Shown in pieces: positions 1 to 64,000 of a stretch of 64,000 nucleotides of DNA. The stretch covers positions 186,001-250,000 of the forward strand of contig NZ_JADNRC010000001.1 of NCBI RefSeq assembly GCF_015594725.1, given 5' to 3'. Source of the stretch: Flavobacterium sp. ALJ2 (GTDB lineage Bacteria; Bacteroidota; Bacteroidia; Flavobacteriales; Flavobacteriaceae). The translations under genes were made by a program, and so were the position numbers. The first letter of the stretch is position 1. Each line of letters opens with the position of its first letter. A model generated the notes under the pieces. The model had not been told where the DNA came from. It worked only from the letters and a program-made list of their open reading frames with translations, and did not search any database.

Positions 1-722
1 AATATCTTGGTATTGATGAGTTAAATCAAATCTTGCGAGAAGAAATTGCAGGTTTATTGTCAGAAACTAACACAGGAGAGGCTACCGAATTTCTTATTCC
101 TATTCAGACAAAGCCATATGTTTTAATGGTGGTAGGGGTAAATGGAGTAGGAAAGACTACAACTATAGGGAAATTAGCTTATCAGTTTAAAAAAGCGGGT
201 TATAAAGTAGTGTTAGGTGCAGCAGATACTTTTCGTGCAGCAGCAATTGACCAATTGCAAATTTGGGCTGATCGTGTAGATGTGCCGATTGTAAGACAAA
301 ATATGGGTAGTGATCCAGCATCAGTAGCATTTGATACCTTACAATCTGCAGTAGCACAAAATGCAGATGTAGTAATAATTGATACTGCAGGGCGTTTACA
401 CAACAAAATTAATTTGATGAACGAACTTACAAAAGTAAAACGCGTAATGCAAAAAGTTGTAGCCGATGCACCGCACGATGTACTTTTGGTTTTGGATGGT
501 TCAACTGGTCAAAATGCTTTTGAACAAGCTAAGCAGTTTACAGCAGCAACCGAAGTAACAGCCCTAGCTGTAACCAAATTAGATGGCACTGCCAAAGGTG
601 GTGTTGTAATTGGTATTTCGGATCAGTTTAAAATTCCTGTAAAATACATTGGTGTTGGTGAAGGAATTGAAGACTTACAGGTTTTTAATAAGTACGAGTT
701 TATAGATAGTTTCTTTAAATAA
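1..722 (+). CDS. ftsY: Signal recognition particle receptor FtsY (5' end missing)
   Basis: The frame is open from base 3, so the true start lies upstream and only the C-terminal NG domain is present. FtsY is the membrane-associated SRP receptor GTPase that docks ribosome-SRP complexes at the Sec translocon. Visible SRP-GTPase motifs are the P-loop GVNGVGKTTT, the insertion motif AADTFRAAA, the G3 box DTAGR, the TKLDGTAKGG motif and the C-terminal GVGEGIEDL. The ORF start at base 33 is only an internal TTG. A small membrane protein gene follows 7 bp downstream and a terminator at 978-1017 closes the unit. Family assignment is secure. Confidence 0.96.
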   Translation, partial: YLGIDELNQILREEIAGLLSETNTGEATEFLIPIQTKPYVLMVVGVNGVGKTTTIGKLAYQFKKAGYKVVLGAADTFRAAAIDQLQIWADRVDVPIVRQNMGSDPASVAFDTLQSAVAQNADVVIIDTAGRLHNKINLMNELTKVKRVMQKVVADAPHDVLLVLDGSTGQNAFEQAKQFTAATEVTALAVTKLDGTAKGGVVIGISDQFKIPVKYIGVGEGIEDLQVFNKYEFIDSFFK

Positions 723-729
723 TTTCAAG

Positions 730-900
730 ATGAGTTTTAATACTATTCCTCCAATATATTTTTATTTTGGCAGCATCCTTTCTTTTGTTTTGTCTAATAT
801 TTTTAGAGAACAAAATCTAACAGTATATTACATTTTATTGATAATAGGTGTTATTTTGTTTCTTCTTGGTCTTCTTAGAAGGATACAAACAAAAAGATGA
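730..900 (+). CDS. Small two-helix membrane protein (56 aa), unknown function
   Basis: A 56-codon frame starts with ATG 7 bp after the ftsY stop and ends in TGA. The protein is hydrophobic. One likely transmembrane helix covers residues 10-24 and a second residues 33-50. Between them is a short polar loop containing NIFREQN, and the protein ends in a basic tail (LLRRIQTKR). Spacing and strand suggest co-transcription with ftsY. I do not recognise the family. The alternative is a chance frame, but the two clean helices and positive tail argue that it is real. Confidence 0.5.
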   Translation: MSFNTIPPIYFYFGSILSFVLSNIFREQNLTVYYILLIIGVILFLLGLLRRIQTKR

Positions 901-977
901 TTTAATAAGGAGATATTTTTAATGTCGTTTTATAATATAAAGCTTTTCGTTATTAGGATAAGCTTTGTTTAATGTAT

Positions 978-1017
978 AAAAAACCAAGGAAAACTTATCG
1001 TATTCGTTGGTTTTTTT
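978..1017 (+). terminator. Intrinsic terminator after ftsY/small membrane protein
   Basis: A 10-bp A/T-rich arm AAAAAACCAA pairs with TTGGTTTTTT across a 19-nt loop, followed by a run of T. It lies 77 bp after the small ORF stop. The long loop makes it moderately convincing. Just upstream, AAAGCT and AGCTTT around 938-965 could form another weak hairpin. Confidence 0.55.
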
Positions 1018-1096
1018 GCTTTATAGATAAGTCTGAATAAATGGAATAGTTTATTGGGTTTTGGCATTTTTTTCTTCTTTATCAATTTTATAAAGT

Positions 1097-1104
1097 TAAC
1101 TTTG
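1097..1104 (+). promoter_or_regulatory. Bacteroidota -7 promoter element upstream of the structured RNA
   Basis: TAACTTTG matches the Bacteroidota -7 consensus TAnnTTTG exactly. Transcription would begin near 1110, about 25 nt before the structured RNA and 130 nt before the lipoprotein start codon. No good -33 TTG box is seen at the usual spacing. Confidence 0.45.
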
Positions 1105-1134
1105 TGTTTAATAAAAAGCATCCATAATTACCGT

Positions 1135-1220
1135 GAAGTTTTAGCCCTGATAGGAGCGGTATCCTTTATTGTGATTTCTTTTTCATAATAAAGATATAGC
1201 GAATAGCAGGAAGTAGCTTC
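1135..1220 (+). ncRNA. Structured RNA resembling the Flavo-1 motif, copy 1
   Basis: The conserved blocks AGCCCTGATAGGAGCG, ATCC, AAGATATAGCG, AGCAGGA and TAGCTTCT occur in the same order as in the second copy at 28155-28260 (other strand). GAAG (1135-1138) can pair with CTTC (1217-1220). The central arms 1165-1174 and 1183-1192 pair over 10 bp with one G-U. The arm sequence differs from copy 2 while pairing is kept, which is direct evidence for RNA structure. I recall the pattern as Rfam Flavo-1 but cannot confirm it. It ends 20 nt before a lipoprotein ATG with no terminator between, so it may be a 5' leader. Confidence 0.7.
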
Positions 1221-1240
1221 TCAAAAATAAATAAATTATA

Positions 1241-1684
1241 ATGAAAAATGTATTTAAAATTCTCTTAGTATCATTTTTGTTTGTTGCTTGTCAACAGAAA
1301 ATAGAGCCTGCCGATATTGCTAAATTAAATGGATATTGGGAGATTGAAAAAGTAGTTTTTGACAAGGGTGAGGATAAAGATTATGGAATGAATGAGAGCT
1401 ATGATTATTTTATGATCGGATCTGATAATGCAGGAACTCGCCAAAAAGTAATGCCACAATTGGATGGAACTTTTGTAACAAATGATGTGCATGAGGATGT
1501 AAAAGTTAGATTTAAAGAAGGTAAAGCCTTTTTAGACTATTCAACACCTTATATGAAATGGAGTGAAGAATTAATTGCTTTAACAGATAGTGAATTAGTG
1601 CTGTTAAATGCGGAGAAGAAAGAGTATCATTATAAAAAAGCAGGACCAATTAATATTACAGACAATGGCAAAAAGACTAAATAA
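1241..1684 (+). CDS. Small lipoprotein, lipocalin-like, unknown function
   Basis: This is a 147-aa protein. It has a type II signal peptide with hydrophobic residues 6-15 and a lipobox FVAC placing the lipidated cysteine at residue 17, so it should be anchored to a membrane facing the periplasm or surface. The mature part opens with LNGYWEIEKVVFDKG, reminiscent of the lipocalin-like lipoproteins common in Bacteroidota, in which a tryptophan-containing first strand begins a small beta barrel. No catalytic motif is seen. The last 20 bp overlap the start of the DUF721 gene, so the two are translationally coupled. The structured RNA lies just upstream. Function is not predicted. Confidence 0.85.
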   Translation: MKNVFKILLVSFLFVACQQKIEPADIAKLNGYWEIEKVVFDKGEDKDYGMNESYDYFMIGSDNAGTRQKVMPQLDGTFVTNDVHEDVKVRFKEGKAFLDYSTPYMKWSEELIALTDSELVLLNAEKKEYHYKKAGPINITDNGKKTK

Positions 1685-1961
1685 TCAGAGTAGCGTTGGT
1701 GATATTTTGCAAAAAATTATCCAGGTAAATAAGCTCCAGCCTGGTATGGATCAGATTGATGTAAAAGAGGCATGGCGACAACTGATGGGGAATGGTGTAA
1801 ATAGTTATACCCGAAATGTAGTTTTAAAAGGAACTACATTATATGTAGAACTTACATCATCAGTTTTAAGAGAGGAACTGACTCATGGAAAATCAAAAAT
1901 CATTACAATGATAAATGAAGAATTGCGTAGAGATGTAGTTCGTGATGTAGTTTTGAGATAG
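1665..1961 (+). CDS. DUF721 (DciA-like) protein
   Basis: This is a 98-aa protein of the DUF721 family. The family includes the replication-associated DciA of other bacteria, though the short Bacteroidota members have not been assigned a role that I can vouch for. The core reads DVKEAWRQLMGNGVNSYTRN, then a beta strand TLYVELTSSVLREEL and a final helix with repeated RRDVVRDVV. I chose the ATG at 1665 because it opens the typical N-terminus MAKRLNNQS. The frame stays open further upstream to 1608, but that part overlaps the lipoprotein gene. The 20-bp overlap suggests coupled translation. A bidirectional terminator follows. Confidence 0.85.
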   Translation: MAKRLNNQSSVGDILQKIIQVNKLQPGMDQIDVKEAWRQLMGNGVNSYTRNVVLKGTTLYVELTSSVLREELTHGKSKIITMINEELRRDVVRDVVLR

Positions 1962-1998
1962 ATAGTTTTCAGTCTCAGTACAAACAGAGTTATATAAA

Positions 1999-2032
1999 AA
2001 AGTCCCATTTCATTTGAAATGGGACTTTTTTT
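1999..2032. terminator. Bidirectional terminator between DUF721 gene and ndk
   Basis: The 14-bp arms AAAGTCCCATTTCA and TGAAATGGGACTTT are separated by 2 nt, with T runs on both strands. It serves the convergent genes on either side. Confidence 0.9.
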
Positions 2033-2077
2033 ATGATGTAAACTGTCATAGTAAAACTGTGACTGATTTACTGAATA

Positions 2078-2497
2078 CTAGAATTGCTCTCTTCCTGCAA
2101 AATGGAATGCACCTTCGATAGCAGCATTTTCGTCGCTATCAGAACCGTGAACTGCATTTTCTCCGATAGAAGTTGCATATGCTTTACGAATTGTTCCTTC
2201 AGCAGCTTCAGCAGGGTTTGTAGCTCCGATTAAAGTTCTGAAATCTTCAACAGCGTTGTCTTTTTCTAAAATTGCAGCAACAATTGGTCCGCGAGACATA
2301 AATTCTACTAATTCTCCGTAGAAAGGTCTTGCAGCATGAACAGCATAAAATGCTTGAGCATCAGCTACAGTTAATTGAGTTAATTTTAATGAAACGATTT
2401 TAAATCCTCCATTAGTAATCATTGCTAAGATATTTCCGATGTGTCCGTTTTGAACTGCATCTGGCTTAATCATTGTAAAAGTTCTATTTGTTGCCAT
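2078..2497 (-). CDS. ndk: Nucleoside diphosphate kinase
   Basis: This 139-aa cytosolic enzyme moves the gamma phosphate of ATP to nucleoside diphosphates through a phosphohistidine. The motif [15 protein letters not shown] gives the catalytic His117. [10 protein letters not shown] near the N-terminus and the nucleotide-binding [15 protein letters not shown] are also present. Length matches the family. It is a single-gene unit with a -7 box at 2521-2528 upstream and a bidirectional terminator downstream. Confidence 0.98.
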
Positions 2498-2520
2498 TTT
2501 TGTTTTTATTAAATTTTGTG

Positions 2521-2528
2521 CAAAAATA
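2521..2528 (-). promoter_or_regulatory. Promoter -7 element of ndk
   Basis: On the minus strand this reads TATTTTTG, an exact TAnnTTTG match, 23 bp before the ndk ATG. A TTG lies 17 bp further upstream and could be the -33 box, slightly closer than the usual spacing. Confidence 0.6.
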
Positions 2529-2634
2529 GACTTTTTTTATGAATTCAATTTAATAAATTCATAATTAAAACTACACAGGCTGTCTTTATGATAATTAATG
2601 TTTAGAAATAGCGAATCGATTGCAATGTACTAGT

Positions 2635-2658
2635 ACAGACACACTGCAGTGTGTCTGT
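2635..2658. repeat. 24-bp perfect palindrome
   Basis: Both halves, ACAGACACACTG and its exact complement CAGTGTGTCTGT, meet with no spacer. The 10-bp palindrome GTACTAGTAC (2627-2636) abuts it. It lies 25 bp beyond the stop of the acyltransferase-like gene and more than 100 bp upstream of ndk. There is no T run on either strand, so it is not a standard terminator. It could be a terminator-like hairpin, a protein-binding site or a repeat. Confidence 0.75.
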
Positions 2659-2682
2659 GTTTTGCATATATGGTTAAGGAAA

Positions 2683-3954
2683 TTAAACCTTAAAAATAAG
2701 TTTGTTCTTGTAGAAAATCCATAAAATGAATGTCCAAATAGCAACATATGTGAGGGCACCAGCTAATGAAGCTGTCATTGGATTACTGAAAAATGGTGCA
2801 ATTCCAAAACGATATAAATAATCTAAAAGATTGATTTGTTGATCCGGATTATGTGGGTTTTTAAATTGAACCATTACCAATCCTTGCGGGATAATTTGAG
2901 AAAAGAAAAATACAATCATTGGATTTACTCCCCAAATCAAGAATAATTTAATTCCTTTTTTTAAGTTTAAAATATCAATAAGATAATATAACAATGCTAG
3001 ACAAGTAGTTGCTAGCCCCGCAGTATATAATACGTATGTACTTGTCCATAAGGATTTGTTTATTGGAAAAACAATACTCCAAATTTGAGCAACAATGATT
3101 AGAATTATACCAATGATTGCCATTTTTTTAGCAATCTCTATTTTGGGTATAGAAAGGTGTAATAACTGACCAATAAGTAAACCAATAATTCCAGTCGCAA
3201 TTGATGGAATTGTACTTAAAACACCTTCAGGATCCCATGTTATGGTTCCGCGGTACATATGCCCTTTTAATAAGATACTATCTATCCAAGAAGCCAGATT
3301 GGTGCCTTTATCAAAATTAGCTTCTCCAATTCCCGGAACAGGAATTAATGCCATTACTGCCCAATATCCTAATAATAAGAGTGAAGTAACTAGTATTTGT
3401 GTTCTTTGGTTAGATTTTAAATATAAAAGAGAGACTACAAAATATACAATTGCGATACGTTGTAGCACCCCTGGAAGCCTCACGTCTTGATACGCTTCAA
3501 TACCGCTGTAAGCCAAAAAGAGGTAAATAAATAGGATTGAAAAGGCTAGAATATTTTTTATTTTAGAGCTAAAATTACCCATTAATGCATATCCTACTGC
3601 AATAGTTATGATTAATCGACCAATAAGCAACGGAATACCTTCGAGCCCAAAAAGTTGTATTTTGGCAAAGAAATTAAAGAAAATTCCAAGACAAAACATT
3701 CGTAACGAACGTACTACTATTTTATTAAAAGTTTTGCTGTCAAAGGTTTTTGTAGGCATTGCAAAAGAAACGGCAACTCCCATAATGAAGATGAAAAATG
3801 GAAAAACCAAATCCGTTGGTGTGCAACCATGCCACTCAGAATGTAATAGAGGAGGGTAAATAGCGCTCCAGCTTCCTGGATTATTGACGATTGTCATTAA
3901 TAAAATAGTTAATCCTCTGAAGACATCTAGTGAAATCAAACGCTCTCTGGTCAT
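2683..3954 (-). CDS. DUF5009/HGSNAT-like membrane acyltransferase homologue
   Basis: This is a 423-aa polytopic membrane protein with roughly ten hydrophobic helices. The N-terminus RERLISLDVFRGLTI, followed by the polar loop HSEWHGCTPTDLVFPFFIFIMG, is typical of the family that includes heparan-alpha-glucosaminide N-acetyltransferase and the bacterial NagX-like proteins (DUF1624/DUF5009). The conserved His in LLHSEWHG is the residue implicated in acetyl transfer in the lysosomal enzyme. The family is often linked to amino-sugar use, but no amino-sugar gene lies nearby here. It appears to be transcribed alone. Substrate is unknown. Confidence 0.85.
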   Translation of the reverse strand: MTRERLISLDVFRGLTILLMTIVNNPGSWSAIYPPLLHSEWHGCTPTDLVFPFFIFIMGVAVSFAMPTKTFDSKTFNKIVVRSLRMFCLGIFFNFFAKIQLFGLEGIPLLIGRLIITIAVGYALMGNFSSKIKNILAFSILFIYLFLAYSGIEAYQDVRLPGVLQRIAIVYFVVSLLYLKSNQRTQILVTSLLLLGYWAVMALIPVPGIGEANFDKGTNLASWIDSILLKGHMYRGTITWDPEGVLSTIPSIATGIIGLLIGQLLHLSIPKIEIAKKMAIIGIILIIVAQIWSIVFPINKSLWTSTYVLYTAGLATTCLALLYYLIDILNLKKGIKLFLIWGVNPMIVFFFSQIIPQGLVMVQFKNPHNPDQQINLLDYLYRFGIAPFFSNPMTASLAGALTYVAIWTFILWIFYKNKLIFKV

Positions 3955-4104
3955 AATGTTTTGGTAATAGGTTAGTTTTTGTTTTAAAAGTTGTTAATTT
4001 GGTTTAGAGGGTAATAATTTCAGAAGTAAGCGGTTATTTATTTTCTTATGATTATTACTTTATTGTTTTGTTCTTAAGAGCCTGTCTAAATTTTGAACGG
4101 ATTC

Positions 4105-5694
4105 TTATATTGTTATAACATTAAAATTAGATTCTAATGGTTTTAATTCTTTAATTAAAAGCGGAATTAATTCTTCACCATTTTCCAGATAAAATTCCGA
4201 AAAATTGGCTTGGCGTTCCTGTAAGCTTCTGTTAGGGAATAATTCATTTTGCAAGTTGGTAATACGTTGCAAAATATCATTTAACTTTCTTTTTTGAGCT
4301 TTTAATAATCTTTTTTCAAGGTTTTCTAATCCTTTTATTTGTTTAATTTCTTGTGCTTTTACAGCTCCTGTAAACGATTTGTCAGTTTGATTTGCCAATT
4401 CATAAAGATATTCGAATTGCTTCTGTAAAATCTCTTTTTGAGGTGTTAAATCAATAGAAAATGGAGATAATTCTCTTGTGCTTTTATTGATTAAATTTTC
4501 TTGCTTTGAGAATAAATCGCTCCATGATAGATTTAATTGATCCGCTTTTTTGACTTGTTTTTCAGTTGCTAAAAGTACCGAATTTCTAATTAAAAGCATT
4601 GGAAAAGTAATCTTTACGGTCTCAAAAAAGGACTTTAATTCTAACCAATAGGCGATTTCTCCACCTCCGCCAATATAGCATAAATTTGGTAGAATAATTT
4701 CCTGATATAGCGGACGCATAATCACATTTGGACTGAATTTTTCGGGATTACTTTCTGTTAAATCGAAGATTTCTTGTTTGGTAAATTCAATTCGGGTATT
4801 GTTTATTTTATATTTTCCATTTTCAAGAATAATACGTTCGCGTAATTCATCTTCGATATAAAATAAATTAATCTCACGAGGATTTACCTGAATTGTATAA
4901 TCTTTTAGTTTTTCAATAGTTTCCTGAACGGCTTTATAAGAAGATTGGGATTCTAGTTCTTCTTTTATATAAGGAATAAAGGCACGTTTTAAATCGGTAT
5001 TGTCGGCATCTAGAATTACTAAACCTTGTGAAGCAAATAAACTATTTGCTAAATAACGAGTTGCATCTGCAAGGTTATCATGCTTTAAATAAGCTTCCTT
5101 GAATATTTTTTTTAAGACGTTGGCATTAGTGCTAGAACCTAATTCTAAAGCATATATTTCGAAAAAACCGTCAAGCCCTTTTGTTGATAATCTGCCTACA
5201 GGTCCACTACTTTCAGCATTCCATCGGAATTTTTTACCTTTAAAATTGAAGTAATTAATCTCTTCAAAATCATGATCTTCGGTTGCCATCCAATAAATGG
5301 GAACAAAGTTATAAGAAGGATATTTTAACTTTAATTCGGTGGTAAGGTTTATTGTAGAAATGATTTTATACAAAAAATATAGAGGGCCACTAAATAAGTT
5401 TAATTGATGCCCAGTTGTTACTGTAAATGTATTTGGAAGCGCTAATGCTTCAATATTTTGTTTGGTTGAATCCGAAAGTTCAATCGTAGCATACTGCTCT
5501 TTTAAGACAGAAACCAAAGGCACTCTATTGTTATCATCGAAATTTTGTTGTTTTTCGATGATTTGTTTCTCAAAGTTTTCCAGTATTGGAAAATTATTAT
5601 ATAGCGGTTTTAAATCCGATTTTTGCTCTAAATAATCATGTATCAATGTTGAAAAATATCCTGAGGTTTGGTAGCTGATACAGTCGGTTGGCAT
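4105..5694 (-). CDS. bshC: Bacillithiol biosynthesis cysteine-adding enzyme BshC
   Basis: BshC catalyses the last step of bacillithiol synthesis, joining cysteine to glucosaminyl-malate. The 529-aa protein starts MPTDCISYQTSGYFS and has the family motifs TGHQLNLFSGPLYFLYK, MATEDHDFEEINYF and YIGGGGEIAYW. It ends with a long coiled-coil region (about residues 420-500). The frame extends to 5733, but a TAnnTTTG-like sequence sits directly before that first ATG, so transcription would begin inside the extra 13 codons and I prefer the ATG at 5694. No bshA or bshB is in the window. Confidence 0.93.
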   Translation of the reverse strand: MPTDCISYQTSGYFSTLIHDYLEQKSDLKPLYNNFPILENFEKQIIEKQQNFDDNNRVPLVSVLKEQYATIELSDSTKQNIEALALPNTFTVTTGHQLNLFSGPLYFLYKIISTINLTTELKLKYPSYNFVPIYWMATEDHDFEEINYFNFKGKKFRWNAESSGPVGRLSTKGLDGFFEIYALELGSSTNANVLKKIFKEAYLKHDNLADATRYLANSLFASQGLVILDADNTDLKRAFIPYIKEELESQSSYKAVQETIEKLKDYTIQVNPREINLFYIEDELRERIILENGKYKINNTRIEFTKQEIFDLTESNPEKFSPNVIMRPLYQEIILPNLCYIGGGGEIAYWLELKSFFETVKITFPMLLIRNSVLLATEKQVKKADQLNLSWSDLFSKQENLINKSTRELSPFSIDLTPQKEILQKQFEYLYELANQTDKSFTGAVKAQEIKQIKGLENLEKRLLKAQKRKLNDILQRITNLQNELFPNRSLQERQANFSEFYLENGEELIPLLIKELKPLESNFNVITI

Positions 5695-5912
5695 AAGTAT
5701 TGGTTTATATTTAATAGCTGTAAATTTAATCAAAATTTATACTTAAAAATGGATTTAACTATTGCTTATGATTTGATTTTTATAAAAACATATAATTATC
5801 TAAAAATCAATAAGTTAAAATCCGCATAAGAAAATACTTGTTTTTGAATTTGTTTATTTGAAAAATAATTTGCAAAATTTGCATCAGAAAATAAATCATT
5901 AACCAATTAATA

Positions 5913-6066
5913 ACGAAGACAATGTTTGTATTAAACCTTACCTCTCAAAACATCACATCAGAATTAGATTCTGTTGTCATGTGTCTTCGTGGCTTTTCGC
6001 AATCATAGCAAATCAATTTTAGATATATGAATAAGCCCGAAGGAAATTAACTTTCGGGCTTTTTTT
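5913..6066 (+). ncRNA. Orphan transcription unit: small RNA or 28-codon mini-gene
   Basis: This stretch follows no plus-strand gene yet ends in a strong terminator (6034-6066). It contains a 9-bp inverted repeat, ACGAAGACA at 5913-5921 and TGTCTTCGT at 5982-5990. It also has a 28-codon frame from ATG 5922 to TAG 6008 that begins MFVLNLTSQN and lies mostly inside the repeat. TAATTTG/AAATTTG sequences at about 5870-5892 resemble -7 boxes. It may be a small RNA, or a peptide gene whose start codon is folded into a stem. It lies 120 bp before the RtcB cluster but is separated from it by the terminator. Confidence 0.45.
6034..6066 (+). terminator. Strong intrinsic terminator of the orphan unit
   Basis: The 8-bp GC-rich arms AGCCCGAA and TTCGGGCT flank an 11-nt loop and are followed directly by six T. 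Confidence 0.9.
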
Positions 6067-6107
6067 ATTCTAGACACTTCAAAAAATTCCCGATACCCCG
6101 AACTCAA

Positions 6108-6126
6108 TTTATCTATTGGAGATAAA
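6108..6126. promoter_or_regulatory. Inverted repeat upstream of the RtcB-PrfH cluster
   Basis: TTTATCT and AGATAAA form a perfect 7-bp inverted repeat around ATTGG, 60 bp before the first start codon of the cluster. It is a possible operator or leader hairpin. No RtcR-type activator gene or clear sigma-54 site is seen. Confidence 0.3.
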
Positions 6127-6186
6127 ATGCTTTTGTCTTGTATTTTTTAATACTTGACAGGAAAACTATAATTTAAATTTTTTAAA

Positions 6187-6969
6187 ATGGATAATTATCT
6201 TTTAGATGATTACATCCAATGTAGTCGTTTAAAGAAAAAAAGGCAAAAAAAGAGATTAGTTAAAGAGGATTTTGAAAAACAATTAATTCAGCTAGATAAG
6301 CTTGAAGGTGAACTTTGGAAAAAGAAAAGATGTTTGCCTTTAGTTCCTTTAGCAACGCCTTACCAAAAAGGATGGCAGCGCTATTTTGTATTAAGGGAAG
6401 ATATAGCAAGATCTAAAGAGGCATTGTTCTATAAAACGGTATTGGAAAAGATAAATACAGTACAATATTCTTCTGATAAATCTTTTAAGAAAAAGAAAAA
6501 GAGAAAAAGAAAACATGTATATGTTGAAAAACTTCAGACTCTAAAAGAGTTTTCAGAATCGGAATGGAGAAGCCCAAAATTAGCTTTGACTGAGAAAGAA
6601 AAAACACATTTTTATAAAAGGGAACGTTGGTGTCCTAATTGTAAACGCTATAAAGTACATTATGTATTTAATGAACCTTGGCGCTATGTATTACGTGTCA
6701 GGCCAAATATGATAACACATACTAAAATGGTCGATGCAGTTTTAGAAAGTGAAATAGATAGGATAGAAAATTATCTAATAAGAAATTTTCTTCGAAATAC
6801 GATAATGAAAATGAAACATGGAAGTGTGAACAATTGGAGATGGAGAGAGAATAAACAATTGAAATATCAAAATCCATTAGACTACAAACAAATTCATACC
6901 GTAATGGATGAATATTATAAAGAAAAAGAATATCTAAATAGTGGGGAAAGAGACCCCAAAGATAAATAA
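6187..6969 (+). CDS. Highly basic CxxC protein heading the RtcB-PrfH cluster, unknown function
   Basis: This 260-aa protein has no family I recognise. It is very rich in Lys/Arg. Residues 13-23 and especially 101-110 (KKKKKRKRKH) are polybasic, consistent with RNA or ribosome binding. A CPNC knuckle at residues 149-152 precedes an aromatic-rich segment (YVFNEPWRYVLRVRPN), and a second W/R-rich patch (NNWRWRENK) lies near the C-terminus. There is no signal peptide or membrane helix, so it should be cytosolic. The stop is 4 bp before the rtcB ATG, which implies one transcript. The inferred role is in RNA recognition for the repair system. This is inference from context and charge only. Confidence 0.75.
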   Translation: MDNYLLDDYIQCSRLKKKRQKKRLVKEDFEKQLIQLDKLEGELWKKKRCLPLVPLATPYQKGWQRYFVLREDIARSKEALFYKTVLEKINTVQYSSDKSFKKKKKRKRKHVYVEKLQTLKEFSESEWRSPKLALTEKEKTHFYKRERWCPNCKRYKVHYVFNEPWRYVLRVRPNMITHTKMVDAVLESEIDRIENYLIRNFLRNTIMKMKHGSVNNWRWRENKQLKYQNPLDYKQIHTVMDEYYKEKEYLNSGERDPKDK

Positions 6970-6973
6970 TACA

Positions 6974-8365
6974 ATGGGAAATAAATTATCCGGAAAGGAC
7001 CTGATTAAAATAGGCTTTCCAAAAAATAATAGTATCAATATAGCCTTGGGGCAAATAAATAGATACCGCAAACGAGAAAAAAAAGAGAGTATATTAAACG
7101 AAGCCAAAGAAGTTTTACTATCGCCTGAAAAATTTACAGGACATGGTACTTGGGGTAAGGTCGCAGAAGGATTGGTAAATCCGGTACAGGTACGAATGCA
7201 TCAGTTAAATAATACTCGTGCGCCATTTTCCATATTTGGAGAAAATGAAATAGATGAGCAGGCTAAGTATCAGTTGTATGATGCTTTAAAATTACCAATT
7301 TCGGTTGCAGGAGCATTAATGCCTGATGCACATTCTGGTTACGGATTGCCAATAGGCGGTGTTTTAGCAACAGATAATGCTGTTATTCCGTATGGAGTAG
7401 GAGTGGATATTGGCTGCCGAATGAGTTTGTCGATTTTTGATATACCTGCATCTTTTTTTAAAGGAAAAGACCATCAATTACAAGCAATTTTAAAAGACAA
7501 TACGAAGTTTGGAATGTATGAAACGCATACCATACGAGCAGATCACGAAGTGTTTAGCCGAAGTGAGTTTCAGGATATTCCACTTATTAAAAGTTTATTA
7601 AGTAAAGCATATAAACAACTTGGTACATCTGGTGGAGGAAATCATTTTGTAGAGTTCGGAATTGCTAAAATTACAAATCCACTTAATGAGTGGAAAATTG
7701 GAGTAGGCGAGTATTTTGCAGTGCTTTCGCATAGTGGATCAAGAGGTTTGGGAGCTAATATTGCCAAACATTATACGTATCTGGCAACTAAACAATGTCC
7801 GTTACCTAAAAATGTACAGCATTTGGCTTGGTTGGATTTAAATACACATGATGGACAAGAGTATTGGCTGGCTATGAACTTAGCTGGAGATTATGCCAAA
7901 GCTTGCCATGATGATATCCACCGCCGAATTGCCAAAGCAATTGGTAAACGTGTGGTTGTAACAATCGAAAATCACCACAATTTTGCATGGAAAGAAACTG
8001 TAAATGGTAAAGAAGCTATTGTACACCGTAAAGGCGCAACTCCTGCAAATGTAGGTGAACTTGGTATTATTCCGGGTTCGATGACTGCACCTGGATTCAT
8101 TGTTCAAGGAAAAGGAAATTCGGAGAGTTTAAACTCCGCATCACATGGAGCAGGACGACTATTTTCTCGTAGAAAATGCAAGGAATCGTTTACACAAAGT
8201 GAGATTAATAAAGTCTTGAAAGCTAACGATGTGAGTTTAATTGGTGGAAATATTGATGAAGCACCAATGGCGTATAAGGACATTAATAAAGTAATGGCTA
8301 ATCAAGCGGAATTGGTGGATGTGTTAGGCACGTTTACACCAAAAATCGTTCGAATGGACAGATAA
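6974..8365 (+). CDS. rtcB: RNA ligase RtcB with N-terminal extension
   Basis: RtcB joins RNA 2',3'-cyclic-phosphate or 3'-phosphate ends to 5'-OH ends using GTP and Mn2+, via a guanylated histidine. Motifs seen are MPDAHSGYGLPIGG, GVGVDIGCRM (metal-binding Cys148), SGGGNHFVEFG, HSGSRGLG, ENHHNF, HRKGATPA, PGSMTAPGF and SHGAGR (nucleophile His391). The start is the ATG at 6974; the frame reaches back to 6941 but overlaps the upstream gene. At 463 aa it is about 55 residues longer than the 408-aa E. coli enzyme. The excess is an N-terminal region (LIKIGFPKNNSINIALGQI). No RtcA, archease or RtcR gene is present. Linkage to prfH suggests the RtcB2-type rRNA repair role. Confidence 0.96.
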   Translation: MGNKLSGKDLIKIGFPKNNSINIALGQINRYRKREKKESILNEAKEVLLSPEKFTGHGTWGKVAEGLVNPVQVRMHQLNNTRAPFSIFGENEIDEQAKYQLYDALKLPISVAGALMPDAHSGYGLPIGGVLATDNAVIPYGVGVDIGCRMSLSIFDIPASFFKGKDHQLQAILKDNTKFGMYETHTIRADHEVFSRSEFQDIPLIKSLLSKAYKQLGTSGGGNHFVEFGIAKITNPLNEWKIGVGEYFAVLSHSGSRGLGANIAKHYTYLATKQCPLPKNVQHLAWLDLNTHDGQEYWLAMNLAGDYAKACHDDIHRRIAKAIGKRVVVTIENHHNFAWKETVNGKEAIVHRKGATPANVGELGIIPGSMTAPGFIVQGKGNSESLNSASHGAGRLFSRRKCKESFTQSEINKVLKANDVSLIGGNIDEAPMAYKDINKVMANQAELVDVLGTFTPKIVRMDR

Positions 8366-8381
8366 TTTAAAATTTAAAAAG

Positions 8382-8993
8382 ATGAAACGATTTCAAGATG
8401 AAAATAGATTTTTAGGAAATTTTACCAATGAGATTTTGGTAAAATGTCCGAAATGTGATTCTAAATCGGCTGTTAAAAGAGAAAATAAAATTGGTTGTGA
8501 ATGCGGTCGTTGCTATTCTGCAGTTTTTGAGTGCAAACATTGTTTTTATAAACTCAAAGAGCCCGTTTATCGATACATTGCTTATGGGAAAGCACATTGC
8601 AATCATTGTTTTGAAAAATATGAATATGAATCGCAACTTTTAAAAGAAAAGCCTGAAAAATATAAAGCTAAATGCCCACATTGTAACTTTCAAGAAGAAT
8701 GGAAACCTAAAACTAAAGAGGTTTTACAAAACTCAAAAGTAAATGATGGCTTAGTAACCGATACATGGTATAATTTACCACTTTGGTTTCAAAAAGAAGT
8801 AGATGGAGAGCTATTTTGGGCTTACAATCAAGAGCATATTGATTATTTAGAAAGGTATATTGGAGCAGATTTGCGAGAACGGAATTCAAAAATAAATTAC
8901 AGTTCAAGCTTAGTATCTCGTTTGCCAAAATTTGTAAAAGAGGCAAAAAATAGAGAAAAACTATTGAAGATTATAGAGAAATGGAAAAAATAA
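8382..8993 (+). CDS. Cysteine-rich zinc-ribbon protein between rtcB and prfH, unknown function
   Basis: This 203-aa protein has eleven cysteines within residues 22-101, mostly as pairs: CPKC (22-25), CECGRC (39-44), CKHC (51-54), CNHC (73-76) and CPHC (98-101). That pattern suggests two or more zinc ribbons, as in nucleic-acid or ribosome-binding proteins. The C-terminal half lacks Cys and contains LPLWFQKEVDGELFWAYNQEHIDYLERYIGA-like aromatic helices, ending in a basic helix (KLLKIIEKWKK). The gene starts 16 bp after rtcB and its last 13 bp overlap the prfH start, so translation with prfH is coupled. Specific function is unknown. It is a candidate adaptor that recognises the damaged RNA or ribosome. 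Confidence 0.8.
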   Translation: MKRFQDENRFLGNFTNEILVKCPKCDSKSAVKRENKIGCECGRCYSAVFECKHCFYKLKEPVYRYIAYGKAHCNHCFEKYEYESQLLKEKPEKYKAKCPHCNFQEEWKPKTKEVLQNSKVNDGLVTDTWYNLPLWFQKEVDGELFWAYNQEHIDYLERYIGADLRERNSKINYSSSLVSRLPKFVKEAKNREKLLKIIEKWKK

Positions 8994-9670
8994 TTCAAAT
9001 AACATCAGGTCGTGGCCCAGCAGAATGTAGCTGGGTTGTGGCTCAGGTTTTAAAAATATTCTTGGAAGAAGCAAATGACAATAAAATAAAGAGTACTTTG
9101 CTTCAAAGAGAAACAGGAATAGAAAATGGTACAGTAGAAACAGCTACAATTTTATTAGAAAGTAATAATCTTGATGAATTTGTGAATTCTTGGATTGGAA
9201 CAATCCAATGGATAGGGCAGAGTCAGTTTAGAAAATTTCATAAACGTAAAAACTGGTTTATCGGAATTTTTGAAGTTGATAAAGCAACAACAACTCAGAT
9301 TTCTGAGAATGACATTCAGTATCAGGCAATGCGGAGTTCGGGTGCTGGAGGACAGCATGTAAATAAGGTAAGTTCGGCAGTTAGAGCAACTCATATCCCT
9401 ACGGGAATAAGCGTTGTATCCATGGATTCACGTTCGCAACATCAGAATAAAAAACTGGCAACAGAGCGATTATTACAGAAATTTAAGGATGAAACGGTCA
9501 AACAATTTAAAGCCGAATTTCAGACGCAATGGATGAATCAATTGCAAATTCAGCGAGGTAATCCGATTCGGGTTTTTCAGGGTTCAGATTTTAAAAAACA
9601 AAAACAAACAAAAAATTACAAACAGGAAAGGCAAAGATTAAAAAGAGAAGATTACTTAGAAAATAATTAA
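8981..9670 (+). CDS. prfH: Peptide chain release factor homologue PrfH
   Basis: This 229-aa protein carries the class I release factor catalytic domain. The GGQ tripeptide (residues 123-125, within SSGAGGQHVNK) triggers hydrolysis of peptidyl-tRNA. It is followed by the usual VRATHIPTGI segment and a basic tail rich in KQKQTKNYKQERQRLKRE. It lacks the codon-reading domains of RF1/RF2. In characterised systems PrfH releases peptides from ribosomes whose 16S rRNA has been cut in the decoding centre, and the partner RtcB reseals the break. The N-terminus QITSGRGPAECSWVV is typical of PrfH and separates it from ArfB. It overlaps the upstream zinc-ribbon gene by 13 bp. Confidence 0.93.
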   Translation: MEKIIQITSGRGPAECSWVVAQVLKIFLEEANDNKIKSTLLQRETGIENGTVETATILLESNNLDEFVNSWIGTIQWIGQSQFRKFHKRKNWFIGIFEVDKATTTQISENDIQYQAMRSSGAGGQHVNKVSSAVRATHIPTGISVVSMDSRSQHQNKKLATERLLQKFKDETVKQFKAEFQTQWMNQLQIQRGNPIRVFQGSDFKKQKQTKNYKQERQRLKREDYLENN

Positions 9671-9706
9671 TCTCTAAAATCTTGAATTTATAAAATAGAA
9701 TAGATT

Positions 9707-10231
9707 ATGAAAACAGTAGATAAATATCTTTTTCAGGCATTAGATAGTTATCCATATTCGTTGGAAGAAACCATCGAATCATTGGATTATGCATTGTCTT
9801 ATGACGATAAAAACACGATGGCTTTATGCTTATATGGACAAGTTTTAAGCGATCAGTTATTTAAATATGAGGAAGCCAAAGAATATTTTCAGCAGGCCAT
9901 TTCGATTAATATTAATACAGTCGAAGTATATCCTTTTTATATTCATACTTTGATTTTGAATGAAGATTACAAAGAAGCAACGAAGTTGATTGACTTTGCA
10001 TTGACTATTAAAGGAATTAACAAAGTAGAGATTTTCCTTAAGAAAGTAATGTTTTTGGAGAGTCAGCAAGAATTTAAAAAAGCGTTGAAAGCTCTGAAAA
10101 AAGCAAGACTTGTAACTATAAATTCAGCGTATGATTATGATATTGAAGAGACTGAAAAAAGATTAAATAAAAAAATAAAAAAAGGTTCTAAAAAAGAGGT
10201 ATCTATTAAAAATAAAAATAAAAAGAAATAA
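9707..10231 (+). CDS. TPR protein closing the RtcB-PrfH cluster
   Basis: This 174-aa cytosolic protein is built of tetratricopeptide-like helical pairs. Clear examples are MALCLYGQVLSDQLFKYEEAKEYFQQAI (about residues 39-66) and YPFYIHTLILNEDYKEATKLIDFAL (about 75-103). A further helix pair around KKALKALKKARL follows, and then a strongly basic tail (KKIKKGSKKEVSIKNKNKKK). TPR arrays usually bind other proteins, and the Lys-rich tail suggests RNA contact. It starts 36 bp after prfH and precedes an intrinsic terminator, so it is the last gene of the unit. Membership in the repair system is inferred from strand and spacing. Function is unknown. Confidence 0.75.
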   Translation: MKTVDKYLFQALDSYPYSLEETIESLDYALSYDDKNTMALCLYGQVLSDQLFKYEEAKEYFQQAISININTVEVYPFYIHTLILNEDYKEATKLIDFALTIKGINKVEIFLKKVMFLESQQEFKKALKALKKARLVTINSAYDYDIEETEKRLNKKIKKGSKKEVSIKNKNKKK

Positions 10232-10237
10232 TGTTAG

Positions 10238-10267
10238 AAAAGGATGTCGTAATAGATATCCTTTTTT
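10238..10267 (+). terminator. Intrinsic terminator of the RtcB-PrfH cluster
   Basis: The 7-bp arms AAAGGAT and ATCCTTT flank a 12-nt loop and are followed by T residues, 7 bp after the TPR gene stop. Confidence 0.7.
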
Positions 10268-10446
10268 ATTTCCATAAATTTATATTTATTAAAAATATAT
10301 ATTTTAAACAGGCTATAATTAGAGCGCTACGTTTTTTGTATTAATTTTTTCACAAACATACTTTAATTTTAAAGATAAATATTTGTTACTTTTAGGAATT
10401 AGCCTCATTTTTACATTCTATTTTCTTAAAATACACATAGAATCAT

Positions 10447-11724
10447 ATGAAAAATAATTCCAAAAAAGTAAATTCTACAAAACACGTTCTGTTTGGGAGT
10501 TTAATAGGTACTACAATTGAATTTTTCGACTTTTATATTTATGCCAATGCTGCAGTCTTGGTTTTTCCACAGCTATTTTTTCCAAGCTCAGATTCGACTA
10601 TGGCAACTTTAGAGTCATTAGCTACTTTTTCGATTGCTTTTTTGTCACGTCCTTTGGGTTCGGCATTTTTTGGACATTATGGAGATAAAATTGGACGTAA
10701 ATTTACTCTAGTAGCAGCACTGTTAACTATGGGGATTTCGACAGTAGCCATAGGTTTTTTACCAAGTTATGCTAGCATTGGTGTTGCAGCTCCTTTATTA
10801 TTAATGTTATGCCGATTTGGACAAGGAGTTGGATTGGGAGGAGAATGGGGAGGAGCAGTTTTGCTAGCAATTGAAAATGCACCACCAAATAAACGGGCTT
10901 GGTACGGGATGTTTCCGCAATTAGGAGCGCCAATTGGGTTGCTGCTTTCAGGAGGTACTTTTTTATTACTTACAGATTCAATGAGTAATGAGGATTTTAT
11001 GAATTATGGCTGGAGAATTCCTTTTATCGCCAGTTCACTTTTGGTAGTAGTTGGGTTTTATATCCGTACTAAAATTACTGAAACACCTTCTTTTGAAAAT
11101 TCTAAAAAGGAACAAGAAGAAGTGAAAATTCCCTTTTTCACTTTGGTTAAGTCGTATAAAAATCAATTAATTTTTGGAACACTTGCAGCAGTTACGACCT
11201 TCTTAGTATTTTATTTAATGACTGTATTTACCTTGAGTTGGGCAACTTCTGATTTGGGCTATGCAAAAAGAGATTTCTTATTGATTCAGTTGTTTTCAGT
11301 ATTGTTTTTTGCTTTATTTATCCCTATTTCCGCTGTAGTAGCAGATAAAATCGGGCGTCGTAAAATATTAATTTTAACTACTGCAGCCATTGCTGTTTTT
11401 GGTTTTTTCTTTTCCTATTTTCTAAATTCAGGAAATACAGCTATGGTTACTTTCTTTTTATGCCTCGGAATGGGCTTGATGGGCTTTACTTACGGTCCTT
11501 TAGGAACTTTTCTTTCTGAATTATTTCCCACTGCCGTTCGTTATTCAGGAGCTTCATTAACCTTTAATATGGCAGGAATCATCGGTGCAGCATTTGCCCC
11601 AATGATTGCGATTTGGCTAGCAAGTACCTATAATTTAACCTACGTAGGTTTTTATCTTAGTATTGCAGCTTTTATTTCGATGTTGTCATTATTAGTAATA
11701 AGTAAAAAAGAACATAAGTTTTAA
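10447..11724 (+). CDS. MFS transporter, metabolite:H+ symporter (MHS) family
   Basis: This 425-aa inner-membrane protein has about twelve hydrophobic helices. It has the MHS-family signatures IGTTIEFFDFYIYANAA in helix 1, the loop 2-3 motif GHYGDKIGRKFTL, RFGQGVGLGGEWGGAVLL in helix 4 and a second ADKIGRRKIL after helix 8. Relatives include ShiA (shikimate), ProP (proline/betaine) and KgtP (2-oxoglutarate); the substrate cannot be read from sequence. It is monocistronic, with a 215-bp upstream gap and the radical SAM gene starting 131 bp later behind its own promoter. Confidence 0.93.
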   Translation: MKNNSKKVNSTKHVLFGSLIGTTIEFFDFYIYANAAVLVFPQLFFPSSDSTMATLESLATFSIAFLSRPLGSAFFGHYGDKIGRKFTLVAALLTMGISTVAIGFLPSYASIGVAAPLLLMLCRFGQGVGLGGEWGGAVLLAIENAPPNKRAWYGMFPQLGAPIGLLLSGGTFLLLTDSMSNEDFMNYGWRIPFIASSLLVVVGFYIRTKITETPSFENSKKEQEEVKIPFFTLVKSYKNQLIFGTLAAVTTFLVFYLMTVFTLSWATSDLGYAKRDFLLIQLFSVLFFALFIPISAVVADKIGRRKILILTTAAIAVFGFFFSYFLNSGNTAMVTFFLCLGMGLMGFTYGPLGTFLSELFPTAVRYSGASLTFNMAGIIGAAFAPMIAIWLASTYNLTYVGFYLSIAAFISMLSLLVISKKEHKF

Positions 11725-11830
11725 GAAGAGTTAAAAACAAAAGTAGTAGCCCTTCGTGAATTATCTCTGAAGAGTTTTTGTTTAAAAAACGGCAACTAAA
11801 TCTTTTTACAGAAACATTATAAATATCCCG

Positions 11831-11838
11831 TATTTTTG
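11831..11838 (+). promoter_or_regulatory. Promoter -7 element of the radical SAM gene
   Basis: TATTTTTG is an exact TAnnTTTG match only 17 bp before the TTG start codon. The mRNA leader would be about 10 nt. This supports TTG 11856 as the real start. Confidence 0.6.
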
Positions 11839-11855
11839 CAGAAAATAATACTGCC

Positions 11856-14099
11856 TTGAAAACTAAGCTTTTTATAATTACGCCTCCATTTACCCAACTG
11901 AATACTCCGTATCCAGCAACTGCTTATATCAAGGGGTTTCTGAATACTAAAAATATTGAATCTGTTCAGGCAGATTTGGGTATCGAAGTAATTTTAGAAT
12001 TGTTTTCAAAGAAAGGATTACATGATTTGTTTGAGTTTTGCTCCGCCAGTTCGGCTTCCAGCCTAGAACCAAATTCAAAATTCGAAGTTTCAGGGAATAC
12101 AATTTCAGATAATTCTAAACGTATTTTTGCATTACAAGAAGAATATCTTAAAACTATCGATGCTGTAATTGCCTTTTTACAAGGAAAGAATCCAACATTA
12201 GCATTACAAATTTGTCAAGAAGATTTCTTGCCAGAAGCTTCTCGGTTTGCACAATTAGAAGAACTTGATTGGGCATTTGGAACAATGGGAACGCAGGACA
12301 AAGCAAAACATTTGGCTACATTATATCTTGAAGACATCTCAGATTTTATAGTGGAATGTATCGATGAGAATTTTGGCTTCAGTCGCTATGCTGAGCGTTT
12401 AGGTCGAAGTGCCAATTCTTTTGATGAATTGTACCAAGCTTTACAGCAAGAACCAACTTATATTGATGAGGTTTTAATTTCGATTTTAAAAGAGCGAATA
12501 GAATTGGTAAAGCCAACATTGTTCTTAATATCAGTTCCATTTCCTGGGAATTTATATAGTGCATTTAGATCGGCACAATGGGTAAAACAGAATTATCCTG
12601 AAATTAAAATTTCAATGGGAGGAGGTTTTCCAAATACCGAATTACGCTCGCTTTCAGATAAACGTGTTTTTGAGTTTTTCGATTTTATTACTTTGGATGA
12701 TGGAGAAGTACCAATTGAAGAATTAATATCTTCCCTCAACCCCTCCGAAGGAGAGGAGACTAAAAAGTATAAGCGTACTTTTTTACTTGAGGATGGAGAA
12801 GTAGTTTATAAAAATAATTCGCTTAAACAAGATTATAAGCAGTCTCAAGTAGGAACGCCAGATTATTCTGATTTGCCATTGAATAAATACATTTCGGTTA
12901 TAGAAATTGTAAATCCGATGCATAGAATGTGGAGTGATGGACGCTGGAATAAACTTACCATGGCGCATGGTTGTTATTGGGGAAAATGTACGTTTTGTGA
13001 TATTTCATTAGATTACATAAAGGTTTATGAACCTGTTGCGGCAAGTTTGTTATGTGATCGAATGGAAGACATGATGGAGCAAACGGGACAAAATGGTTTT
13101 CATTATGTAGATGAAGCTGCTCCGCCAGCACTTATGCGTGCTTTGGCACTCGAAATTCTTCGAAGAAAGTTAGCCGTTACTTGGTGGACGAATATTCGTT
13201 TTGAAAAAAGCTTTTCAGCCGATTTATGTTTGTTATTAAAAGCTTCAGGCTGTATTGCCGTTTCAGGAGGTTTAGAAGTTGCTTCGGATAGATTGTTGAA
13301 GTTAATAGATAAAGGGGTAACTGTAGAACAAGTTGCAAAAGTGACACGTAATTTTACAGAAGCAGGAATTATGGTTCATGCCTATTTAATGTACGGATAT
13401 CCAACACAAACGGTTCAGGAAACCGTTGATAGTCTTGAAATGGTACGTCAGTTGTTTGAAGCGGGAGTTTTACAATCAGGGTTTTGGCATCAGTTTGCTA
13501 TGACAGCCCATAGCCCAGTAGGAATGTATCCAGAGAAATTTGGTGTAAAAAAAGCAACTGAAGCCATTGGTAGTTTCGCAAATAATGACATCGATTATAC
13601 TGATTCTACTGGAATCAATCATGATAAATTTAGTTTTGGACTAAAGAAATCATTATTCAATTTCATGCATGGAATTTGTTTTGATTATGAACTTCAAGAC
13701 TGGTTTGATTTTAAAATCCCAAAAACTAAAATTGGATCTGATTTTATTTATGATGCATTACAGGAATCAGAAGATTTTAATATAAAACCTACTGCCAAAA
13801 TTGTTTGGTTAGGAGGGAAGCCTTTTGTAGAATCTTTTACAAAATCAAAAAAAGGGAATTCTTGGGAAATGCTAACGCTTACTTTTCATGATAAAAAAGA
13901 AAGCTTTAGTATTCAGACAAATAAAAACGAAGGAGAATGGTTAGTAGAAATGCTACAGAAAATTTCGGTTGCAAAAACTAAAACTTATACATTTCAGGAA
14001 ATCAAAGCTGATTTTGAAACTAGTTTTGAAGACTTCGAATTATTTTGGTATTCTAAACCTGTGAATACATTAAGAGAGTTTGGATTATTGGTTCTATAA
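11856..14099 (+). CDS. Large radical SAM protein with probable N-terminal B12-binding-like domain
   Basis: This is a 747-aa protein. The N-terminus KLFIITPPFTQLNTPYPATAYIKGFL and the segment LFLISVPFPGNLYSAFRSAQWVKQNYPEIKI resemble the B12-binding domains of radical SAM enzymes. DGEVPIEEL precedes the catalytic domain. The 4Fe-4S cluster motif in HGCYWGKCTFCD has CX4CX2C spacing rather than the usual CX3CX2C. GGLEVASDRLL, MVHAYLMYGYPTQT and WHQFAMTAHSPVG follow, as in methylthiotransferase-like and MiaB/YgiQ-type barrels. The start is TTG, supported by a -7 box 17 bp upstream. Two GC-richer low-complexity stretches (residues about 61-72 and 293-301) look inserted. Substrate is unknown. Its 3' end overlaps a convergent pseudogene. 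Confidence 0.88.
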   Translation: MKTKLFIITPPFTQLNTPYPATAYIKGFLNTKNIESVQADLGIEVILELFSKKGLHDLFEFCSASSASSLEPNSKFEVSGNTISDNSKRIFALQEEYLKTIDAVIAFLQGKNPTLALQICQEDFLPEASRFAQLEELDWAFGTMGTQDKAKHLATLYLEDISDFIVECIDENFGFSRYAERLGRSANSFDELYQALQQEPTYIDEVLISILKERIELVKPTLFLISVPFPGNLYSAFRSAQWVKQNYPEIKISMGGGFPNTELRSLSDKRVFEFFDFITLDDGEVPIEELISSLNPSEGEETKKYKRTFLLEDGEVVYKNNSLKQDYKQSQVGTPDYSDLPLNKYISVIEIVNPMHRMWSDGRWNKLTMAHGCYWGKCTFCDISLDYIKVYEPVAASLLCDRMEDMMEQTGQNGFHYVDEAAPPALMRALALEILRRKLAVTWWTNIRFEKSFSADLCLLLKASGCIAVSGGLEVASDRLLKLIDKGVTVEQVAKVTRNFTEAGIMVHAYLMYGYPTQTVQETVDSLEMVRQLFEAGVLQSGFWHQFAMTAHSPVGMYPEKFGVKKATEAIGSFANNDIDYTDSTGINHDKFSFGLKKSLFNFMHGICFDYELQDWFDFKIPKTKIGSDFIYDALQESEDFNIKPTAKIVWLGGKPFVESFTKSKKGNSWEMLTLTFHDKKESFSIQTNKNEGEWLVEMLQKISVAKTKTYTFQEIKADFETSFEDFELFWYSKPVNTLREFGLLVL

Positions 14100-14602
14100 A
14101 TACTCAACATATTCACCATCATTTGGGATTGAAGTTTTTGATAAAAGATTATTTGCGGTTAATGCAGCTTTTAATTCTGTTCTGGTTGTTGGATAATGAT
14201 TTAAAGCCTCTAAATGATTTGCGAATACCTTGCCAGGTGCAAGTGCAATAAATTTTATAATATCATTTATTTTCATCAATAATGGCTGTCCAAAATCTAA
14301 TCTTGCAGTACCGCAGGCAATAGTTGCGATATCAGGTTTGAGTTCGGTTAATACTTTTTCTACATCTTCGGTAAGAATGTCAATATAAAACCCCCATTAT
14401 ATTTTTCATAAGTTTTGTAATGAAACTAGGATCATGAACAGCAGAAATACTTATTATTTTTTCAACTAAATAAATGTTGGATTTCCAATAATCTAGAGTT
14501 TGAATAACAGTAATTCCTCTTTTTGTAAGTGCATTTTCATCTTAAAATAATCTCACCAGTTTTGTCCAGATGATCTTGGTGTAAATGAGTAATGATGCAA
14601 TC
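14094..14602 (-). pseudogene. Decayed metallo-beta-lactamase-fold hydrolase
   Basis: Reading the minus strand, a stop codon is followed by DCIITHLHQDHLDKTGEI, which holds the HxHxDH zinc motif of the MBL fold, and then an in-frame stop. The homology continues in another frame (DENALTKRGITVIQTLDYW, AVHDPSFITKLM) and shifts again around 14390, at a run of G, into the frame that ends at 14094 (ILTEDVEKVL, ANHLEALNHYPTTRTEL). So at least two frameshifts interrupt it and the N-terminal 50 or so residues before the zinc motif are missing. The intact relative would be an UlaG-like MBL-fold protein. The last 6 bp overlap the radical SAM gene. Confidence 0.8.
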
Positions 14603-14658
14603 TTATATCTAGAATACTCGAATATTAAAACACAAAATTCTATAAATTTAGATAAGAA

Positions 14659-15342
14659 TTAGATTGTAAATCGGAAACCAATTCCGTGTAGGTTTTCTAT
14701 AGAAATGCCTTGTTCGTTTACTAAAATTTTACGCAGACGCGAAATAAAAACATCTAGGCTACGACCCATAAAGTAATCATCATCTCCCCAAAGTGATGTT
14801 AGAATCTGCTCTCTTTTTAAAACGGAATTTTTATTATCAAGAAATAATTTTAATAATTCAGCTTCACGTTGTGTAAGGCCTATCTTTTCATTTTCATTAA
14901 AAAGAATAAAGTTTTTAGTATCAAAATGGTATTTCCCAATTTTATAAATAGATTTATCTATAGAGTCATTTTTTTGCGAGCGCTTTAAAAAGATTTCAAT
15001 TTTTAGAAGTAATTCTTCAATGCTAAAAGGTTTTACGAGATAATCATCTGCACCAAGTCGCAATCCTTTTATTCTGTCTTCCTTAAGTGTTTTAGCCGAA
15101 AGGAAAATAATAGGAATATCAGAATTGTTTTTTCTTATTTCTGTAGCGAGTTCAAAGCCATCTATTTTTGGCATCATAATATCCAAAATACAAATATCGA
15201 AATTACCGTTGTTAAAAGCTTCCAAACCTAATTCTCCGTCACAACAATGTGTTACTTCGTAATTATTTTGTTCCAGATTATCTTTGGTAAGAAACCCTAA
15301 GGTTTCATCATCTTCGGTGTAAAGAATTTTGAAAATACTCAT
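14659..15342 (-). CDS. Response regulator, OmpR/PhoB family
   Basis: This 227-aa two-component regulator has an N-terminal receiver domain. Acidic residues are in YTEDDE, the phosphoacceptor is Asp54 in ILDIMMP and the conserved lysine is Lys104 in YLVKPF. It is followed by a winged-helix DNA-binding domain (LTQREAELLKLFLDNKNSVLKREQIL, RSLDVFISRLRKIL). It overlaps its cognate kinase gene by 4 bp (ATGA coupling). The likely target is the intergenic region at 16602-16769, where three phased TTAACA boxes lie. It resembles RprY of Bacteroides, but I do not assign the name. Confidence 0.95.
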   Translation of the reverse strand: MSIFKILYTEDDETLGFLTKDNLEQNNYEVTHCCDGELGLEAFNNGNFDICILDIMMPKIDGFELATEIRKNNSDIPIIFLSAKTLKEDRIKGLRLGADDYLVKPFSIEELLLKIEIFLKRSQKNDSIDKSIYKIGKYHFDTKNFILFNENEKIGLTQREAELLKLFLDNKNSVLKREQILTSLWGDDDYFMGRSLDVFISRLRKILVNEQGISIENLHGIGFRFTI

Positions 15343-16601
15343 TTTTTATATGGAATTGATATGGTTATGGTAATCCCCTTTTTGGGATTGTTAGTAGCAT
15401 TGATTTTCCATTGATGCAAGTTGCAAATCTTTTTTACATAATACAAGCCTAATCCAAAGCCATTTGATGGGGTACTTTTTTCATTTGGAATTCTGTAAAA
15501 TTTATCGAAAATATAAGAAATATTTTTGTTTATAATCCCTATTCCGTTATCTATAAAAGCAATTTTTAATAATTGATTTTCAGTAGTTAACCGAATTATA
15601 ATTTCAGGTTTGGTATCGCAATATTTTATTGCATTATCAAGAAGGTTATAAATGATGTTTGTAAAATGAAAAACATCAGCAACAATAGTATAGTTTATAT
15701 CGTTAGATTCAATTTTTATATCAGTATCGGGATATTTTAGTTTAATGTTTTCTATTGTTTCCTCAATAGGGGGGATAGTTAAGATGTTTTTTAGCTCTAG
15801 TTTTAATGGGGTGTAATCTGATTTAGCAATACTTAAGATCTTCTCAATATGGTTATTTAACTTACCACTTTGGTTGATAATGATTTCAGTATATTTTTCA
15901 AGTTTCTTATCTTCTTTGATCGGATTTTGTTTGATTAAATAATTGGATGCAATTAAAATAGATGCCAAAGGAGTTTTGAACTCGTGTGTCATGTTATTAA
16001 TAAAATCACGCTGTAACTCGGAGTATTTTTTTTGCTGTAAAAGCATGAAAATCGAGTAGATATAAATTAGTAAAATGATAATAAGCATAATCGAAAGCAC
16101 AAACCAAAATCGCATTGAGCTGAATATATAAGTAGTTTCATTGGGGAAACGTACAGCGAAATAATAAACTAGATCTTTGTGTTTTGGAAAATGAACAGAT
16201 TGCTTTCCTTTTGATTTTTTTGATAAAGAAATATAATCTCCATATATCATTTCATTGCTCTGGCAATTGTACATGGCGTATTCGAAATCAGTTGTAATAT
16301 TCATTTTTTTGAATTCCGATTTCAGATAAAATTCCAAGATATCAGGCTCAAAATCATTTTCGATGTTTACAACATAATAGTCATTGGATATTTTTTGAAT
16401 AGGGCTTTGCGCAGGCAACTCATTACTACTGCTTTCATGTAGTTTTTTTGCAACTTCAAGTAATGCAATATGCATTTTCTGGTTTAGCTTCTTCTGTTCA
16501 AGAGTAAAAGCTTCTTTGGTCCATAGTAATTGCACGACTAAAATGCCGATAATTGCTATAAAACCCAGAATAATAATACTGTTGAGCCTGTTTATTTTCA
16601 C
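15339..16601 (-). CDS. Membrane sensor histidine kinase
   Basis: This 420-aa kinase is anchored by two membrane helices (residues about 7-26 and 163-188) around a periplasmic sensor region of some 135 residues. The dimerisation/phosphoacceptor domain has NNMTHEFKTPLASIL with His206. The ATPase domain has NLLDNAIKYC (N box), IDNGIGI (G1) and GFGLGLYYVKKI (G2). No PAS or HAMP domain is evident. It precedes and overlaps the response-regulator gene, so the two form one operon. The signal is unknown. The gene diverges from the DUF1573 gene. Confidence 0.95.
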   Translation of the reverse strand: MKINRLNSIIILGFIAIIGILVVQLLWTKEAFTLEQKKLNQKMHIALLEVAKKLHESSSNELPAQSPIQKISNDYYVVNIENDFEPDILEFYLKSEFKKMNITTDFEYAMYNCQSNEMIYGDYISLSKKSKGKQSVHFPKHKDLVYYFAVRFPNETTYIFSSMRFWFVLSIMLIIILLIYIYSIFMLLQQKKYSELQRDFINNMTHEFKTPLASILIASNYLIKQNPIKEDKKLEKYTEIIINQSGKLNNHIEKILSIAKSDYTPLKLELKNILTIPPIEETIENIKLKYPDTDIKIESNDINYTIVADVFHFTNIIYNLLDNAIKYCDTKPEIIIRLTTENQLLKIAFIDNGIGIINKNISYIFDKFYRIPNEKSTPSNGFGLGLYYVKKICNLHQWKINATNNPKKGITITISIPYKK

Positions 16602-16656
16602 TTAAATACAAATTACAAGGTGTAATATTAATCAAAAATATCTTTAAAAATAGCGA

Positions 16657-16694
16657 TTAACAAGTCGTTAACAAACATTTGAAATCGCTTAACA
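16657..16694. promoter_or_regulatory. Three helically phased TTAACA boxes, candidate response-regulator operator
   Basis: TTAACA occurs at 16657, 16668 and 16689, so the spacings are 11 and 21 bp, one and two DNA turns on the same face. The boxes sit between the divergent kinase and DUF1573 genes, 22-59 bp upstream of the latter's -7 element. OmpR-family proteins bind direct repeats about 11 bp apart. Regulation by the neighbouring regulator is inferred. Confidence 0.45.
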
Positions 16695-16715
16695 GCATTT
16701 CATTTTTATCTGATT

Positions 16716-16723
16716 TACATTTG
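16716..16723 (+). promoter_or_regulatory. Promoter -7 element of the DUF1573 gene
   Basis: TACATTTG matches TAnnTTTG exactly, 46 bp before the ATG. Confidence 0.55.
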
Positions 16724-16769
16724 TAATGTTAAAAAGGACAAACCAAATAATCATTTAAATTTTAGACTT

Positions 16770-17177
16770 ATGAAAAATATCAGACCATTATTATTAGTAT
16801 TAACTTTAGGGTTAATGTCTTTCTCAGCAGTTGCTCCAGTAGAATCAATACTAGCAAACACTACAGTATTTGCTGGATCAATTACATGGAAAGCAGAAAC
16901 TATTGATGTGGGACAAATACCACTAAATGTTCCAAAGGAAATTGATTTTGAGTTTAAAAACACAGGAAAAACAGCTGTAGTAATTACAAGCGTTCAGGGG
17001 TCTTGTGGTTGTACAGCAACAAATTATACAAAAGAACCTATTCTTCCTGGAAAATCTGCAAAGATTACGGCAACATATAATGCAGCGAGTAAAGGTGCTT
17101 TTTCTAAAACTGTTACAGTAGTAACAAGTGCAGAATCAACTCCAAAAGTGCTTACATTAAAAGGAATAGTTTTATAA
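16770..17177 (+). CDS. Secreted DUF1573 protein
   Basis: This 135-aa protein has a signal peptide (hydrophobic residues 6-22) and one DUF1573 domain, an immunoglobulin-like beta sandwich common in exported Bacteroidota proteins. The core is DVGQIPLNVPKEIDFEFKNTGKTAVVITSVQGSCGCT, with the hallmark GSCGCT, followed by YTKEPILPGKSAKITATYN and the final strand VLTLKGIVL. Function is unknown for the family. It is transcribed alone, from a promoter preceded by the TTAACA boxes, and ends at an intrinsic terminator. Control by the adjacent two-component system is plausible. Confidence 0.92.
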   Translation: MKNIRPLLLVLTLGLMSFSAVAPVESILANTTVFAGSITWKAETIDVGQIPLNVPKEIDFEFKNTGKTAVVITSVQGSCGCTATNYTKEPILPGKSAKITATYNAASKGAFSKTVTVVTSAESTPKVLTLKGIVL

Positions 17178-17201
17178 AAGTAGTTAGTTATAATTTCTAG
17201 A

Positions 17202-17235
17202 CTCCAAACAAGTTAAATCGTTTGGAGTTTTTTTG
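17202..17235 (+). terminator. Intrinsic terminator of the DUF1573 gene
   Basis: The 9-bp arms ACTCCAAAC and GTTTGGAGT are followed by T7. Confidence 0.85.
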
Positions 17236-17270
17236 TGCTTGTTTTAGAAATTAACTAATGTGAAAATTAA

Positions 17271-17777
17271 TTATTTAGACAATACATTGATGCATTTATA
17301 AAAACGATTACTATAATGATTAGAGTCTAATGCACTAATTGTTACGCTTTTTATTTTTCCAGATGAGGCATGTATAAATTTTGACTTCATGCCGTTGGCT
17401 TCACAAATAATTCCAAGATGTCCTATGTTTTTTCTGTCTTTATAACCATAAAAAACTAAAATATCTCCCACTTTAAAATCTTCGGGTGATTTTGCTTTGC
17501 CAATATTTTTATAAGCACCAGAACTTCGTGGCAAACTAATATCGAAATATTTAAAAACATAATTTACGAAACCAGAACAGTCGAAACCTTTTTTTGGATT
17601 ATTCCCAGCATATATATAAGGTGTCCCTAGATATTGTTTAGAATAGGAAATAATAGCATCCCTGTCTATTATAGACTGTATTTGTTGTATTTGATTTCTT
17701 ATAATTTTCTCATCTTTTTTTGTGGTAAATGATGAAAATAAAATTACGACTGTAAATATATAAATGGTAAATTTCAT
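17271..17777 (-). CDS. Exported NlpC/P60 peptidoglycan endopeptidase
   Basis: This 168-aa protein has an N-terminal signal sequence (residues about 4-17) and an NlpC/P60 cysteine peptidase domain. The catalytic Cys67 is in GFDCSGFVNYVF, His120 in NIGHLGI and a third polar residue, His136, in FIHASS. LGTPYIYAGNNPKKG is the usual lead-in. Such enzymes cleave D-Glu-mesoDAP bonds in cell-wall peptides. It is convergent with the DUF1573 gene and seems monocistronic. The 288 bp upstream hold only the start of the next promoter region. Confidence 0.93.
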   Translation of the reverse strand: MKFTIYIFTVVILFSSFTTKKDEKIIRNQIQQIQSIIDRDAIISYSKQYLGTPYIYAGNNPKKGFDCSGFVNYVFKYFDISLPRSSGAYKNIGKAKSPEDFKVGDILVFYGYKDRKNIGHLGIICEANGMKSKFIHASSGKIKSVTISALDSNHYSNRFYKCINVLSK

Positions 17778-17951
17778 TTTTAAGTAGAGAAATGATTTAA
17801 TTTATAAAGATATGTGGATATTCTTTAATATCAAAGGAATATAAGATGAAAGGATTAGAAAGCATTTTAGATAGGATTGATAAAATCTTTTAAGTGAAGT
17901 ATTACAAGGGAATTTATGAGTTAATTTTTACAAATAGCTATATTTATTCCT

Positions 17952-17959
17952 TATCTTTG
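17952..17959 (+). promoter_or_regulatory. Promoter -7 element upstream of the HdeD-like gene
   Basis: TATCTTTG matches TAnnTTTG exactly, about 107 bp before the ATG. The leader shows no obvious structure. Confidence 0.45.
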
Positions 17960-18065
17960 GGAGACTTCGTAATAAAATAGACTGAATATAGCAGCTTTAT
18001 GAGGGGGTAATAATTAAAGGTAAGCTGAAAACTTTATAGAGTAAGCATGATTTTAAAATATACTT

Positions 18066-18668
18066 ATGGAAAATTCTTTATTTAAAAAAGTAAAAAAAGC
18101 TATTGATTATTGGTATATCCCGTTACTAGTGGGAATACTTTTTGTTGGAATCGGAATTTGGTCATTTATAACACCATTGGCAGCATATTTAACTCTTGCG
18201 TTTGTTTTTAGTATTTCATTTTTAGGAAGTGGAATTTTTGAAGTCATTTTTGCACTTTCAAACAGAAAAAAAATTGATAATTGGGGGTGGACATTAGCTT
18301 CAGGAATTTTAGGATTAGTTGTAGGGATATTGTTAATCTCTAATCCATTAATTTCGATTACAATACTTCCGCTATATATAGGATTTGTGATTTTGTTTCG
18401 TTCTATCATGGCCATAGTTATTGCTTTTGATTTAAAGAGTTATGCAGTGCCAGATTGGGCGAATCTTTTGGTTTTAGGTATTCTTGGAATTATATTTTCA
18501 TTCATATTATTATGGAACCCTATTTTCGCAGGGCTTTCGTTGGTATATTGGACTGCTTTTGCTTTTATTGCAATTGGAGCTTTTTATATTTATTTTTCTT
18601 TCAAACTGAAAAAAATACATGATATTCCTGAAAAGTTCCACAATATAGAAGATAAAATGAATTCATAA
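18066..18668 (+). CDS. HdeD family (DUF308) membrane protein
   Basis: This 200-aa inner-membrane protein has six predicted helices in three hairpins. Repeated glycine-rich segments include YIPLLVGILFVGIGIWSFI, GWTLASGILGLVVGILLI and VLGILGIIFSFILLWNP. This is the layout of HdeD, whose E. coli member contributes to acid resistance at high cell density; the role here is unknown. It is followed by a stem-loop and then the aldo/keto reductase gene 92 bp downstream. Confidence 0.88.
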   Translation: MENSLFKKVKKAIDYWYIPLLVGILFVGIGIWSFITPLAAYLTLAFVFSISFLGSGIFEVIFALSNRKKIDNWGWTLASGILGLVVGILLISNPLISITILPLYIGFVILFRSIMAIVIAFDLKSYAVPDWANLLVLGILGIIFSFILLWNPIFAGLSLVYWTAFAFIAIGAFYIYFSFKLKKIHDIPEKFHNIEDKMNS

Positions 18669-18682
18669 AGATTGCTTTTTTT

Positions 18683-18726
18683 GATAATCAACATATAAAA
18701 TGAAAATTTATGTGTTGATTATCTTT
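18683..18726 (+). terminator. Terminator-like hairpin after the HdeD-like gene
   Basis: GATAATCAACA pairs with TGTTGATTATC, extended by A/T pairs to about 16 bp, but followed by only three T. It is a long stem with a weak tail. Confidence 0.5.
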
Positions 18727-18760
18727 AAAATATTTAAATTTCAGTCTTTAAATCAATAAA

Positions 18761-19717
18761 ATGAAATATAACAGATGTGGAAAAAGCGGGTTGTTATTAC
18801 CGCAAATTTCTTTGGGATTATGGCATAATTTCGGTTCAGTAGATAATTTTGAAAATGGAGAAAGCATCATTAAAGAAGCTTTTGATAAAGGAATTACGCA
18901 TTTTGATTTAGCTAATAATTATGGTCCAGTTCCGGGTTCTGCCGAAGAAAATTTCGGAAAAATACTGTGGCACAATTTTCAAGGAAATCTACGAGATCAA
19001 ATCGTAGTTTCTACTAAGGCTGGATACACTATGTGGGATGGACCTTATGGCGATTGGGGTTCTCGTAAATATCTGCTGTCAAGTTTAGATCAGAGCTTAA
19101 AGCGAATGAAGCTAGATTACGTAGATATTTTTTATTCCCATCGGTTTGATCCCGAGACTCCTCTGGAAGAAACCATGATGGCTTTGGATTATGCTGTACG
19201 AAGCGGTAAAGCCCTATATGCAGGAATATCTAATTATAATGCAGAACAAACTCGAGAAGCTACAGCAATTTTAAAAAAATTAGGAACACCATGTTTAATA
19301 CATCAGGTTAAATATTCGATGTTTGTTCGCGAAGCCGAAGCAGGTTTGTTAGATGTTCTCGAAGAAAAAGGAGTAGGGTGTATTGCGTTTTCACCTCTTG
19401 CACAAGGACTTTTAACTGATAAATATTTAAAAGGGATTCCTGAGAACTCAAGAGCTTCAAATCCAAACGGGCATTTACAGCTAGAAGAAGTGTCTGAACA
19501 AAAAGTGCAAAAGATAATTACTCTAAATGAAATTGCGCAAAACAGAAATCAATCTTTGGCGCAAATGGCATTGGCTTGGTTATTAAAGGATAATCGAATT
19601 ACATCGGTTCTAATTGGAGCAAGTTCGGTAGGACAGTTAAATAATAATATAGATAGTTTGCAAAATCTTGATTTTTCGCAAGAGGAATTAAAAGCGATTG
19701 AAGCTATTTTGGGATAG
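18761..19717 (+). CDS. Aldo/keto reductase, YghZ-like
   Basis: This 318-aa NADPH-dependent (beta/alpha)8 oxidoreductase has the catalytic tetrad visible as Asp49 and Tyr54 (FDLANNYGP), Lys86 (STKAGY) and His127 (YSHRFD). MWDGPYGDWGSRKYLLSSLDQSL and the long loop after it are typical of the YghZ (L-glyceraldehyde 3-phosphate reductase) / Kv-beta branch. The cofactor segment VLIGASSVGQLNNNI is at the C-terminus. It is a single gene with a bidirectional terminator downstream. The physiological substrate is not proven. Confidence 0.92.
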   Translation: MKYNRCGKSGLLLPQISLGLWHNFGSVDNFENGESIIKEAFDKGITHFDLANNYGPVPGSAEENFGKILWHNFQGNLRDQIVVSTKAGYTMWDGPYGDWGSRKYLLSSLDQSLKRMKLDYVDIFYSHRFDPETPLEETMMALDYAVRSGKALYAGISNYNAEQTREATAILKKLGTPCLIHQVKYSMFVREAEAGLLDVLEEKGVGCIAFSPLAQGLLTDKYLKGIPENSRASNPNGHLQLEEVSEQKVQKIITLNEIAQNRNQSLAQMALAWLLKDNRITSVLIGASSVGQLNNNIDSLQNLDFSQEELKAIEAILG

Positions 19718-19785
19718 AGGTAATGTAGAAATGCATTGTTATTTATTCCTAAAAAAGATGGTTTTTTATAAGAGAAATTAAAAAG

Positions 19786-19827
19786 CAAAAATCCCAATCT
19801 AAAAAATTAGATTGGGATTTTTTATTG
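19786..19827. terminator. Bidirectional terminator between aldo/keto reductase and pepT
   Basis: The long perfect arms AAAATCCCAATCTAA and TTAGATTGGGATTTT are flanked by T runs on both strands. Confidence 0.92.
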
Positions 19828-19852
19828 CTTTTTGACTTAAGTCAAAAAAAAA

Positions 19853-21130
19853 TTATTTCTTTTTTGTAGGTTTTTCAGATACGTCAAAAATTCCAGGAAT
19901 AGCTGTTAACTCAGCAATCTTTACAATAACATCAGTTGCTTTTTGCATACTTTCTGCAGGAATATACTCGTATTTACCATGAAAGTTATGACCACCAGCA
20001 AAAATATTTGGGCAAGGCAATCCTTTGTATGATAATTGACAACCATCAGTTCCGCCTCTAATAGGTTTTATTAATGGTTTTATGTTTAATTCTTTCATAG
20101 CTTTCTCTGCAATATCAACAATATACTTTACAGGTAGAACCTTTTCTTTCATATTGTAGTATTGATCATTTATTTCGGTAATTACGATTGGTTCCCCGAA
20201 TTTCTTAGCAAACTTATGATTGATTTTTTTAGTAATTCTCTCAATCAATTTTTTACGTCTTTCGAATTTTTTTGCGCTATGATCTCTAATGATAAGTTCA
20301 AGAACAGTTTCTTCGATAGTTCCACTTATATGGTGTACGTGAAAAAAGCCTTGGTATCCTTTCGTTTCTTGAGGAGTTTCGCCTTTAGGTAATTCGTTAA
20401 TAAACTCATTAGCAATAAGTAGTGAATTAATCATTTTTCCTTTGGCATAACCAGGATGTACACTTTTACCTTTAAAGGTGATTTTGGCACCAGCAGCATT
20501 AAAGTTTTCATATTCAAGTTCTCCAATCTGACTTCCGTCCATGGTATAAGCCCATTCAGCGCCAAACTTCTCTACATCAAAATGATGTGCACCTCGACCT
20601 ATTTCTTCATCAGGAGTAAAACCAACTCTAATTTTACCGTGTTTAATGTCAGGGTTTTTAATTAAGAATTCCATTGCAGATACAATTTCTGTAATTCCCG
20701 CTTTATCATCGGCACCTAATAATGTAGTTCCGTCGGTTGTAATTAAAGTTTGTCCTTTGTATTGTAATAAATCTTTGAAGTAACTTGGAGATAAAATAAT
20801 ATTTTGTTCAGCATTCAATACAATATCCTTACCATCATAATTAGGAATGATTTGTGGTTTTACATTGGCTCCTGAAAAATCTGGTGAAGTATCAAAATGA
20901 GAAATAAAGCCAATAGTTGGAACAGCGTGTTCTACATTACTTGGTAAAGTAGCCATGATGTAAGCTTTGTCATCTATAGTAACATCCTGCATACCGATAC
21001 TTTTTAGTTCTTCTGCTAGTTTATTGGCAAGATCCCATTGCTTTGCAGTACTTGGTGTGTTTTGCGAATTTGGATCAGACTCTGTATCAATTTTTACATA
21101 ACTAATAAATCGATCTATAATATGTTGCAT
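19853..21130 (-). CDS. pepT: Tripeptidase T (peptidase T)
   Basis: PepT is a cytosolic dizinc M20 aminopeptidase that removes the N-terminal residue of tripeptides. The 425-aa protein has [13 protein letters not shown] (first zinc His and Asp), [11 protein letters not shown] (bridging Asp), [14 protein letters not shown] (catalytic Glu pair) and the C-terminal zinc ligand in [15 protein letters not shown] start it at the ATG at 21130 ([16 protein letters not shown]), six codons inside the longest frame, because this is the family N-terminus. It is convergent with the aldo/keto reductase gene. Confidence 0.96.
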
Positions 21131-21203
21131 TTTTTTATTTTTAAGCAAATATAGGCATTTTTTTTAGCTGTCTTATTTTAGATTAAAAACATCCTGATAT
21201 ATA

Positions 21204-21238
21204 CAAAAAAGGATTCTATGCTATGATAGAATCCTTTT
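21204..21238 (-). terminator. Intrinsic terminator of the FGE-like gene
   Basis: The 13-bp arms AAAAGGATTCTAT and ATAGAATCCTTTT have a T run on the minus strand, 18 bp after the FGE-like stop. Confidence 0.85.
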
Positions 21239-21256
21239 CGTGTTGTTTTTATTTTT

Positions 21257-22396
21257 TTAAATGCTTTTTACACATCTAAAGCCTAGGTGGTTTGCAGGAG
21301 AGCGTACTTCTCCTTTTCCTCTAGTGCCTACCATATAACGAGTACAATATTGATCTGTACATAAAAAAGAGCCACCACGATGTACTTTTTTAAGCTGTCC
21401 TGGTTCTGCCGGGTCATTGCTAGTATCTGGTCCCTGCGGATTTTTGGTAACTTTTCCACTTTTGGCTAATGATTTGTAATAGTCTACGTCATACCAATCA
21501 TTCACCCATTCCCAAACATTTCCTGCCATATCATATAACCCATAGGCATTTGGTGCGAATTGTGCTGTTGGAGCAATTCCTTTAAAACCGTCTTCTCCAG
21601 TGTCACCATCCTTAATAGGAAAATGACCTTGATATATGTTAGCCTGAAATTTTCCTTTGGGTTTTAAAGTGTTTCCCCATGCATATAATTCTCCAGTTTT
21701 GCCACCTCTTGCTGCAAATTCCCATTCAGCTTCACTAGGAAGCCTTTTGCCAGCCCATTTTGCATAAGCAACTGCATCTTCATAAGCTACTTGTACTACG
21801 GGGTGTTTTTCTTTACCTCTTATAGTGCTATTAGGACCTTCGGGATGTCTCCAATTAGCCGCGCCAATGTAAGCCCACCATTGTGAAAAGTTATCTAGAT
21901 TTACTGATGTAGAAGTAGGTGTAAATACTGCGGAACCAGCTATTAAATTATCTTCGGTAATTGTAGGAAACTCTTCTTTGGTAGGTTTTTGTTCAGCAAC
22001 AGTAAGGTATTTAGTTGCTTTTACAAACTGTTCAAATTGTTCATTAGTAACTTCGGTTTCATCCATCCAATAACCATCTACATATACGCGATGGATAGGA
22101 GCAGCATCTTTGGTAACACCTTTTATGCTGCATAAACTTTCATCAGCAATATTACTACCCATTGAGAATTCTCCTCCAGGAATCCAAACCATGCCTTTTG
22201 GAGCTTTAGAAGGAGCTGTTTTTTTATTAATGATTGTAGGTTCAAATTTGGGTTCAGATGAAACCATTTGAATTTCATTGCAATCGAGTGTTAAATTTTT
22301 TTTAGCCGTTTTTATAAAATTTGCATAGCCAAAACTTATAAATAAGAGACCAGTGGCTATCATTCCGAGTAACCAAAACTTTCTTTCTTTTTTCAT
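21257..22396 (-). CDS. Membrane-anchored formylglycine-generating enzyme (SUMF1) homologue
   Basis: This 379-aa protein has an N-terminal membrane anchor (residues about 7-25) and a full FGE-sulfatase domain from GMVWIPGGEFSMGS to the C-terminus. Other motifs are VDGYWMDETEVTNEQFEQFV, GKRLPSEAEWEFAARGG, YDMAGNVWEWVNDWY and HRGGSFLC. Unlike many Bacteroidota FGE-like proteins, it keeps both cysteines of the active site (C346 and C351 in CTDQYC). It could therefore oxidise a sulfatase cysteine to formylglycine. No sulfatase lies nearby. The ATG at 22396 (MKKERKFW) is chosen over the upstream extension to 22504, which lies in the shared promoter region with pyrD. Confidence 0.88.
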   Translation of the reverse strand: MKKERKFWLLGMIATGLLFISFGYANFIKTAKKNLTLDCNEIQMVSSEPKFEPTIINKKTAPSKAPKGMVWIPGGEFSMGSNIADESLCSIKGVTKDAAPIHRVYVDGYWMDETEVTNEQFEQFVKATKYLTVAEQKPTKEEFPTITEDNLIAGSAVFTPTSTSVNLDNFSQWWAYIGAANWRHPEGPNSTIRGKEKHPVVQVAYEDAVAYAKWAGKRLPSEAEWEFAARGGKTGELYAWGNTLKPKGKFQANIYQGHFPIKDGDTGEDGFKGIAPTAQFAPNAYGLYDMAGNVWEWVNDWYDVDYYKSLAKSGKVTKNPQGPDTSNDPAEPGQLKKVHRGGSFLCTDQYCTRYMVGTRGKGEVRSPANHLGFRCVKSI

Positions 22397-22520
22397 TAAT
22401 TCTATAGAATTTGTATGGTTTGTATTTTTGGATAATAAAAGTACAATAAAAAACTTAAAATGAATTAAATTAATAAGCTGTTTTTTTACATAAATACGGT
22501 ACATTTTAGCATATTATAAT

Positions 22521-22528
22521 TAAATTTG
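22521..22528 (+). promoter_or_regulatory. Promoter -7 element of pyrD
   Basis: TAAATTTG matches TAnnTTTG exactly, 25 bp before the pyrD ATG. Confidence 0.6.
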
Positions 22529-22553
22529 CAACCACAAAAATAACAACCCACTT

Positions 22554-23573
22554 ATGTATAAATTGCTTATTCGTCCGATACTTTTTATGTTTGATCCAGA
22601 GGAAGTTCATTATTTTACTTTTTCATTTGTTAGATTTATCTCAAAAATACCAGGAGTTTCTTCGATTATAAAGACAGTTTATAAAGTAAATGATCCTCGT
22701 TTAGAGCGAGAAGTTTTTGGAATAAAATTTAGCAATCCAGTTGGACTTGCAGCAGGATTTGACAAGGATGCTAAATTATATAAAGAACTTTCAGATTTTG
22801 GTTTCGGATTTATAGAAATAGGGACTGTAACACCAGTAGGACAAGAAGGAAATCCTAAAAAGAGGTTATTTCGATTAAAAGAAGATCAGGCTATTATTAA
22901 CCGAATGGGATTTAATAACGGTGGTGTTATTGAAGCAGTAGAGCGATTAAAACAAAATAAAGGGATTTTAATTGGAGGGAATATTGGTAAAAATAAAATT
23001 ACTCCAAATGAAAATGCAGTCGATGATTACATCATTTGTTTTGATGCATTATTTAATCATGTTGATTATTTTGTGGTGAATGTAAGTTCTCCTAACACAC
23101 CAAATTTAAGAGCGTTACAAGATAAAGAGCCATTGACGCAATTATTGCAAACGTTACAAAATAAAAATCTAACGCACGAAAAGCCAAAACCGATTTTATT
23201 AAAAATTGCTCCAGATTTAACTGACGAGCAATTATTGGATATTATTGATATTATTAAAACGACCCAAATTGCGGGTGTAATTGCGACCAATACTACTATT
23301 TCTAGAGAAGGATTGCAATCGGTAAATAAAGAAGAAATGGGAGGTTTGTCAGGTAAGCCTTTAACTCGAAGATCAACCGAAGTAATTCGTTTTCTTTCTG
23401 AAAAAAGCAACAAAGCATTCCCTATTATAGGTGTAGGTGGAATTCATACTGCTCAAGATGCTATTGAAAAACTAAATGCGGGAGCAAGTTTAGTTCAACT
23501 ATATACTGGTTTTATTTATGAAGGACCAGCTTTGATAAAAGCTATCAATAAAGCCATTTTAAAAGGTTTGTAA
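22554..23573 (+). CDS. pyrD: Dihydroorotate dehydrogenase (quinone), class 2
   Basis: PyrD oxidises dihydroorotate to orotate in pyrimidine synthesis, passing electrons from FMN to membrane quinone. The 339-aa protein has the class 2 N-terminal helices ([20 protein letters not shown]) that bind membrane and quinone. FMN-site motifs are [35 protein letters not shown] and [11 protein letters not shown]. The catalytic serine lies in [12 protein letters not shown]. Its 3' end overlaps the convergent DUF3307 gene by 15 bp. Confidence 0.96.
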
Positions 23574-24272
23574 TAACATAACTTGAACAATTAGACCGGT
23601 AAGTAATGCAACTCCAAAACTTAAAAGAGTTCCTATAAGAACATATTCAGTTAGTTTACGGTCTTTGGCTTCTTTTAAATCACCAAATCTAAAGATAGAT
23701 TTTGCAGCCAATAGAAAACCAATGGCTTCAAAATGGCCAGTGATTATAAAACAAAAAACAAATAAACGTTCTAGTGTGCCAATGTAATTTCCTGCATTGG
23801 CAAGAGAATTATCAGTTCTATTATTATTTTCGGGAGTCCAAACTGAGATGAGGTTCTTAATACAAATAGAAGTAGGTTTGGTTAAAAACAAAAAACCAGT
23901 TACTACAATCCAGAACTGACTATTAAACCAAAGCAAGTCTATTTTTTGATGATTGTATAAAAAAGCAATGGCTATCAAGACTATAAAATGAGCAATTTGG
24001 TCACCAATAAACCAAGTTATTTTGGTAGAGGTTTTCTGAAAATGAAGTTTTAAAAAGTCAATAAATCCATGGGTAACGGCTAATAAAAGAGCATACCATC
24101 CAAAGGATAATTCGCCAATCAAAATCCAGGTTAAAATGCCATGTAAAGCTGCGTGTATATATAAAAAAATACTTTTTTGTTTTTTAATTTCTTTGTCAGC
24201 AACCCACGAATTAGGCTGAAAAATAAAGTCTCCAAGGATGTGTGCCAAAAATAATTTTACAAATAGTATCAT
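23559..24272 (-). CDS. DUF3307 membrane protein
   Basis: This 237-aa protein has about six hydrophobic helices. The N-terminus [21 protein letters not shown] is the DUF3307 signature, followed by [14 protein letters not shown] and [12 protein letters not shown] with conserved His/Asp residues inside helices. Function is unknown. The ATG overlaps the satD-like stop (ATGA), so the pair is translated together, as found in many Bacteroidota. It is convergent with pyrD, with a 15-bp overlap. Confidence 0.88.
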
Positions 24273-24880
24273 AAAGTAAGTTCTTTTATTTGCGCCCTAA
24301 AATAAAGGTCCAAATCCATCATTAAATCAAATTGTGCACGTTTTTGTCTTCGACTTACAGCAGCTTGGTTAATTCCTAATTTTAATCCAATTTCTTCCTG
24401 TGTTAATGTAGGATTCTGTATTGCAATTACTATAAATTCTGCAGCAGGAACTAGCCAATTATCCATAAAAGTTAAGCTTAAGCGTAACATTAAATTAAGT
24501 TTTGTATCAAAATCTGCATTTCCGGATTTTAATGCCAAAGTTGTTTTTTGTTTTTTTAATGTTTCAAAAAGCTCTCCAGAACGTATGAAGGCTGTTCCGT
24601 TACTTTCGGATATTTTCTTGGACGTATGTACTTTGTCTCCAAAACCAATACTCATTCTGGCATCAAGTTTTAGAGTCCTTAGATATGCTTTTATCAATAA
24701 AGTTGACAATAAAGCATCCTCGGGATTCTTAATTTCTATCTGAAATTCATCACCACGATAAATTTCCCATTCATTTGGATTCTTGCCAAACAGGTTAAGA
24801 AGTTTTTTCAAACCATCAATCCAATCTTTGGGTTTTAGCTGTCTAGAACCTATAATATCTCCTGTGATTATACTTATCAT
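24269..24880 (-). CDS. SatD family protein with C-terminal HTH
   Basis: This 203-aa protein starts MISIITGDIIGSRQL, the SatD-family opening. The middle (IYRGDEFQIEI, ARMSIGFGDKV) resembles a nucleotide-cyclase-like fold in outline only. The C-terminal region LTQEEIGLKLGINQAAVSRRQKRAQ is a helix-turn-helix, so DNA binding is likely. An exact -7 box overlaps the alternative TTG two codons upstream, so transcription should begin at about the ATG at 24880 and the mRNA may be leaderless. SatD is named from the Streptococcus mutans sat locus; its function is unproven. It is coupled to DUF3307. Confidence 0.85.
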   Translation of the reverse strand: MISIITGDIIGSRQLKPKDWIDGLKKLLNLFGKNPNEWEIYRGDEFQIEIKNPEDALLSTLLIKAYLRTLKLDARMSIGFGDKVHTSKKISESNGTAFIRSGELFETLKKQKTTLALKSGNADFDTKLNLMLRLSLTFMDNWLVPAAEFIVIAIQNPTLTQEEIGLKLGINQAAVSRRQKRAQFDLMMDLDLYFRAQIKELTL

Positions 24881-24883
24881 ATC

Positions 24884-24891
24884 CAAATATA
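24884..24891 (-). promoter_or_regulatory. Promoter -7 element of the satD-like operon
   Basis: On the minus strand this reads TATATTTG, an exact match, ending 3 bp before the ATG. This predicts a leaderless or nearly leaderless transcript. Confidence 0.55.
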
Positions 24892-24949
24892 ATTAAAAAT
24901 TAAATAGCATTTTAATTTCAATTTGTTCCACTTCTTTAGTTTGCCTATT

Positions 24950-25100
24950 GTAAAATGCGTCTTTCGACTTCACTTGAGAAGATGTATCTTGAGTGTTTTT
25001 GTTATACTTTCTGTTGTGTCAGGCTGAGGAGTAGAAGCCTCTTACATTCAGTATAGGTTGTTTATATAATGATTCTCCTACTCCCCTAAGGAAGATAATA
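24950..25100. repeat. Degenerate intergenic repeat remnants
   Basis: Within the 367-bp gap between the satD-like gene and the HMG-CoA lyase gene, CTTTCGACTTCACTTGAG and GTCAGGCTGAGGAGTAGAAG look like decayed halves of the TTCGACTCCGCTCAG-type intergenic repeats frequent in Bacteroidota. GAGTAG/CTACTC can also pair around 25031 and 25083. No gene was found. The rest of the gap is AT-rich with a weak -7 box (TAACTTAG) near 25220. Confidence 0.35.
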
Positions 25101-25247
25101 GTATTACAAATATAAGGAATTTTATTATTTATTACAATTTTATGTAATAGTGTGTATTATTACGTTTTTCTGTAATAAAATAAACAAAGCGATATTTCTT
25201 ATTTATATAAAAAAGACAGTAACTTAGCATTTAGAAACAGAGCCACT

Positions 25248-26114
25248 TTGAGTAAAGAAATTAAGATTATCGAATGTCCAAGAGATGCCATGCAAGGTAT
25301 TAAAACATTTATTCCTACTAAGAATAAGGTTTCTTATATCCAGTCTTTGTTACGAGTAGGTTTTGATACTATTGATTTTGGGAGTTTTGTTTCTCCAAAA
25401 GCAATTCCTCAAATGCAGGATACTGCTGCGGTTTTGGCACAATTAGATTTATCGCAAACAGTAAGTAAATTATTAGCGATTATAGCAAACACACAAGGAG
25501 CAGAAATAGCTTCAGAACATAAAGAGATTCAATATTTGGGATTTCCATTTTCTATTTCAGAGAATTTCCAAATGCGGAATACACATAAAACTATAGCTGA
25601 ATCTATAATTACGCTTCAGGAAATATTAGAAATAGCCGATAAAAAGAATAAAGAGGTAATAACATATCTTTCGATGGGATTCGGGAATCCGTATGGAGAT
25701 CCTTGGAACGTTGAAATTGTTGGCGAATGGACAGAGAAATTGTCTAAGATGGGCGTGAAAACACTTTCGCTTTCAGATACAGTGGGAAGTTCAACACCAG
25801 ATATTATTACTTATCTGTTTTCGAATTTAATCGCACAATATCCTAAAATTGAGTTTGGTGCGCACCTACATACAACACCTAGTACTTGGTTTGAGAAAAT
25901 TGATGCTGCTTTTCGCGCAGGTTGCTACCGTTTTGATGGGGCAATTCAAGGTTTTGGAGGGTGCCCTATGGCAACGGATAAGTTAACAGGGAATATGCCA
26001 ACAGAAAAAATGGTATCATATTTTACAGCACAAAAACAAAATACCAATATAAGAGCAATGAGTTTTGAAAGTGCATATAATGAAGCTTCAAAGCTGTTTG
26101 GTGCTTATCATTAA
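25248..26114 (+). CDS. Hydroxymethylglutaryl-CoA lyase
   Basis: This 288-aa TIM-barrel enzyme of the HMG-CoA lyase/DRE-TIM family cleaves HMG-CoA to acetoacetate and acetyl-CoA in leucine breakdown. Visible motifs are the strand-1 ECPRDAMQG (usual RDGLQ), DFGSFVSPKAIPQM, LSLSDTVGSSTPD, the metal-binding HLHTTP and the active-site cysteine loop GFGGCPMA. The start is TTG, which gives the family N-terminus directly. DAMQ instead of DGLQ is a mild departure. It stands alone, with no other leucine-degradation gene in the window. Confidence 0.88.
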   Translation: MSKEIKIIECPRDAMQGIKTFIPTKNKVSYIQSLLRVGFDTIDFGSFVSPKAIPQMQDTAAVLAQLDLSQTVSKLLAIIANTQGAEIASEHKEIQYLGFPFSISENFQMRNTHKTIAESIITLQEILEIADKKNKEVITYLSMGFGNPYGDPWNVEIVGEWTEKLSKMGVKTLSLSDTVGSSTPDIITYLFSNLIAQYPKIEFGAHLHTTPSTWFEKIDAAFRAGCYRFDGAIQGFGGCPMATDKLTGNMPTEKMVSYFTAQKQNTNIRAMSFESAYNEASKLFGAYH

Positions 26115-26200
26115 ACAATCATTAATTTTTTTTGTAAAGAAGTAATAAGTGAGAATTAAAATCCGTTGTTAGCATAGTATTAAACTAAAATAATTTTACA

Positions 26201-26752
26201 ATGAAACCATATCTCCATAATATGTTTCTTAGGTTAATAATCGTTACGGTATTGTTTTGTTCGTGCGCGAGTGATTTAGATTTTGATCAGACTAAAGATC
26301 TTACATTAGAACCTGTTATTGTTGCCAATTTAACTTATTTTGATGTTAAAGCAAGTGCATTTGTTGATAATGGAACGGAGCAAAATGTTTTTTTTGATGC
26401 AAAGGATTTTGATGTATTTAGAGATAGTTTTTTTAGAGATAACTTAAAGAAAGCGGAGTTCAATTTTGAAATTGAAAATACAATATCTCGGGCTTATATT
26501 GTTAGCATGGTTTTTTTAGATGAAAATAATCAAGTCATGCATGATACAGAGATAAATGTTCCGGCTTATGTAAACACGCCAAATAGTGTAAAGCATACTG
26601 ATGTTTTCGAAAATCAAACACTAGATTTATTAAAAAAGTCGGTCAAGCTAGAAATAAGAATCACTATGCTTGCGGGAACACCATTAACAGCAGATAGTTC
26701 AGGGAATTTAAAGTTACGTTCAGGAGCAACCCTTTACTTCGAGATAAAATGA
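26201..26752 (+). CDS. Lipoprotein paired with a DUF5723 protein
   Basis: This 183-aa protein has a type II signal peptide. Hydrophobic residues 9-18 lead to a lipobox ending in the Cys of LFCSCAS. An internal ATG at 26222 would also give a working signal. The mature part is mostly beta strand, with no catalytic motif recognised. The stop overlaps the next ATG by 4 bp, and the two form a pair common in Flavobacteria. It probably works at the outer membrane with the DUF5723 barrel. Confidence 0.85.
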   Translation: MKPYLHNMFLRLIIVTVLFCSCASDLDFDQTKDLTLEPVIVANLTYFDVKASAFVDNGTEQNVFFDAKDFDVFRDSFFRDNLKKAEFNFEIENTISRAYIVSMVFLDENNQVMHDTEINVPAYVNTPNSVKHTDVFENQTLDLLKKSVKLEIRITMLAGTPLTADSSGNLKLRSGATLYFEIK

Positions 26753-28149
26753 AAAAAAAATATTTAGTTTTGTTGTTAGTGATGAGCATTTCTGGAATGG
26801 CTCAAAATAAACAAGTGTTATATAATTTTACTTCTATTCCACAATCGTCGCTTGTAAATCCCGGAGCAGACGTTTCCTATAAATATTATTTTGGAGTGCC
26901 ATTACTTTCTGGTATTTCGGCAAATATTGGCTCGAGTAGCTTTTCAGCTTATGATTTGTTTGCAAATAATGGAGTCGATTTTAATACCAAATTGAGAAAT
27001 GCAGTAAATAAAGCTTCCAAAAATGATAAGGTTTCTGTTAATGAGCAAATCGAATTATTTTCAGGAGGATTCAAAGTTGGTGGTCGTGAGAGTAAAGCCT
27101 ATGTTTCGTTTGGAGTATATCAAGAAGCCGATTTTTTTATGTACGTTCCCAAAGATCTGGCATTATTGGCATTAGACGGGAATAAAAATTATATCGGAAA
27201 ATCATTCGATTTAAGTCAGTTAACTGCCAAAGCCGAAGTGATTTCTGTTTTTCATATAGGTTATCATAAAAAAGTGAGTGATAAACTGGTCTTAGGAGGT
27301 CGGGCAAAATTGTATTCTAGCGGATTAAATGCAACTTCTACAAAAAATTCGGGATATATTTATACAGGGAACTCAAACACAACAATGTATAACCAAATCA
27401 TATCCTCTAATTTAGAAGTGAAAACTTCTGGAATTGCCGAATTTCGTAAAGACGATTATAATGGAAGTATAGCTTCGGATATTGCACAAAATACTTTTTT
27501 AGGTGGGAATTTTGGGCTTGGTTTCGATGCTGGAATAACTTATTACCCTAAAAAAAATATTCAGATTACAGCAAGTGTTATCGATGTAGGTTTTATTCGT
27601 CACAGTAAAGATGTCGAAACACTTACCTATAAAGGCTATTATCAATATGAAGGAGTAAATCCTAATTTTACTAATCCTGAAAAACCAGAAAATGTATTCG
27701 ATGAGTTCGAAGCGGCAATACCACGTGACTCACTTTATAGTAAATATACCACTTGGCGACCTGTGAAATTTAATTCATCAATCCAGTATTCTTTCGGTGA
27801 ATCCAGATCCGACGAAGATTGTAATTGTCAATCACATGGTGAAACAGAATATCTTAATGGAGTTGGGGCACAGTTATTCGTAATGTCTACGCCAAGAACG
27901 CCATTAGTTGCTTTAACAGCTTTTTATAGACGTACCCTTTTCGAAAATCTTCAAGTAAAAGCAACTTACACAATAGATTCTTTTTCTTCAAAAAACATAG
28001 GATTTGGGCTTTCAACAAATTTAGGTAAGTTTAATTTATACGCCATGGTCGATAATATTCTGGAATACAAGGATATTACAAAAGCCAATAGTGCTACGTT
28101 TCAATTTGGACTTAATTTTATTTTCAAGGAAAATTCTAAATACTATTAA
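26749..28149 (+). CDS. DUF5723 outer-membrane beta-barrel protein
   Basis: This 466-aa protein has a cleavable signal peptide (MKKKYLVLLLVMSISGMAQ). The mature N-terminus NFTSIPQSSLVNPGADVSYKYYFGVPLLSGIS is characteristic of DUF5723. The remainder alternates short amphipathic strands and turns and ends FQFGLNFIFKE, typical of outer-membrane barrels. The family is related in architecture to PorV/FadL-like proteins, but its transport role is unknown. It is translated from an ATG overlapping the lipoprotein stop. A Flavo-1-like RNA on the other strand follows 5 bp after the stop. Confidence 0.88.
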   Translation: MKKKYLVLLLVMSISGMAQNKQVLYNFTSIPQSSLVNPGADVSYKYYFGVPLLSGISANIGSSSFSAYDLFANNGVDFNTKLRNAVNKASKNDKVSVNEQIELFSGGFKVGGRESKAYVSFGVYQEADFFMYVPKDLALLALDGNKNYIGKSFDLSQLTAKAEVISVFHIGYHKKVSDKLVLGGRAKLYSSGLNATSTKNSGYIYTGNSNTTMYNQIISSNLEVKTSGIAEFRKDDYNGSIASDIAQNTFLGGNFGLGFDAGITYYPKKNIQITASVIDVGFIRHSKDVETLTYKGYYQYEGVNPNFTNPEKPENVFDEFEAAIPRDSLYSKYTTWRPVKFNSSIQYSFGESRSDEDCNCQSHGETEYLNGVGAQLFVMSTPRTPLVALTAFYRRTLFENLQVKATYTIDSFSSKNIGFGLSTNLGKFNLYAMVDNILEYKDITKANSATFQFGLNFIFKENSKYY

Positions 28150-28154
28150 GTTAT

Positions 28155-28260
28155 TTTCTATAAGAAGCTAATCCCGCTGTCCGCTATATCTTTTATGGTG
28201 AACCCCACCATAAAAGGATGTCGCTCCCATCAGGGCTAGGGATATAGTAACTTATAGAAA
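28155..28260 (-). ncRNA. Structured RNA resembling the Flavo-1 motif, copy 2
   Basis: The minus strand carries AGCCCTGATGGGAGCGACATCC, then an 11-bp hairpin (28190-28200 with 28206-28216, loop of 5), then AAAAGATATAGCGGACAGCGGGATTAGCTTCT-type sequence split as in copy 1. An outer stem TTTCTATAAG/CTTATAGAAA (28251-28260 with 28155-28164) is perfect over 10 bp. The blocks match 1135-1220 while the hairpin sequence differs and still pairs. A one-mismatch -7 box (TAAATTTC, 28286-28293) lies about 25 nt upstream. No same-strand gene follows, so this copy looks free-standing. Confidence 0.75.
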
Positions 28261-28345
28261 GCTTTTTCAATAGAAACTAGCTATCGAAATTTATAAATAC
28301 TTAAATTTATGAATAGTGTAACGTAAAAGTTTTCAATTTATTTAC

Positions 28346-28353
28346 TATATTTG
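28346..28353 (+). promoter_or_regulatory. Promoter -7 element of guaB
   Basis: TATATTTG is an exact match, 26 bp before the guaB ATG. Confidence 0.65.
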
Positions 28354-28356
28354 CAC

Positions 28357-28376
28357 GCAATTCAACTAGAAATTGC
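28357..28376 (+). promoter_or_regulatory. Hairpin in the short guaB leader
   Basis: GCAATT and AATTGC pair over 6 bp with an 8-nt loop, ending 3 nt before the guaB ATG. The stem occupies the place of a ribosome-binding site, so it could affect initiation. Confidence 0.3.
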
Positions 28377-28379
28377 ACC

Positions 28380-29852
28380 ATGATAGCACACAACTCCAAG
28401 ATTATCGGCGAAGGTTTAACTTACGACGATGTATTATTAGTACCTAACTACTCGAATGTGCTTCCTCGCGAAGTGAGTATCAAATCAAAATTTTCTCGAA
28501 ATATAACATTAAACGTTCCAATCGTATCAGCAGCTATGGATACAGTTACCGAAAGTGCAATGGCAATTGCTATGGCGCAAGAAGGAGGAATAGGTGTTTT
28601 GCATAAAAATATGACTATCGAGCAGCAAGCTGCTAAAGTGCGTAGAGTAAAGCGTGCGGAGTCTGGAATGATAATCGATCCAGTTACTTTGCCATTAACT
28701 TCTACAGTAGCCGATGCTCAAATGGCGATGAAAGAATTCGGAATTGGTGGAATCCCAATTGTTGATGAAAATAGAATTTTAAAAGGAATTGTTACCAATC
28801 GTGACTTACGTTTCGAAAAAAATGGAACAAGACCAATCGTTGAGGTTATGACAAGTCAGAACTTGGTAACTGTAGCCGAAGGAACTTCATTAGAACAAGC
28901 CGAAGTAGTTTTACAAGGACATAAAATAGAAAAATTACCAGTTGTTAATGCAAACTATGAATTAGTTGGGTTAATTACTTTTAGAGATATTACAAAACTT
29001 ACACAAAAACCAATTGCAAATAAAGATGTTTACGGGCGTTTGCGTGTTGCAGCTGCAATTGGAGTAACAGGTGATGCTGTTGAAAGAGCTGCTGCATTAG
29101 TTGCTGCAGGTGTAGATGCTATTATTATTGATACAGCACACGGACATACAGAAGGTGTTGTGAATGTATTAAAAGAAGTAAAAAGCAAATTCCCAGAAAT
29201 TGATGTTATTGTGGGTAATATAGCGACTCCGGAAGCTGCTAAATATTTAGTTGATAATGGTGCCGATGGTGTAAAAGTAGGTATTGGACCAGGTTCAATC
29301 TGTACAACGCGTATCGTTGCAGGAGTTGGTTTCCCTCAATTCTCTGCAGTTTTAGAAGTTGCTGCAGCTATAAAAGGAACTGGTGTACCAGTAATTGCCG
29401 ATGGAGGAATACGTTATACAGGAGATATTCCTAAAGCAATTGCTGCTGGAGCCGATTGTGTAATGTTAGGATCATTATTAGCAGGTACAAAAGAATCTCC
29501 AGGTGAAACTATTATTTTTGAAGGAAGAAAATTCAAATCTTATCGCGGAATGGGTTCGGTAGAGGCGATGCAAGGTGGTTCAAAAGACCGTTATTTCCAA
29601 GATGTTGAGGATGATGTTAAAAAACTAGTTCCAGAAGGAATTGTAGGTCGTGTTCCTTACAAAGGGGAATTAAACGAAAGTATGCTTCAGTTCATTGGGG
29701 GACTTCGTGCAGGAATGGGATATTGTGGTTCAAAAGATATTCCTACTTTACAAGAGTCAGGACGTTTTGTTAGAATCACGTCAAGTGGAATTACAGAAAG
29801 TCATCCGCATAATGTAACTATTACAAAAGAAGCTCCAAATTATTCAAGATAA
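28380..29852 (+). CDS. guaB: IMP dehydrogenase
   Basis: GuaB oxidises IMP to XMP with NAD+, the first committed step to GMP. The 490-aa protein has a TIM barrel interrupted by two CBS domains (about residues 95-205) that usually bind adenine/guanine nucleotides. The active-site loop [13 protein letters not shown] has the catalytic Cys308. [27 protein letters not shown] and the flap segment [25 protein letters not shown] are in place. It is monocistronic with its own promoter and terminator. Confidence 0.98.
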
Positions 29853-29874
29853 TCTTGAGAATTCTATATAAAAC

Positions 29875-29909
29875 AAAAGACATAAGATTTAGTTTCTTAT
29901 GTCTTTTTT
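29875..29909. terminator. Terminator between guaB and NUDIX gene
   Basis: The 13-bp arms AAAAGACATAAGA and TCTTATGTCTTTT flank a 7-nt loop, then T. It can work for both convergent genes. Confidence 0.88.
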
Positions 29910-29914
29910 ATGTT

Positions 29915-30496
29915 TTAAACTAGTCCTTTTATCTTAGCATGTTGTAATAATAAAATGGTTTTAGCATCTTTTATTTCGCCAGTTGTAATCATATTGTAAG
30001 CTTCATCAAAAGTCATTTCTAGTACTTCGATATTTTCATTTTCACTATCGAGTCCTCCGCCTTCGCTAACTTTCATGCTTTGGTCATATTCTCCTGTAAA
30101 TAAATATAAAATTTCTGTTACAGATCCGGGCGACATATAAGTTTCAATTACTTTGTTTACATTTTTTAAACGATATCCTGTTTCTTCTTCAGTTTCTCTG
30201 ATAATGCATTCTTTGGGATTGTCTTTGTCTAATAGTCCAGCGCAAACTTCAATCATCATTCCAGAATCATTTCCGTTAAGATAAGTAGGCATACGAAATT
30301 GTCTGGTAAGGACTACTGTTTTCTTTTTGGAATTATAAAGTAAAATTGCTGCTCCATTTCCTCTGTCGTATACTTCTCGGCTGTGAGTTTCTAGTGCTTC
30401 ATTTTTCTTTTGATAGTTAAAAGTTACTTTGTTTAATATGTACCAATTATCAGATAGCAGTTTAGTTTCTGTTATTTTTATTTTAGGATTACTCAT
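29915..30496 (-). CDS. NUDIX hydrolase, NudK/ADP-sugar pyrophosphatase-like
   Basis: This 193-aa protein has the Nudix box GLLDKDNPKECIIRETEEETGY (GX5EX7REUXEEXGU form) for Mg2+-dependent cleavage of nucleoside diphosphates linked to a second group. Upstream features YDRGNGAAILLYN and VLTRQFRMPTY and the downstream MSPGSVTEILYLFTGEY match the GDP-mannose pyrophosphatase NudK/ADP-ribose pyrophosphatase group. The exact substrate is not certain. It lies downstream of purA on the same strand but is separated by a strong terminator. Confidence 0.9.
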   Translation of the reverse strand: MSNPKIKITETKLLSDNWYILNKVTFNYQKKNEALETHSREVYDRGNGAAILLYNSKKKTVVLTRQFRMPTYLNGNDSGMMIEVCAGLLDKDNPKECIIRETEEETGYRLKNVNKVIETYMSPGSVTEILYLFTGEYDQSMKVSEGGGLDSENENIEVLEMTFDEAYNMITTGEIKDAKTILLLQHAKIKGLV

Positions 30497-30512
30497 ATAT
30501 AATTTTTTTTGG

Positions 30513-30543
30513 CAAAAAAAACGCTCTGGAATCCAGAGCGTTT
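30513..30543 (-). terminator. Intrinsic terminator of purA
   Basis: The arms AAACGCTCTGGA and TCCAGAGCGTTT form a strong GC-containing 12-bp stem with a T run on the minus strand, just after the purA stop and before the NUDIX start. Confidence 0.9.
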
Positions 30544-30551
30544 AGTTTTTT

Positions 30552-31823
30552 TTATTTAAGTATCGTTTGTTTTCTGTCTGGACCTACAGAAACAATTTTG
30601 ATAGGTACTTCGACTGCTGCCTCGATAAACTCGATATATTCTTTTAATTCAGCTGGTAGCTCTTCGTAAGTTGTCATTCCAGTTAAATCAGCTTGCCATC
30701 CTTTGAACTCTTTATAAATTGGAGTTACATTTTCTGGTTCGATATTGTAAGGGAAGTGAGAAATGTTTTTTCCTTTGTAATTGTATTCAGTGCACACTTT
30801 TAAAGTTTCAAATCCAGAAAGTACATCGCCTTTCATCATCATTAATTGTGTAACACCATTTACTTGAATAGCGTATTTTAATGCTACTAAGTCTAACCAT
30901 CCGCAACGTCTTTGTCTTCCTGTAACTGAACCAAATTCGTTTCCTATTTTTGCCATTGTGGCTCCAACTTCGTCAAAAAGTTCAGTTGGGAAAGGACCAC
31001 TTCCTACACGAGTTACGTATGCTTTGAAAATTCCGTAAACTTCTTTTATTTTGTTTGGTGCAATTCCTAAACCAGTACATGCTCCAGCAGCAGTAGTGTT
31101 AGATGATGTTACAAAAGGATATGTTCCGAAATCTACATCTAATAAAGATCCCTGAGCGCCTTCACATAGAATAGACTTGCCTGCTTTTTGAGCTTGGTGC
31201 ATATATTCTTCACTATCAATAAAATCTAATTTTTTTAATTCTTCGATAGCTTCAAAAAATTCTTTTTCAAGTTCTACTAAGTTGTATTGAATGTCAACAT
31301 CATAAAAAGCAATCATAGCTTCGTGTTTGTCTGCTAGTGCTCTATAGCGTTCTTTGAAGTCTTCTAATTCAATATCGCCAACACGTAAACCGTTTCTACC
31401 TGTTTTGTCCATATAAGTTGGGCCAATACCTTTTAATGTAGAACCAATTTTAGCTTTTCCTTTTGATGCTTCCGAAGCGGCATCCAGTAGGCGGTGTGTT
31501 GGTAAAATTAAATGTGCTTTTCTAGATATAATTAATTTGCTTTTTATGTCTAAATTAAATTTTTCTAAACCTTCAATTTCTTTTTGAAAAACTACAGGAT
31601 CTATTACAACACCATTACCAATAATGTTAATAGATTTCTCGTGAAAAATCCCTGAAGGAATTGTTCTTAAAACATGTTTTATTCCGTCAAATTCTAAAGT
31701 GTGTCCTGCATTTGGTCCACCTTGAAAACGAGCAATAATGTCGTAATTCGAGGTAAGAACGTCTACAATTTTTCCTTTACCTTCATCTCCCCATTGTAAT
31801 CCTAGTAATAAATCTACGGTCAT
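30552..31823 (-). CDS. purA: Adenylosuccinate synthase
   Basis: PurA joins IMP and aspartate with GTP to give adenylosuccinate on the route to AMP. The 423-aa protein has the N-terminal GTP-binding QWGDEGKGK with the catalytic Asp13, GGPNAGH, STLKGIGPTYMDK, CEGAQGSLLD, TVTGRQRRCGWLD and the C-terminal PDRKQTI. It is the last of three minus-strand genes in the order relA/spoT, fur family, purA. ppGpp from RelA/SpoT is known to inhibit PurA in other bacteria, so the neighbourhood is suggestive. Confidence 0.98.
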   Translation of the reverse strand: MTVDLLLGLQWGDEGKGKIVDVLTSNYDIIARFQGGPNAGHTLEFDGIKHVLRTIPSGIFHEKSINIIGNGVVIDPVVFQKEIEGLEKFNLDIKSKLIISRKAHLILPTHRLLDAASEASKGKAKIGSTLKGIGPTYMDKTGRNGLRVGDIELEDFKERYRALADKHEAMIAFYDVDIQYNLVELEKEFFEAIEELKKLDFIDSEEYMHQAQKAGKSILCEGAQGSLLDVDFGTYPFVTSSNTTAAGACTGLGIAPNKIKEVYGIFKAYVTRVGSGPFPTELFDEVGATMAKIGNEFGSVTGRQRRCGWLDLVALKYAIQVNGVTQLMMMKGDVLSGFETLKVCTEYNYKGKNISHFPYNIEPENVTPIYKEFKGWQADLTGMTTYEELPAELKEYIEFIEAAVEVPIKIVSVGPDRKQTILK

Positions 31824-31929
31824 TCTGTTTTTAATTTTAATTGTAGAGATGGTTTTTTGCCACCTGCTCAGATTAATTAGTTGTCTATTTTATTTAAATA
31901 TTTTTGAGAGCAATCTTTTTGTTGATTGT

Positions 31930-32385
31930 CTATTTTTGTTTTTTGTTTCCGTAAAAATATAAAGAATGATTCGTGATTTCGATATCAAATATTTCTTCGA
32001 TTGTTTTTTTTATGGTCTGAATTCTAGGATCGCAAAATTCGATTACTTCGCCAGAATCAGTCATAATAATATGATCGTGTTGTTTGTCAAAATACGATTT
32101 CTCGTAATAGGCTTGATTTTGTCCAAATTGATGTTTACGAACCAAAGCACAATCTAATAATAACTCTATCGTATTGTATAAAGTAGCTCTACTTACACGA
32201 TAATTTTTATTTTTCATTTTGATATATAAGTTTTCAATATCAAAATGTTCTTCGCTATCATATATTTCCTGAAGTATAGCATAACGTTCAGGGGTTTTAC
32301 GATGGCCTTTTTGCTCAAGATATAATGTAAAAACATTTTTTACAATTTCTTGATTTTTGTTGTTGTCAGTTGAAATGAGTGTCAT
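31930..32385 (-). CDS. Fur-family transcriptional regulator without structural-zinc cysteines
   Basis: This 151-aa protein has an N-terminal winged helix ([41 protein letters not shown]) and a C-terminal metal-binding dimerisation domain ([30 protein letters not shown]). The usual CxxC pairs are absent: the first is MTDS and the tail lacks the second, so no Cys4 zinc site can form. The start is the ATG at 32385; a TTG lies three codons upstream. It is placed between relA/spoT and purA. Metal and targets (Fur, Zur or PerR type) cannot be told. Confidence 0.92.
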
Positions 32386-32476
32386 ATCCTGCAAAGATAA
32401 TTTATTATTTTAAATGAATAAAAGTTTCCTGTTTAAAGTTTCACGTTCAAATGTTTAATCTTAAAAATTCAGGGGC

Positions 32477-34699
32477 TTAGGTTCGGTATTCTCTAGTAAC
32501 TTTCTCAACGCCTTCTATTTTTTTGATATTGTTAATCATTTTCTTTAGTATAGAGTTGTTTCGTACGATTACTGCAATCTGGCCATGAAAAATTCCTGCA
32601 TCGGTACTCAAAGAGATGCTTTGAATATTTACGTTCATGTTATTAGAAATTACTTTTGTCAGTTGATTGGTTAGTCCTAAAACGTCCATTCCTGTAATAT
32701 TTATAATAGCTTTGAATTCCTCCTGCGATGAATCGATCCATTTGGCTGTCATAATTCGGTAAGCATAGTTTGATTGCATACCTATGGCATTTGGACAGTC
32801 TTTTTTGTGCACTTTTATTCCTTCATTTATTGTTACAAAACCAAAAACATCATCACCTGGAATTGGATTGCAGCATGGTGATAATTTGTAATCAAGTTTA
32901 TCATGTTCTGTTCCAAAAACTAACATGTCATAATTACTGCTAATTACTGGTTTATGAATATCTGCGTCGGCTGTAGTAGTGTTGTTACGCTTTATCTTGT
33001 TTTTAAAGAAATTAATAAACGAGTTGCTTTTTTGGGCAGCATAGTCTTTTAATTGCTGATTCTCGATTGCACCAACTCCCACTCTGTAAAATAAATCTAA
33101 ACTTGTTTTGAGTTTGAAGAAATTAACTAACTCGTTTATAACTTGTTCGTTAATAGTTATTTTTAAGTGTTTTAGTTTTCGGGTAAGTAATTCTTTCCCT
33201 TCCTCAGCAATCTTCTTGGTATTTTCGTTTAAAACGTTTTTAATTTTGGTTTTTGCTCGGGATGTGGTAACGTAATCCAGCCAGTTTATGGTTGGTTTTT
33301 GGTTTTGAGAAGTAATAACTTCAACTTGATCACCACTTTTTAATTCGTAGTTAAGCGGTACTAATCGTCCGTTAACACGTGTGCCACGAGTTTTTATTCC
33401 TATTTCGGAGTGAATGCTAAAAGCAAAATCTAATGAAGTTGCTCCTTTTGGAAGTGATTTTATTTCACCTTTTGGGGTAAATACAAAGATTTCTTTTGAA
33501 TATAAATTCATTTTAAAATCTTCAACAAAATCTACTGCATTTGTTTCTGAGTTTTCTAAAGCTTCACGAAGTAGGTTTAGCCAAACATCAAGGCCACTCT
33601 CTTCTGTAGCTCCATTTTTATATTTGTAATGTGCCGCATATCCTTTCTCTGCAATTTCATCCATGCGTTCGCTTCGAACTTGTACTTCGATCCAGCGGCC
33701 TTTTGGCCCCATAACGGTTATGTGTAAAGCTTCATAACCAGTAGATTTTGGCGATGAAATCCAATCACGTAAGCGACTTGGGCTTGGGCGGTAATGGTCG
33801 GTAACGATAGAATATATTTTCCAAGCTAGAAACTTTTCGTCATGGGGATTGGATTTGTACACTATTCGAATCGCAAATTTATCATAAACTTCATCGAAGC
33901 TTACGTTTTGTGCGCGCATTTTTCTTCTAATGGAATAAATAGATTTCGGACGCCCTTTTATCATGTATTCAACTCCTTCTTCATCCAAAGATTTCTTCAG
34001 TACATCCGATATATCTTTGATATAAGCATCTTGTTGCTCTTTAGTTTCTCTAATTTTACTTACGATATCATTATAAACTTCTGGTTCAGTATATTTTAAT
34101 CCTAAATCTTCGAGTTTAGTTTTGATATTGTATAATCCCAAGCGGTGAGCAAGCGGTGCGTAAATATATAAAGTTTCTGATGCGATTTTGGTTTGTTTGT
34201 ACTCAGCCATTGAATCCATCGTTTGCATATTATGCAAACGGTCGGCTAATTTTATCAAAATTACACGAACATCATCATTTAAAGTAAGAATCATTTTGCG
34301 GAAATTTTCCGCTTGCATTGATGCATTTAGATCTCTTTGCACCATCGAAATTTTAGTTAACCCTTCGACAAGTTGTGCTACTTTTGGGTTAAATAAGCGT
34401 TCGATGTCCTGAACTGTCAGAGGAGTATCTTCGACAACATCATGCAATAAGGCAGCAGCAATTGAAGTGGCTCCCAATCCAATTTCGGAAGCAACAATTT
34501 TTGCAACAGCAATAGGGTGGAAGATATAAGCTTCACCTGATTTTCGTCGTTGTTCTTTATGAGCATCAACAGCAACATCAAAAGCTTTTCGAATTAATTT
34601 TTTGTCTGTAGGACTTAAAGTCTGATAACTAATTCGAAGCAATTCTTTGTATTCCTGTGCGATTGCTTTATTTTCTTTTTCAATATCTATCTCTGTCAT
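32477..34699 (-). CDS. Bifunctional RelA/SpoT (p)ppGpp synthetase/hydrolase
   Basis: This 740-aa stringent-response enzyme has an intact hydrolase HD domain (AALLHDVVEDT and LADRLHNMQT, residues about 50-200). The synthetase domain has RPKSIYSIRRKM, DKFAIRI and SSPKSTGYEALHITV with RLRD in the position that is RxKD in bifunctional enzymes. A TGS domain (FVFTPKGEIKSLPKGATSLDFAF) and a C-terminal ACT domain (ITGMDVLGLTNQLTKVI) follow. The zinc-finger region is around LSPCCNPIPGDDVFGF. Both activities therefore seem present. It precedes the Fur-family and purA genes with gaps of about 90-105 bp. Confidence 0.97.
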   Translation of the reverse strand: MTEIDIEKENKAIAQEYKELLRISYQTLSPTDKKLIRKAFDVAVDAHKEQRRKSGEAYIFHPIAVAKIVASEIGLGATSIAAALLHDVVEDTPLTVQDIERLFNPKVAQLVEGLTKISMVQRDLNASMQAENFRKMILTLNDDVRVILIKLADRLHNMQTMDSMAEYKQTKIASETLYIYAPLAHRLGLYNIKTKLEDLGLKYTEPEVYNDIVSKIRETKEQQDAYIKDISDVLKKSLDEEGVEYMIKGRPKSIYSIRRKMRAQNVSFDEVYDKFAIRIVYKSNPHDEKFLAWKIYSIVTDHYRPSPSRLRDWISSPKSTGYEALHITVMGPKGRWIEVQVRSERMDEIAEKGYAAHYKYKNGATEESGLDVWLNLLREALENSETNAVDFVEDFKMNLYSKEIFVFTPKGEIKSLPKGATSLDFAFSIHSEIGIKTRGTRVNGRLVPLNYELKSGDQVEVITSQNQKPTINWLDYVTTSRAKTKIKNVLNENTKKIAEEGKELLTRKLKHLKITINEQVINELVNFFKLKTSLDLFYRVGVGAIENQQLKDYAAQKSNSFINFFKNKIKRNNTTTADADIHKPVISSNYDMLVFGTEHDKLDYKLSPCCNPIPGDDVFGFVTINEGIKVHKKDCPNAIGMQSNYAYRIMTAKWIDSSQEEFKAIINITGMDVLGLTNQLTKVISNNMNVNIQSISLSTDAGIFHGQIAVIVRNNSILKKMINNIKKIEGVEKVTREYRT

Positions 34700-34820
34700 A
34701 AGTGCGCCTGGTTCAATTCCCTAAAAATAAGAATAAGTTTCAATATACACAAGGGAATAAGAGTGTTTTAAATATTGAAAATAGAATAAAATGTTTGAAA
34801 AAATGAATGTTTTCCAAACA

Positions 34821-34850
34821 TAAAAAAACACTATCCTAAAATAGTGTTTT
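34821..34850 (-). terminator. Intrinsic terminator of the serine hydrolase gene
   Basis: The 10-bp arms AAAACACTAT and ATAGTGTTTT have a 6-nt loop, with a T run on the minus strand, about 145 bp after the serine hydrolase stop and 120 bp before relA/spoT. Confidence 0.75.
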
Positions 34851-34993
34851 GATTTTTATATGATTATGTTTTTAGATGTATAAATATTACAGATTTAGTA
34901 GGTTTGTCTAATTTAAGAATTAAAATAAAGAGCGATTAAATCCTCTAAATATATTTTATTTTCTAACCTTTTGTTTCTTTGTACTTATTAAAT

Positions 34994-36538
34994 TCACTGA
35001 ACTTTACTGAAATCTAAGTCTTGAAAATCGTAGCTAAAATCGGTTAATTCAGATATTGGCTTCATTTTTAAAGTTACAGCTTTTCCATCAGAATCATATT
35101 TAAAAAACAAATGGGAATCGGCATGAAAATAAGCATTATCCCATTTTACCACATAATTTCCATCCTTGTAAAAGAAAACTTCACCCACTAATTGAGGAGA
35201 ACGTTTTGATGCAAAATATGTTTTCCCCTTTTTCTCAGTTATCGTTACGTCTCCAAACCAATTGTCTTTGTAAGTTCCAGTAATTTTGGTAAAATCAGTT
35301 TTTATTTTGTCTTTTTTGTTTTTGGCAACAACAGCCCAAACGGCATCAGTTATTTTATCGGCAGTTTCTACATTGGCTTTCATGCGATTACTGTATAGCG
35401 TAACGTAATCTTCAGATTTAATTCCTAAATAACTGTCTTTTATAGTATTGGTAATAGCTGTAAATGCTGCACCAGATTGCTGATTTGTTAAGACTATAAT
35501 TCCTAATTGTAGTTCAGGAATTAAAGTTACCTGAGTAACAATGCCTTCTAAGCCTCCTGTATGTGTGACTTGTTTGTATCCTTTTACATCGCTCAAAAAC
35601 CAACCTAAACCATAACCGCTAAAATGAGTATTATATGGAGCTCTAGGTTTTACGGGAATTATAGTTTGCAATTGCCACATTTCATCATGTTCTTTTTCGG
35701 AAAATAACTGCTTGTTTTCGGAGCCATATTTACCGTTATTCATTTGCATGATTGCCCATTTACTCAAGTCATTTGCACTAGAATAAATACCAGCGGCAGC
35801 ATCAAAAAGTTGGTTTTTATATCTACTGATTACTTTTAAGTTTCCATTTATTGGTACATGTGGAACAATGATATTTGTTGAGTCTTTTAAACGTAAAAAT
35901 GATGCAGCACTATGATTCATTTCTAATGGTTTCATGATGCGTTCTTCGATAAAGTCGCCCCAACTTTTCCCACTAACAACATGAACGATTTCACCAGCAA
36001 CTATATACAATAAATTATCGTAATCGTATTTGGTTCTAAAAGCCGAAACAGGTTTTAAAAATTGTAAGTTTTGGGTAATATCCTGTACTGTAAAATCACT
36101 TCCATCAGGCCATATCATTAAGTCTCCTGCTCCAAGACCTAAGCCGCTGCGGTGAGTTAATAAATCACGAATTGTAAATTCTTGTGATACATATTCATTA
36201 TACATTTTAAAATTGGGAAGGTATTTTACAACTTTATCATCCCATTTTATTTTGCCTTCATCGACTAACATTGCTAAGGCAGCACTTGTAAAAGCTTTAC
36301 TGTTAGATGCAATTCCGAATAGCGTATTAGCATCTACTTTTTCTTTTGTCAAGATAGATTTTACTCCGTAACCTTGTGCTTGAACGATTTTCCCATCTTT
36401 AATAATAGCAACCGCAATTCCAGGAACATTAAATGTTTTTAAGGTGTTTTCTACCAATGCATCAACCTCTTTATTAGTGATTTGTGCAGAAACTGAGAAA
36501 CCGAATAATAGAGCTAAAAGCGATAATTTATAATTCAT
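34994..36538 (-). CDS. Exported class C beta-lactamase-family serine hydrolase
   Basis: This 514-aa protein has a signal peptide (residues 1-18) and a beta-lactamase/D-alanyl-D-alanine-peptidase fold. The nucleophile motif is Ser78-Asn-Ser-Lys81, the second motif is Tyr173-Asp-Asn175, and HTGG takes the place of KTG. The C-terminal 110 residues (FTKITGTYKDNWFGDVTITEKKGKTYF and on) form a DUF3471-like lipocalin-type domain. Such proteins are diverse esterases or peptidases, and antibiotic hydrolysis should not be assumed. It is a single gene. Confidence 0.92.
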   Translation of the reverse strand: MNYKLSLLALLFGFSVSAQITNKEVDALVENTLKTFNVPGIAVAIIKDGKIVQAQGYGVKSILTKEKVDANTLFGIASNSKAFTSAALAMLVDEGKIKWDDKVVKYLPNFKMYNEYVSQEFTIRDLLTHRSGLGLGAGDLMIWPDGSDFTVQDITQNLQFLKPVSAFRTKYDYDNLLYIVAGEIVHVVSGKSWGDFIEERIMKPLEMNHSAASFLRLKDSTNIIVPHVPINGNLKVISRYKNQLFDAAAGIYSSANDLSKWAIMQMNNGKYGSENKQLFSEKEHDEMWQLQTIIPVKPRAPYNTHFSGYGLGWFLSDVKGYKQVTHTGGLEGIVTQVTLIPELQLGIIVLTNQQSGAAFTAITNTIKDSYLGIKSEDYVTLYSNRMKANVETADKITDAVWAVVAKNKKDKIKTDFTKITGTYKDNWFGDVTITEKKGKTYFASKRSPQLVGEVFFYKDGNYVVKWDNAYFHADSHLFFKYDSDGKAVTLKMKPISELTDFSYDFQDLDFSKVQ

Positions 36539-36632
36539 ATCTAGATAATATTTGTTTTTTAAAGGAATATGGTATCGCCATTCTTTATAATTATTTGGTA
36601 ATTTGAATCATGGCGATTTCATGCTTTAAATT

Positions 36633-37430
36633 TTATAATTGATTAAAACCGCGTTGTCTTTTTGCTTCAAAAATTAATATGGCAGCCGCTACCGAAACAT
36701 TCATACTGTCTATTTCACCTTCCATTGGGATGATTATATTTTGAGTTGCTGCATCTCTCCATTCTTGGGTTAACCCCGTAGCTTCAGTACCTACAACCAA
36801 GGCTGTTGGAGTAGTAAAGTCCTGAGTGTGGTAAGAAGTCGAGTTTTGAAGTGTAGCACAATAAAAATTAATTTTATTTTCTTTTAAAAAATCAATAATT
36901 TCGGTAGTTGTGCCTGTTGCAATTTGGTTGGTAAACAAACAGCCTACACTTGAGCGAACTATATTTGGATTGTACAAATCGCTTTTAGAATTTGCAATGA
37001 TTACCGCATTTAAATTGGCTGCATCAGCAGTACGTAATAACGCACCAATATTTCCAGGTTTTTCTGGAGCTTCGGCAACAAGAATCAATGGGTTGTCTGT
37101 TAATTTTAAATCCGATAATTGTAATGATTTGGTTTTGGCTATAGCCAAAATACCTTCGGTTGTATCACGATAAGCTAACTTTTGATATACGTCTTTGTTA
37201 ATTTCGATTAAATTAACTTGTTTGCTAGTTAATTTATTGATCTCGTTTTCGGAGATTAATTCTGGTAAAAACAACACTGTTTCTATTTCATAACCTCCTT
37301 TTGTAGCTAATGAAATTTCACGTTTTCCTTCAATTAAAAACGTTCCGGTTTGTTTACGTGCTTTTGCTTTTTCTTGCAATAACACTAATGATTTTATAAA
37401 TGGATTTTGTATCGAAGTAATTTGTTTCAA
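36633..37430 (-). CDS. SpoU/TrmH-family RNA 2'-O-methyltransferase
   Basis: This 265-aa SPOUT enzyme has an N-terminal substrate-binding domain (FIKSLVLLQEKAKARKQTGTFLIEGKREI) and a knotted methyltransferase domain. Its motif 1 is in EKPGNIGALLRTADAANL, motif 2 in VVGTEATGLTQEW and motif 3 in IIPMEGEIDSMNVSVAAAI. It would methylate a ribose in rRNA or tRNA with SAM; the site is unknown. The start is TTG. It diverges from the TRIC-like gene. Confidence 0.92.
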   Translation of the reverse strand: MKQITSIQNPFIKSLVLLQEKAKARKQTGTFLIEGKREISLATKGGYEIETVLFLPELISENEINKLTSKQVNLIEINKDVYQKLAYRDTTEGILAIAKTKSLQLSDLKLTDNPLILVAEAPEKPGNIGALLRTADAANLNAVIIANSKSDLYNPNIVRSSVGCLFTNQIATGTTTEIIDFLKENKINFYCATLQNSTSYHTQDFTTPTALVVGTEATGLTQEWRDAATQNIIIPMEGEIDSMNVSVAAAILIFEAKRQRGFNQL

Positions 37431-37559
37431 GGGAAAAGGTGCTGAGTTTGTAAGTGGCTAAGGTAATAAGATTTTTTAAATTTTAAATTCAATACTTTTT
37501 TTAGAAAAGCATTAAATTTATTAATTGCAGTTAGCATCTGTTTATAAAGAGTATTTCTT

Positions 37560-37567
37560 TATTTTTG
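37560..37567 (+). promoter_or_regulatory. Promoter -7 element of the TRIC-like gene
   Basis: TATTTTTG matches TAnnTTTG exactly, 40 bp before the ATG. Confidence 0.55.
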
Positions 37568-37607
37568 TCAGAATTATAGATTTTATTTTCATTTTAAAAA
37601 CATATAA

Positions 37608-38213
37608 ATGTTTAGCTTATTAGATATCATTGGGACAATGGCATTTGCTATGTCTGGCGCGTTGACAGCAATGAATAAAAGATTGGATCCATTTGGAGTT
37701 TTTATAATTGCCTTTGTTACTGCAGTCGGTGGAGGTACAGTACGTGATGTTTTAATTGGCAGGACGCCTGTGGGATGGATGCTTGATTTAAAGTATGTTT
37801 ACGTTATTATTTTAGGATTTATTCTGGCTATTATATTTAGAAAAAAGTTTGATAAATTAAGAACTTCCTTGTTTTTATTTGATACAATAGGTTTAGGAGT
37901 TTTTACGTTAATTGGGTTAGAAAGAGGGATACTTGCTGGTTTGCATCCTATAATTTGTATTGCATTGGGAACTATGACAGCTTGTTTTGGAGGTGTCACT
38001 CGTGATATTTTGTGCAATGAAATTCCTGTGATTTTTAGAAGAGAAATTTACGCTACGATTTGTATTCTAGGCGGTATTATCTTTTTTGTATTGAAAAAAT
38101 GGAATTTAAATGATGATGTTTTGTATCTCGTAACTTGTATTGTTATAATTTTAGTCCGATTAATGGCAGTAAAATATAAATGGTATTTACCAGCACTAGA
38201 ACACAAACGATAA
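37608..38213 (+). CDS. TRIC-type cation channel family protein (UPF0126, YicG-like)
   Basis: This 201-aa membrane protein is built of two repeats of three helices plus a final helix. Each repeat carries a glycine motif followed by RD: FVTAVGGGTVRDVL in the first and GTMTACFGGVTRDIL in the second. Both are characteristic of prokaryotic TRIC channels, which conduct K+ and other cations as trimers. The physiological role is unproven. It stands upstream of the polysaccharide region and may share a transcript with it; the FemAB-like gene follows 20 bp later. Confidence 0.9.
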   Translation: MFSLLDIIGTMAFAMSGALTAMNKRLDPFGVFIIAFVTAVGGGTVRDVLIGRTPVGWMLDLKYVYVIILGFILAIIFRKKFDKLRTSLFLFDTIGLGVFTLIGLERGILAGLHPIICIALGTMTACFGGVTRDILCNEIPVIFRREIYATICILGGIIFFVLKKWNLNDDVLYLVTCIVIILVRLMAVKYKWYLPALEHKR

Positions 38214-38233
38214 ATGATTTCTAATAGTAAATA

Positions 38234-39181
38234 GTGAAAAACTACACCGTAAAATTATATCAGGAAGCAGATTACGAAAAATGGAATGACTTTATTGATC
38301 ATGCCAAAAATGCTACTTTCCTGTTTCATCGTGATTTTATGGAATATCATAAAGACCGATTTGAAGATTTCTCCTTATTGATTTACGAAAACGAAAAATT
38401 AGTTTCGGTTTTACCTGCAAATAGAGTTAATAATGTAGTGTATTCACATCAGGGACTGACTTACGGAGGCTTGGTTTATACAAATAAATTAAAAGGAACT
38501 GAAGTTGAATTAATCTTAGAAAGTCTTTTTTGTTTTTTTAAAGATGAAGGAATAAAAACCTTTCATTATAAGCCAGCTCCAGTTTTTTATTTTCCAGAAG
38601 GGAATAGTGAAGTAGAATTTTTTCTTTTTAAAAGAGGTGCTTTATTAGAAAGAAAAGAAATGAATTTGGTAATAAATTTGTCAGCTCCATTACATATTTC
38701 CAAAAGTAAATTAAAGCATTTCAGAAGAATTCAAGAAATGAATTTAGATGTAATAGAAGAGAATGATTTTACATCGTTTTGGAAGTTGGTTCTTGAACCT
38801 AGGTTACTAAATAAACATAATACCAAACCGGTACATAATTTTCAAGAGATTATTTTACTAAAGCAAAGTTTTTTAAAAAATATAAAACAATTTTCAGCAT
38901 ATTATGAAGATGAAATTATTGCTGGAATAACTGTTTTTGAAACTGATACTGTTGTAAAATCACAATACGGTGCGACAACAAAAAAAGGAGAAGAGTTAAG
39001 AGCATTAGACTTTTTATTTATAAACTTGATACAGAAATATAAAGAAGAAGGGAAGCTTTTTTTTGACATGGGAATTGTTGGAGATGTAAATGAAAAAGGA
39101 TATAACGTTGGACTTTTAAAACAAAAAGAAGAGTTAGGATGTTCAGTTTATAATCAGGATTTTTATAAAATATCGCTATGA
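38234..39181 (+). CDS. FemAB/GNAT-like acyltransferase in the sugar cluster
   Basis: This 315-aa protein shows the FemAB-like double-GNAT pattern. It opens VKLYQEADYEKWNDFIDHAKNATFLFHRDFMEYHKDRFED and has a second domain with KLKHFRRIQEMNLDV, IAGITVFETDTVVKSQYGATTKKGEELRALDFLF and FFDMGIVGDVNEKGYNVGLLKQKEELG. Such proteins transfer amino-acyl or acyl groups to amino sugars or lipids. The start is GTG. The stop overlaps the aminotransferase ATG by 4 bp, so it probably acts on the amino sugar made by its neighbours. Acyl donor and acceptor are unknown. Confidence 0.8.
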   Translation: MKNYTVKLYQEADYEKWNDFIDHAKNATFLFHRDFMEYHKDRFEDFSLLIYENEKLVSVLPANRVNNVVYSHQGLTYGGLVYTNKLKGTEVELILESLFCFFKDEGIKTFHYKPAPVFYFPEGNSEVEFFLFKRGALLERKEMNLVINLSAPLHISKSKLKHFRRIQEMNLDVIEENDFTSFWKLVLEPRLLNKHNTKPVHNFQEIILLKQSFLKNIKQFSAYYEDEIIAGITVFETDTVVKSQYGATTKKGEELRALDFLFINLIQKYKEEGKLFFDMGIVGDVNEKGYNVGLLKQKEELGCSVYNQDFYKISL

Positions 39182-40293
39182 TTTCTTTTTTAGATTTAAA
39201 GAAAATAAATGCTCCTTATGAAACTGCTTTTCAGGAAAAATTGAAATCAGTTTTATATGGTGGTTGGTATATTTTGGGAAAAGAAGTCAAAGCATTTGAA
39301 ACCTCTTTTGCAGCTTATTGTGGTGCAAAATATTGTATAGGAGTAGGAAATGGTCTAGATGCTTTAACGTTGATTTTTAAGGGGTATATTCAGTTAGGAA
39401 AACTTCAAAAAGGGGATGAGGTTATTGTTCCTACAAATACTTATATAGCCAGTATTCTTGCTATTATACAAGCTGATTTGGTTCCAGTTTTGGTTGAGCC
39501 AAGATTAGAAACTTATAATATCAATCCAGATCTAATTCAAAAAAACACTACGATAAAGACGAAAGCAATTCTAGCAGTTCACTTATACGGACAATTAGCT
39601 GAAATGGATGTTATAAATGAGATAGCAAAACAAAATAATCTTTTAGTTGTTGAAGACGCAGCACAATCTCATGGTGCTTTTTTTGCAGAAAACAGTAAGC
39701 CTAAAGTTGAGAATGATAATGTGCAAGCATATAGTTTTTATCCAGGAAAAAATTTAGGCGCTTTAGGTGATGGTGGAGCAATTGTAACCAATGACTCAGA
39801 TTTGGCTGAAGTTTTATTTTCTCTTCGTAATTATGGATCAGAAACAAAGTATTATAATGATTTTGTTGGTGTGAATTCTAGATTAGACGAATTGCAAGCC
39901 GCATTTCTGAATGTGAAATTACAAAACTTGGATTCTGAGAATGAACAACGAAGAAGTATTGCCAATAGATATTTGACTGAAATAAAAAATGAGAAAATAA
40001 TATTACCGACTGTTTTATCGCAAGGGACTAAGCATTCAAATCATGTTTTTCATCTGTTTGTTATTCGAACGGGAAATAGAGCTAATTTACAAGCTTATTT
40101 GTTAGAGAAGGGGATTCAAACAATGATTCATTATCCTGTTCCTCCGCACAAACAAAAGGCTTTCCCAGAATGGAATATTTTGTCCTTTCCTATAACGGAG
40201 AAGATTCATGATGAAGTTTTGAGTTTGCCAATAAGTCCTGTTTTGACGTGTGAGGAAGTGAGTTTCGTCATTGAAAATATTAATAATTATTGA
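39178..40293 (+). CDS. FdtB-like nucleotide-sugar aminotransferase (DegT/DnrJ/EryC1 family)
   Basis: This 371-aa PLP enzyme has the PLP lysine Lys191 in FYPGKNLGALGDGGAI. Other motifs are GVGNGLDALTLI, VIVPTNTYIASILAI, VVEDAAQSHGA, SRLDELQAAFL and HYPVPPHKQKAF near the end. With the FdtA ketoisomerase nearby it probably aminates the 3-keto sugar to dTDP-3-amino-3,6-dideoxy-galactose or -glucose, using glutamate. The 4-keto aminotransferases (WecE, PglE) are the alternative. The start overlaps the FemAB-like stop. The flippase GTG follows 4 bp after the stop. Confidence 0.9.
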   Translation: MISFLDLKKINAPYETAFQEKLKSVLYGGWYILGKEVKAFETSFAAYCGAKYCIGVGNGLDALTLIFKGYIQLGKLQKGDEVIVPTNTYIASILAIIQADLVPVLVEPRLETYNINPDLIQKNTTIKTKAILAVHLYGQLAEMDVINEIAKQNNLLVVEDAAQSHGAFFAENSKPKVENDNVQAYSFYPGKNLGALGDGGAIVTNDSDLAEVLFSLRNYGSETKYYNDFVGVNSRLDELQAAFLNVKLQNLDSENEQRRSIANRYLTEIKNEKIILPTVLSQGTKHSNHVFHLFVIRTGNRANLQAYLLEKGIQTMIHYPVPPHKQKAFPEWNILSFPITEKIHDEVLSLPISPVLTCEEVSFVIENINNY

Positions 40294-40297
40294 AATA

Positions 40298-41785
40298 GTG
40301 ACGGATAGCAAATCTTCATATCTTCGAATTGTAAAAGCTACATCTATTTTTGGAGGTGTACAATTTCTTAATATTTTAATTTCAATTGTTAGAACAAAAC
40401 TAATAGCGATATTTATTGGTCCTTCTGGAATGGGAATTATTTCATTGTTGAACTCGGCTTTGAATATGGTTAGTGGAATTACAGCTTTAGGAATTGAAAC
40501 GAGTGCCATAAAACATATCTCACAACAGTATAAAGAAAATGATTTAAATAGTGTCTCGTCAATAATTACTGTTGTAAAAAAAATTGCATTTCTGACAGGG
40601 ATTTTTGGGATGTTAATCGTTATGATATTTTCAAGTTGGTTGAGTCAGCTTACTTTTGGAAATCCTAACTACACCTATCTTTTTATTTATCTTTCAGTAA
40701 CATTGTTGTTTAAGCAGTTATCTGTTGGAAAAATGATTGTTTTTCAAGGATTGCGACAACTGAAAATATTAGCAAAAGCTAGTTTTTATGGAAATTTTAT
40801 AGGATTGTTGTTTTCTATTCCCTTATATTATTTTTATAGAATAGATGCCATCGTGCCCTCTATTGTAGTAGCTTCTGTTTCTTCTTTATTAGTATCTTTT
40901 TATTATTCTAGGAGTATTAAAATTAGAAAATGTAATGTTACTAATTCTCAGGTTTTAATTGAAGCTAAAAGTATAATCAAGCTTGGAGTAATGCTCACAT
41001 TAAGTGGATTGCTTACATTGGTAGCTTCTTATATTGTTCAGATTTATGTTGGGAAAAATGGTGGATTAACAGAGGTTGGTTTTTATAATGCAGGTTTTAC
41101 ATTACTGAATTCTTATGTCGGAATTGTTTTTACTGTAATGAGTACCGACTATTTTCCGAAATTATCTTCTATCAGCAATAATAATATTAAAATTAGAGAA
41201 AGTGTACTGGAACAATCCTATATGTCTATTTTAATTATCACTCCAATAATAATTCTATTTTTTGCATTTGTTCCGCTTATTATTAAAATTTTATATACTT
41301 CAAAATTTATTTCGATTATTCCTATGGTTCGTTTTGGGATGTTAGCGATGTTATTTCGTGCAGTTTCCTGGTCAATGGGATATGTTTTGATAGCAAAAGG
41401 AGATTCTAAGGTATTTATAAAAACAGCTTTTGGATTTAATTTGTTATCAGTGGTTTTAAATATGTTAGGGTATTATCTTTATGGTTTAGAAGGGTTAGGA
41501 TTTAGTTTTTTGATTTACTATTTAATACATTTGATAGTGCTAAAAAGAATAACAAATAAGCGATACGATTTTTGTTTTGATCTTGAGTTTTATCGCACTT
41601 ATGCGATTTGTATAATGTTATGCTTTGTAACTTTTTTTATAAGTTACTTATCAAATTCGCTTTTGAAATACAGTTTGATGATACTAATGATAATTCTTTC
41701 TCTAGGATTTGTTTTGTATAATCTAAATAAAAAAATAGGTTTTAAATTTTTATATAATTCAATAATTAAGAAGAAAAATGATTGA
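40298..41785 (+). CDS. Wzx-type O-antigen/polysaccharide flippase
   Basis: This 495-aa membrane protein has about 12-14 helices. It belongs to the MOP superfamily (RfbX/Wzx), starting VKATSIFGGVQFLNILISIVRTKLIAIFIGPSGMGIISLLNS in the usual way. It would move lipid-linked oligosaccharide units across the inner membrane. I start it at the GTG at 40298 (TDSKSSYLRIV), 4 bp past the aminotransferase stop. The longer frame from a TTG at 40271 would overlap the upstream gene by 23 bp with a hydrophobic, unlikely N-terminus. Confidence 0.9.
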   Translation: MTDSKSSYLRIVKATSIFGGVQFLNILISIVRTKLIAIFIGPSGMGIISLLNSALNMVSGITALGIETSAIKHISQQYKENDLNSVSSIITVVKKIAFLTGIFGMLIVMIFSSWLSQLTFGNPNYTYLFIYLSVTLLFKQLSVGKMIVFQGLRQLKILAKASFYGNFIGLLFSIPLYYFYRIDAIVPSIVVASVSSLLVSFYYSRSIKIRKCNVTNSQVLIEAKSIIKLGVMLTLSGLLTLVASYIVQIYVGKNGGLTEVGFYNAGFTLLNSYVGIVFTVMSTDYFPKLSSISNNNIKIRESVLEQSYMSILIITPIIILFFAFVPLIIKILYTSKFISIIPMVRFGMLAMLFRAVSWSMGYVLIAKGDSKVFIKTAFGFNLLSVVLNMLGYYLYGLEGLGFSFLIYYLIHLIVLKRITNKRYDFCFDLEFYRTYAICIMLCFVTFFISYLSNSLLKYSLMILMIILSLGFVLYNLNKKIGFKFLYNSIIKKKND

Positions 41786-42539
41786 TTTTGCAAGAGATAA
41801 ATACAGGAAACTGAGAAAGATCTATCATAAATTTAAGCTTTATCGTTCTGTTAATTGGACTAAAACAATTTATTTTAATTTTAAAAAATTTCCTTTCAGT
41901 ACAGCGAGAAAACTGCCTGTTTTTTTTTATGGGAAAGTTTATTTTCAAAGTATTAAAGGTGAAATTATAATAAAGGGACCTATAAAAACTGCTATGATCG
42001 GATATGGTCAGCATTTTGAATCAGCAGTTAAATCAAAAGGAACAGCAGAGCTTTTATTACATGGCAAGCTTGTGTTTAATGGGTATGCACACATTGGTAA
42101 AGATGTATTTTTGTTTGTAGGTAAAAATGCTTATTGTGAATTTGGAAATATGTCTTGCTTGGGGTCTGATGTAAAACTTGTTTGCACTAATAAAATTGTT
42201 ATTGGAGATTGGTCTGGAATAGGTTACGAATCTCAAATAATAGATACAAATTCACATCCAATGAAAAATACGATTACAGGGGAGCATTATCCTATGACAG
42301 GACCTATTTGTATTGGTTCGTATAATGCTTTTTCAAATAGAGTTTCAATAATGCCTAATACCAAAACTCCAAATTATTGCGTAATAGCATCAAATACCGT
42401 GTGTAATAAAGATTATACTAGTTTAGGTAGCAATATATTAATTGGGGGTATACCTGCAAAACTATTGAAAAATAATTACAGTAGAGATTGGGAAATCGAA
42501 AGAGAGTTTTTAATTAAACACAAGGTTGTTAATCTTTAA
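41778..42539 (+). CDS. Left-handed beta-helix (hexapeptide) acyltransferase
   Basis: This 253-aa protein has a basic, aromatic N-terminal 60 residues (KYRKLRKIYHKFKLYRSVNW), then a hexapeptide-repeat helix including VIGDWSGIGYESQIIDTNSHPM, VSIMPNTKT and ILIGGIPAKLLKNNY near the end. It is a likely O- or N-acetyltransferase for the polysaccharide repeat. It overlaps the flippase gene by 8 bp and so is in its operon. The next gene faces it, with stops 1 bp apart. Confidence 0.82.
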   Translation: MIDFARDKYRKLRKIYHKFKLYRSVNWTKTIYFNFKKFPFSTARKLPVFFYGKVYFQSIKGEIIIKGPIKTAMIGYGQHFESAVKSKGTAELLLHGKLVFNGYAHIGKDVFLFVGKNAYCEFGNMSCLGSDVKLVCTNKIVIGDWSGIGYESQIIDTNSHPMKNTITGEHYPMTGPICIGSYNAFSNRVSIMPNTKTPNYCVIASNTVCNKDYTSLGSNILIGGIPAKLLKNNYSRDWEIEREFLIKHKVVNL

Positions 42540-42540
42540 A

Positions 42541-43068
42541 TTATTGTGGTAAATAGATTTCGTTTAGACAATTTTTTTTCTCGTTTATTTTATAAAATTT
42601 GGCAGGATTACCAAACCAGATTTCATTTTCAGGAACATTTTTGTTTACGAAGGATAAAGAGCCTAGAACGGTATTGTCTCCAATTTTTATTCCATGTTGA
42701 AGGACGCAATTTGTCCCTATAAATACATTTGCTCCAATTTTTGCTCCTCCAATTTGATTCATATTGGTATTCAAATTGTTTGACATCATTTTTGGAGAAA
42801 TATAAGTATCGTCTCCTATTGTAACTCCTCTTGCTATAATGCTATCATAGCGGATTATTACATTATTGCCAATTTTGCAATCTCCAGATGAAGATACTCG
42901 GGAATCAATATAGCAATTTTTACCAATAATAGTACCTTCTCTTAATTCTACATAATTTTTAATAATTGTATTGTCTCCTATTACAACATTGTCTTCAATT
43001 ATACAAAAATTGCCAATTTTAACATTATTGCCAATTTTAGATTTGTTTGATATAATACTAGTTTCCAT
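42541..43068 (-). CDS. Hexapeptide N-acetyltransferase, FdtC/QdtC-like
   Basis: This 175-aa protein is almost entirely left-handed beta helix with repeated I-G-x-x-x-x units (IGNNVKIGNFCIIEDNVVIGDNTII). It has the family segment GGAKIGANVFIGTNCVLQHGIKIGDNTVLGS and ends WFGNPAKFYK. Enzymes of this size with this ending acetylate dTDP-3-amino-3,6-dideoxyhexoses (FdtC, QdtC), which fits FdtA and the FdtB-like gene nearby. The gene is on the opposite strand from both, and other nucleotide-sugar acetyltransferases remain possible. Confidence 0.78.
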   Translation of the reverse strand: METSIISNKSKIGNNVKIGNFCIIEDNVVIGDNTIIKNYVELREGTIIGKNCYIDSRVSSSGDCKIGNNVIIRYDSIIARGVTIGDDTYISPKMMSNNLNTNMNQIGGAKIGANVFIGTNCVLQHGIKIGDNTVLGSLSFVNKNVPENEIWFGNPAKFYKINEKKNCLNEIYLPQ

Positions 43069-43405
43069 TTTTTGAATTTGCTTATGAAAAAAATCAAGAT
43101 TAACAGGAATAAAAAAACAATCTTATTTTGTAGACAAAAATATAATTATTTTAATGAAATATATTAGTTGTATTATTAGAATTTGTTAAAAAAATATTGT
43201 GTTATAGATTGTTTTTTTGTCAATATTCTATTATACTCTTTTACTAGTTAGTTTATTAGTGTATTGTTTTTTTGAATATTGAACGAATTAATTTAAGGAA
43301 CAACATTATATTTGTCCTAGTGGCAAGTCTTTTTTGTTGGATAACTCAACGATGATTTACGATGTTTCACTTAACGTTTTTTATATTTTAAATAAGTAGA
43401 TAAAC
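43069..43405. other. Intergenic gap with divergent promoters
   Basis: This 337-bp AT-rich gap between a minus-strand acetyltransferase and a plus-strand glycosyltransferase holds no gene I can support. Its only clear element is the exact -7 box TATATTTG at 43307-43314, 92 bp before the glycosyltransferase ATG. Confidence 0.5.
43307..43314 (+). promoter_or_regulatory. Promoter -7 element of the GT-B glycosyltransferase gene
   Basis: TATATTTG is an exact TAnnTTTG match, with a leader of about 85 nt. Confidence 0.55.
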
Positions 43406-44491
43406 ATGAAAATTCTTTTATTAGGTGAATACAGTGCTCTTCATTCTACATTAGCTACAGGGTTAAGAATATTAGGACATGATGTTACTGTAGCTTCTGA
43501 TGGATGTAAATGGATGGGGAATGATAGAGATATTGATTTGTTCCGTTCTGGATATGATTTTTATAACTCAATTAAATACCTAGGAAGAATACATAATACT
43601 TTTAAAAAATTTAAAGGCTATGATATTGTACAAATTAAAAACCCTTCATTTTTAGATTTAAACATTAAAAGGAATCTTCATTTTTATAGATTTTTATTAA
43701 AAAACAACGCAAAAGTTTTTTTAGGTGCATTTGGGAGTGATTATTTTTGGGAAAAATTATGCCTTGAAAATAAAACACTTAAATATTCTGATTTGTTTAT
43801 TGGAGAGAAACCTCTTGATATATATAAATGTGAATGGTTAGGAAATCAATTTCAAGATGCAAACATTGAAATTGCGGAAACATGTAATGGTGTAATTTCT
43901 TGTTTGTATGAGTATTATAAAGCATACGAACCTTACTATAAAGATAAATTAGGATATATTCCCTTGCCTATTAATACTGATTTACTTCAGTATAAGCAGA
44001 AAGGGATTCAAGATGATAAAATCAAATTTTTTATTGGTATTCAAAAGCTTAAATCAAAATTAAAAGGAACTGATTTATTCCTTGAGGAAGTAATTAAAAT
44101 TAAGGAAGCTTACCCCAAAGAAGTTCAGGTAAATACAGTTACCTCTCTACCTTGGATGGAATATGTGAAAACAATGTCAGAATCTGATGTAATATTAGAT
44201 CAACTCTATTCCTATACCCCTGCAATGAATGGTTTGATTGGTATGGCTCAAGGTTTGGTTTTAGTAGGTGGAGGAGAACCAGAAATGTATGAGTTGTTAA
44301 AGGGAAATAATAATCGTCCGATAGTTAATGTATTTCCTTCAAAAGAAGATATTTACACTAAATTAGAAATGCTGATAGAAAATAGAAAGAGAATTCCGGA
44401 AATTTCAAGCGATAGTAGAATATTTGTAGAACAACATCATAATTATATCCAAGTAGCTCAGGAATATGTTGATTTTTGGAATAGTAAGTAG
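43406..44491 (+). CDS. GT-B fold glycosyltransferase
   Basis: This 361-aa protein has an N-terminal Rossmann start (KILLLGEYSALHSTLATGLRILGHDVTVASDG) and a C-terminal domain with ESDVILDQLYSYTPAMNGLIGMAQGLVLVGGGEPEMYEL, in which a glutamate follows the glycine-rich loop as in GT4 enzymes (usual EX7E). It would add a sugar to the lipid-linked repeat unit on the cytosolic side. Donor and acceptor are unknown. It is transcribed from its own promoter. Confidence 0.82.
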   Translation: MKILLLGEYSALHSTLATGLRILGHDVTVASDGCKWMGNDRDIDLFRSGYDFYNSIKYLGRIHNTFKKFKGYDIVQIKNPSFLDLNIKRNLHFYRFLLKNNAKVFLGAFGSDYFWEKLCLENKTLKYSDLFIGEKPLDIYKCEWLGNQFQDANIEIAETCNGVISCLYEYYKAYEPYYKDKLGYIPLPINTDLLQYKQKGIQDDKIKFFIGIQKLKSKLKGTDLFLEEVIKIKEAYPKEVQVNTVTSLPWMEYVKTMSESDVILDQLYSYTPAMNGLIGMAQGLVLVGGGEPEMYELLKGNNNRPIVNVFPSKEDIYTKLEMLIENRKRIPEISSDSRIFVEQHHNYIQVAQEYVDFWNSK

Positions 44492-44614
44492 AAATTACTT
44501 ATAAAAAAATAAATTGAAATACTTATTATTATAATAAATATACTTTGTTATAGTTGATGGAAATTATACTTATTTCCTAATATTTTATCTTAGAATTTTA
44601 TTTCAAAAAACACT

Positions 44615-44622
44615 TATATTTG
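44615..44622 (+). promoter_or_regulatory. Promoter -7 element of the GT2/fdtA unit
   Basis: TATATTTG is an exact match, 17 bp before the ATG at 44640. This gives a leader of about 12 nt. Confidence 0.6.
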
Positions 44623-44639
44623 TAGGTATAAAATAAAAA

Positions 44640-45467
44640 ATGGTCAAGGTTTTTACAGAAAATGATATCGAGATTTTGATTTCTACAATGAATCAGACAA
44701 ATCTCGATTTTTTGTTTCAAATGTTTCCTTTAAAGCATTTTTCCAATTATAACATCCTTATAGTTAACCAGTCTAAAACCCAAACTGTATCATCTAAATT
44801 CCCTTCGGTTAGAGTAATTAATAGCTTTGATGTTGGTTTATCAAAGAGCCGAAATTTAGCAATTGATAATTCAATAGGTAAAATTTTAGTAATTGCAGAT
44901 GATGATATAATTTATCAAAATAATTTTATCGAAAAAATTGTTGGAGCACATAATAAATTCAATAAATCGACAATAGTTAATTTCTGTGCAATTAAAGAAA
45001 ATGGAGCCTGCCTGAAAAAGTATCCTACTCTTTCTAAACTACAATTAAATTCTTTGGAAATTTTGAATATCAGTTCTATTGAAATGACGATAAATAAAGA
45101 AAAATTAGATTTAACAGGAATTAGATTTGATGAAAATTTTGGTTTAGGAAGTAGTCTTGAAACGGGAGAAGAGGCTGTTTTTTTGTTTGATTTAAAACAT
45201 AAAAACCATCTTGTGTCTTTTGAAAATCAGGTGATTGTAAAGCATTATGGTTTGACAACTTCTAATAAAATCGATATTTTACATAAATATTATATTTATG
45301 GTGCGATAGTAAAGCGCATTTTAATATCGAATTATCTATTTTGGTTGATGATAAAGATGTTTTTTGATATAAAACAAAAAAAGCTAAAAATCAACTTTTT
45401 TTCTAAAGCAATTGATAGTTTTAACAAAGGGCGGAAAAAAATTAAAGTCATGAATTATGAAAAATAA
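44640..45467 (+). CDS. Family 2-like glycosyltransferase
   Basis: This 275-aa GT-A fold protein has an N-terminal segment ISTMNQTNLDFLFQMFPL and the motif GLSKSRNLAIDNSIGKILVIADDDIIY, with an Asp-rich metal site DDD. Later ENFGLGSSLETGEEAVFLFDL supplies the acidic acceptor-site residues. It lacks a membrane helix. It overlaps fdtA by 11 bp, so the two are translated together. Confidence 0.82.
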   Translation: MVKVFTENDIEILISTMNQTNLDFLFQMFPLKHFSNYNILIVNQSKTQTVSSKFPSVRVINSFDVGLSKSRNLAIDNSIGKILVIADDDIIYQNNFIEKIVGAHNKFNKSTIVNFCAIKENGACLKKYPTLSKLQLNSLEILNISSIEMTINKEKLDLTGIRFDENFGLGSSLETGEEAVFLFDLKHKNHLVSFENQVIVKHYGLTTSNKIDILHKYYIYGAIVKRILISNYLFWLMIKMFFDIKQKKLKINFFSKAIDSFNKGRKKIKVMNYEK

Positions 45468-45876
45468 CATAAGTAAAATAAATTTGATTTCACTTCCTAA
45501 AATAGAGGATCAAAGGGGAAACCTTTCGGTAATAGAAAACGATACGATTCCTTTTGAAATTAAAAGAGTATATTATTTATACGATGTGCCAAGCGGATCT
45601 GAGCGAGGAGGTCATGCGCATAAAGATTTGCAGGAGTTTTTAGTAGCTTTAAGTGGAAGCTTTGATGTTATCTTAAATGATGGTGTTTCAGAAAGAATAG
45701 TGACATTAAACAAGCCGAACATTGGATTGTTGATACCAACTGGTGTTTGGAGAGAATTAAAGAATTTTTCTTCAGGTTCAGTGTGCTTGGTAGTCGCTTC
45801 AGATGTTTATATAGAAGACGATTATATTAGGGATTTAGATGAATTTATACGTTCAAAAAAGATTATTGATAAATAG
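45457..45876 (+). CDS. fdtA: dTDP-4-dehydro-6-deoxyglucose 3,4-ketoisomerase FdtA
   Basis: This 139-aa cupin enzyme converts dTDP-4-keto-6-deoxyglucose to the 3-keto sugar used for Fuc3NAc or Qui3NAc synthesis. The motif RGGHAHKDLQEFLVALSGSF carries the two conserved histidines, flanked by EDQRGNLSVIE and LIPTGVWRELKNFS. FdtA-type (galacto) and QdtA-type (gluco) enzymes differ only subtly, so the final sugar is uncertain. The rmlA and rmlB genes that make its substrate are not in the window. Confidence 0.88.
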   Translation: MKNNISKINLISLPKIEDQRGNLSVIENDTIPFEIKRVYYLYDVPSGSERGGHAHKDLQEFLVALSGSFDVILNDGVSERIVTLNKPNIGLLIPTGVWRELKNFSSGSVCLVVASDVYIEDDYIRDLDEFIRSKKIIDK

Positions 45877-46798
45877 AAAAGTTAAAACCTTTTTTTCTCA
45901 AATGTTTTTTTATTTTTAATAAAAAAATTAGGAGATGTCTAGGTAATAGATATATAGATTTGGTTTTTAAAGGAATGTTTTCTTTTAAAATGTTATTATA
46001 TAATTCTTTCGCTTTTTTGTCCTCCCCAGCAATTTTATATTGCAAGGCATATTCTATTCTGTAAATGTCAAGATATTTTTTTAGACTTGGATTGTTTTCT
46101 TCCTCTTGTTTATAATCATTGAAATCTTTTAAGGTCTTTTCAAGAATTGGAGTCTTTGAAAGGCTGTTTTCTATGTAGTGTAAGTAAGATGCTGTAACCT
46201 TATTACTTAAAGCAACAGGATACTTTGTTGCAATTCGTATCCACATATCCACATCTTGTCCGCTAGATATCCCTGGTTTAAAATATCCTATTTTTTTAAA
46301 TACAGATTTAGGAATTACAATTGAAGATGATGTAGCAATAGGGTAAGTTAAACTTGTCTCAAAATAATCAGAAATAATACCTTCAAAATCGGATGATATT
46401 CCTTTAAATTTCGGAATGTAATTTTTACCATTGCTAAACACTAATTCATAGCGAGAAGCAAAAACACCAACATTTGGGAAATTTTGGATTAGATTTTTTA
46501 ATGTTTCCAAATGATTAGGCATCCATAAATCATCGGCATCCAAAAAAGCAATATAATTATATTTTGCTTTCTCAATCCCTAGATTTCTTGCTAGAGATGC
46601 CCCTTGATTTTTTTGGTTGTAAAGTTGTATTCGGCTATCATTAAATCTTAAAACGTTAGACACACTATTATCAGTAGATCCATCGTTTATTATGATGATT
46701 TCGTAATCTGTAAAGGTTTGATTAATAACACTATTTATGGTGTTTTCAATATAATCAGCTTTGTTGTATAATGGAATAACAATAGAGAAAAATGCCAT
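45863..46798 (-). CDS. Family 2 glycosyltransferase
   Basis: This 311-aa GT2 protein has the classical start FFSIVIPLYNKADYIENTINSVINQTFTDYEIIIINDGSTDNS, the DxD motif in FLDADDLWMPNHLE, and the acceptor region SSGQDVDMWIRI. The C-terminus (about 60 residues) is basic and partly hydrophobic, suggesting membrane association. It converges with fdtA with a 14-bp overlap and starts 1 bp after the next minus-strand gene ends. Confidence 0.92.
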   Translation of the reverse strand: MAFFSIVIPLYNKADYIENTINSVINQTFTDYEIIIINDGSTDNSVSNVLRFNDSRIQLYNQKNQGASLARNLGIEKAKYNYIAFLDADDLWMPNHLETLKNLIQNFPNVGVFASRYELVFSNGKNYIPKFKGISSDFEGIISDYFETSLTYPIATSSSIVIPKSVFKKIGYFKPGISSGQDVDMWIRIATKYPVALSNKVTASYLHYIENSLSKTPILEKTLKDFNDYKQEEENNPSLKKYLDIYRIEYALQYKIAGEDKKAKELYNNILKENIPLKTKSIYLLPRHLLIFLLKIKKHLRKKGFNFSIYQ

Positions 46799-46799
46799 A

Positions 46800-47687
46800 T
46801 TACTTATTTTTTATTGAACAAATATAACTGATTCTGTAAAGGTTAAATAAAAATAAAGAAGGGTTTTGAGAACACAATTGATTAAAAAGTACTTTGTTGA
46901 AAATTTTGAAAAATAAATTCCCAGAAGAGATTAATTTATATTTTTTTAAAGAATAGTAAAAACCTAATATTTTTACAAAATCAGGGTTTAACTTATTTTG
47001 TTGATCTAGAAGTATAAGATTGTTTAGGCTGTTTTTTACTTTTGAAATAAAAACGGAGCTTTCATCAATATCTCCATGTTCGATAGCATTATCTATATGT
47101 TTTACTCTAAAATTTAATTTACTAACTTCATAAGCAAATAAGGTATCTTCATGACCATATTTTGTTAGGTCCGAATCGAATTTTATTTGATTGAAGTATT
47201 CTTTTTTAATTAGAGTATTATTGAATAATACTGTTTTGTATGGGTTTATAATTCTTTCGGATGCTGTTTTATCTTCGATTAGTCTTCCATATTTCCAGCG
47301 TAATTTCTGTTTAGGAGAATTAACAGTTTCTGGATGAATTCGACCTCCATAAATAATCTCAGTATTTTTGATACTATCTAAGTAATTTTGGATGTAGTTT
47401 TTGTTAATTATTACTGAGTCACCATCTATATAAAGTAAAATAGGATGTTTAGCTTTTGAGGCAAGCAGGTTTCTGTTTGAACTTAATCCAACGTTTTTAT
47501 TTAAAGAAATAAAAAAACAATTCTCTAGTAAATTTATTTTTTCATTGTCTTTATTCAATAAAGAGTTAGAACCATCATCCTGACAAATAATCTCAAATTC
47601 AATTTCAGATTCTAAACATTGCCTATGTAACTCCTTGACAAGAGGACAAATATTGTAATTATATACTGGAATAAGAATAGAAAGCAT
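46800..47687 (-). CDS. Family 2 glycosyltransferase
   Basis: This 295-aa GT2 protein begins LSILIPVYNYNICPLVKELHRQC and has IICQDDGSNS, NVGLSSNRNLLASKAKHPILLYIDGDSVI (donor site) and YGHEDTLFAYEVSKLNFRVKHID (acceptor site). The arrangement is that of chondroitin-polymerase-like GT2 enzymes. It is the first gene of a two-gene minus-strand unit with the following GT2. It diverges from the methyltransferase gene. Confidence 0.9.
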   Translation of the reverse strand: MLSILIPVYNYNICPLVKELHRQCLESEIEFEIICQDDGSNSLLNKDNEKINLLENCFFISLNKNVGLSSNRNLLASKAKHPILLYIDGDSVIINKNYIQNYLDSIKNTEIIYGGRIHPETVNSPKQKLRWKYGRLIEDKTASERIINPYKTVLFNNTLIKKEYFNQIKFDSDLTKYGHEDTLFAYEVSKLNFRVKHIDNAIEHGDIDESSVFISKVKNSLNNLILLDQQNKLNPDFVKILGFYYSLKKYKLISSGNLFFKIFNKVLFNQLCSQNPSLFLFNLYRISYICSIKNK

Positions 47688-47706
47688 TAATTGTCGTTTT
47701 TTAAAA

Positions 47707-47714
47707 TATATTTG
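47707..47714 (+). promoter_or_regulatory. Promoter -7 element of the methyltransferase gene
   Basis: TATATTTG is an exact match, 44 bp before ATG 47759. It favours the ATG over a TTG at 47747. Confidence 0.55.
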
Positions 47715-47758
47715 TAAAGAAAATACTTTTTATTAAAAAAATCTCTTTGTTAATAAAA

Positions 47759-48628
47759 ATGATATCAAGTTTGTATAAAAGTAAAACACTGAAAATGAAT
47801 TTAAGATCTGTTTATTATTTTATTTCACCAAAATCAAGACTTGTTGCACGAAAAATATATTACTCGCCTTTTGATCTGTTTAATTCATTAAGTGGGCGTA
47901 AAAATAAAATGGTTCCAAATAAAGGAGACATTTTTATAGGTTCAGGAGACTTTGTAGAGCAAGGGAAACATCATCTTAAGCTTTTAACGGAATATGCAAA
48001 GCTAAAACCAAATCATTCGGTTCTTGATGTTGGATGTGGTATTGGTAGAGTAGCCGTTCCACTAACAAACTATTTATTAGCTGAAAGTAGATATGAAGGA
48101 TTTGATTTGGTTAAGAAAGGTATTAATTGGTGTAAAAAAAACATCACGATTAACTTTCCTAATTTTCGTTTTCAGCACATTCCTTTAAATAACGATTTGT
48201 ATAGCTTAACAAATCAAAAAGCTGAAAATTTTACGTTTCCTTATCCGGATAACTCTTTTGATACTGTATTTTTATTTTCAGTTTTCACACATATGCAGCC
48301 ATTAGAGGTTCAAAATTATCTTAATGAAATTTATAGAGTATTAAAGCCCTGTGGAAGATGTTTAGCTACATTTTTTGTTTATGATGAAGTTAATGAGGGT
48401 ATGATTTCAAAAAATAACGGAACTTATATCTTTCCATATAAAAAGGAAGGATATAGATTGATGAATGAAAAAGTGCCATCAGCGAATATCTCTTTTAATG
48501 AAGAGTATTTATATAAAATGACAGAGTTCAGTAAATTAAAAATTGAAAATAAAATATACGGAACTTGGTCCAAAAGAGGAGATAAGCCCCTGTTAGATTT
48601 TCAAGATATATTAGTTTTTCAGAAATAA
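47759..48628 (+). CDS. SAM-dependent methyltransferase
   Basis: This 289-aa class I methyltransferase has motif I VLDVGCGIGRVAVPL, then YEGFDLVKKGINWCKKN, the post-I region with FPYPDNSFDTVFLFSVFTHM (motif II) and EIYRVLKPCGRCLATFFV (motif III). It may modify a sugar or lipid carrier of the adjacent polysaccharide cluster, but that rests on location only. The ATG at 47759 is preferred to the TTG four codons upstream. The stop lies 6 bp from the convergent ftsE stop. Confidence 0.88.
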   Translation: MISSLYKSKTLKMNLRSVYYFISPKSRLVARKIYYSPFDLFNSLSGRKNKMVPNKGDIFIGSGDFVEQGKHHLKLLTEYAKLKPNHSVLDVGCGIGRVAVPLTNYLLAESRYEGFDLVKKGINWCKKNITINFPNFRFQHIPLNNDLYSLTNQKAENFTFPYPDNSFDTVFLFSVFTHMQPLEVQNYLNEIYRVLKPCGRCLATFFVYDEVNEGMISKNNGTYIFPYKKEGYRLMNEKVPSANISFNEEYLYKMTEFSKLKIENKIYGTWSKRGDKPLLDFQDILVFQK

Positions 48629-48634
48629 AAATAA

Positions 48635-49318
48635 TTACACCGTTCTCTGAACCACCTCAAAAATTCTGGCATCTTCACATTTTAATGTTTTTGATGGGAA
48701 TTTCATTAACAATGCATAATCGTGAGTTGCCATAATAACAGTTTTTCCAAGTGCGTTGATATTTCTTAAAACTTCAAGAACTTCAGAGCTTGTTTGTGGG
48801 TCTAAGTTTCCTGTAGGTTCATCGGCAAGGATAAATTCAGGATCATTTAGCAAAGCTCTTGCAATTGCAACACGTTGTTGTTCACCACCAGAAAGTTGAT
48901 GAGGCATTTTTTGAGTAAATTCTTTCATGCCAACTTTATCAAGAACTTCATCAATTTTACGCTCCATTCCTTCTTTATCAACCCATCCCGTTGCTTTAAG
49001 TACAAAAAGCATGTTGTCTTGTACAGTTCTGTCCGGAAGTAATTTAAAATCTTGAAATACAATTCCGATTTTACGTCTCAAATAAGGAATATCATTTTCT
49101 TTTAGAGTAGCCAAATCAAAATCAACAATATGGCCTTCACCTTCTGTTAATGGTAAGTCACCATATAATGTTTTCATGAAACTACTTTTTCCAGAACCTG
49201 TTTTTCCGATGATATAAATAAACTCTCCATGTTTTACTTCTAAATTTATATGAGATAAAATATTTTTTCCTTCTTGATAAATAGCTACATCTTTAAGAGA
49301 CAGTACGGTTTGTGACAT
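48635..49318 (-). CDS. ftsE: Cell division ATP-binding protein FtsE
   Basis: This 227-aa ABC ATPase works with the membrane protein FtsX to control septal peptidoglycan hydrolases. It has Walker [10 protein letters not shown], the Q-loop [16 protein letters not shown] (typical FtsE), the signature [16 protein letters not shown], Walker [13 protein letters not shown] and the H-loop ATHD. No ftsX is adjacent in the window. The gene marks the end of the polysaccharide region. Confidence 0.95.
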
Positions 49319-49472
49319 GATAAAATTGATTTGAATGGTAAAAGTAATAAGTTAACAGCTGTATTCAAAATAAATTTCTCTCATTTAAAGAAATAGACTC
49401 TTATATGTCATTATTTAAGACCATAAGTGAGTGGTTGTTGAGTTTTTTAAGTGTGTTAAATCATGATAGTTA

Positions 49473-49480
49473 TATTTTTG
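49473..49480 (+). promoter_or_regulatory. Promoter -7 element of the TPR/outer-membrane barrel operon
   Basis: TATTTTTG is an exact TAnnTTTG match, 75 bp before the ATG. Confidence 0.5.
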
Positions 49481-49555
49481 TTTATAATAAATACCAAAAG
49501 CATTTCGTTATACCCAGTAGAAAATGATACATTTGAAAATTAAATTAAAATAACA

Positions 49556-52500
49556 ATGCACAAACTTTCACGGTTAATTTTTATACTAGTTTTTCTTTTA
49601 TCGATTAAGGTCTCGGCGCAAAAGTCGGCTATTTACACTTATGATTTAAAGGATTTTGACAAAGCAGTCTCTTTATATAGCGACAAACAATATGTATCGG
49701 CTCAGATTGTTTTCGAAAAAGTAAAGGAAAAAGATACAAGAGAAGAAGTAAAGGCCGATTGCGCTTATTATATCGCTAATTGTGCAATAAGAACCAACCA
49801 GCCAAATGCTGATGAGCTTATGGAGCGTTTTGTTGAGGATTACCCAATAAGCACCAAACAAAATCAAGCGTACATAGAAGTAGCTCATTATTTTTTCGAT
49901 CAGGCAAATTATCCAAAAGCATTACAGTGGTTTGATCGAGTAGATGAAAACTATATGAGCAAAAGTGATTTAGATAAATTTAATTTCCAGAAAGGATACA
50001 GTTATTTTAATTCTAAAAAGAAAAAAGAAGCGACAACTTATTTTAATAAGGTGGTTAATTCTCCTGAATATGGTTCTCAAGCCAAGTATTATTTAGGATT
50101 TATGGCATATGAAGGTGATGATTATAAAGAAGCAACTAAATATTTTGATGAGGTTTCAGGCGAAGAAAAATACAAAGAGAAGCTTTCGTATTATCAGGCT
50201 GATATGAATTTCAAATTAGGAAATTTTCAAAAAGCAATTGATTTAGGACAAAAAGCAATGCCGAAATCAAATGAAATTGAAAAGTCAGAATTGAATAAGA
50301 TTATCGGAGAGAGCTATTTTAATTTAAAAGCATATGACAAGGCAATTCCATTTTTAGTACAATATAAAGGTAAAAAAGGGAAATGGAATAACACAGATTT
50401 CTATCAATTAGGATATGCATATTATCAGCAAAAAGAGTATGAAAATGCCATTTCGCAATTCAATAAGATTATTGAAGGAAAAGATTTTGTAGCACAAAAT
50501 GCCTATTACCATTTAGGACAGAGTTATTTAAATACCGATAAAAAGCAACAAGCTTTAAATGCATTTAAGAACGCTGCTGAAATGGATTATGATAAGGCAA
50601 TCCAGGAAGATGCAAGTTTAAATTATGCTAAGCTGAGTTATGAAATTGGGAATTCATATCAAAATGTACCACTAGTGTTACTTGATTTCTTAAAGAAATA
50701 TCCAAATAATTCTAGTAAATCTGAAGTAGAGAAGTTATTAATAGATTCTTATATATCGTCTAAAAACTACAGCGAAGCTTTGATTTTATTAGAAAAAAAC
50801 AGATCTCCAGAGAATAGATTAGCATATCAAAAGGTGCTTTTTTATAGAGGTTTAGAGTTGTATAATGATAGTAATTATCAAGAAGCCTCTAAGATGTTTG
50901 TGAAATCTCTTAACGAACAAAAGAGTCCTGAGTTTACTGCTCGTGCTACTTTTTGGAAAGGGGAAACAGAGTATCTTAATGAAGATTTTAAAAATGCTTT
51001 AATCAGTTACAAACAATTTGCAGGTTTGACTGCAGCTAAAGCGACCCCGGAGTTTAAAAATATTAATTATAATATTGCTTACACTTATTTTAAATTAAAA
51101 GAATATGATAATGCAGCCAATTCATTTCAGGCTCAAATTGATAATTCTAAAGAGGACATTTCAAGATTACATGATTCTTATTTAAGATTAGCAGATTGTC
51201 GATTTGTAACATCTAAGTATGCATTGGCTATGGAAGCTTATACAAAAGTTATGAGCTTTAAAGGCGTTGATGCAGATTATGCTTATTTTCAAAAAGCCAT
51301 TTGTTATGGTTTTATGAATAAGAATGACCAAAAAATAGAAGAGCTTAATGGATTTCTTCGAATGTATAAAAAGTCGGAATATCGTGATGACGCTATGTTT
51401 GAGCTAGCAAATACATATGCTGCTGAGAAAAAAACAGAACAAGCGATTAAAACATACGATCAATTGGTTGCCGAGTTTAAAAATGGAGCTTTCACGGCAA
51501 AGTCTATTTTACGTGAAGGGTTAATTTATTATAACTCCGATAGAGATCAATTGGCTTTGACAAAATTTAAAAAAGTTGCCGCTGATTTTCCTAGAACTCC
51601 AGAGGCTCTTGAAGCGGTTTCTACAGCAAGATTAATTTATGTAGATAACGGAAAAGTAGATGAATATGCAACTTGGGTACGTACGTTGGATTTTGTAGCA
51701 GTTACAGATGCCGATTTGGATAATGATACTTTTGAAGGAGCTATAAAACAATATGAGCAAAATAATAACAAGCAAGCGATTGTAGGTTTGAGCAATTATG
51801 TGAGCAAATTCCCAAAAGGAATACATGCGCTCGAAGCGAATTTTAAATTAGCACAAGCGTATACAACAGAAGGCTCAGAAACTAAATCGATTCCAAATTA
51901 TCAATATGTAATCGAGCAGCCTCGTAGTGAATATACAGAGCAATCTTTGATGCGATTGGCTCAGATATTCTTAAAAGCTAAAGATTGTGATAAAGCAATT
52001 TCTGTTTTATCCCGTATAGAAAATGAAGGAGATTCTTCTCAGAATAAAACATTTGCGCAGGCGAATCTAATGAAATGTTATTATGATAAAAACGATTATA
52101 GTAACTCAGTTGTGTATGCAGAAAAAGTATTGCAAAACCCTAAAACTGATGAAAATGTAAAAAGTGATGCGCAAATTATTGTGGCAAGAGCAGCAATTAA
52201 ATCTGGTGATGAAGATAAAGCTAAAATAGCTTATGCAAAGTTAGTTACAACATCTAAAGGGGAGTTGGCTGCAGAATCATTGTATTATGATGCTTATTTT
52301 AAAAATAAAGAAAACAAGTACGATGCTTCAAATGCAGCAGTGCAAAAACTAGCCAAAAACTATTCATCATTTAAATATTTTGGAGCAAAAGGATTGGTGT
52401 TAATGGCAAAAAATTTCTATGGTCTAAAAGATAGTTATCAGGCGACTTATATTTTAGAGAATGTAATTCAGAATTTTACAGCTTATCCAGATGTCGTTTC

Positions 52501-52570
52501 TGAAGCAGAAAAAGAATTAAGCGCTATTAAAGCAGAAGAGTCTAAAACCAATTCATCGATTACAAAGTAG
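49556..52570 (+). CDS. Large exported TPR protein
   Basis: This 1004-aa protein has a signal peptide (residues 1-21, cut after VSAQ) and more than fifteen tetratricopeptide-like repeats over nearly its full length. Examples are DFYQLGYAYYQQKEYENAISQFNKII and NAYYHLGQSYLNTDKKQQALNAFKNA. It ends in a Lys/Glu/Ser tail. It is probably a periplasmic scaffold. The outer-membrane barrel gene 89 bp downstream on the same strand is the likely partner. The pair recurs in Flavobacteria, but I know of no established function. Confidence 0.92.
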   Translation: MHKLSRLIFILVFLLSIKVSAQKSAIYTYDLKDFDKAVSLYSDKQYVSAQIVFEKVKEKDTREEVKADCAYYIANCAIRTNQPNADELMERFVEDYPISTKQNQAYIEVAHYFFDQANYPKALQWFDRVDENYMSKSDLDKFNFQKGYSYFNSKKKKEATTYFNKVVNSPEYGSQAKYYLGFMAYEGDDYKEATKYFDEVSGEEKYKEKLSYYQADMNFKLGNFQKAIDLGQKAMPKSNEIEKSELNKIIGESYFNLKAYDKAIPFLVQYKGKKGKWNNTDFYQLGYAYYQQKEYENAISQFNKIIEGKDFVAQNAYYHLGQSYLNTDKKQQALNAFKNAAEMDYDKAIQEDASLNYAKLSYEIGNSYQNVPLVLLDFLKKYPNNSSKSEVEKLLIDSYISSKNYSEALILLEKNRSPENRLAYQKVLFYRGLELYNDSNYQEASKMFVKSLNEQKSPEFTARATFWKGETEYLNEDFKNALISYKQFAGLTAAKATPEFKNINYNIAYTYFKLKEYDNAANSFQAQIDNSKEDISRLHDSYLRLADCRFVTSKYALAMEAYTKVMSFKGVDADYAYFQKAICYGFMNKNDQKIEELNGFLRMYKKSEYRDDAMFELANTYAAEKKTEQAIKTYDQLVAEFKNGAFTAKSILREGLIYYNSDRDQLALTKFKKVAADFPRTPEALEAVSTARLIYVDNGKVDEYATWVRTLDFVAVTDADLDNDTFEGAIKQYEQNNNKQAIVGLSNYVSKFPKGIHALEANFKLAQAYTTEGSETKSIPNYQYVIEQPRSEYTEQSLMRLAQIFLKAKDCDKAISVLSRIENEGDSSQNKTFAQANLMKCYYDKNDYSNSVVYAEKVLQNPKTDENVKSDAQIIVARAAIKSGDEDKAKIAYAKLVTTSKGELAAESLYYDAYFKNKENKYDASNAAVQKLAKNYSSFKYFGAKGLVLMAKNFYGLKDSYQATYILENVIQNFTAYPDVVSEAEKELSAIKAEESKTNSSITK

Positions 52571-52659
52571 AAAACACAGTAAAAAGAGTATAGATGATAG
52601 AGTCAAGACATCACAGATAAGTCTATTTTCTTTATTCTTTGCTCTCAAAAAAATAAAAT

Positions 52660-54432
52660 ATGAAAATCAATTTCCAAAATAAACATATCGCTTTTCTTTT
52701 ACTGCTAACTTCCCAGTTGACTTTGGCACAAAAAAAAGAGGAAACAAAAAAGAAAGAAGAAACAATTGGTACCGAAGAAGTAAATGTTGTAAAAGCATAT
52801 TTACCTACAATCTCAGATGCTTTTAAGGTAAAAGAAATTCCTTTATTAAATGATGAAGGAAATGCTCCTAAAGAAACAATCAAATACACCATTTTTTCTT
52901 TTCCAGTAGCATCGACTTTTACGCCTTCAAAAGGAAATGCCCAAGGGGTAGATAAAGCCAAAAAAGAGCATTTGTTTACTAATTATGCAACAGCAGGAAT
53001 TGGTAATTATGGTAATTTAAATGCAGAATTATTTGTAGCGCAGGAATTAGGAAACAATGACTATATCGCAGGAATGTTTAAGCATCAATCATCGCAAGGA
53101 GGAATAAAAGGAATAGATCTTAATGATAAGTTTTATGATACTTCATTAGATGCAATCTATGGAGTAAAAAACAGAGATATGTCCTGGAGTATTGATTTAG
53201 GATATCAAAATCAGATTTATAATTGGTATGGTTTGCCAGTTGATTTTGGTTCAACTTTGACACCACAGGATCGCGGAATGTTAATTAGTAGTATAAGTCC
53301 AAAGCATTCATATAACGGAATTAATCTTGGTGGGAATATTGACTTTAATGATGGGATTTTTACTAAAGCAAGCATGAAATACAGTCACTTTTCGGATGGT
53401 TTAAAATCTTCTGAAAACAGATTCTACATAAAACCCTCTTTTAAAGTAGAGATAATGGATCAATCTATAAATACAGATGTAATTGTGGATTATGTAGGAG
53501 GAAGTTTTGAAAACAATTACGAGAAAACAAATTTGGAACCTATAAAATATGGCTTTACAAATTTTGGATTATCGCCAAGTTTTGTAATGCAGCAAGATGA
53601 TTGGACACTGAATTTAGGCGCTAAATTATTCTATAGCTTAGATAATGAAAATAGTAATAGTAAAATTTTAGTGTATCCAAATGTGACTGCTTCGTACAAG
53701 GTGGTTGGAGATTTAATGATTTTTTACGCAGGAGCAGAAGGAAATTTAGAGCAAAACACTTATATGGATTTTGTAGATCAAAACCCATTTTTATCTCCAA
53801 CACTAAATATTAATCCGACTGATAAACAATTTGATATTTTTGCAGGTCTAAAAGGAAAATTAGCTAATAATGTAAGTTATAAAGTTCAAGGGTCATATGT
53901 AAACGAAAGAAACAAAGCTTTATTTAAGAGTAATAACTATACGGAAGACATAACTAACGAAAATTACGCTTTCGGAAATTCATTTCAAGTTGTGTATGAT
54001 GATATGACAACAATGCGTTTTTATGGAGAGTTAAAAGCTGATTTCTCAGAGAATGTTTCTTTCGGAATCAACGGAACTTTTAATAGTTATAGTAATGATC
54101 ACCAAAGTGAAGCTTGGAATTTACCAACAATGAAATTAAGTACAAGTTTAGATTTTAATGTTACTAAGCAATGGTATGCAGGGTTTAATTTGTTTTATGT
54201 AGGAGAAAGAAAAGACGAACAATTAAATGCCAGTTTAGTAACAAATTCTACTCCAATTACATTAAAAAGCTATTTCGATTTAAATGCACATGTAGGATAT
54301 AAATATAGCGATAGATTAACTTTTTATTTAAAAGCAAATAATATTACAAATCAGGCATATCAAAAATGGTTGAATTACCCAGTTCAAGGTTTTCAGATTA
54401 TGGCTGGTGCAAATTATAAATTTGACTTTTAG
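52660..54432 (+). CDS. TonB-receptor-like outer-membrane beta-barrel protein
   Basis: This 590-aa protein has a signal peptide (ending near TLAQ), a short charged stretch (KKEETKKKEETIGTEEVNVVKAYLP) and then about 530 residues of alternating beta strands typical of an outer-membrane barrel. It ends in YKFDF with a terminal aromatic residue. The C-terminal half (RLTFYLKANNITNQAYQKWLNYPVQG) resembles TonB-dependent receptors, yet there is no clear plug domain and the protein is shorter than usual. It probably works with the preceding TPR protein. Confidence 0.88.
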   Translation: MKINFQNKHIAFLLLLTSQLTLAQKKEETKKKEETIGTEEVNVVKAYLPTISDAFKVKEIPLLNDEGNAPKETIKYTIFSFPVASTFTPSKGNAQGVDKAKKEHLFTNYATAGIGNYGNLNAELFVAQELGNNDYIAGMFKHQSSQGGIKGIDLNDKFYDTSLDAIYGVKNRDMSWSIDLGYQNQIYNWYGLPVDFGSTLTPQDRGMLISSISPKHSYNGINLGGNIDFNDGIFTKASMKYSHFSDGLKSSENRFYIKPSFKVEIMDQSINTDVIVDYVGGSFENNYEKTNLEPIKYGFTNFGLSPSFVMQQDDWTLNLGAKLFYSLDNENSNSKILVYPNVTASYKVVGDLMIFYAGAEGNLEQNTYMDFVDQNPFLSPTLNINPTDKQFDIFAGLKGKLANNVSYKVQGSYVNERNKALFKSNNYTEDITNENYAFGNSFQVVYDDMTTMRFYGELKADFSENVSFGINGTFNSYSNDHQSEAWNLPTMKLSTSLDFNVTKQWYAGFNLFYVGERKDEQLNASLVTNSTPITLKSYFDLNAHVGYKYSDRLTFYLKANNITNQAYQKWLNYPVQGFQIMAGANYKFDF

Positions 54433-54439
54433 GGTTTTT

Positions 54440-54660
54440 AACCACAAAGGATGCCAAGTTTTTACGCAAAGTTCGCTAAGTCTGTTTAAAAAGATTTAGC
54501 GAACTTTTTTTAGCGATTGGTAAAAGTCGTATAGAGTACGTAAAGCCTCCTTTTACGATTTTAACATAAATCTTTGTACACTGTGCAGTTAATCTGTTTT
54601 CAAGTTAGTATATTCATATTGAATAAATAAAATCTTTTTTGCGACCTTTGCGTTAAACCC
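54440..54660. repeat. Intergenic repeat-like sequence rich in CGCAAAG/CTTTGCG
   Basis: This gap carries AACCACAAAGG, ACGCAAAGTTCGCTAAG and, 150 bp later, GCGACCTTTGCGTTAAACC, which are inverted relatives of each other. Such CGCAAAG-type units are common between flavobacterial genes. The first part also forms the terminator at 54468-54511. No gene is seen. Confidence 0.35.
54468..54511 (+). terminator. Intrinsic terminator of the TPR/barrel operon
   Basis: The 12-bp arms AAAGTTCGCTAA and TTAGCGAACTTT are separated by 16 nt and followed by T. Confidence 0.8.
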
Positions 54661-54686
54661 AGCATACTTTACGATTAAACTACATT

Positions 54687-55136
54687 ATGACTTTCAAGCA
54701 AAAAATACATAGCTATTATTTACAAATGGTTCAGGATCGAATAGATGTTTTTAAAGACATGATTTCTGCATTGACTGAAGACTCTAAGAATGATGCCAAA
54801 GGTTCAGCCGGCGATAAGCACGAAACAGCTTTGTCAATGATGCATATTGAACAGGAGAAGCTAACGAATAAACTAAAAGAAGCGATAGCTCAAAAAGCAA
54901 TTCTGGATAGAATAGATGCTGATTTTGTTTCTTCAACTATTATTATTGGAAGTTTAGTTCAGGCAAACGGTATTTATTTGTACTTGAGTGTAGCTTTACC
55001 AAAAATAACAATTGATGGAGTTAATGTTATTGCATTGTCGCCTCAATCTCCACTAGGAGGTCATTTGATGGGAAATAAAGTTGGTTTTAAATTTGAGATT
55101 AACAAAACGCATTATACGATTGAGAGTGTTTTGTAA
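54687..55136 (+). CDS. GreA/GreB-like protein
   Basis: This 149-aa cytosolic protein has an N-terminal helical region (residues about 1-75, with DSKNDAKGSAGDKHETALSMMHIEQEKL resembling the Gre coiled coil). The C-terminal FKBP-like domain has SPQSPLGGHLMGNKVGFKFEI, the Gre-type SPLG-G-GxxVG pattern. It may therefore contact RNA polymerase. Flavobacterial members are sometimes mislabelled 3-oxoacyl-ACP synthase. It is monocistronic. Confidence 0.75.
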   Translation: MTFKQKIHSYYLQMVQDRIDVFKDMISALTEDSKNDAKGSAGDKHETALSMMHIEQEKLTNKLKEAIAQKAILDRIDADFVSSTIIIGSLVQANGIYLYLSVALPKITIDGVNVIALSPQSPLGGHLMGNKVGFKFEINKTHYTIESVL

Positions 55137-55169
55137 TAAAAAGGCCTATTACTCCTAATAATATTTAGA

Positions 55170-55628
55170 CTATTTTTGTTTTAATAATGTGATTAGATTC
55201 TGATTTAAGCTTTTAGTATTTATGCCTAAAATAGAAAAGAATTTTTTGTCAAAAGCTTCTACAGTCACAATTGCTTTTTTTGTAATTTCTCTTCCTATTT
55301 CAGTTAGTACAACAATTTTAGCTCTGGTATCTGTAACGTGTTCTTGTCTGGTAATAAGATTTTTTTGTTGTAATGTTCTTAATACAGTAGAAGTCGTCAT
55401 TGGATCTATTTTAGTATGAGATGACAATATAATTTGAGTTACTTCTTGTTTATGAAGTGTAAGCCAATGTATACTTGCCATAAGCACAAATTGAGAATGC
55501 GTAATATTGTATTGTTCTAAAGCCTTTTTGATCTCGCGTTGCCAAAGATTAGTTACTTGCCACAACAAAAAACCAGAACTTTCTTCTGGTTTTTCTACAC
55601 TAAAAGTATTGTCTGTTGATTTACTCAT
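55170..55628 (-). CDS. MarR-family transcriptional regulator
   Basis: This 152-aa winged-helix regulator has the MarR layout: helix LWQVTNLWQREIKKALEQYNITHSQFVLMASIHWL, recognition helix region ILSSHTKIDPMTTSTVLRTLQQKNLI, and the wing RQEHVTDTRAKIVVLTEIG. It is the third gene of a minus-strand unit with SRPBCC and EVE genes, 12 bp after the latter. A perfect inverted repeat around the operon promoter (56527-56553) is a strong candidate for its own binding site. The ligand is unknown. Confidence 0.93.
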   Translation of the reverse strand: MSKSTDNTFSVEKPEESSGFLLWQVTNLWQREIKKALEQYNITHSQFVLMASIHWLTLHKQEVTQIILSSHTKIDPMTTSTVLRTLQQKNLITRQEHVTDTRAKIVVLTEIGREITKKAIVTVEAFDKKFFSILGINTKSLNQNLITLLKQK

Positions 55629-55640
55629 TTTTAAGTTTTT

Positions 55641-56084
55641 TTATTTTGAATTTGTTGTATTATTTTTATCACAAATCATTTTTGAAGTTATAAAGTTAAA
55701 ATCATTTTCATTGATTTCAAAGAAACCGTATCGGAATGGATAACCCCAGTATTTTTTGTCTGAGATAAATTCAAGATTTTCAATCATTGGAATTATCGAA
55801 ATTTGATTGCATTTCATGAATTCAATATTTCTTCTGAAAGGCTTAAACTCTTCTGTCATTTCAAAGGAATACGTATGATCATCAATTACTCTTCCTAATG
55901 CGGTAAACATTTGACACTTTTTATTTTCTTTCATTGTTATTTTAGAAGAGTATATTATAATGTAATCATCTTTTGTCATTCTTTTTAGAGGTGCTTTTTT
56001 TCCATGACAAACCTGAACAAAATTGCCTTTTATAGCCAATTCTGTGTGCTCTTTTGAAATAGCAGCAATCCAGTATTTACTCAT
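55641..56084 (-). CDS. EVE domain protein (UPF0310)
   Basis: This 147-aa protein begins MSKYWIAAISKEHTELAIKGNFVQVCHGKKAPLKRMTKDDYIIIYS, the EVE-domain pattern, and ends with PFRYGFFEIN. EVE is a PUA-like fold that binds modified bases in DNA or RNA, and many members sit in defence or stress loci. The start is the ATG at 56084; it overlaps the SRPBCC gene stop by 8 bp, so translation is coupled. The frame extends 24 codons upstream inside that gene, which I reject. Confidence 0.85.
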   Translation of the reverse strand: MSKYWIAAISKEHTELAIKGNFVQVCHGKKAPLKRMTKDDYIIIYSSKITMKENKKCQMFTALGRVIDDHTYSFEMTEEFKPFRRNIEFMKCNQISIIPMIENLEFISDKKYWGYPFRYGFFEINENDFNFITSKMICDKNNTTNSK

Positions 56085-56505
56085 TGTTAATTTTTTTTGC
56101 ATTTTTAATTTGATTTTCAATATCAGTCGGTAAATGATTAACAATTTCTTTGGCAACTAATTTTACCCATAAAAAAGACAAAATCCCTTTAACAGTCATT
56201 GTAACACAAATTTTCAGACCTTCTTTAGTCTCTTCATAAGTATGTTCTCCATACATTTTAGCAAACGGGAAAGTGGTTAAATCTGTGAATTTTTTATTTT
56301 CTAAAATCTCAATCAGTTTAATTTTTATTCTTGGGCCTCCTTTTGGTTTAAGAATAAAATAGTTTCCAACTTTAAACTCTCCTATAAGTTCGGAATGTTC
56401 AACAGTATCATCCCATTTTTTCCAATTATTAATGTCTGTTGTTAATTTCCATATTTGTTCTTTAGTTATTTCTGTTGTAATTACAGAATAAGATTTTGTC
56501 CACAT
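56077..56505 (-). CDS. SRPBCC/polyketide-cyclase-like protein
   Basis: This 142-aa protein of the START/SRPBCC lipid- or small-molecule-binding fold has ITTEITKEQIWKLTTDINNWKKWDDTVEHSELIGEF and KMYGEHTYEETKEGLKICVTMTVKG as typical strands, with a hydrophobic cavity expected. The start is the ATG at 56505, preceded by AAGGAAATTT, one of the few Shine-Dalgarno-like sequences in the window. It is the first gene of the operon with EVE and MarR genes. The ligand is unknown. Confidence 0.85.
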   Translation of the reverse strand: MWTKSYSVITTEITKEQIWKLTTDINNWKKWDDTVEHSELIGEFKVGNYFILKPKGGPRIKIKLIEILENKKFTDLTTFPFAKMYGEHTYEETKEGLKICVTMTVKGILSFLWVKLVAKEIVNHLPTDIENQIKNAKKINNE

Positions 56506-56526
56506 AAATTTCCTTGTTATATTTTG

Positions 56527-56553
56527 TAAGCGCAAATATAGTAAGTGCGCTTA
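56527..56553 (-). promoter_or_regulatory. Operon promoter embedded in an inverted repeat (candidate MarR operator)
   Basis: TAAGCGCA (56527-56534) and TGCGCTTA (56546-56553) are perfect 8-bp inverted half-sites 19 bp apart, two helical turns. Between and partly inside them is the exact -7 box TATATTTG (56533-56540, minus strand), 28 bp before the SRPBCC start. A dimer bound here would block RNA polymerase, a common autoregulation scheme of MarR proteins. Confidence 0.7.
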
Positions 56554-56956
56554 TTATAATGCAAATAATTTTGATATTAAAATAGTGATATTTTTTTGAA
56601 AGTGTTTAAGTGTTTGAAATAGTGGTGTTTATTTATGTTTCGATTTTTTTATGTTAAAAATATATTCTTAGCTCTTTATAGTATTTACTCTTTAGAATCT
56701 AATAATGTTTGTCTAGTTATTATAGATTTTAATTTCGAGATTTCTTTTAAAACTTGCATTTCAGCACTTTGATTAGCCTAAAAATTGAAATCTTCAAGTT
56801 TGAGGCTTTCTTCAGTGTTAAAATTTTACATTTTAGATGTAAAAACAATTATATGGTTACAAAATGAAACTAAAATAGCTATATGTGTTTTGTATCTGTA
56901 ACTGTTATCGCATATTTGCCTTATCAAAATAAATAAAAATATAAAAATATATAGTT
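56554..56956. other. Intergenic gap upstream of the first asparagine synthetase gene
   Basis: About 400 bp of AT-rich DNA shows no gene, hairpin or repeat of note until the -7-like box at 56911-56918 and the leader of the asparagine synthetase gene. Confidence 0.5.
56911..56918 (+). promoter_or_regulatory. Promoter -7 element of the first asnB gene
   Basis: CATATTTG (one mismatch to TAnnTTTG) lies 38 bp before the ATG. The same 8 bases stand at exactly the same distance before the second asparagine synthetase gene. Confidence 0.5.
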
Positions 56957-58633
56957 ATGTGTGGAATAGTATGTGCCTTTGATCTAAAACAAAAAGCCGA
57001 AACCTTAAGACCTCAAGTATTAGAAATGTCTAAAATTATTCGCCACCGCGGACCAGATTGGAGCGGTATTTATAGCAATGATAAAGCAATCTTATCACAT
57101 GAGCGTTTGGCAATTGTAGATCCGGCTTCAGGAAAACAGCCTTTGTTTACAGAAGATAAGAAATTAGTTCTGGCCGCAAATGGTGAAATATATAACCACA
57201 GAGAGTTACGTAAACAATTTGAAGGAAAATATAACTTTCAAACAGAAAGTGATTGCGAAGTTATCTTAGCACTTTATAAAGAAAAAGGACCTCATTTTTT
57301 AGATGAAATGAATGGTATTTTCGGATTTGCAATATATGATGTGGAAAAAGATGAGTATTTTATCGCTCGTGATCATATGGGAATTATTCCGTTATATATT
57401 GGATGGGATCAGGATGGAACTTTTTATGTAGCTTCAGAATTGAAAGCTTTAGAAGGATATTGTACAAAAATACAGTTGTTTCCTCCGGGGCATTATATGA
57501 CAAGCAAAGACGGCGAATTTGTACAATGGTACAAAAGAGACTGGATGGAGTATGATGCAGTAAAAGACAACGAGACTAGTATTCCTGCGATTAAAGAAGC
57601 GTTAGAAGCTGCGGTTCACAGACAATTAATGAGCGATGTTCCTTACGGAGTTTTACTTTCAGGAGGTTTGGATTCTTCTATAACATCGGCTGTAGCCAAA
57701 AAATTTGCGCAAAAACGTATAGAGTCTGACGATACTACAGATGCTTGGTACCCGCAATTACATTCTTTCTCAGTAGGATTAGATGGTTCTCCTGATTTGG
57801 CAGCAGCTCAAATCGTAGCAAAACATATCGGGACAATTCACCACGAAATTAAATTCACCATTCAAGAGGGTTTAGATGCAGTTCGAGATGTGATTTATAA
57901 CTTAGAAACGTATGATGTAACTACAGTTAGAGCATCAACTCCAATGTGGTTAATGGCAAGAGTTATTAAGTCAATGGGAATTAAAATGGTGTTGTCTGGT
58001 GAAGGAGCAGATGAGTTATTTGGAGGATATTTATATTTTCACAAAGCACCAAATGCAAAAGAATTCCACGAAGAAAACGTTCGTAAGTTAAGTAAATTAC
58101 ATATGTATGACTGTTTGCGTGCAAACAAAAGTTTAGCGGCTTGGGGAATTGAAGGAAGAGTGCCGTTCTTGGATAAAGAATTTATGGATGTTGCTATGCG
58201 TATTAACCCACAAGACAAAATGATCAATAAAGAACATCCTATGGAAAAATGGGTAGTTCGTAAAGCTTTTGAAGATATGTTGCCAGAAAGTGTTGCTTGG
58301 AGACAAAAAGAGCAGTTCTCTGACGGAGTAGGATACAGCTGGATTGATACTTTGAAAGAAGTGGTAGCAAAAGAAGTTTCGGATGAGCAATTAGCGAATG
58401 CAAAATATAAATTCCCTTTACAGACGCCAACTTCTAAAGAAGAATATTACTACCGTTCTATTTTTGCAGAACATTTCCCGAGTGATGCTGCGGCTTTATG
58501 TGTGCCTCAGGAGGCAAGTGTGGCTTGTAGTACAAAAATTGCATTAGAATGGGATGAGGCATTTAAAAACATGAATGACCCTTCAGGTAGAGCAGTTGCA
58601 AGCGTTCATGATGACGCTTACGCTAAAGCATAA
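56957..58633 (+). CDS. asnB: Asparagine synthetase B (glutamine-hydrolysing), paralogue 1
   Basis: This 558-aa enzyme makes asparagine from aspartate, ATP and glutamine. The N-terminal Ntn glutaminase domain starts MCGIVCAF, so Cys2 is the nucleophile after Met removal. RHRGPDWSG and ANGEIYNHRELR follow. The C-terminal synthetase has the ATP loop LLSGGLDSSI and VLSGEGADELFGGYLYF. It has its own promoter and terminator and is followed by a second, similar gene, 161 bp later. The two proteins share most motifs but differ in inserts (QKRIESDDTTDAWYPQ here). Confidence 0.96.
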   Translation: MCGIVCAFDLKQKAETLRPQVLEMSKIIRHRGPDWSGIYSNDKAILSHERLAIVDPASGKQPLFTEDKKLVLAANGEIYNHRELRKQFEGKYNFQTESDCEVILALYKEKGPHFLDEMNGIFGFAIYDVEKDEYFIARDHMGIIPLYIGWDQDGTFYVASELKALEGYCTKIQLFPPGHYMTSKDGEFVQWYKRDWMEYDAVKDNETSIPAIKEALEAAVHRQLMSDVPYGVLLSGGLDSSITSAVAKKFAQKRIESDDTTDAWYPQLHSFSVGLDGSPDLAAAQIVAKHIGTIHHEIKFTIQEGLDAVRDVIYNLETYDVTTVRASTPMWLMARVIKSMGIKMVLSGEGADELFGGYLYFHKAPNAKEFHEENVRKLSKLHMYDCLRANKSLAAWGIEGRVPFLDKEFMDVAMRINPQDKMINKEHPMEKWVVRKAFEDMLPESVAWRQKEQFSDGVGYSWIDTLKEVVAKEVSDEQLANAKYKFPLQTPTSKEEYYYRSIFAEHFPSDAAALCVPQEASVACSTKIALEWDEAFKNMNDPSGRAVASVHDDAYAKA

Positions 58634-58670
58634 AAACAATAATTGTTTCTGTTTGGAATAATACAAAAGA

Positions 58671-58701
58671 AAGCGCCCTCAATTTTGAGGACGTTTTTTT
58701 T
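58671..58701 (+). terminator. Intrinsic terminator of the first asnB gene
   Basis: GCGCCCTCAA pairs with TTGAGGACGT (one mismatch) over a short loop and is followed by T8. Confidence 0.85.
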
Positions 58702-58748
58702 GTGAATATAAAAACTATTGATTCAGTGGGTTGAAAGAAAATTTTAAC

Positions 58749-58756
58749 CATATTTG
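58749..58756 (+). promoter_or_regulatory. Promoter -7 element of the second asnB gene
   Basis: CATATTTG lies 38 bp before the ATG. Box, spacing and the last 15 bp of the leader are identical to those of the first copy. Confidence 0.5.
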
Positions 58757-58794
58757 TTATCGCAAAATTTTAAAAGTATTAAAAATATATAGTT

Positions 58795-60411
58795 ATGTGT
58801 GGAATATTAGCCATTATTGGAAAAGGAAAAGACCCGCAACTTGTAAAAGAACTTTCAGAAAGAATGTCACATCGCGGTCCAGATGAAAGTGATTTGCATA
58901 TAATGGAAAAAGGGCATATCATGAGTCATGAACGTCTGTCGATTATAGATTTGCATTCAGGAAAACAACCTATTCAAGGAACATCTTCTGCTTGGATGAT
59001 TCATAATGGTGAAATATACAATCATCAGGAATTGCGAAATGGTGTTTTGAAAGCACATACTTTTAGAACAAAATCAGATTCAGAGGTAATTGTTCATTTA
59101 TACGAAGAGTTTGGTTATGATTTCTGTAATATGCTCGATGGAGATTGGGCTTTTGTAGTGATCGATGGAGATGATTTTATTGCAGGAAGAGATCCCTTAG
59201 GAGTGAAGCCTTTGTATTATGGCTTGGATGAAAGAGGAAGAATCTATTTTTCGTCAGAAATGAAACCTATTGCAGATCAGTGTAAATCGTTTTCTACATT
59301 TCCTCCAGGGCACTATTATACACCCAAAACTGGTTTTGTAAAATATTATCAACCAGAATATGAAGACTACTTAAAAGCAGATCAGAATTTAGATTTAGAT
59401 TTAATCAGAGAGACTTTGACAGAAGCAACTCGCAAACGTTTAATGAGTGATGTGCCAATTGGGGTATTGCTTTCGGGAGGATTAGATTCATCTTTAACAT
59501 CAGCAATAGCATCAAGATTATTGGCTGAAAGAGGAGAAAAGTTACATTCCTTTTCTATTGGATTAGATGAAAATGCACCAGATGCAAAGGCGGCTAAAAA
59601 AGTAGCAGCATTTTTAGGAACAGAACATCATGAAGTACATTTTACGATAGAGCAGGGGATTGAGATTCTTGATAAATTGATTTGGCATCTAGAAACTTAT
59701 GATGTAACATCAATTCGTGCAAGTACGCCAATGTATTTCTTGTCTAAAGCAATTACAGATATGGGAATAAAAGTAGTGCTTTCGGGAGAAGGAGCAGATG
59801 AGATTTTCGGAGGATATTTGTATTTTAGAAATGCTCCTTCAGCTGAGGAATTTCAAAAAGAAACGATTGAAAGAGTTCAGAAATTATTCACTGCCGATTT
59901 ATTAAGAGCAGATAAGTCAACAATGGCTCATGGATTAGAAGCAAGAGTTCCGTTTTTAGACAAAGCTTTCTTAGATGTGGCAGTTCGTGTTAAGCCAGAA
60001 GAAAAACAGCCTAAAACGTACGAAGGAAAAGAAAAATACATATTAAGAAAAGCTTTTGATACACCAGAAGATCCTTATTTGCCAGCAGAAGTATTGTGGA
60101 GGCAAAAAGAGCAGTTCTCAGATGGGGTAGGGTACAATTGGATCGATGAATTAATTGAATATTGTTCTTCTAAAGTTACAGAAGAACAATTAGCTGGAGC
60201 AGTGGCAGAGTTCCCTTATAATTCGCCAACTACAAAAGAAGCTTATTTTTACAGATCGGTATTTCATAAATATTATCCACAGGTCAGTGCAGCGCAAACT
60301 GTTAGGAAATGGATTCCAAAATGGCAAGAAAACCAAGACCCAAGTGGTAGAGCAAATGCAGCTCACGTAAAAGCAGATATAGAAATTGCTAAATCAGGAG
60401 TTGTGGCTTAA
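58795..60411 (+). CDS. asnB: Asparagine synthetase B (glutamine-hydrolysing), paralogue 2
   Basis: This 538-aa second copy again has Cys2 (MCGILAIIG), SHRGPDESD, HNGEIYNHQELR, the ATP loop LLSGGLDSSLTS and VLSGEGADEIFGGYLYF. It is 20 residues shorter than paralogue 1 and differs through most of its surface, so the duplication is old or one copy is acquired. All catalytic motifs are intact in both, so both are expected to work. Separate promoters and an intervening terminator allow separate control. Confidence 0.96.
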   Translation: MCGILAIIGKGKDPQLVKELSERMSHRGPDESDLHIMEKGHIMSHERLSIIDLHSGKQPIQGTSSAWMIHNGEIYNHQELRNGVLKAHTFRTKSDSEVIVHLYEEFGYDFCNMLDGDWAFVVIDGDDFIAGRDPLGVKPLYYGLDERGRIYFSSEMKPIADQCKSFSTFPPGHYYTPKTGFVKYYQPEYEDYLKADQNLDLDLIRETLTEATRKRLMSDVPIGVLLSGGLDSSLTSAIASRLLAERGEKLHSFSIGLDENAPDAKAAKKVAAFLGTEHHEVHFTIEQGIEILDKLIWHLETYDVTSIRASTPMYFLSKAITDMGIKVVLSGEGADEIFGGYLYFRNAPSAEEFQKETIERVQKLFTADLLRADKSTMAHGLEARVPFLDKAFLDVAVRVKPEEKQPKTYEGKEKYILRKAFDTPEDPYLPAEVLWRQKEQFSDGVGYNWIDELIEYCSSKVTEEQLAGAVAEFPYNSPTTKEAYFYRSVFHKYYPQVSAAQTVRKWIPKWQENQDPSGRANAAHVKADIEIAKSGVVA

Positions 60412-60623
60412 TATAACGAGACACATTTTGAGTTAGAAATAATAAGTAAGTCAATTAGTGAAATTTCAAAACGGCATTTTTAAATGTTTGTTTTGGAATT
60501 TTATTATTTATAATAGTTATAGATTTTGTTTTTTATGCTACAAAAAACAAGATTTTTTAATAATATGTTGATAACTTAAGTGCTTTAGATGGTATTTTAA
60601 CGGATATATAATTTATGATTTTA

Positions 60624-60631
60624 TATATTTG
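60624..60631 (+). promoter_or_regulatory. Promoter -7 element of gyrB
   Basis: TATATTTG is an exact match, 38 bp before the ATG. Confidence 0.65.
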
Positions 60632-60639
60632 CGTGTTAG

Positions 60640-62610
<1,971 letters not shown>

Positions 62611-62625
62611 AAAAGTTTAATTATT

Positions 62626-62633
62626 TATATTTG
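62626..62633 (+). promoter_or_regulatory. Promoter -7 element of mdh
   Basis: TATATTTG is an exact match, about 100 bp before the mdh ATG and 15 bp after the gyrB stop. Confidence 0.55.
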
Positions 62634-62733
62634 TTTAAATGTCTTTTGCTTTTTATTGATTACTAAGCAAATTAATAAAAAAACAAAAAATCGATTTACA
62701 AAAAATAACTAATAACCGAATAAAATTTAAAAT

Positions 62734-63669
62734 ATGAAAGTTACCATTGTAGGAGCAGGAAACGTTGGGGCCACTTGTGCAGACGTTATTTCTTATAGAG
62801 GAATTGCAAGCGAAGTAGTATTATTGGATATTAAAGAAGGTTTTGCTGAAGGTAAGGCTTTAGATATTATGCAATGTGCTACAAATACTGGTTTTAACAC
62901 CAAAGTAACTGGGGTAACGAATGATTATTCTAAAACTGCTGGTAGTGATGTAGTGGTAATTACATCAGGAATTCCTAGAAAACCAGGAATGACTCGAGAA
63001 GAATTAATTGGAATCAATGCTGGAATTGTGAAAACGGTTGCCGAAAATGTGTTGAAGCATTCGCCAAATACAATAATTGTAGTTGTTTCTAATCCTATGG
63101 ATACAATGACCTACTTAGCATTGAAATCAACAGGATTGCCAAAAAATAGAATAATTGGTATGGGAGGCGCACTTGATAGTTCTCGTTTTAGAACCTATTT
63201 ATCTTTGGCGTTAGATAAACCTGCTAATGATATTTCGGCTATGGTAATAGGAGGTCATGGTGATACAACTATGATTCCGTTGACACGTTTAGCTTCGTAT
63301 AATGGTATTCCGGTAACAGAATTCCTCTCAGAAGAAGTTTTACAAAAAGTAGCTGCTGATACTATGGTAGGAGGTGCTACACTTACTGGGCTTTTAGGGA
63401 CGTCTGCTTGGTATGCGCCAGGAGCTTCAGTAGCGTATTTAGTTGACAGTATTTTAAATGATCAAAAGAAAATGATAGCGTGTTCTGTTTTTGTTGAAGG
63501 CGAATACGGGCAAAAAGATATTTGTATTGGTGTACCATGTATTATTGGTAAAAATGGTGTTGAAGAAATCTTAGACATCAAATTGAATGACCAAGAAAAA
63601 GCATTATTTGCTAAAAGCGCGGATGCAGTTAGAGGAATGAATGACGCTTTAAAGACGATTTTAGTATAA
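62734..63669 (+). CDS. mdh: Malate dehydrogenase (LDH-like type)
   Basis: This 311-aa TCA-cycle enzyme interconverts malate and oxaloacetate with NAD+. It has the Rossmann start VTIVGAGNVGATCADVI, the Asp of VVLLDIKEG favouring NAD, the substrate loop GIPRKPGMTREEL (paired Arg), VVVSNPMDTMTYLA and the catalytic His in VIGGHGDTTM. The LDH-like tetrameric type is usual in Bacteroidota. It has its own promoter and terminator. Confidence 0.97.
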   Translation: MKVTIVGAGNVGATCADVISYRGIASEVVLLDIKEGFAEGKALDIMQCATNTGFNTKVTGVTNDYSKTAGSDVVVITSGIPRKPGMTREELIGINAGIVKTVAENVLKHSPNTIIVVVSNPMDTMTYLALKSTGLPKNRIIGMGGALDSSRFRTYLSLALDKPANDISAMVIGGHGDTTMIPLTRLASYNGIPVTEFLSEEVLQKVAADTMVGGATLTGLLGTSAWYAPGASVAYLVDSILNDQKKMIACSVFVEGEYGQKDICIGVPCIIGKNGVEEILDIKLNDQEKALFAKSADAVRGMNDALKTILV

Positions 63670-63690
63670 GATTTACGAGTAAATAGGAGA

Positions 63691-63717
63691 AGACTGCACT
63701 TTTGCAGTCTTTTTTTT
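63691..63717 (+). terminator. Intrinsic terminator of mdh
   Basis: The 8-bp arms AGACTGCA and TGCAGTCT flank a 4-nt loop and are followed by T7, 22 bp after the stop. Confidence 0.92.
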
Positions 63718-63737
63718 GAGATTAATCAATAAATAAA

Positions 63738-63768
63738 TTGGTTAATCTTTTCGTTAATTATATATTTG
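63738..63768 (+). promoter_or_regulatory. Promoter of secDF with -33 and -7 boxes
   Basis: TTG at 63738-63740 and TATATTTG at 63761-63768 are 20 bp apart, the best two-box Bacteroidota promoter in the window. The leader would be about 120 nt. Confidence 0.65.
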
Positions 63769-63893
63769 CTCGGTTTAAAAAAAATGGTGCAATGCATAAT
63801 TTCATTATTTAAATATAAAAACTTGCTTAAATGCTTGATTTTGTATGATTTAAAACAAAACAAACTATAAAACATAATTAATTTTTAGTAATA

Positions 63894-64000
63894 ATGCAGA
63901 ATAAAGGACTTATTAAATTTTTCGCAATTCTATTTGCATTGGTAAGTATTTACCAACTTTCCTTCACTTTTGTCGCTGATAAGGTAAAAAGTGATGCGAA
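63894..64000 (+). CDS. secDF: Protein translocase SecDF (3' end missing)
   Basis: Only the first 35 codons are in the window. They read MQNKGLIKFFAILFALVSIY and on, with one membrane helix followed by QLSFTFVADKVKSDA. This is the N-terminus of the fused SecD-SecF protein of Bacteroidota, which uses the proton gradient to complete export through SecYEG. The call rests on this short segment and on the strong promoter. Confidence 0.75.
   Translation, partial: MQNKGLIKFFAILFALVSIYQLSFTFVADKVKSDA

What the first reader, a model, noticed from the sequence alone, without database searches (positions are those of the whole stretch)
6187..10231. Five-gene RtcB-PrfH ribosome repair module with three uncharacterised partners
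RtcB (6974-8365) and PrfH (8981-9670) are a known pair: PrfH rescues ribosomes with cut 16S rRNA and RtcB reseals the break. Here they are embedded in a compact same-strand cluster with a polybasic CxxC protein (6187-6969), a protein with eleven cysteines in five clusters (8382-8993) and a basic-tailed TPR protein (9707-10231). Gaps are 4, 16, -13 and 36 bp, and a terminator follows. The zinc-ribbon protein is translationally coupled to PrfH. All three extra proteins look suited to RNA or ribosome binding and could recognise the damaged decoding centre, hold the RNA ends or recruit RtcB. This would be an expanded rRNA damage response, for instance against colicin E3-like or CDI ribonuclease toxins.
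Basis: partly seen in the sequence, partly recalled or inferred. Interest (0 to 1): 0.85.

Follow-up and report, generated by a model that had tools for sequence, protein, structure and literature searches.

The report
Ribosome-repair operon with halted-ribosome switch
A Flavobacterium operon that rescues and re-seals ribosomes with cut RNA carries three helper genes already described in outline, and is preceded by a previously undescribed RNA switch that, from its conserved alternative foldings, should turn the operon on when ribosomes start reading a short leader gene and then halt, which is what toxin-cut ribosomes do.

Summary
The five genes are real and lie at the stated coordinates. RtcB and PrfH are a genuine rRNA-repair pair, and the neighbourhood (TPR, zinc-ribbon and charged-helical partners, sometimes a nucleotidyltransferase) was already listed by Burroughs & Aravind 2019 (PMC6514570). 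In 395 Bacteroidota genomes the basic protein A (11/11) and the nucleotidyltransferase (7/7) occur only at rtcB-prfH. The TPR gene follows prfH in 25/25 Flavobacteriales. The zinc protein is optional and common elsewhere; its zinc-ribbon half has been swapped between lineages.

The main new result lies outside the given coordinates. At window 5874-6102 is a promoter, a 28-codon leader ORF and an alternating 1:2 / 2:3 / 3:4 RNA ending in a terminator. All 44 distinct Flavobacteriales loci with readable upstream DNA have it. The antiterminator covaries, and region 2 lies exactly 21 nt before the leader stop in every one. A ribosome halted within the first codons should switch the operon on. Colicin E3-cut ribosomes initiate and then halt after a few codons (PMC2615495), so the switch could sense the damage the operon repairs. 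E. coli and Proteus rtcB-prfH have an analogous leader ORF. The signal is inferred, not shown.

The parts
5850..5881 (+). Predicted sigma-A promoter of Bacteroidota type (TTG at 5850-5852, AAAATTTG at 5874-5881)
   Evidence: -7 box NANNTTTG 25-36 nt before region 1 in 42 of 44 loci, with an upstream TTG in most; flavobacterial consensus TAnnTTTG from PMC9723704
5913..5921 (+). Region 1 (ACGAAGACA), the leader ORF's initiation region; pairs with region 2 (helix 1:2)
   Evidence: CGAAG:CUUCG core in 44/44 loci; flanking pair A-U in 33, C-G in 8, U-G in 2; formed in the unconstrained fold in 43/44
5922..6008 (+). Leader ORF MFVLNLTSQNITSELDSVVMCLRGFSQS*, UAG stop
   Evidence: Found in every Flavobacteriales locus with readable upstream; lengths 25-28 aa; last four codons pN/pS 0.08, 0.00 and 0.14 in three clades
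5985..5995 (+). Region 2 (CUUCGUGGCUU, codons LRG of the leader); 5' arm of the antiterminator
   Evidence: Exactly 21 nt before the stop codon in 44/44; helix 2:3 98.3% of cells paired, at most 61% when slid, covariation above 500/500 shuffles
6033..6042 (+). Region 3 (AAGCCCGAAG); pairs with 2 (antiterminator) or 4 (terminator)
   Evidence: RNAalifold chooses 2:3 on the unguided alignment
6052..6068 (+). Region 4 (UUUCGGGCUU) and U-run; with region 3 an intrinsic terminator
   Evidence: Terminator scan; pairs kept in 40-44 of 44 loci, with changes on both sides
6089..6102 (+). Region 5 (CCCGA...CCCGAA); can pair with region 4 after read-through
   Evidence: CCCGA or its compensated form 15-35 nt after every terminator; covaries with region 4 in L056/L057 and L059
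6187..6969 (+). Protein A, 260 aa, very basic, mixed alpha/beta
   Evidence: Only at rtcB-prfH: 11/395 genomes, all 11 with prfH; no Pfam, NCBIfam or PADLOC hit; AF2 pLDDT 72
6974..8365 (+). RtcB RNA ligase, 463 aa; the only RtcB of this genome
   Evidence: PF01139 275 bits; single copy; VDIGC, GGGNH, SHSGSRGLG, HRKGATPA, SASHGAGR motifs align with solved RtcBs
8382..8993 (+). Zinc-ribbon protein: predicted two zinc ribbons (11 Cys in this allele) plus conserved C-terminal FWAYNxEH...LRERN...LPKFVKEAKNREKLLKII domain
   Evidence: Alignment; N-terminal half swapped between lineages; AF2 pLDDT 82
8981..9670 (+). PrfH release factor, 229 aa, GGQ present
   Evidence: TIGR03072 236.5 bits; solved PrfH 9mor (E 1.1e-77) and 7sa4
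9707..10231 (+). TPR protein with lysine-rich tail
   Evidence: Pfam TPR; beside prfH in 25/25 Flavobacteriales with prfH
10238..10268 (+). Hairpin and T-run closing the operon
   Evidence: Read from sequence; not listed by the scan

Best explanation
This is an inducible operon for repairing cut ribosomes. The core is RtcB (reseals the rRNA break) and PrfH (releases the peptide so that the damaged ribosome can be dismantled), always with a TPR protein in Flavobacteriales and with optional, fast-changing partners (A, zinc ribbon, or a nucleotidyltransferase in other species). Expression is controlled by a leader-ORF transcription attenuator at 5874-6102. Without translation, regions 1:2 and 3:4 pair and the terminator stops RNA polymerase. 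With normal translation, the ribosome reaches the leader's stop codon, covers region 2, and 3:4 again terminates. If a ribosome initiates but halts in the first few codons it covers region 1, region 2 pairs with region 3 and the operon is transcribed. Ribosomes cut in the decoding centre are known to initiate and then halt after a few codons, so the operon would be switched on by the damage it repairs. Shown here by comparison: the leader ORF, the alternative helices, their conservation and covariation, and their link to this operon. Inferred: translation of the leader in the cell, the switch itself, and the nature of the signal.
For: Repair core: PrfH and RtcB families; E. coli RtcB2-PrfH protects against colicin E3 (PMC9223846). 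Switch: one leader with this pattern in each of 46 Flavobacteriales loci with readable upstream (44 distinct), in two families, whether or not A is present, always before the first operon gene. Region 2 is exactly 21 nt before the stop in 44/44 though the ORF varies from 25 to 28 codons. Helix 2:3: 98.3% paired against at most 61% slid, 9 cells with double changes, 0/500 shuffles as high, and chosen by RNAalifold unguided. Three-way covariation: C-G-C in 27 loci, U-A-U in 9, and A-U-A at the neighbouring position in 2. Folding with a ribosome footprint: bare RNA 1:2 in 43/44 and 3:4 in 44/44; early halt with polymerase past region 3 gives 2:3 in 41/44; ribosome at the stop gives 3:4 in 44/44. 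In 12 genomes the pattern occurs only at this locus, in 6 of the 7 Flavobacteriales with prfH (the seventh has a UAA stop, which the pattern excludes), and in none of 3 Flavobacterium lacking prfH. Leader tail conserved as protein, pN/pS 0.00-0.14. Colicin E3-cut ribosomes: elongation, not initiation, fails, with an almost complete halt after a few codons (PMC2615495). The same logic is predicted in E. coli and Proteus, where a 15-codon leader ORF 64 nt before rtcB has its Shine-Dalgarno sequence in region 1.
Against: No expression data. At equilibrium the terminator beats the antiterminator (mean -14.2 against -11.3 kcal/mol), so switching must be kinetic. The footprint used is a rule of thumb. 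Covariation rests mainly on one pair position with few independent changes; five core pairs never vary. MAFFT misaligned the terminator arm, so the tool's own count for 3:4 is weak and the region-anchored count was used. Antibiotic-halted or starved ribosomes could give the same state. In E. coli and Proteus the predicted gain in accessibility of the rtcB start is modest (0.32 to 0.49 and 0.32 to 0.42), and it is unclear in the Klebsiella plasmid version.
Confidence: 0.62

Rival explanations
1. The attenuator is real but senses ribosome-targeting antibiotics or general translation inhibition rather than rRNA cleavage, like the vmlR, topAI or whiB7 leaders.
For: uORF attenuators sensing antibiotics are well documented (PMC9226507 and PMC12121999). 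Any drug that halts ribosomes early on the leader would give the same RNA state. The nucleotidyltransferase found in the same operon in 7 genomes scores above the cut-off of the aminoglycoside-2''-adenylyltransferase family.
Against: The operon encodes rRNA resealing, not drug resistance. The two signals are not exclusive.
Confidence: 0.25
2. The leader is amino-acid attenuation, or a stray small gene and terminator with no role in this operon.
For: Leader-peptide attenuation upstream of amino-acid biosynthesis operons is suspected in flavobacteria (PMC9723704). The window's terminator alone could be a plain terminator.
Against: No run of one codon and no shared amino acid except MF... and LRGxxxS. 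Position before this operon in 46/46 loci, unique per genome, fixed spacing to the stop and covarying 2:3 pairing.
Confidence: 0.07
3. One reading: A, the zinc-ribbon protein and the TPR protein form one complex with PrfH and RtcB that recognises the damaged decoding centre.
For: A occurs only here; TPR is constant; all three are basic; the zinc gene overlaps prfH; Burroughs & Aravind propose rRNA contact for the same classes.
Against: A and the zinc protein are each missing from most rtcB-prfH loci, so neither is needed for the core function. The zinc family is mostly found elsewhere. TPR also occurs without prfH, once directly after an rtcB. No complex was modelled.
Confidence: 0.35
4. A and the zinc-ribbon protein are changeable specificity parts that match the repair machine to different cuts or different toxins; NTase is a third option in the same slot.
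For: Zinc-ribbon half replaced with sharp edges in two lineages: window vs L018 57% DNA identity inside Zn against about 88% around it, and L009 vs L022 54% against about 90%; clade rejected by AU test, p 0.0004. A replaced between L007 and L008 (dS 1.9 against 0.14-0.18 for the other genes). No sampled genome has both Zn and NTase between rtcB and prfH.
Against: Fast turnover also fits toxin, antitoxin or decoy roles. With 6 Zn and 7 NTase in 25 loci, absence of overlap is not significant (about 0.07 by hypergeometric, hand calculation). Clade tests for A alone were not significant (p 0.19 and 0.28).
Confidence: 0.3

Closest known systems
RtcB2-PrfH ribosome-repair operon of E. coli ATCC 25922 (PMC9223846; Tian et al. 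2022 PNAS, known to me but not held here)
   Same: Adjacent rtcB and prfH on one strand; PrfH above TIGR03072; whole-length match to the solved PrfH chain 7sa4.
   Different: Five genes instead of two; RtcB is the 463-aa form that scores below TIGR03073 (135.9 against 271.8 bits); leader acts on transcription, while the E. coli leader is predicted to act on rtcB translation.
RFH-RtcB neighbourhoods with TPR, Pol-beta NTase, ZnR and charged-helical ('RFR') genes, Burroughs & Aravind 2019 (PMC6514570, Fig. 4G-I)
   Same: Same accessory gene classes around the same core; the gene cluster of the finding is this.
   Different: That text describes no leader, attenuator, allele swapping, exclusivity counts or occurrence of the zinc family elsewhere.
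uORF transcription attenuators that sense halted ribosomes (vmlR PMC9226507; topAI PMC12121999; trp-type leaders)
   Same: Short leader ORF, mutually exclusive 1:2 / 2:3 / 3:4 helices, intrinsic terminator.
   Different: Controls ribosome repair; region 1 is the leader's own initiation region, so only very early halts should switch it; no run of control codons.
PrfH structures 9mor/9mq4 and 7sa4
   Same: 9mor chain aligns over residues 2-224 at E 1.1e-77.
   Different: Organism of 9mor not identified here; structure of the window's PrfH not solved.

Membership tests
RtcB-PrfH (RFH-RtcB) rRNA repair operon | PrfH equivalog (TIGR03072) above curated cut-off | tested here: met
   236.5 bits against 166.65
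RtcB-PrfH (RFH-RtcB) rRNA repair operon | RtcB ligase adjacent and co-directional | tested here: met
   PF01139 275 bits; rtcB ends 616 bp before prfH with the zinc gene between; slot empty in 12 of 25 Flavobacteriales
TIGR03073 (RtcB of the PrfH operon) | Score above curated cut-off | tested here: not met
   135.9 bits against 271.8; so it is not filed as that equivalog, though it is an RtcB beside PrfH
RtcB-PrfH (RFH-RtcB) rRNA repair operon | Ligation of cleaved 16S rRNA and release on damaged ribosomes | not testable with these tools
   Needs biochemistry
Burroughs-Aravind accessory set (TPR, ZnR, charged-helical, NTase) | Gene classes present at the locus | tested here: met
   TPR, zinc ribbons, basic protein A without homologues; NTase absent here but in the same slot in 7 other genomes
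Ribosome-mediated transcription attenuator | Leader ORF under protein-level constraint | tested here: met
   pN/pS 0.00-0.14 in the tail, 0.55-0.80 in the middle
Ribosome-mediated transcription attenuator | Mutually exclusive antiterminator and terminator with covariation | tested here: met
Ribosome-mediated transcription attenuator | Read-through depends on leader translation | not testable with these tools
   Needs reporter or RNA 3'-end data
Amino-acid biosynthesis leader | Run of control codons for one amino acid | tested here: not met
   46 leader peptides listed show none
Any Rfam 15 family | Match at gathering threshold | tested here: not met
   None in 5800-6200; best sub-threshold trpB motif 27.7 of 59 and His_leader 22.2 of 49 bits
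PADLOC known defence systems | HMM hit | tested here: not met
   No hit for any of the five proteins at E up to 1

The most novel reading that the evidence does not exclude
A self-sensing damage switch: ribosomes cut in the decoding centre initiate on the leader ORF, halt within a few codons and thereby turn on the operon that repairs them. The logic has arisen or been kept as a transcription attenuator in Flavobacteriales and as a translation attenuator in Enterobacterales (E. coli leader MTNPLSMTLCRPFQD*), so rtcB-prfH operons in general would be controlled by damaged ribosomes themselves, with exchangeable specificity proteins (A, zinc ribbon, NTase) tuning which cuts are repaired.
Probability: 0.35. 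Interest if true: 0.87.

Novelty: new variant of a known kind. Interest (0 to 1): 0.68.

Why it matters
How cells know that their ribosomes have been cut, and switch on RtcB-PrfH only then, is not addressed in the E. coli RtcB2-PrfH paper held here (no mention of a leader or attenuation). A leader ORF read by the damaged machine itself would answer it, and makes a clear test possible in laboratory E. coli as well as Flavobacterium. It also moves the focus from the accessory proteins, already noted in 2019, to the control region, and shows which accessory genes are truly tied to repair (A, NTase, TPR) and which are not (the zinc family).

Tried and rejected
Structure of A (pLDDT 72, pTM 0.42) and Zn (pLDDT 82, pTM 0.70): no informative Foldseek match, and VIA-align 2 best Z 5.1 over 54 residues and 3.6 over 42 residues, i.e. 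no fold assignment for A and only generic zinc-ribbon likeness for Zn. A was not found in viral contigs or plasmids. PADLOC gave nothing. CxxC of protein A as a zinc site: rejected, not conserved. The zinc protein as a dedicated PrfH partner: weakened by its wide distribution. Exchange of protein A between lineages was inconclusive by clade tests (AU p 0.19 and 0.28); the support is the single L007/L008 replacement. Using the MAFFT columns for helix 3:4 was abandoned because the terminator arm is offset between clades. Region 4:5 pairing by longest-run statistics alone is weak (mean 7.0 against 5.8 in shuffles) and is supported mainly by the compensated cases. I could not read Tian et al. 2022 or Burroughs & Aravind 2016 or any supplement. 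Skermanella (L181) showed no leader with the scan used; Nonomuraea and Novosphingobium gave nothing usable, with unsure rtcB starts.
Full report
WHAT IS THERE. The window is from a Flavobacterium genome (G000, 4.36 Mb; its closest match among named species is F. frigoritolerans, 91-100% identity over the operon proteins). PrfH is above the TIGR03072 cut-off and RtcB above PF01139; RtcB is the only one in the genome and keeps the ligase motifs when aligned with solved RtcBs. It does not reach TIGR03073, the equivalog for the RtcB of the PrfH operon. Protein A has no family hit, and its CxxC is not conserved among relatives.

HOW TIGHTLY THE EXTRA GENES ARE LINKED. In 395 Bacteroidota genomes, 27 have PrfH: 25 Flavobacteriales and one each of two other families. 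Protein A is found in 11 genomes, all with PrfH and always at the locus. By a hand-computed hypergeometric that is about 2e-14, but relatedness inflates it. The TPR gene directly follows prfH in all 25 Flavobacteriales and is absent at the locus in the other two. Three further genomes have a TPR relative without PrfH, one of them directly after an rtcB. A nucleotidyltransferase with an intact-looking GG...DxD motif sits between rtcB and prfH in 7 genomes and nowhere else. The zinc-ribbon protein is in 17 genomes but beside prfH in only 6; shorter relatives occur in Pedobacter and on Streptomyces, Priestia and Nostoc plasmids, with no rtcB nearby in the regions read. Six of the seven sampled Flavobacterium genomes with neither PrfH nor its TPR partner were tested together with G331 and others: every PrfH-less Flavobacterium except G331 also lacks RtcB, so the module comes and goes as a unit.

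PRIOR KNOWLEDGE. Burroughs & Aravind 2019 list exactly these accretions to RFH-RtcB: a TPR gene, a Pol-beta nucleotidyltransferase, a protein with one or two zinc ribbons and a charged helical C-terminus, and a charged-helical protein without homologues. They suggest rRNA contact and scaffolding (PMC6514570). The gene cluster itself is therefore a new member of a known neighbourhood.

ALLELE SWAPPING. The core is conserved while A and Zn change. Window versus L018: RtcB 99%, PrfH 97%, TPR 87%, A 81%, Zn 55% protein identity. DNA identity falls from about 88% to 57% inside the zinc ribbons only, and recovers in the C-terminal domain. The same happens independently between L009 and L022 (90% to 54%). 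Keeping the window's clade together in the Zn tree is rejected (AU p 0.0004), as is grouping by Zn type in the PrfH tree (p 1.5e-127). Between L007 and L008, A has dS 1.9 while the other genes have 0.14-0.18. This is the pattern of a changeable specificity part, which is an inference.

THE LEADER SWITCH. Upstream of A, or of rtcB where A is absent, every Flavobacteriales locus with readable upstream (46 loci, 44 after removing duplicates) has the same arrangement: a promoter box; region 1 (ACGAAG); a 25-28 codon ORF starting MF in nearly all and ending LRGxxxS-stop in nearly all (peptides from MFVLNLTSQNITSELDSVVMCLRGFSQS to MFRTKQNSTVGLPLMVVRLRGLVHS); region 2 (CUUCGUGGCUU), coding for LRG; region 3 (AAGCCCGAAG); region 4 with a U-run; and a further element, region 5. 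Region 2 begins exactly 21 nt before the stop codon in 44 of 44. Region 2 can pair with region 1 or with region 3, and region 3 with region 2 or with region 4. At the variable position the three regions change together: C-G-C in 27 loci, U-A-U in 9; at the neighbouring position G-C-G becomes A-U-A in the two loci of a second genus. On the plain MAFFT alignment, helix 2:3 has 98.3% of cells paired against at most 61% in slid controls and exceeds 500 of 500 shuffles in covariation, and RNAalifold picks 2:3 unprompted. Region 5 covaries with region 4 in the exceptional loci. The tail of the leader is conserved as protein (pN/pS 0.00-0.14), so the ORF is most likely translated. In 12 whole genomes the pattern is found only at this locus, in 6 of 7 Flavobacteriales with prfH (the seventh uses UAA, which the pattern does not allow), and in none of three Flavobacterium without prfH; reversed-pattern controls gave two chance hits in the 12 genomes. 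Rfam has no such family.

HOW IT WOULD WORK. Folding with simple ribosome footprints gives three states. Bare RNA: 1:2 in 43/44 and 3:4 in 44/44, off. Ribosome on the stop codon: region 2 is covered and 3:4 forms in 44/44, off. Ribosome halted in the first codons with polymerase just past region 3: 2:3 in 41/44, on. The fixed 21-nt spacing to the stop and the place of region 1 at the leader's own initiation site make most sense if ribosome positions matter. The on state has to be kinetic, because at equilibrium the terminator is about 3 kcal/mol stronger. The needed signal, a ribosome that initiates and then halts almost at once, is what Lancaster et al. 2008 measured for colicin E3-cleaved ribosomes: elongation is hit, with an almost complete halt after reading a few codons (PMC2615495). 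E. coli RtcB2-PrfH is known to protect against that toxin (PMC9223846). Sensing of the damage is therefore the best-supported signal, but antibiotics that halt ribosomes early would look the same to this RNA.

BEYOND FLAVOBACTERIALES. E. coli and Proteus rtcB-prfH both have a 15-codon ORF with a strong Shine-Dalgarno sequence exactly 64 nt before rtcB (MTNPLSMTLCRPFQD and MTTTNMNTLCGQSQK). The Shine-Dalgarno stretch ACUGCAAGGAGG pairs with CUCUUUGCAG/CUCUUUGCGG in the ORF, which can instead pair with GUCUGC/GUCCGC downstream (a compensated change), and the next hairpin covers the rtcB start. That is the same logic acting on translation. Short SD-preceded ORFs are also seen before rtcB in a Klebsiella IncC plasmid, Shinella and Aureibacter, and short candidate ORFs in Methylosinus and two other Bacteroidota families, but these were not tested for chance. 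In E. coli the leader region is found in 5343 of 5426 complete genomes, in many with the alignment ending before the rtcB2 start.

VERDICT. The new and most valuable part is the control region, with a direct, cheap test in laboratory strains.

Noticed in passing
L174 about 1747-1794, L176 about 1256-1303: E. coli rtcB2 and Proteus rtcB are preceded by 15-codon leader ORFs (MTNPLSMTLCRPFQD*, MTTTNMNTLCGQSQK*) with alternative pairing that could expose the rtcB start when a ribosome halts early.
   Followed up: partly
L066, L067, L082, L177, L178, L180: Other short candidate leader ORFs before rtcB-prfH: MTEQFYISSLFIAA, MKHLTSISPLSLIA, MLVYHSNIAL, MQNTSTSFAGLVR, MMQNISTRPIGVPV, MKAIISRSLRSPTA, several followed by strong hairpins.
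   Followed up: partly
L056, L057, L058, L059, L061, L070, L071 between rtcB and prfH: A 65-78% conserved nucleotidyltransferase (above the Pfam Aminoglyc_resit cut-off) fills the slot that the zinc gene has here; in 395 genomes it occurs only there.
   Followed up: partly
window 6089-6102 and matching sites in relatives: A conserved CCCGA element 15-35 nt after the terminator covaries with the terminator's 3' arm; role unclear, it is only made after read-through.
   Followed up: partly
window 5922-6008: The leader stop is UAG in 42 of 44 loci (UAA in two); the last residue is Ser in all but one genus (Lys).
   Followed up: no
L163 (G331): A Flavobacterium without prfH has an rtcB directly followed by a TPR relative, and a second rtcB elsewhere.
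   Followed up: no
L018, L019, L021, L075, L080 versus window and L079: The whole rtcB module lies downstream of the MFS transporter gene in some relatives and upstream of it in others (as here), always next to the bshC-like gene, suggesting local relocation.
   Followed up: no
L019 5807-6605, L024 6602-7992, L023 about 9413-9850: Signs of decay in relatives: A split by a frameshift, rtcB broken near its start, TPR truncated.
   Followed up: no
L056 4298-4972 (in the orientation with prfH on +): A second copy of protein A lies upstream of the leader, outside the switch's control.
   Followed up: no
window 1139-1217 (+) and 28166-28241 (-): Two Flavo-1 RNAs (Rfam RF01705), a family of unknown function.
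   Followed up: no
L027 7884-8342 and plasmid hits: Stand-alone 150-170 aa relatives of the zinc protein with one zinc ribbon and the same C-terminal FWAYNxEH...LRER domain; no Pfam family covers that domain.
   Followed up: partly
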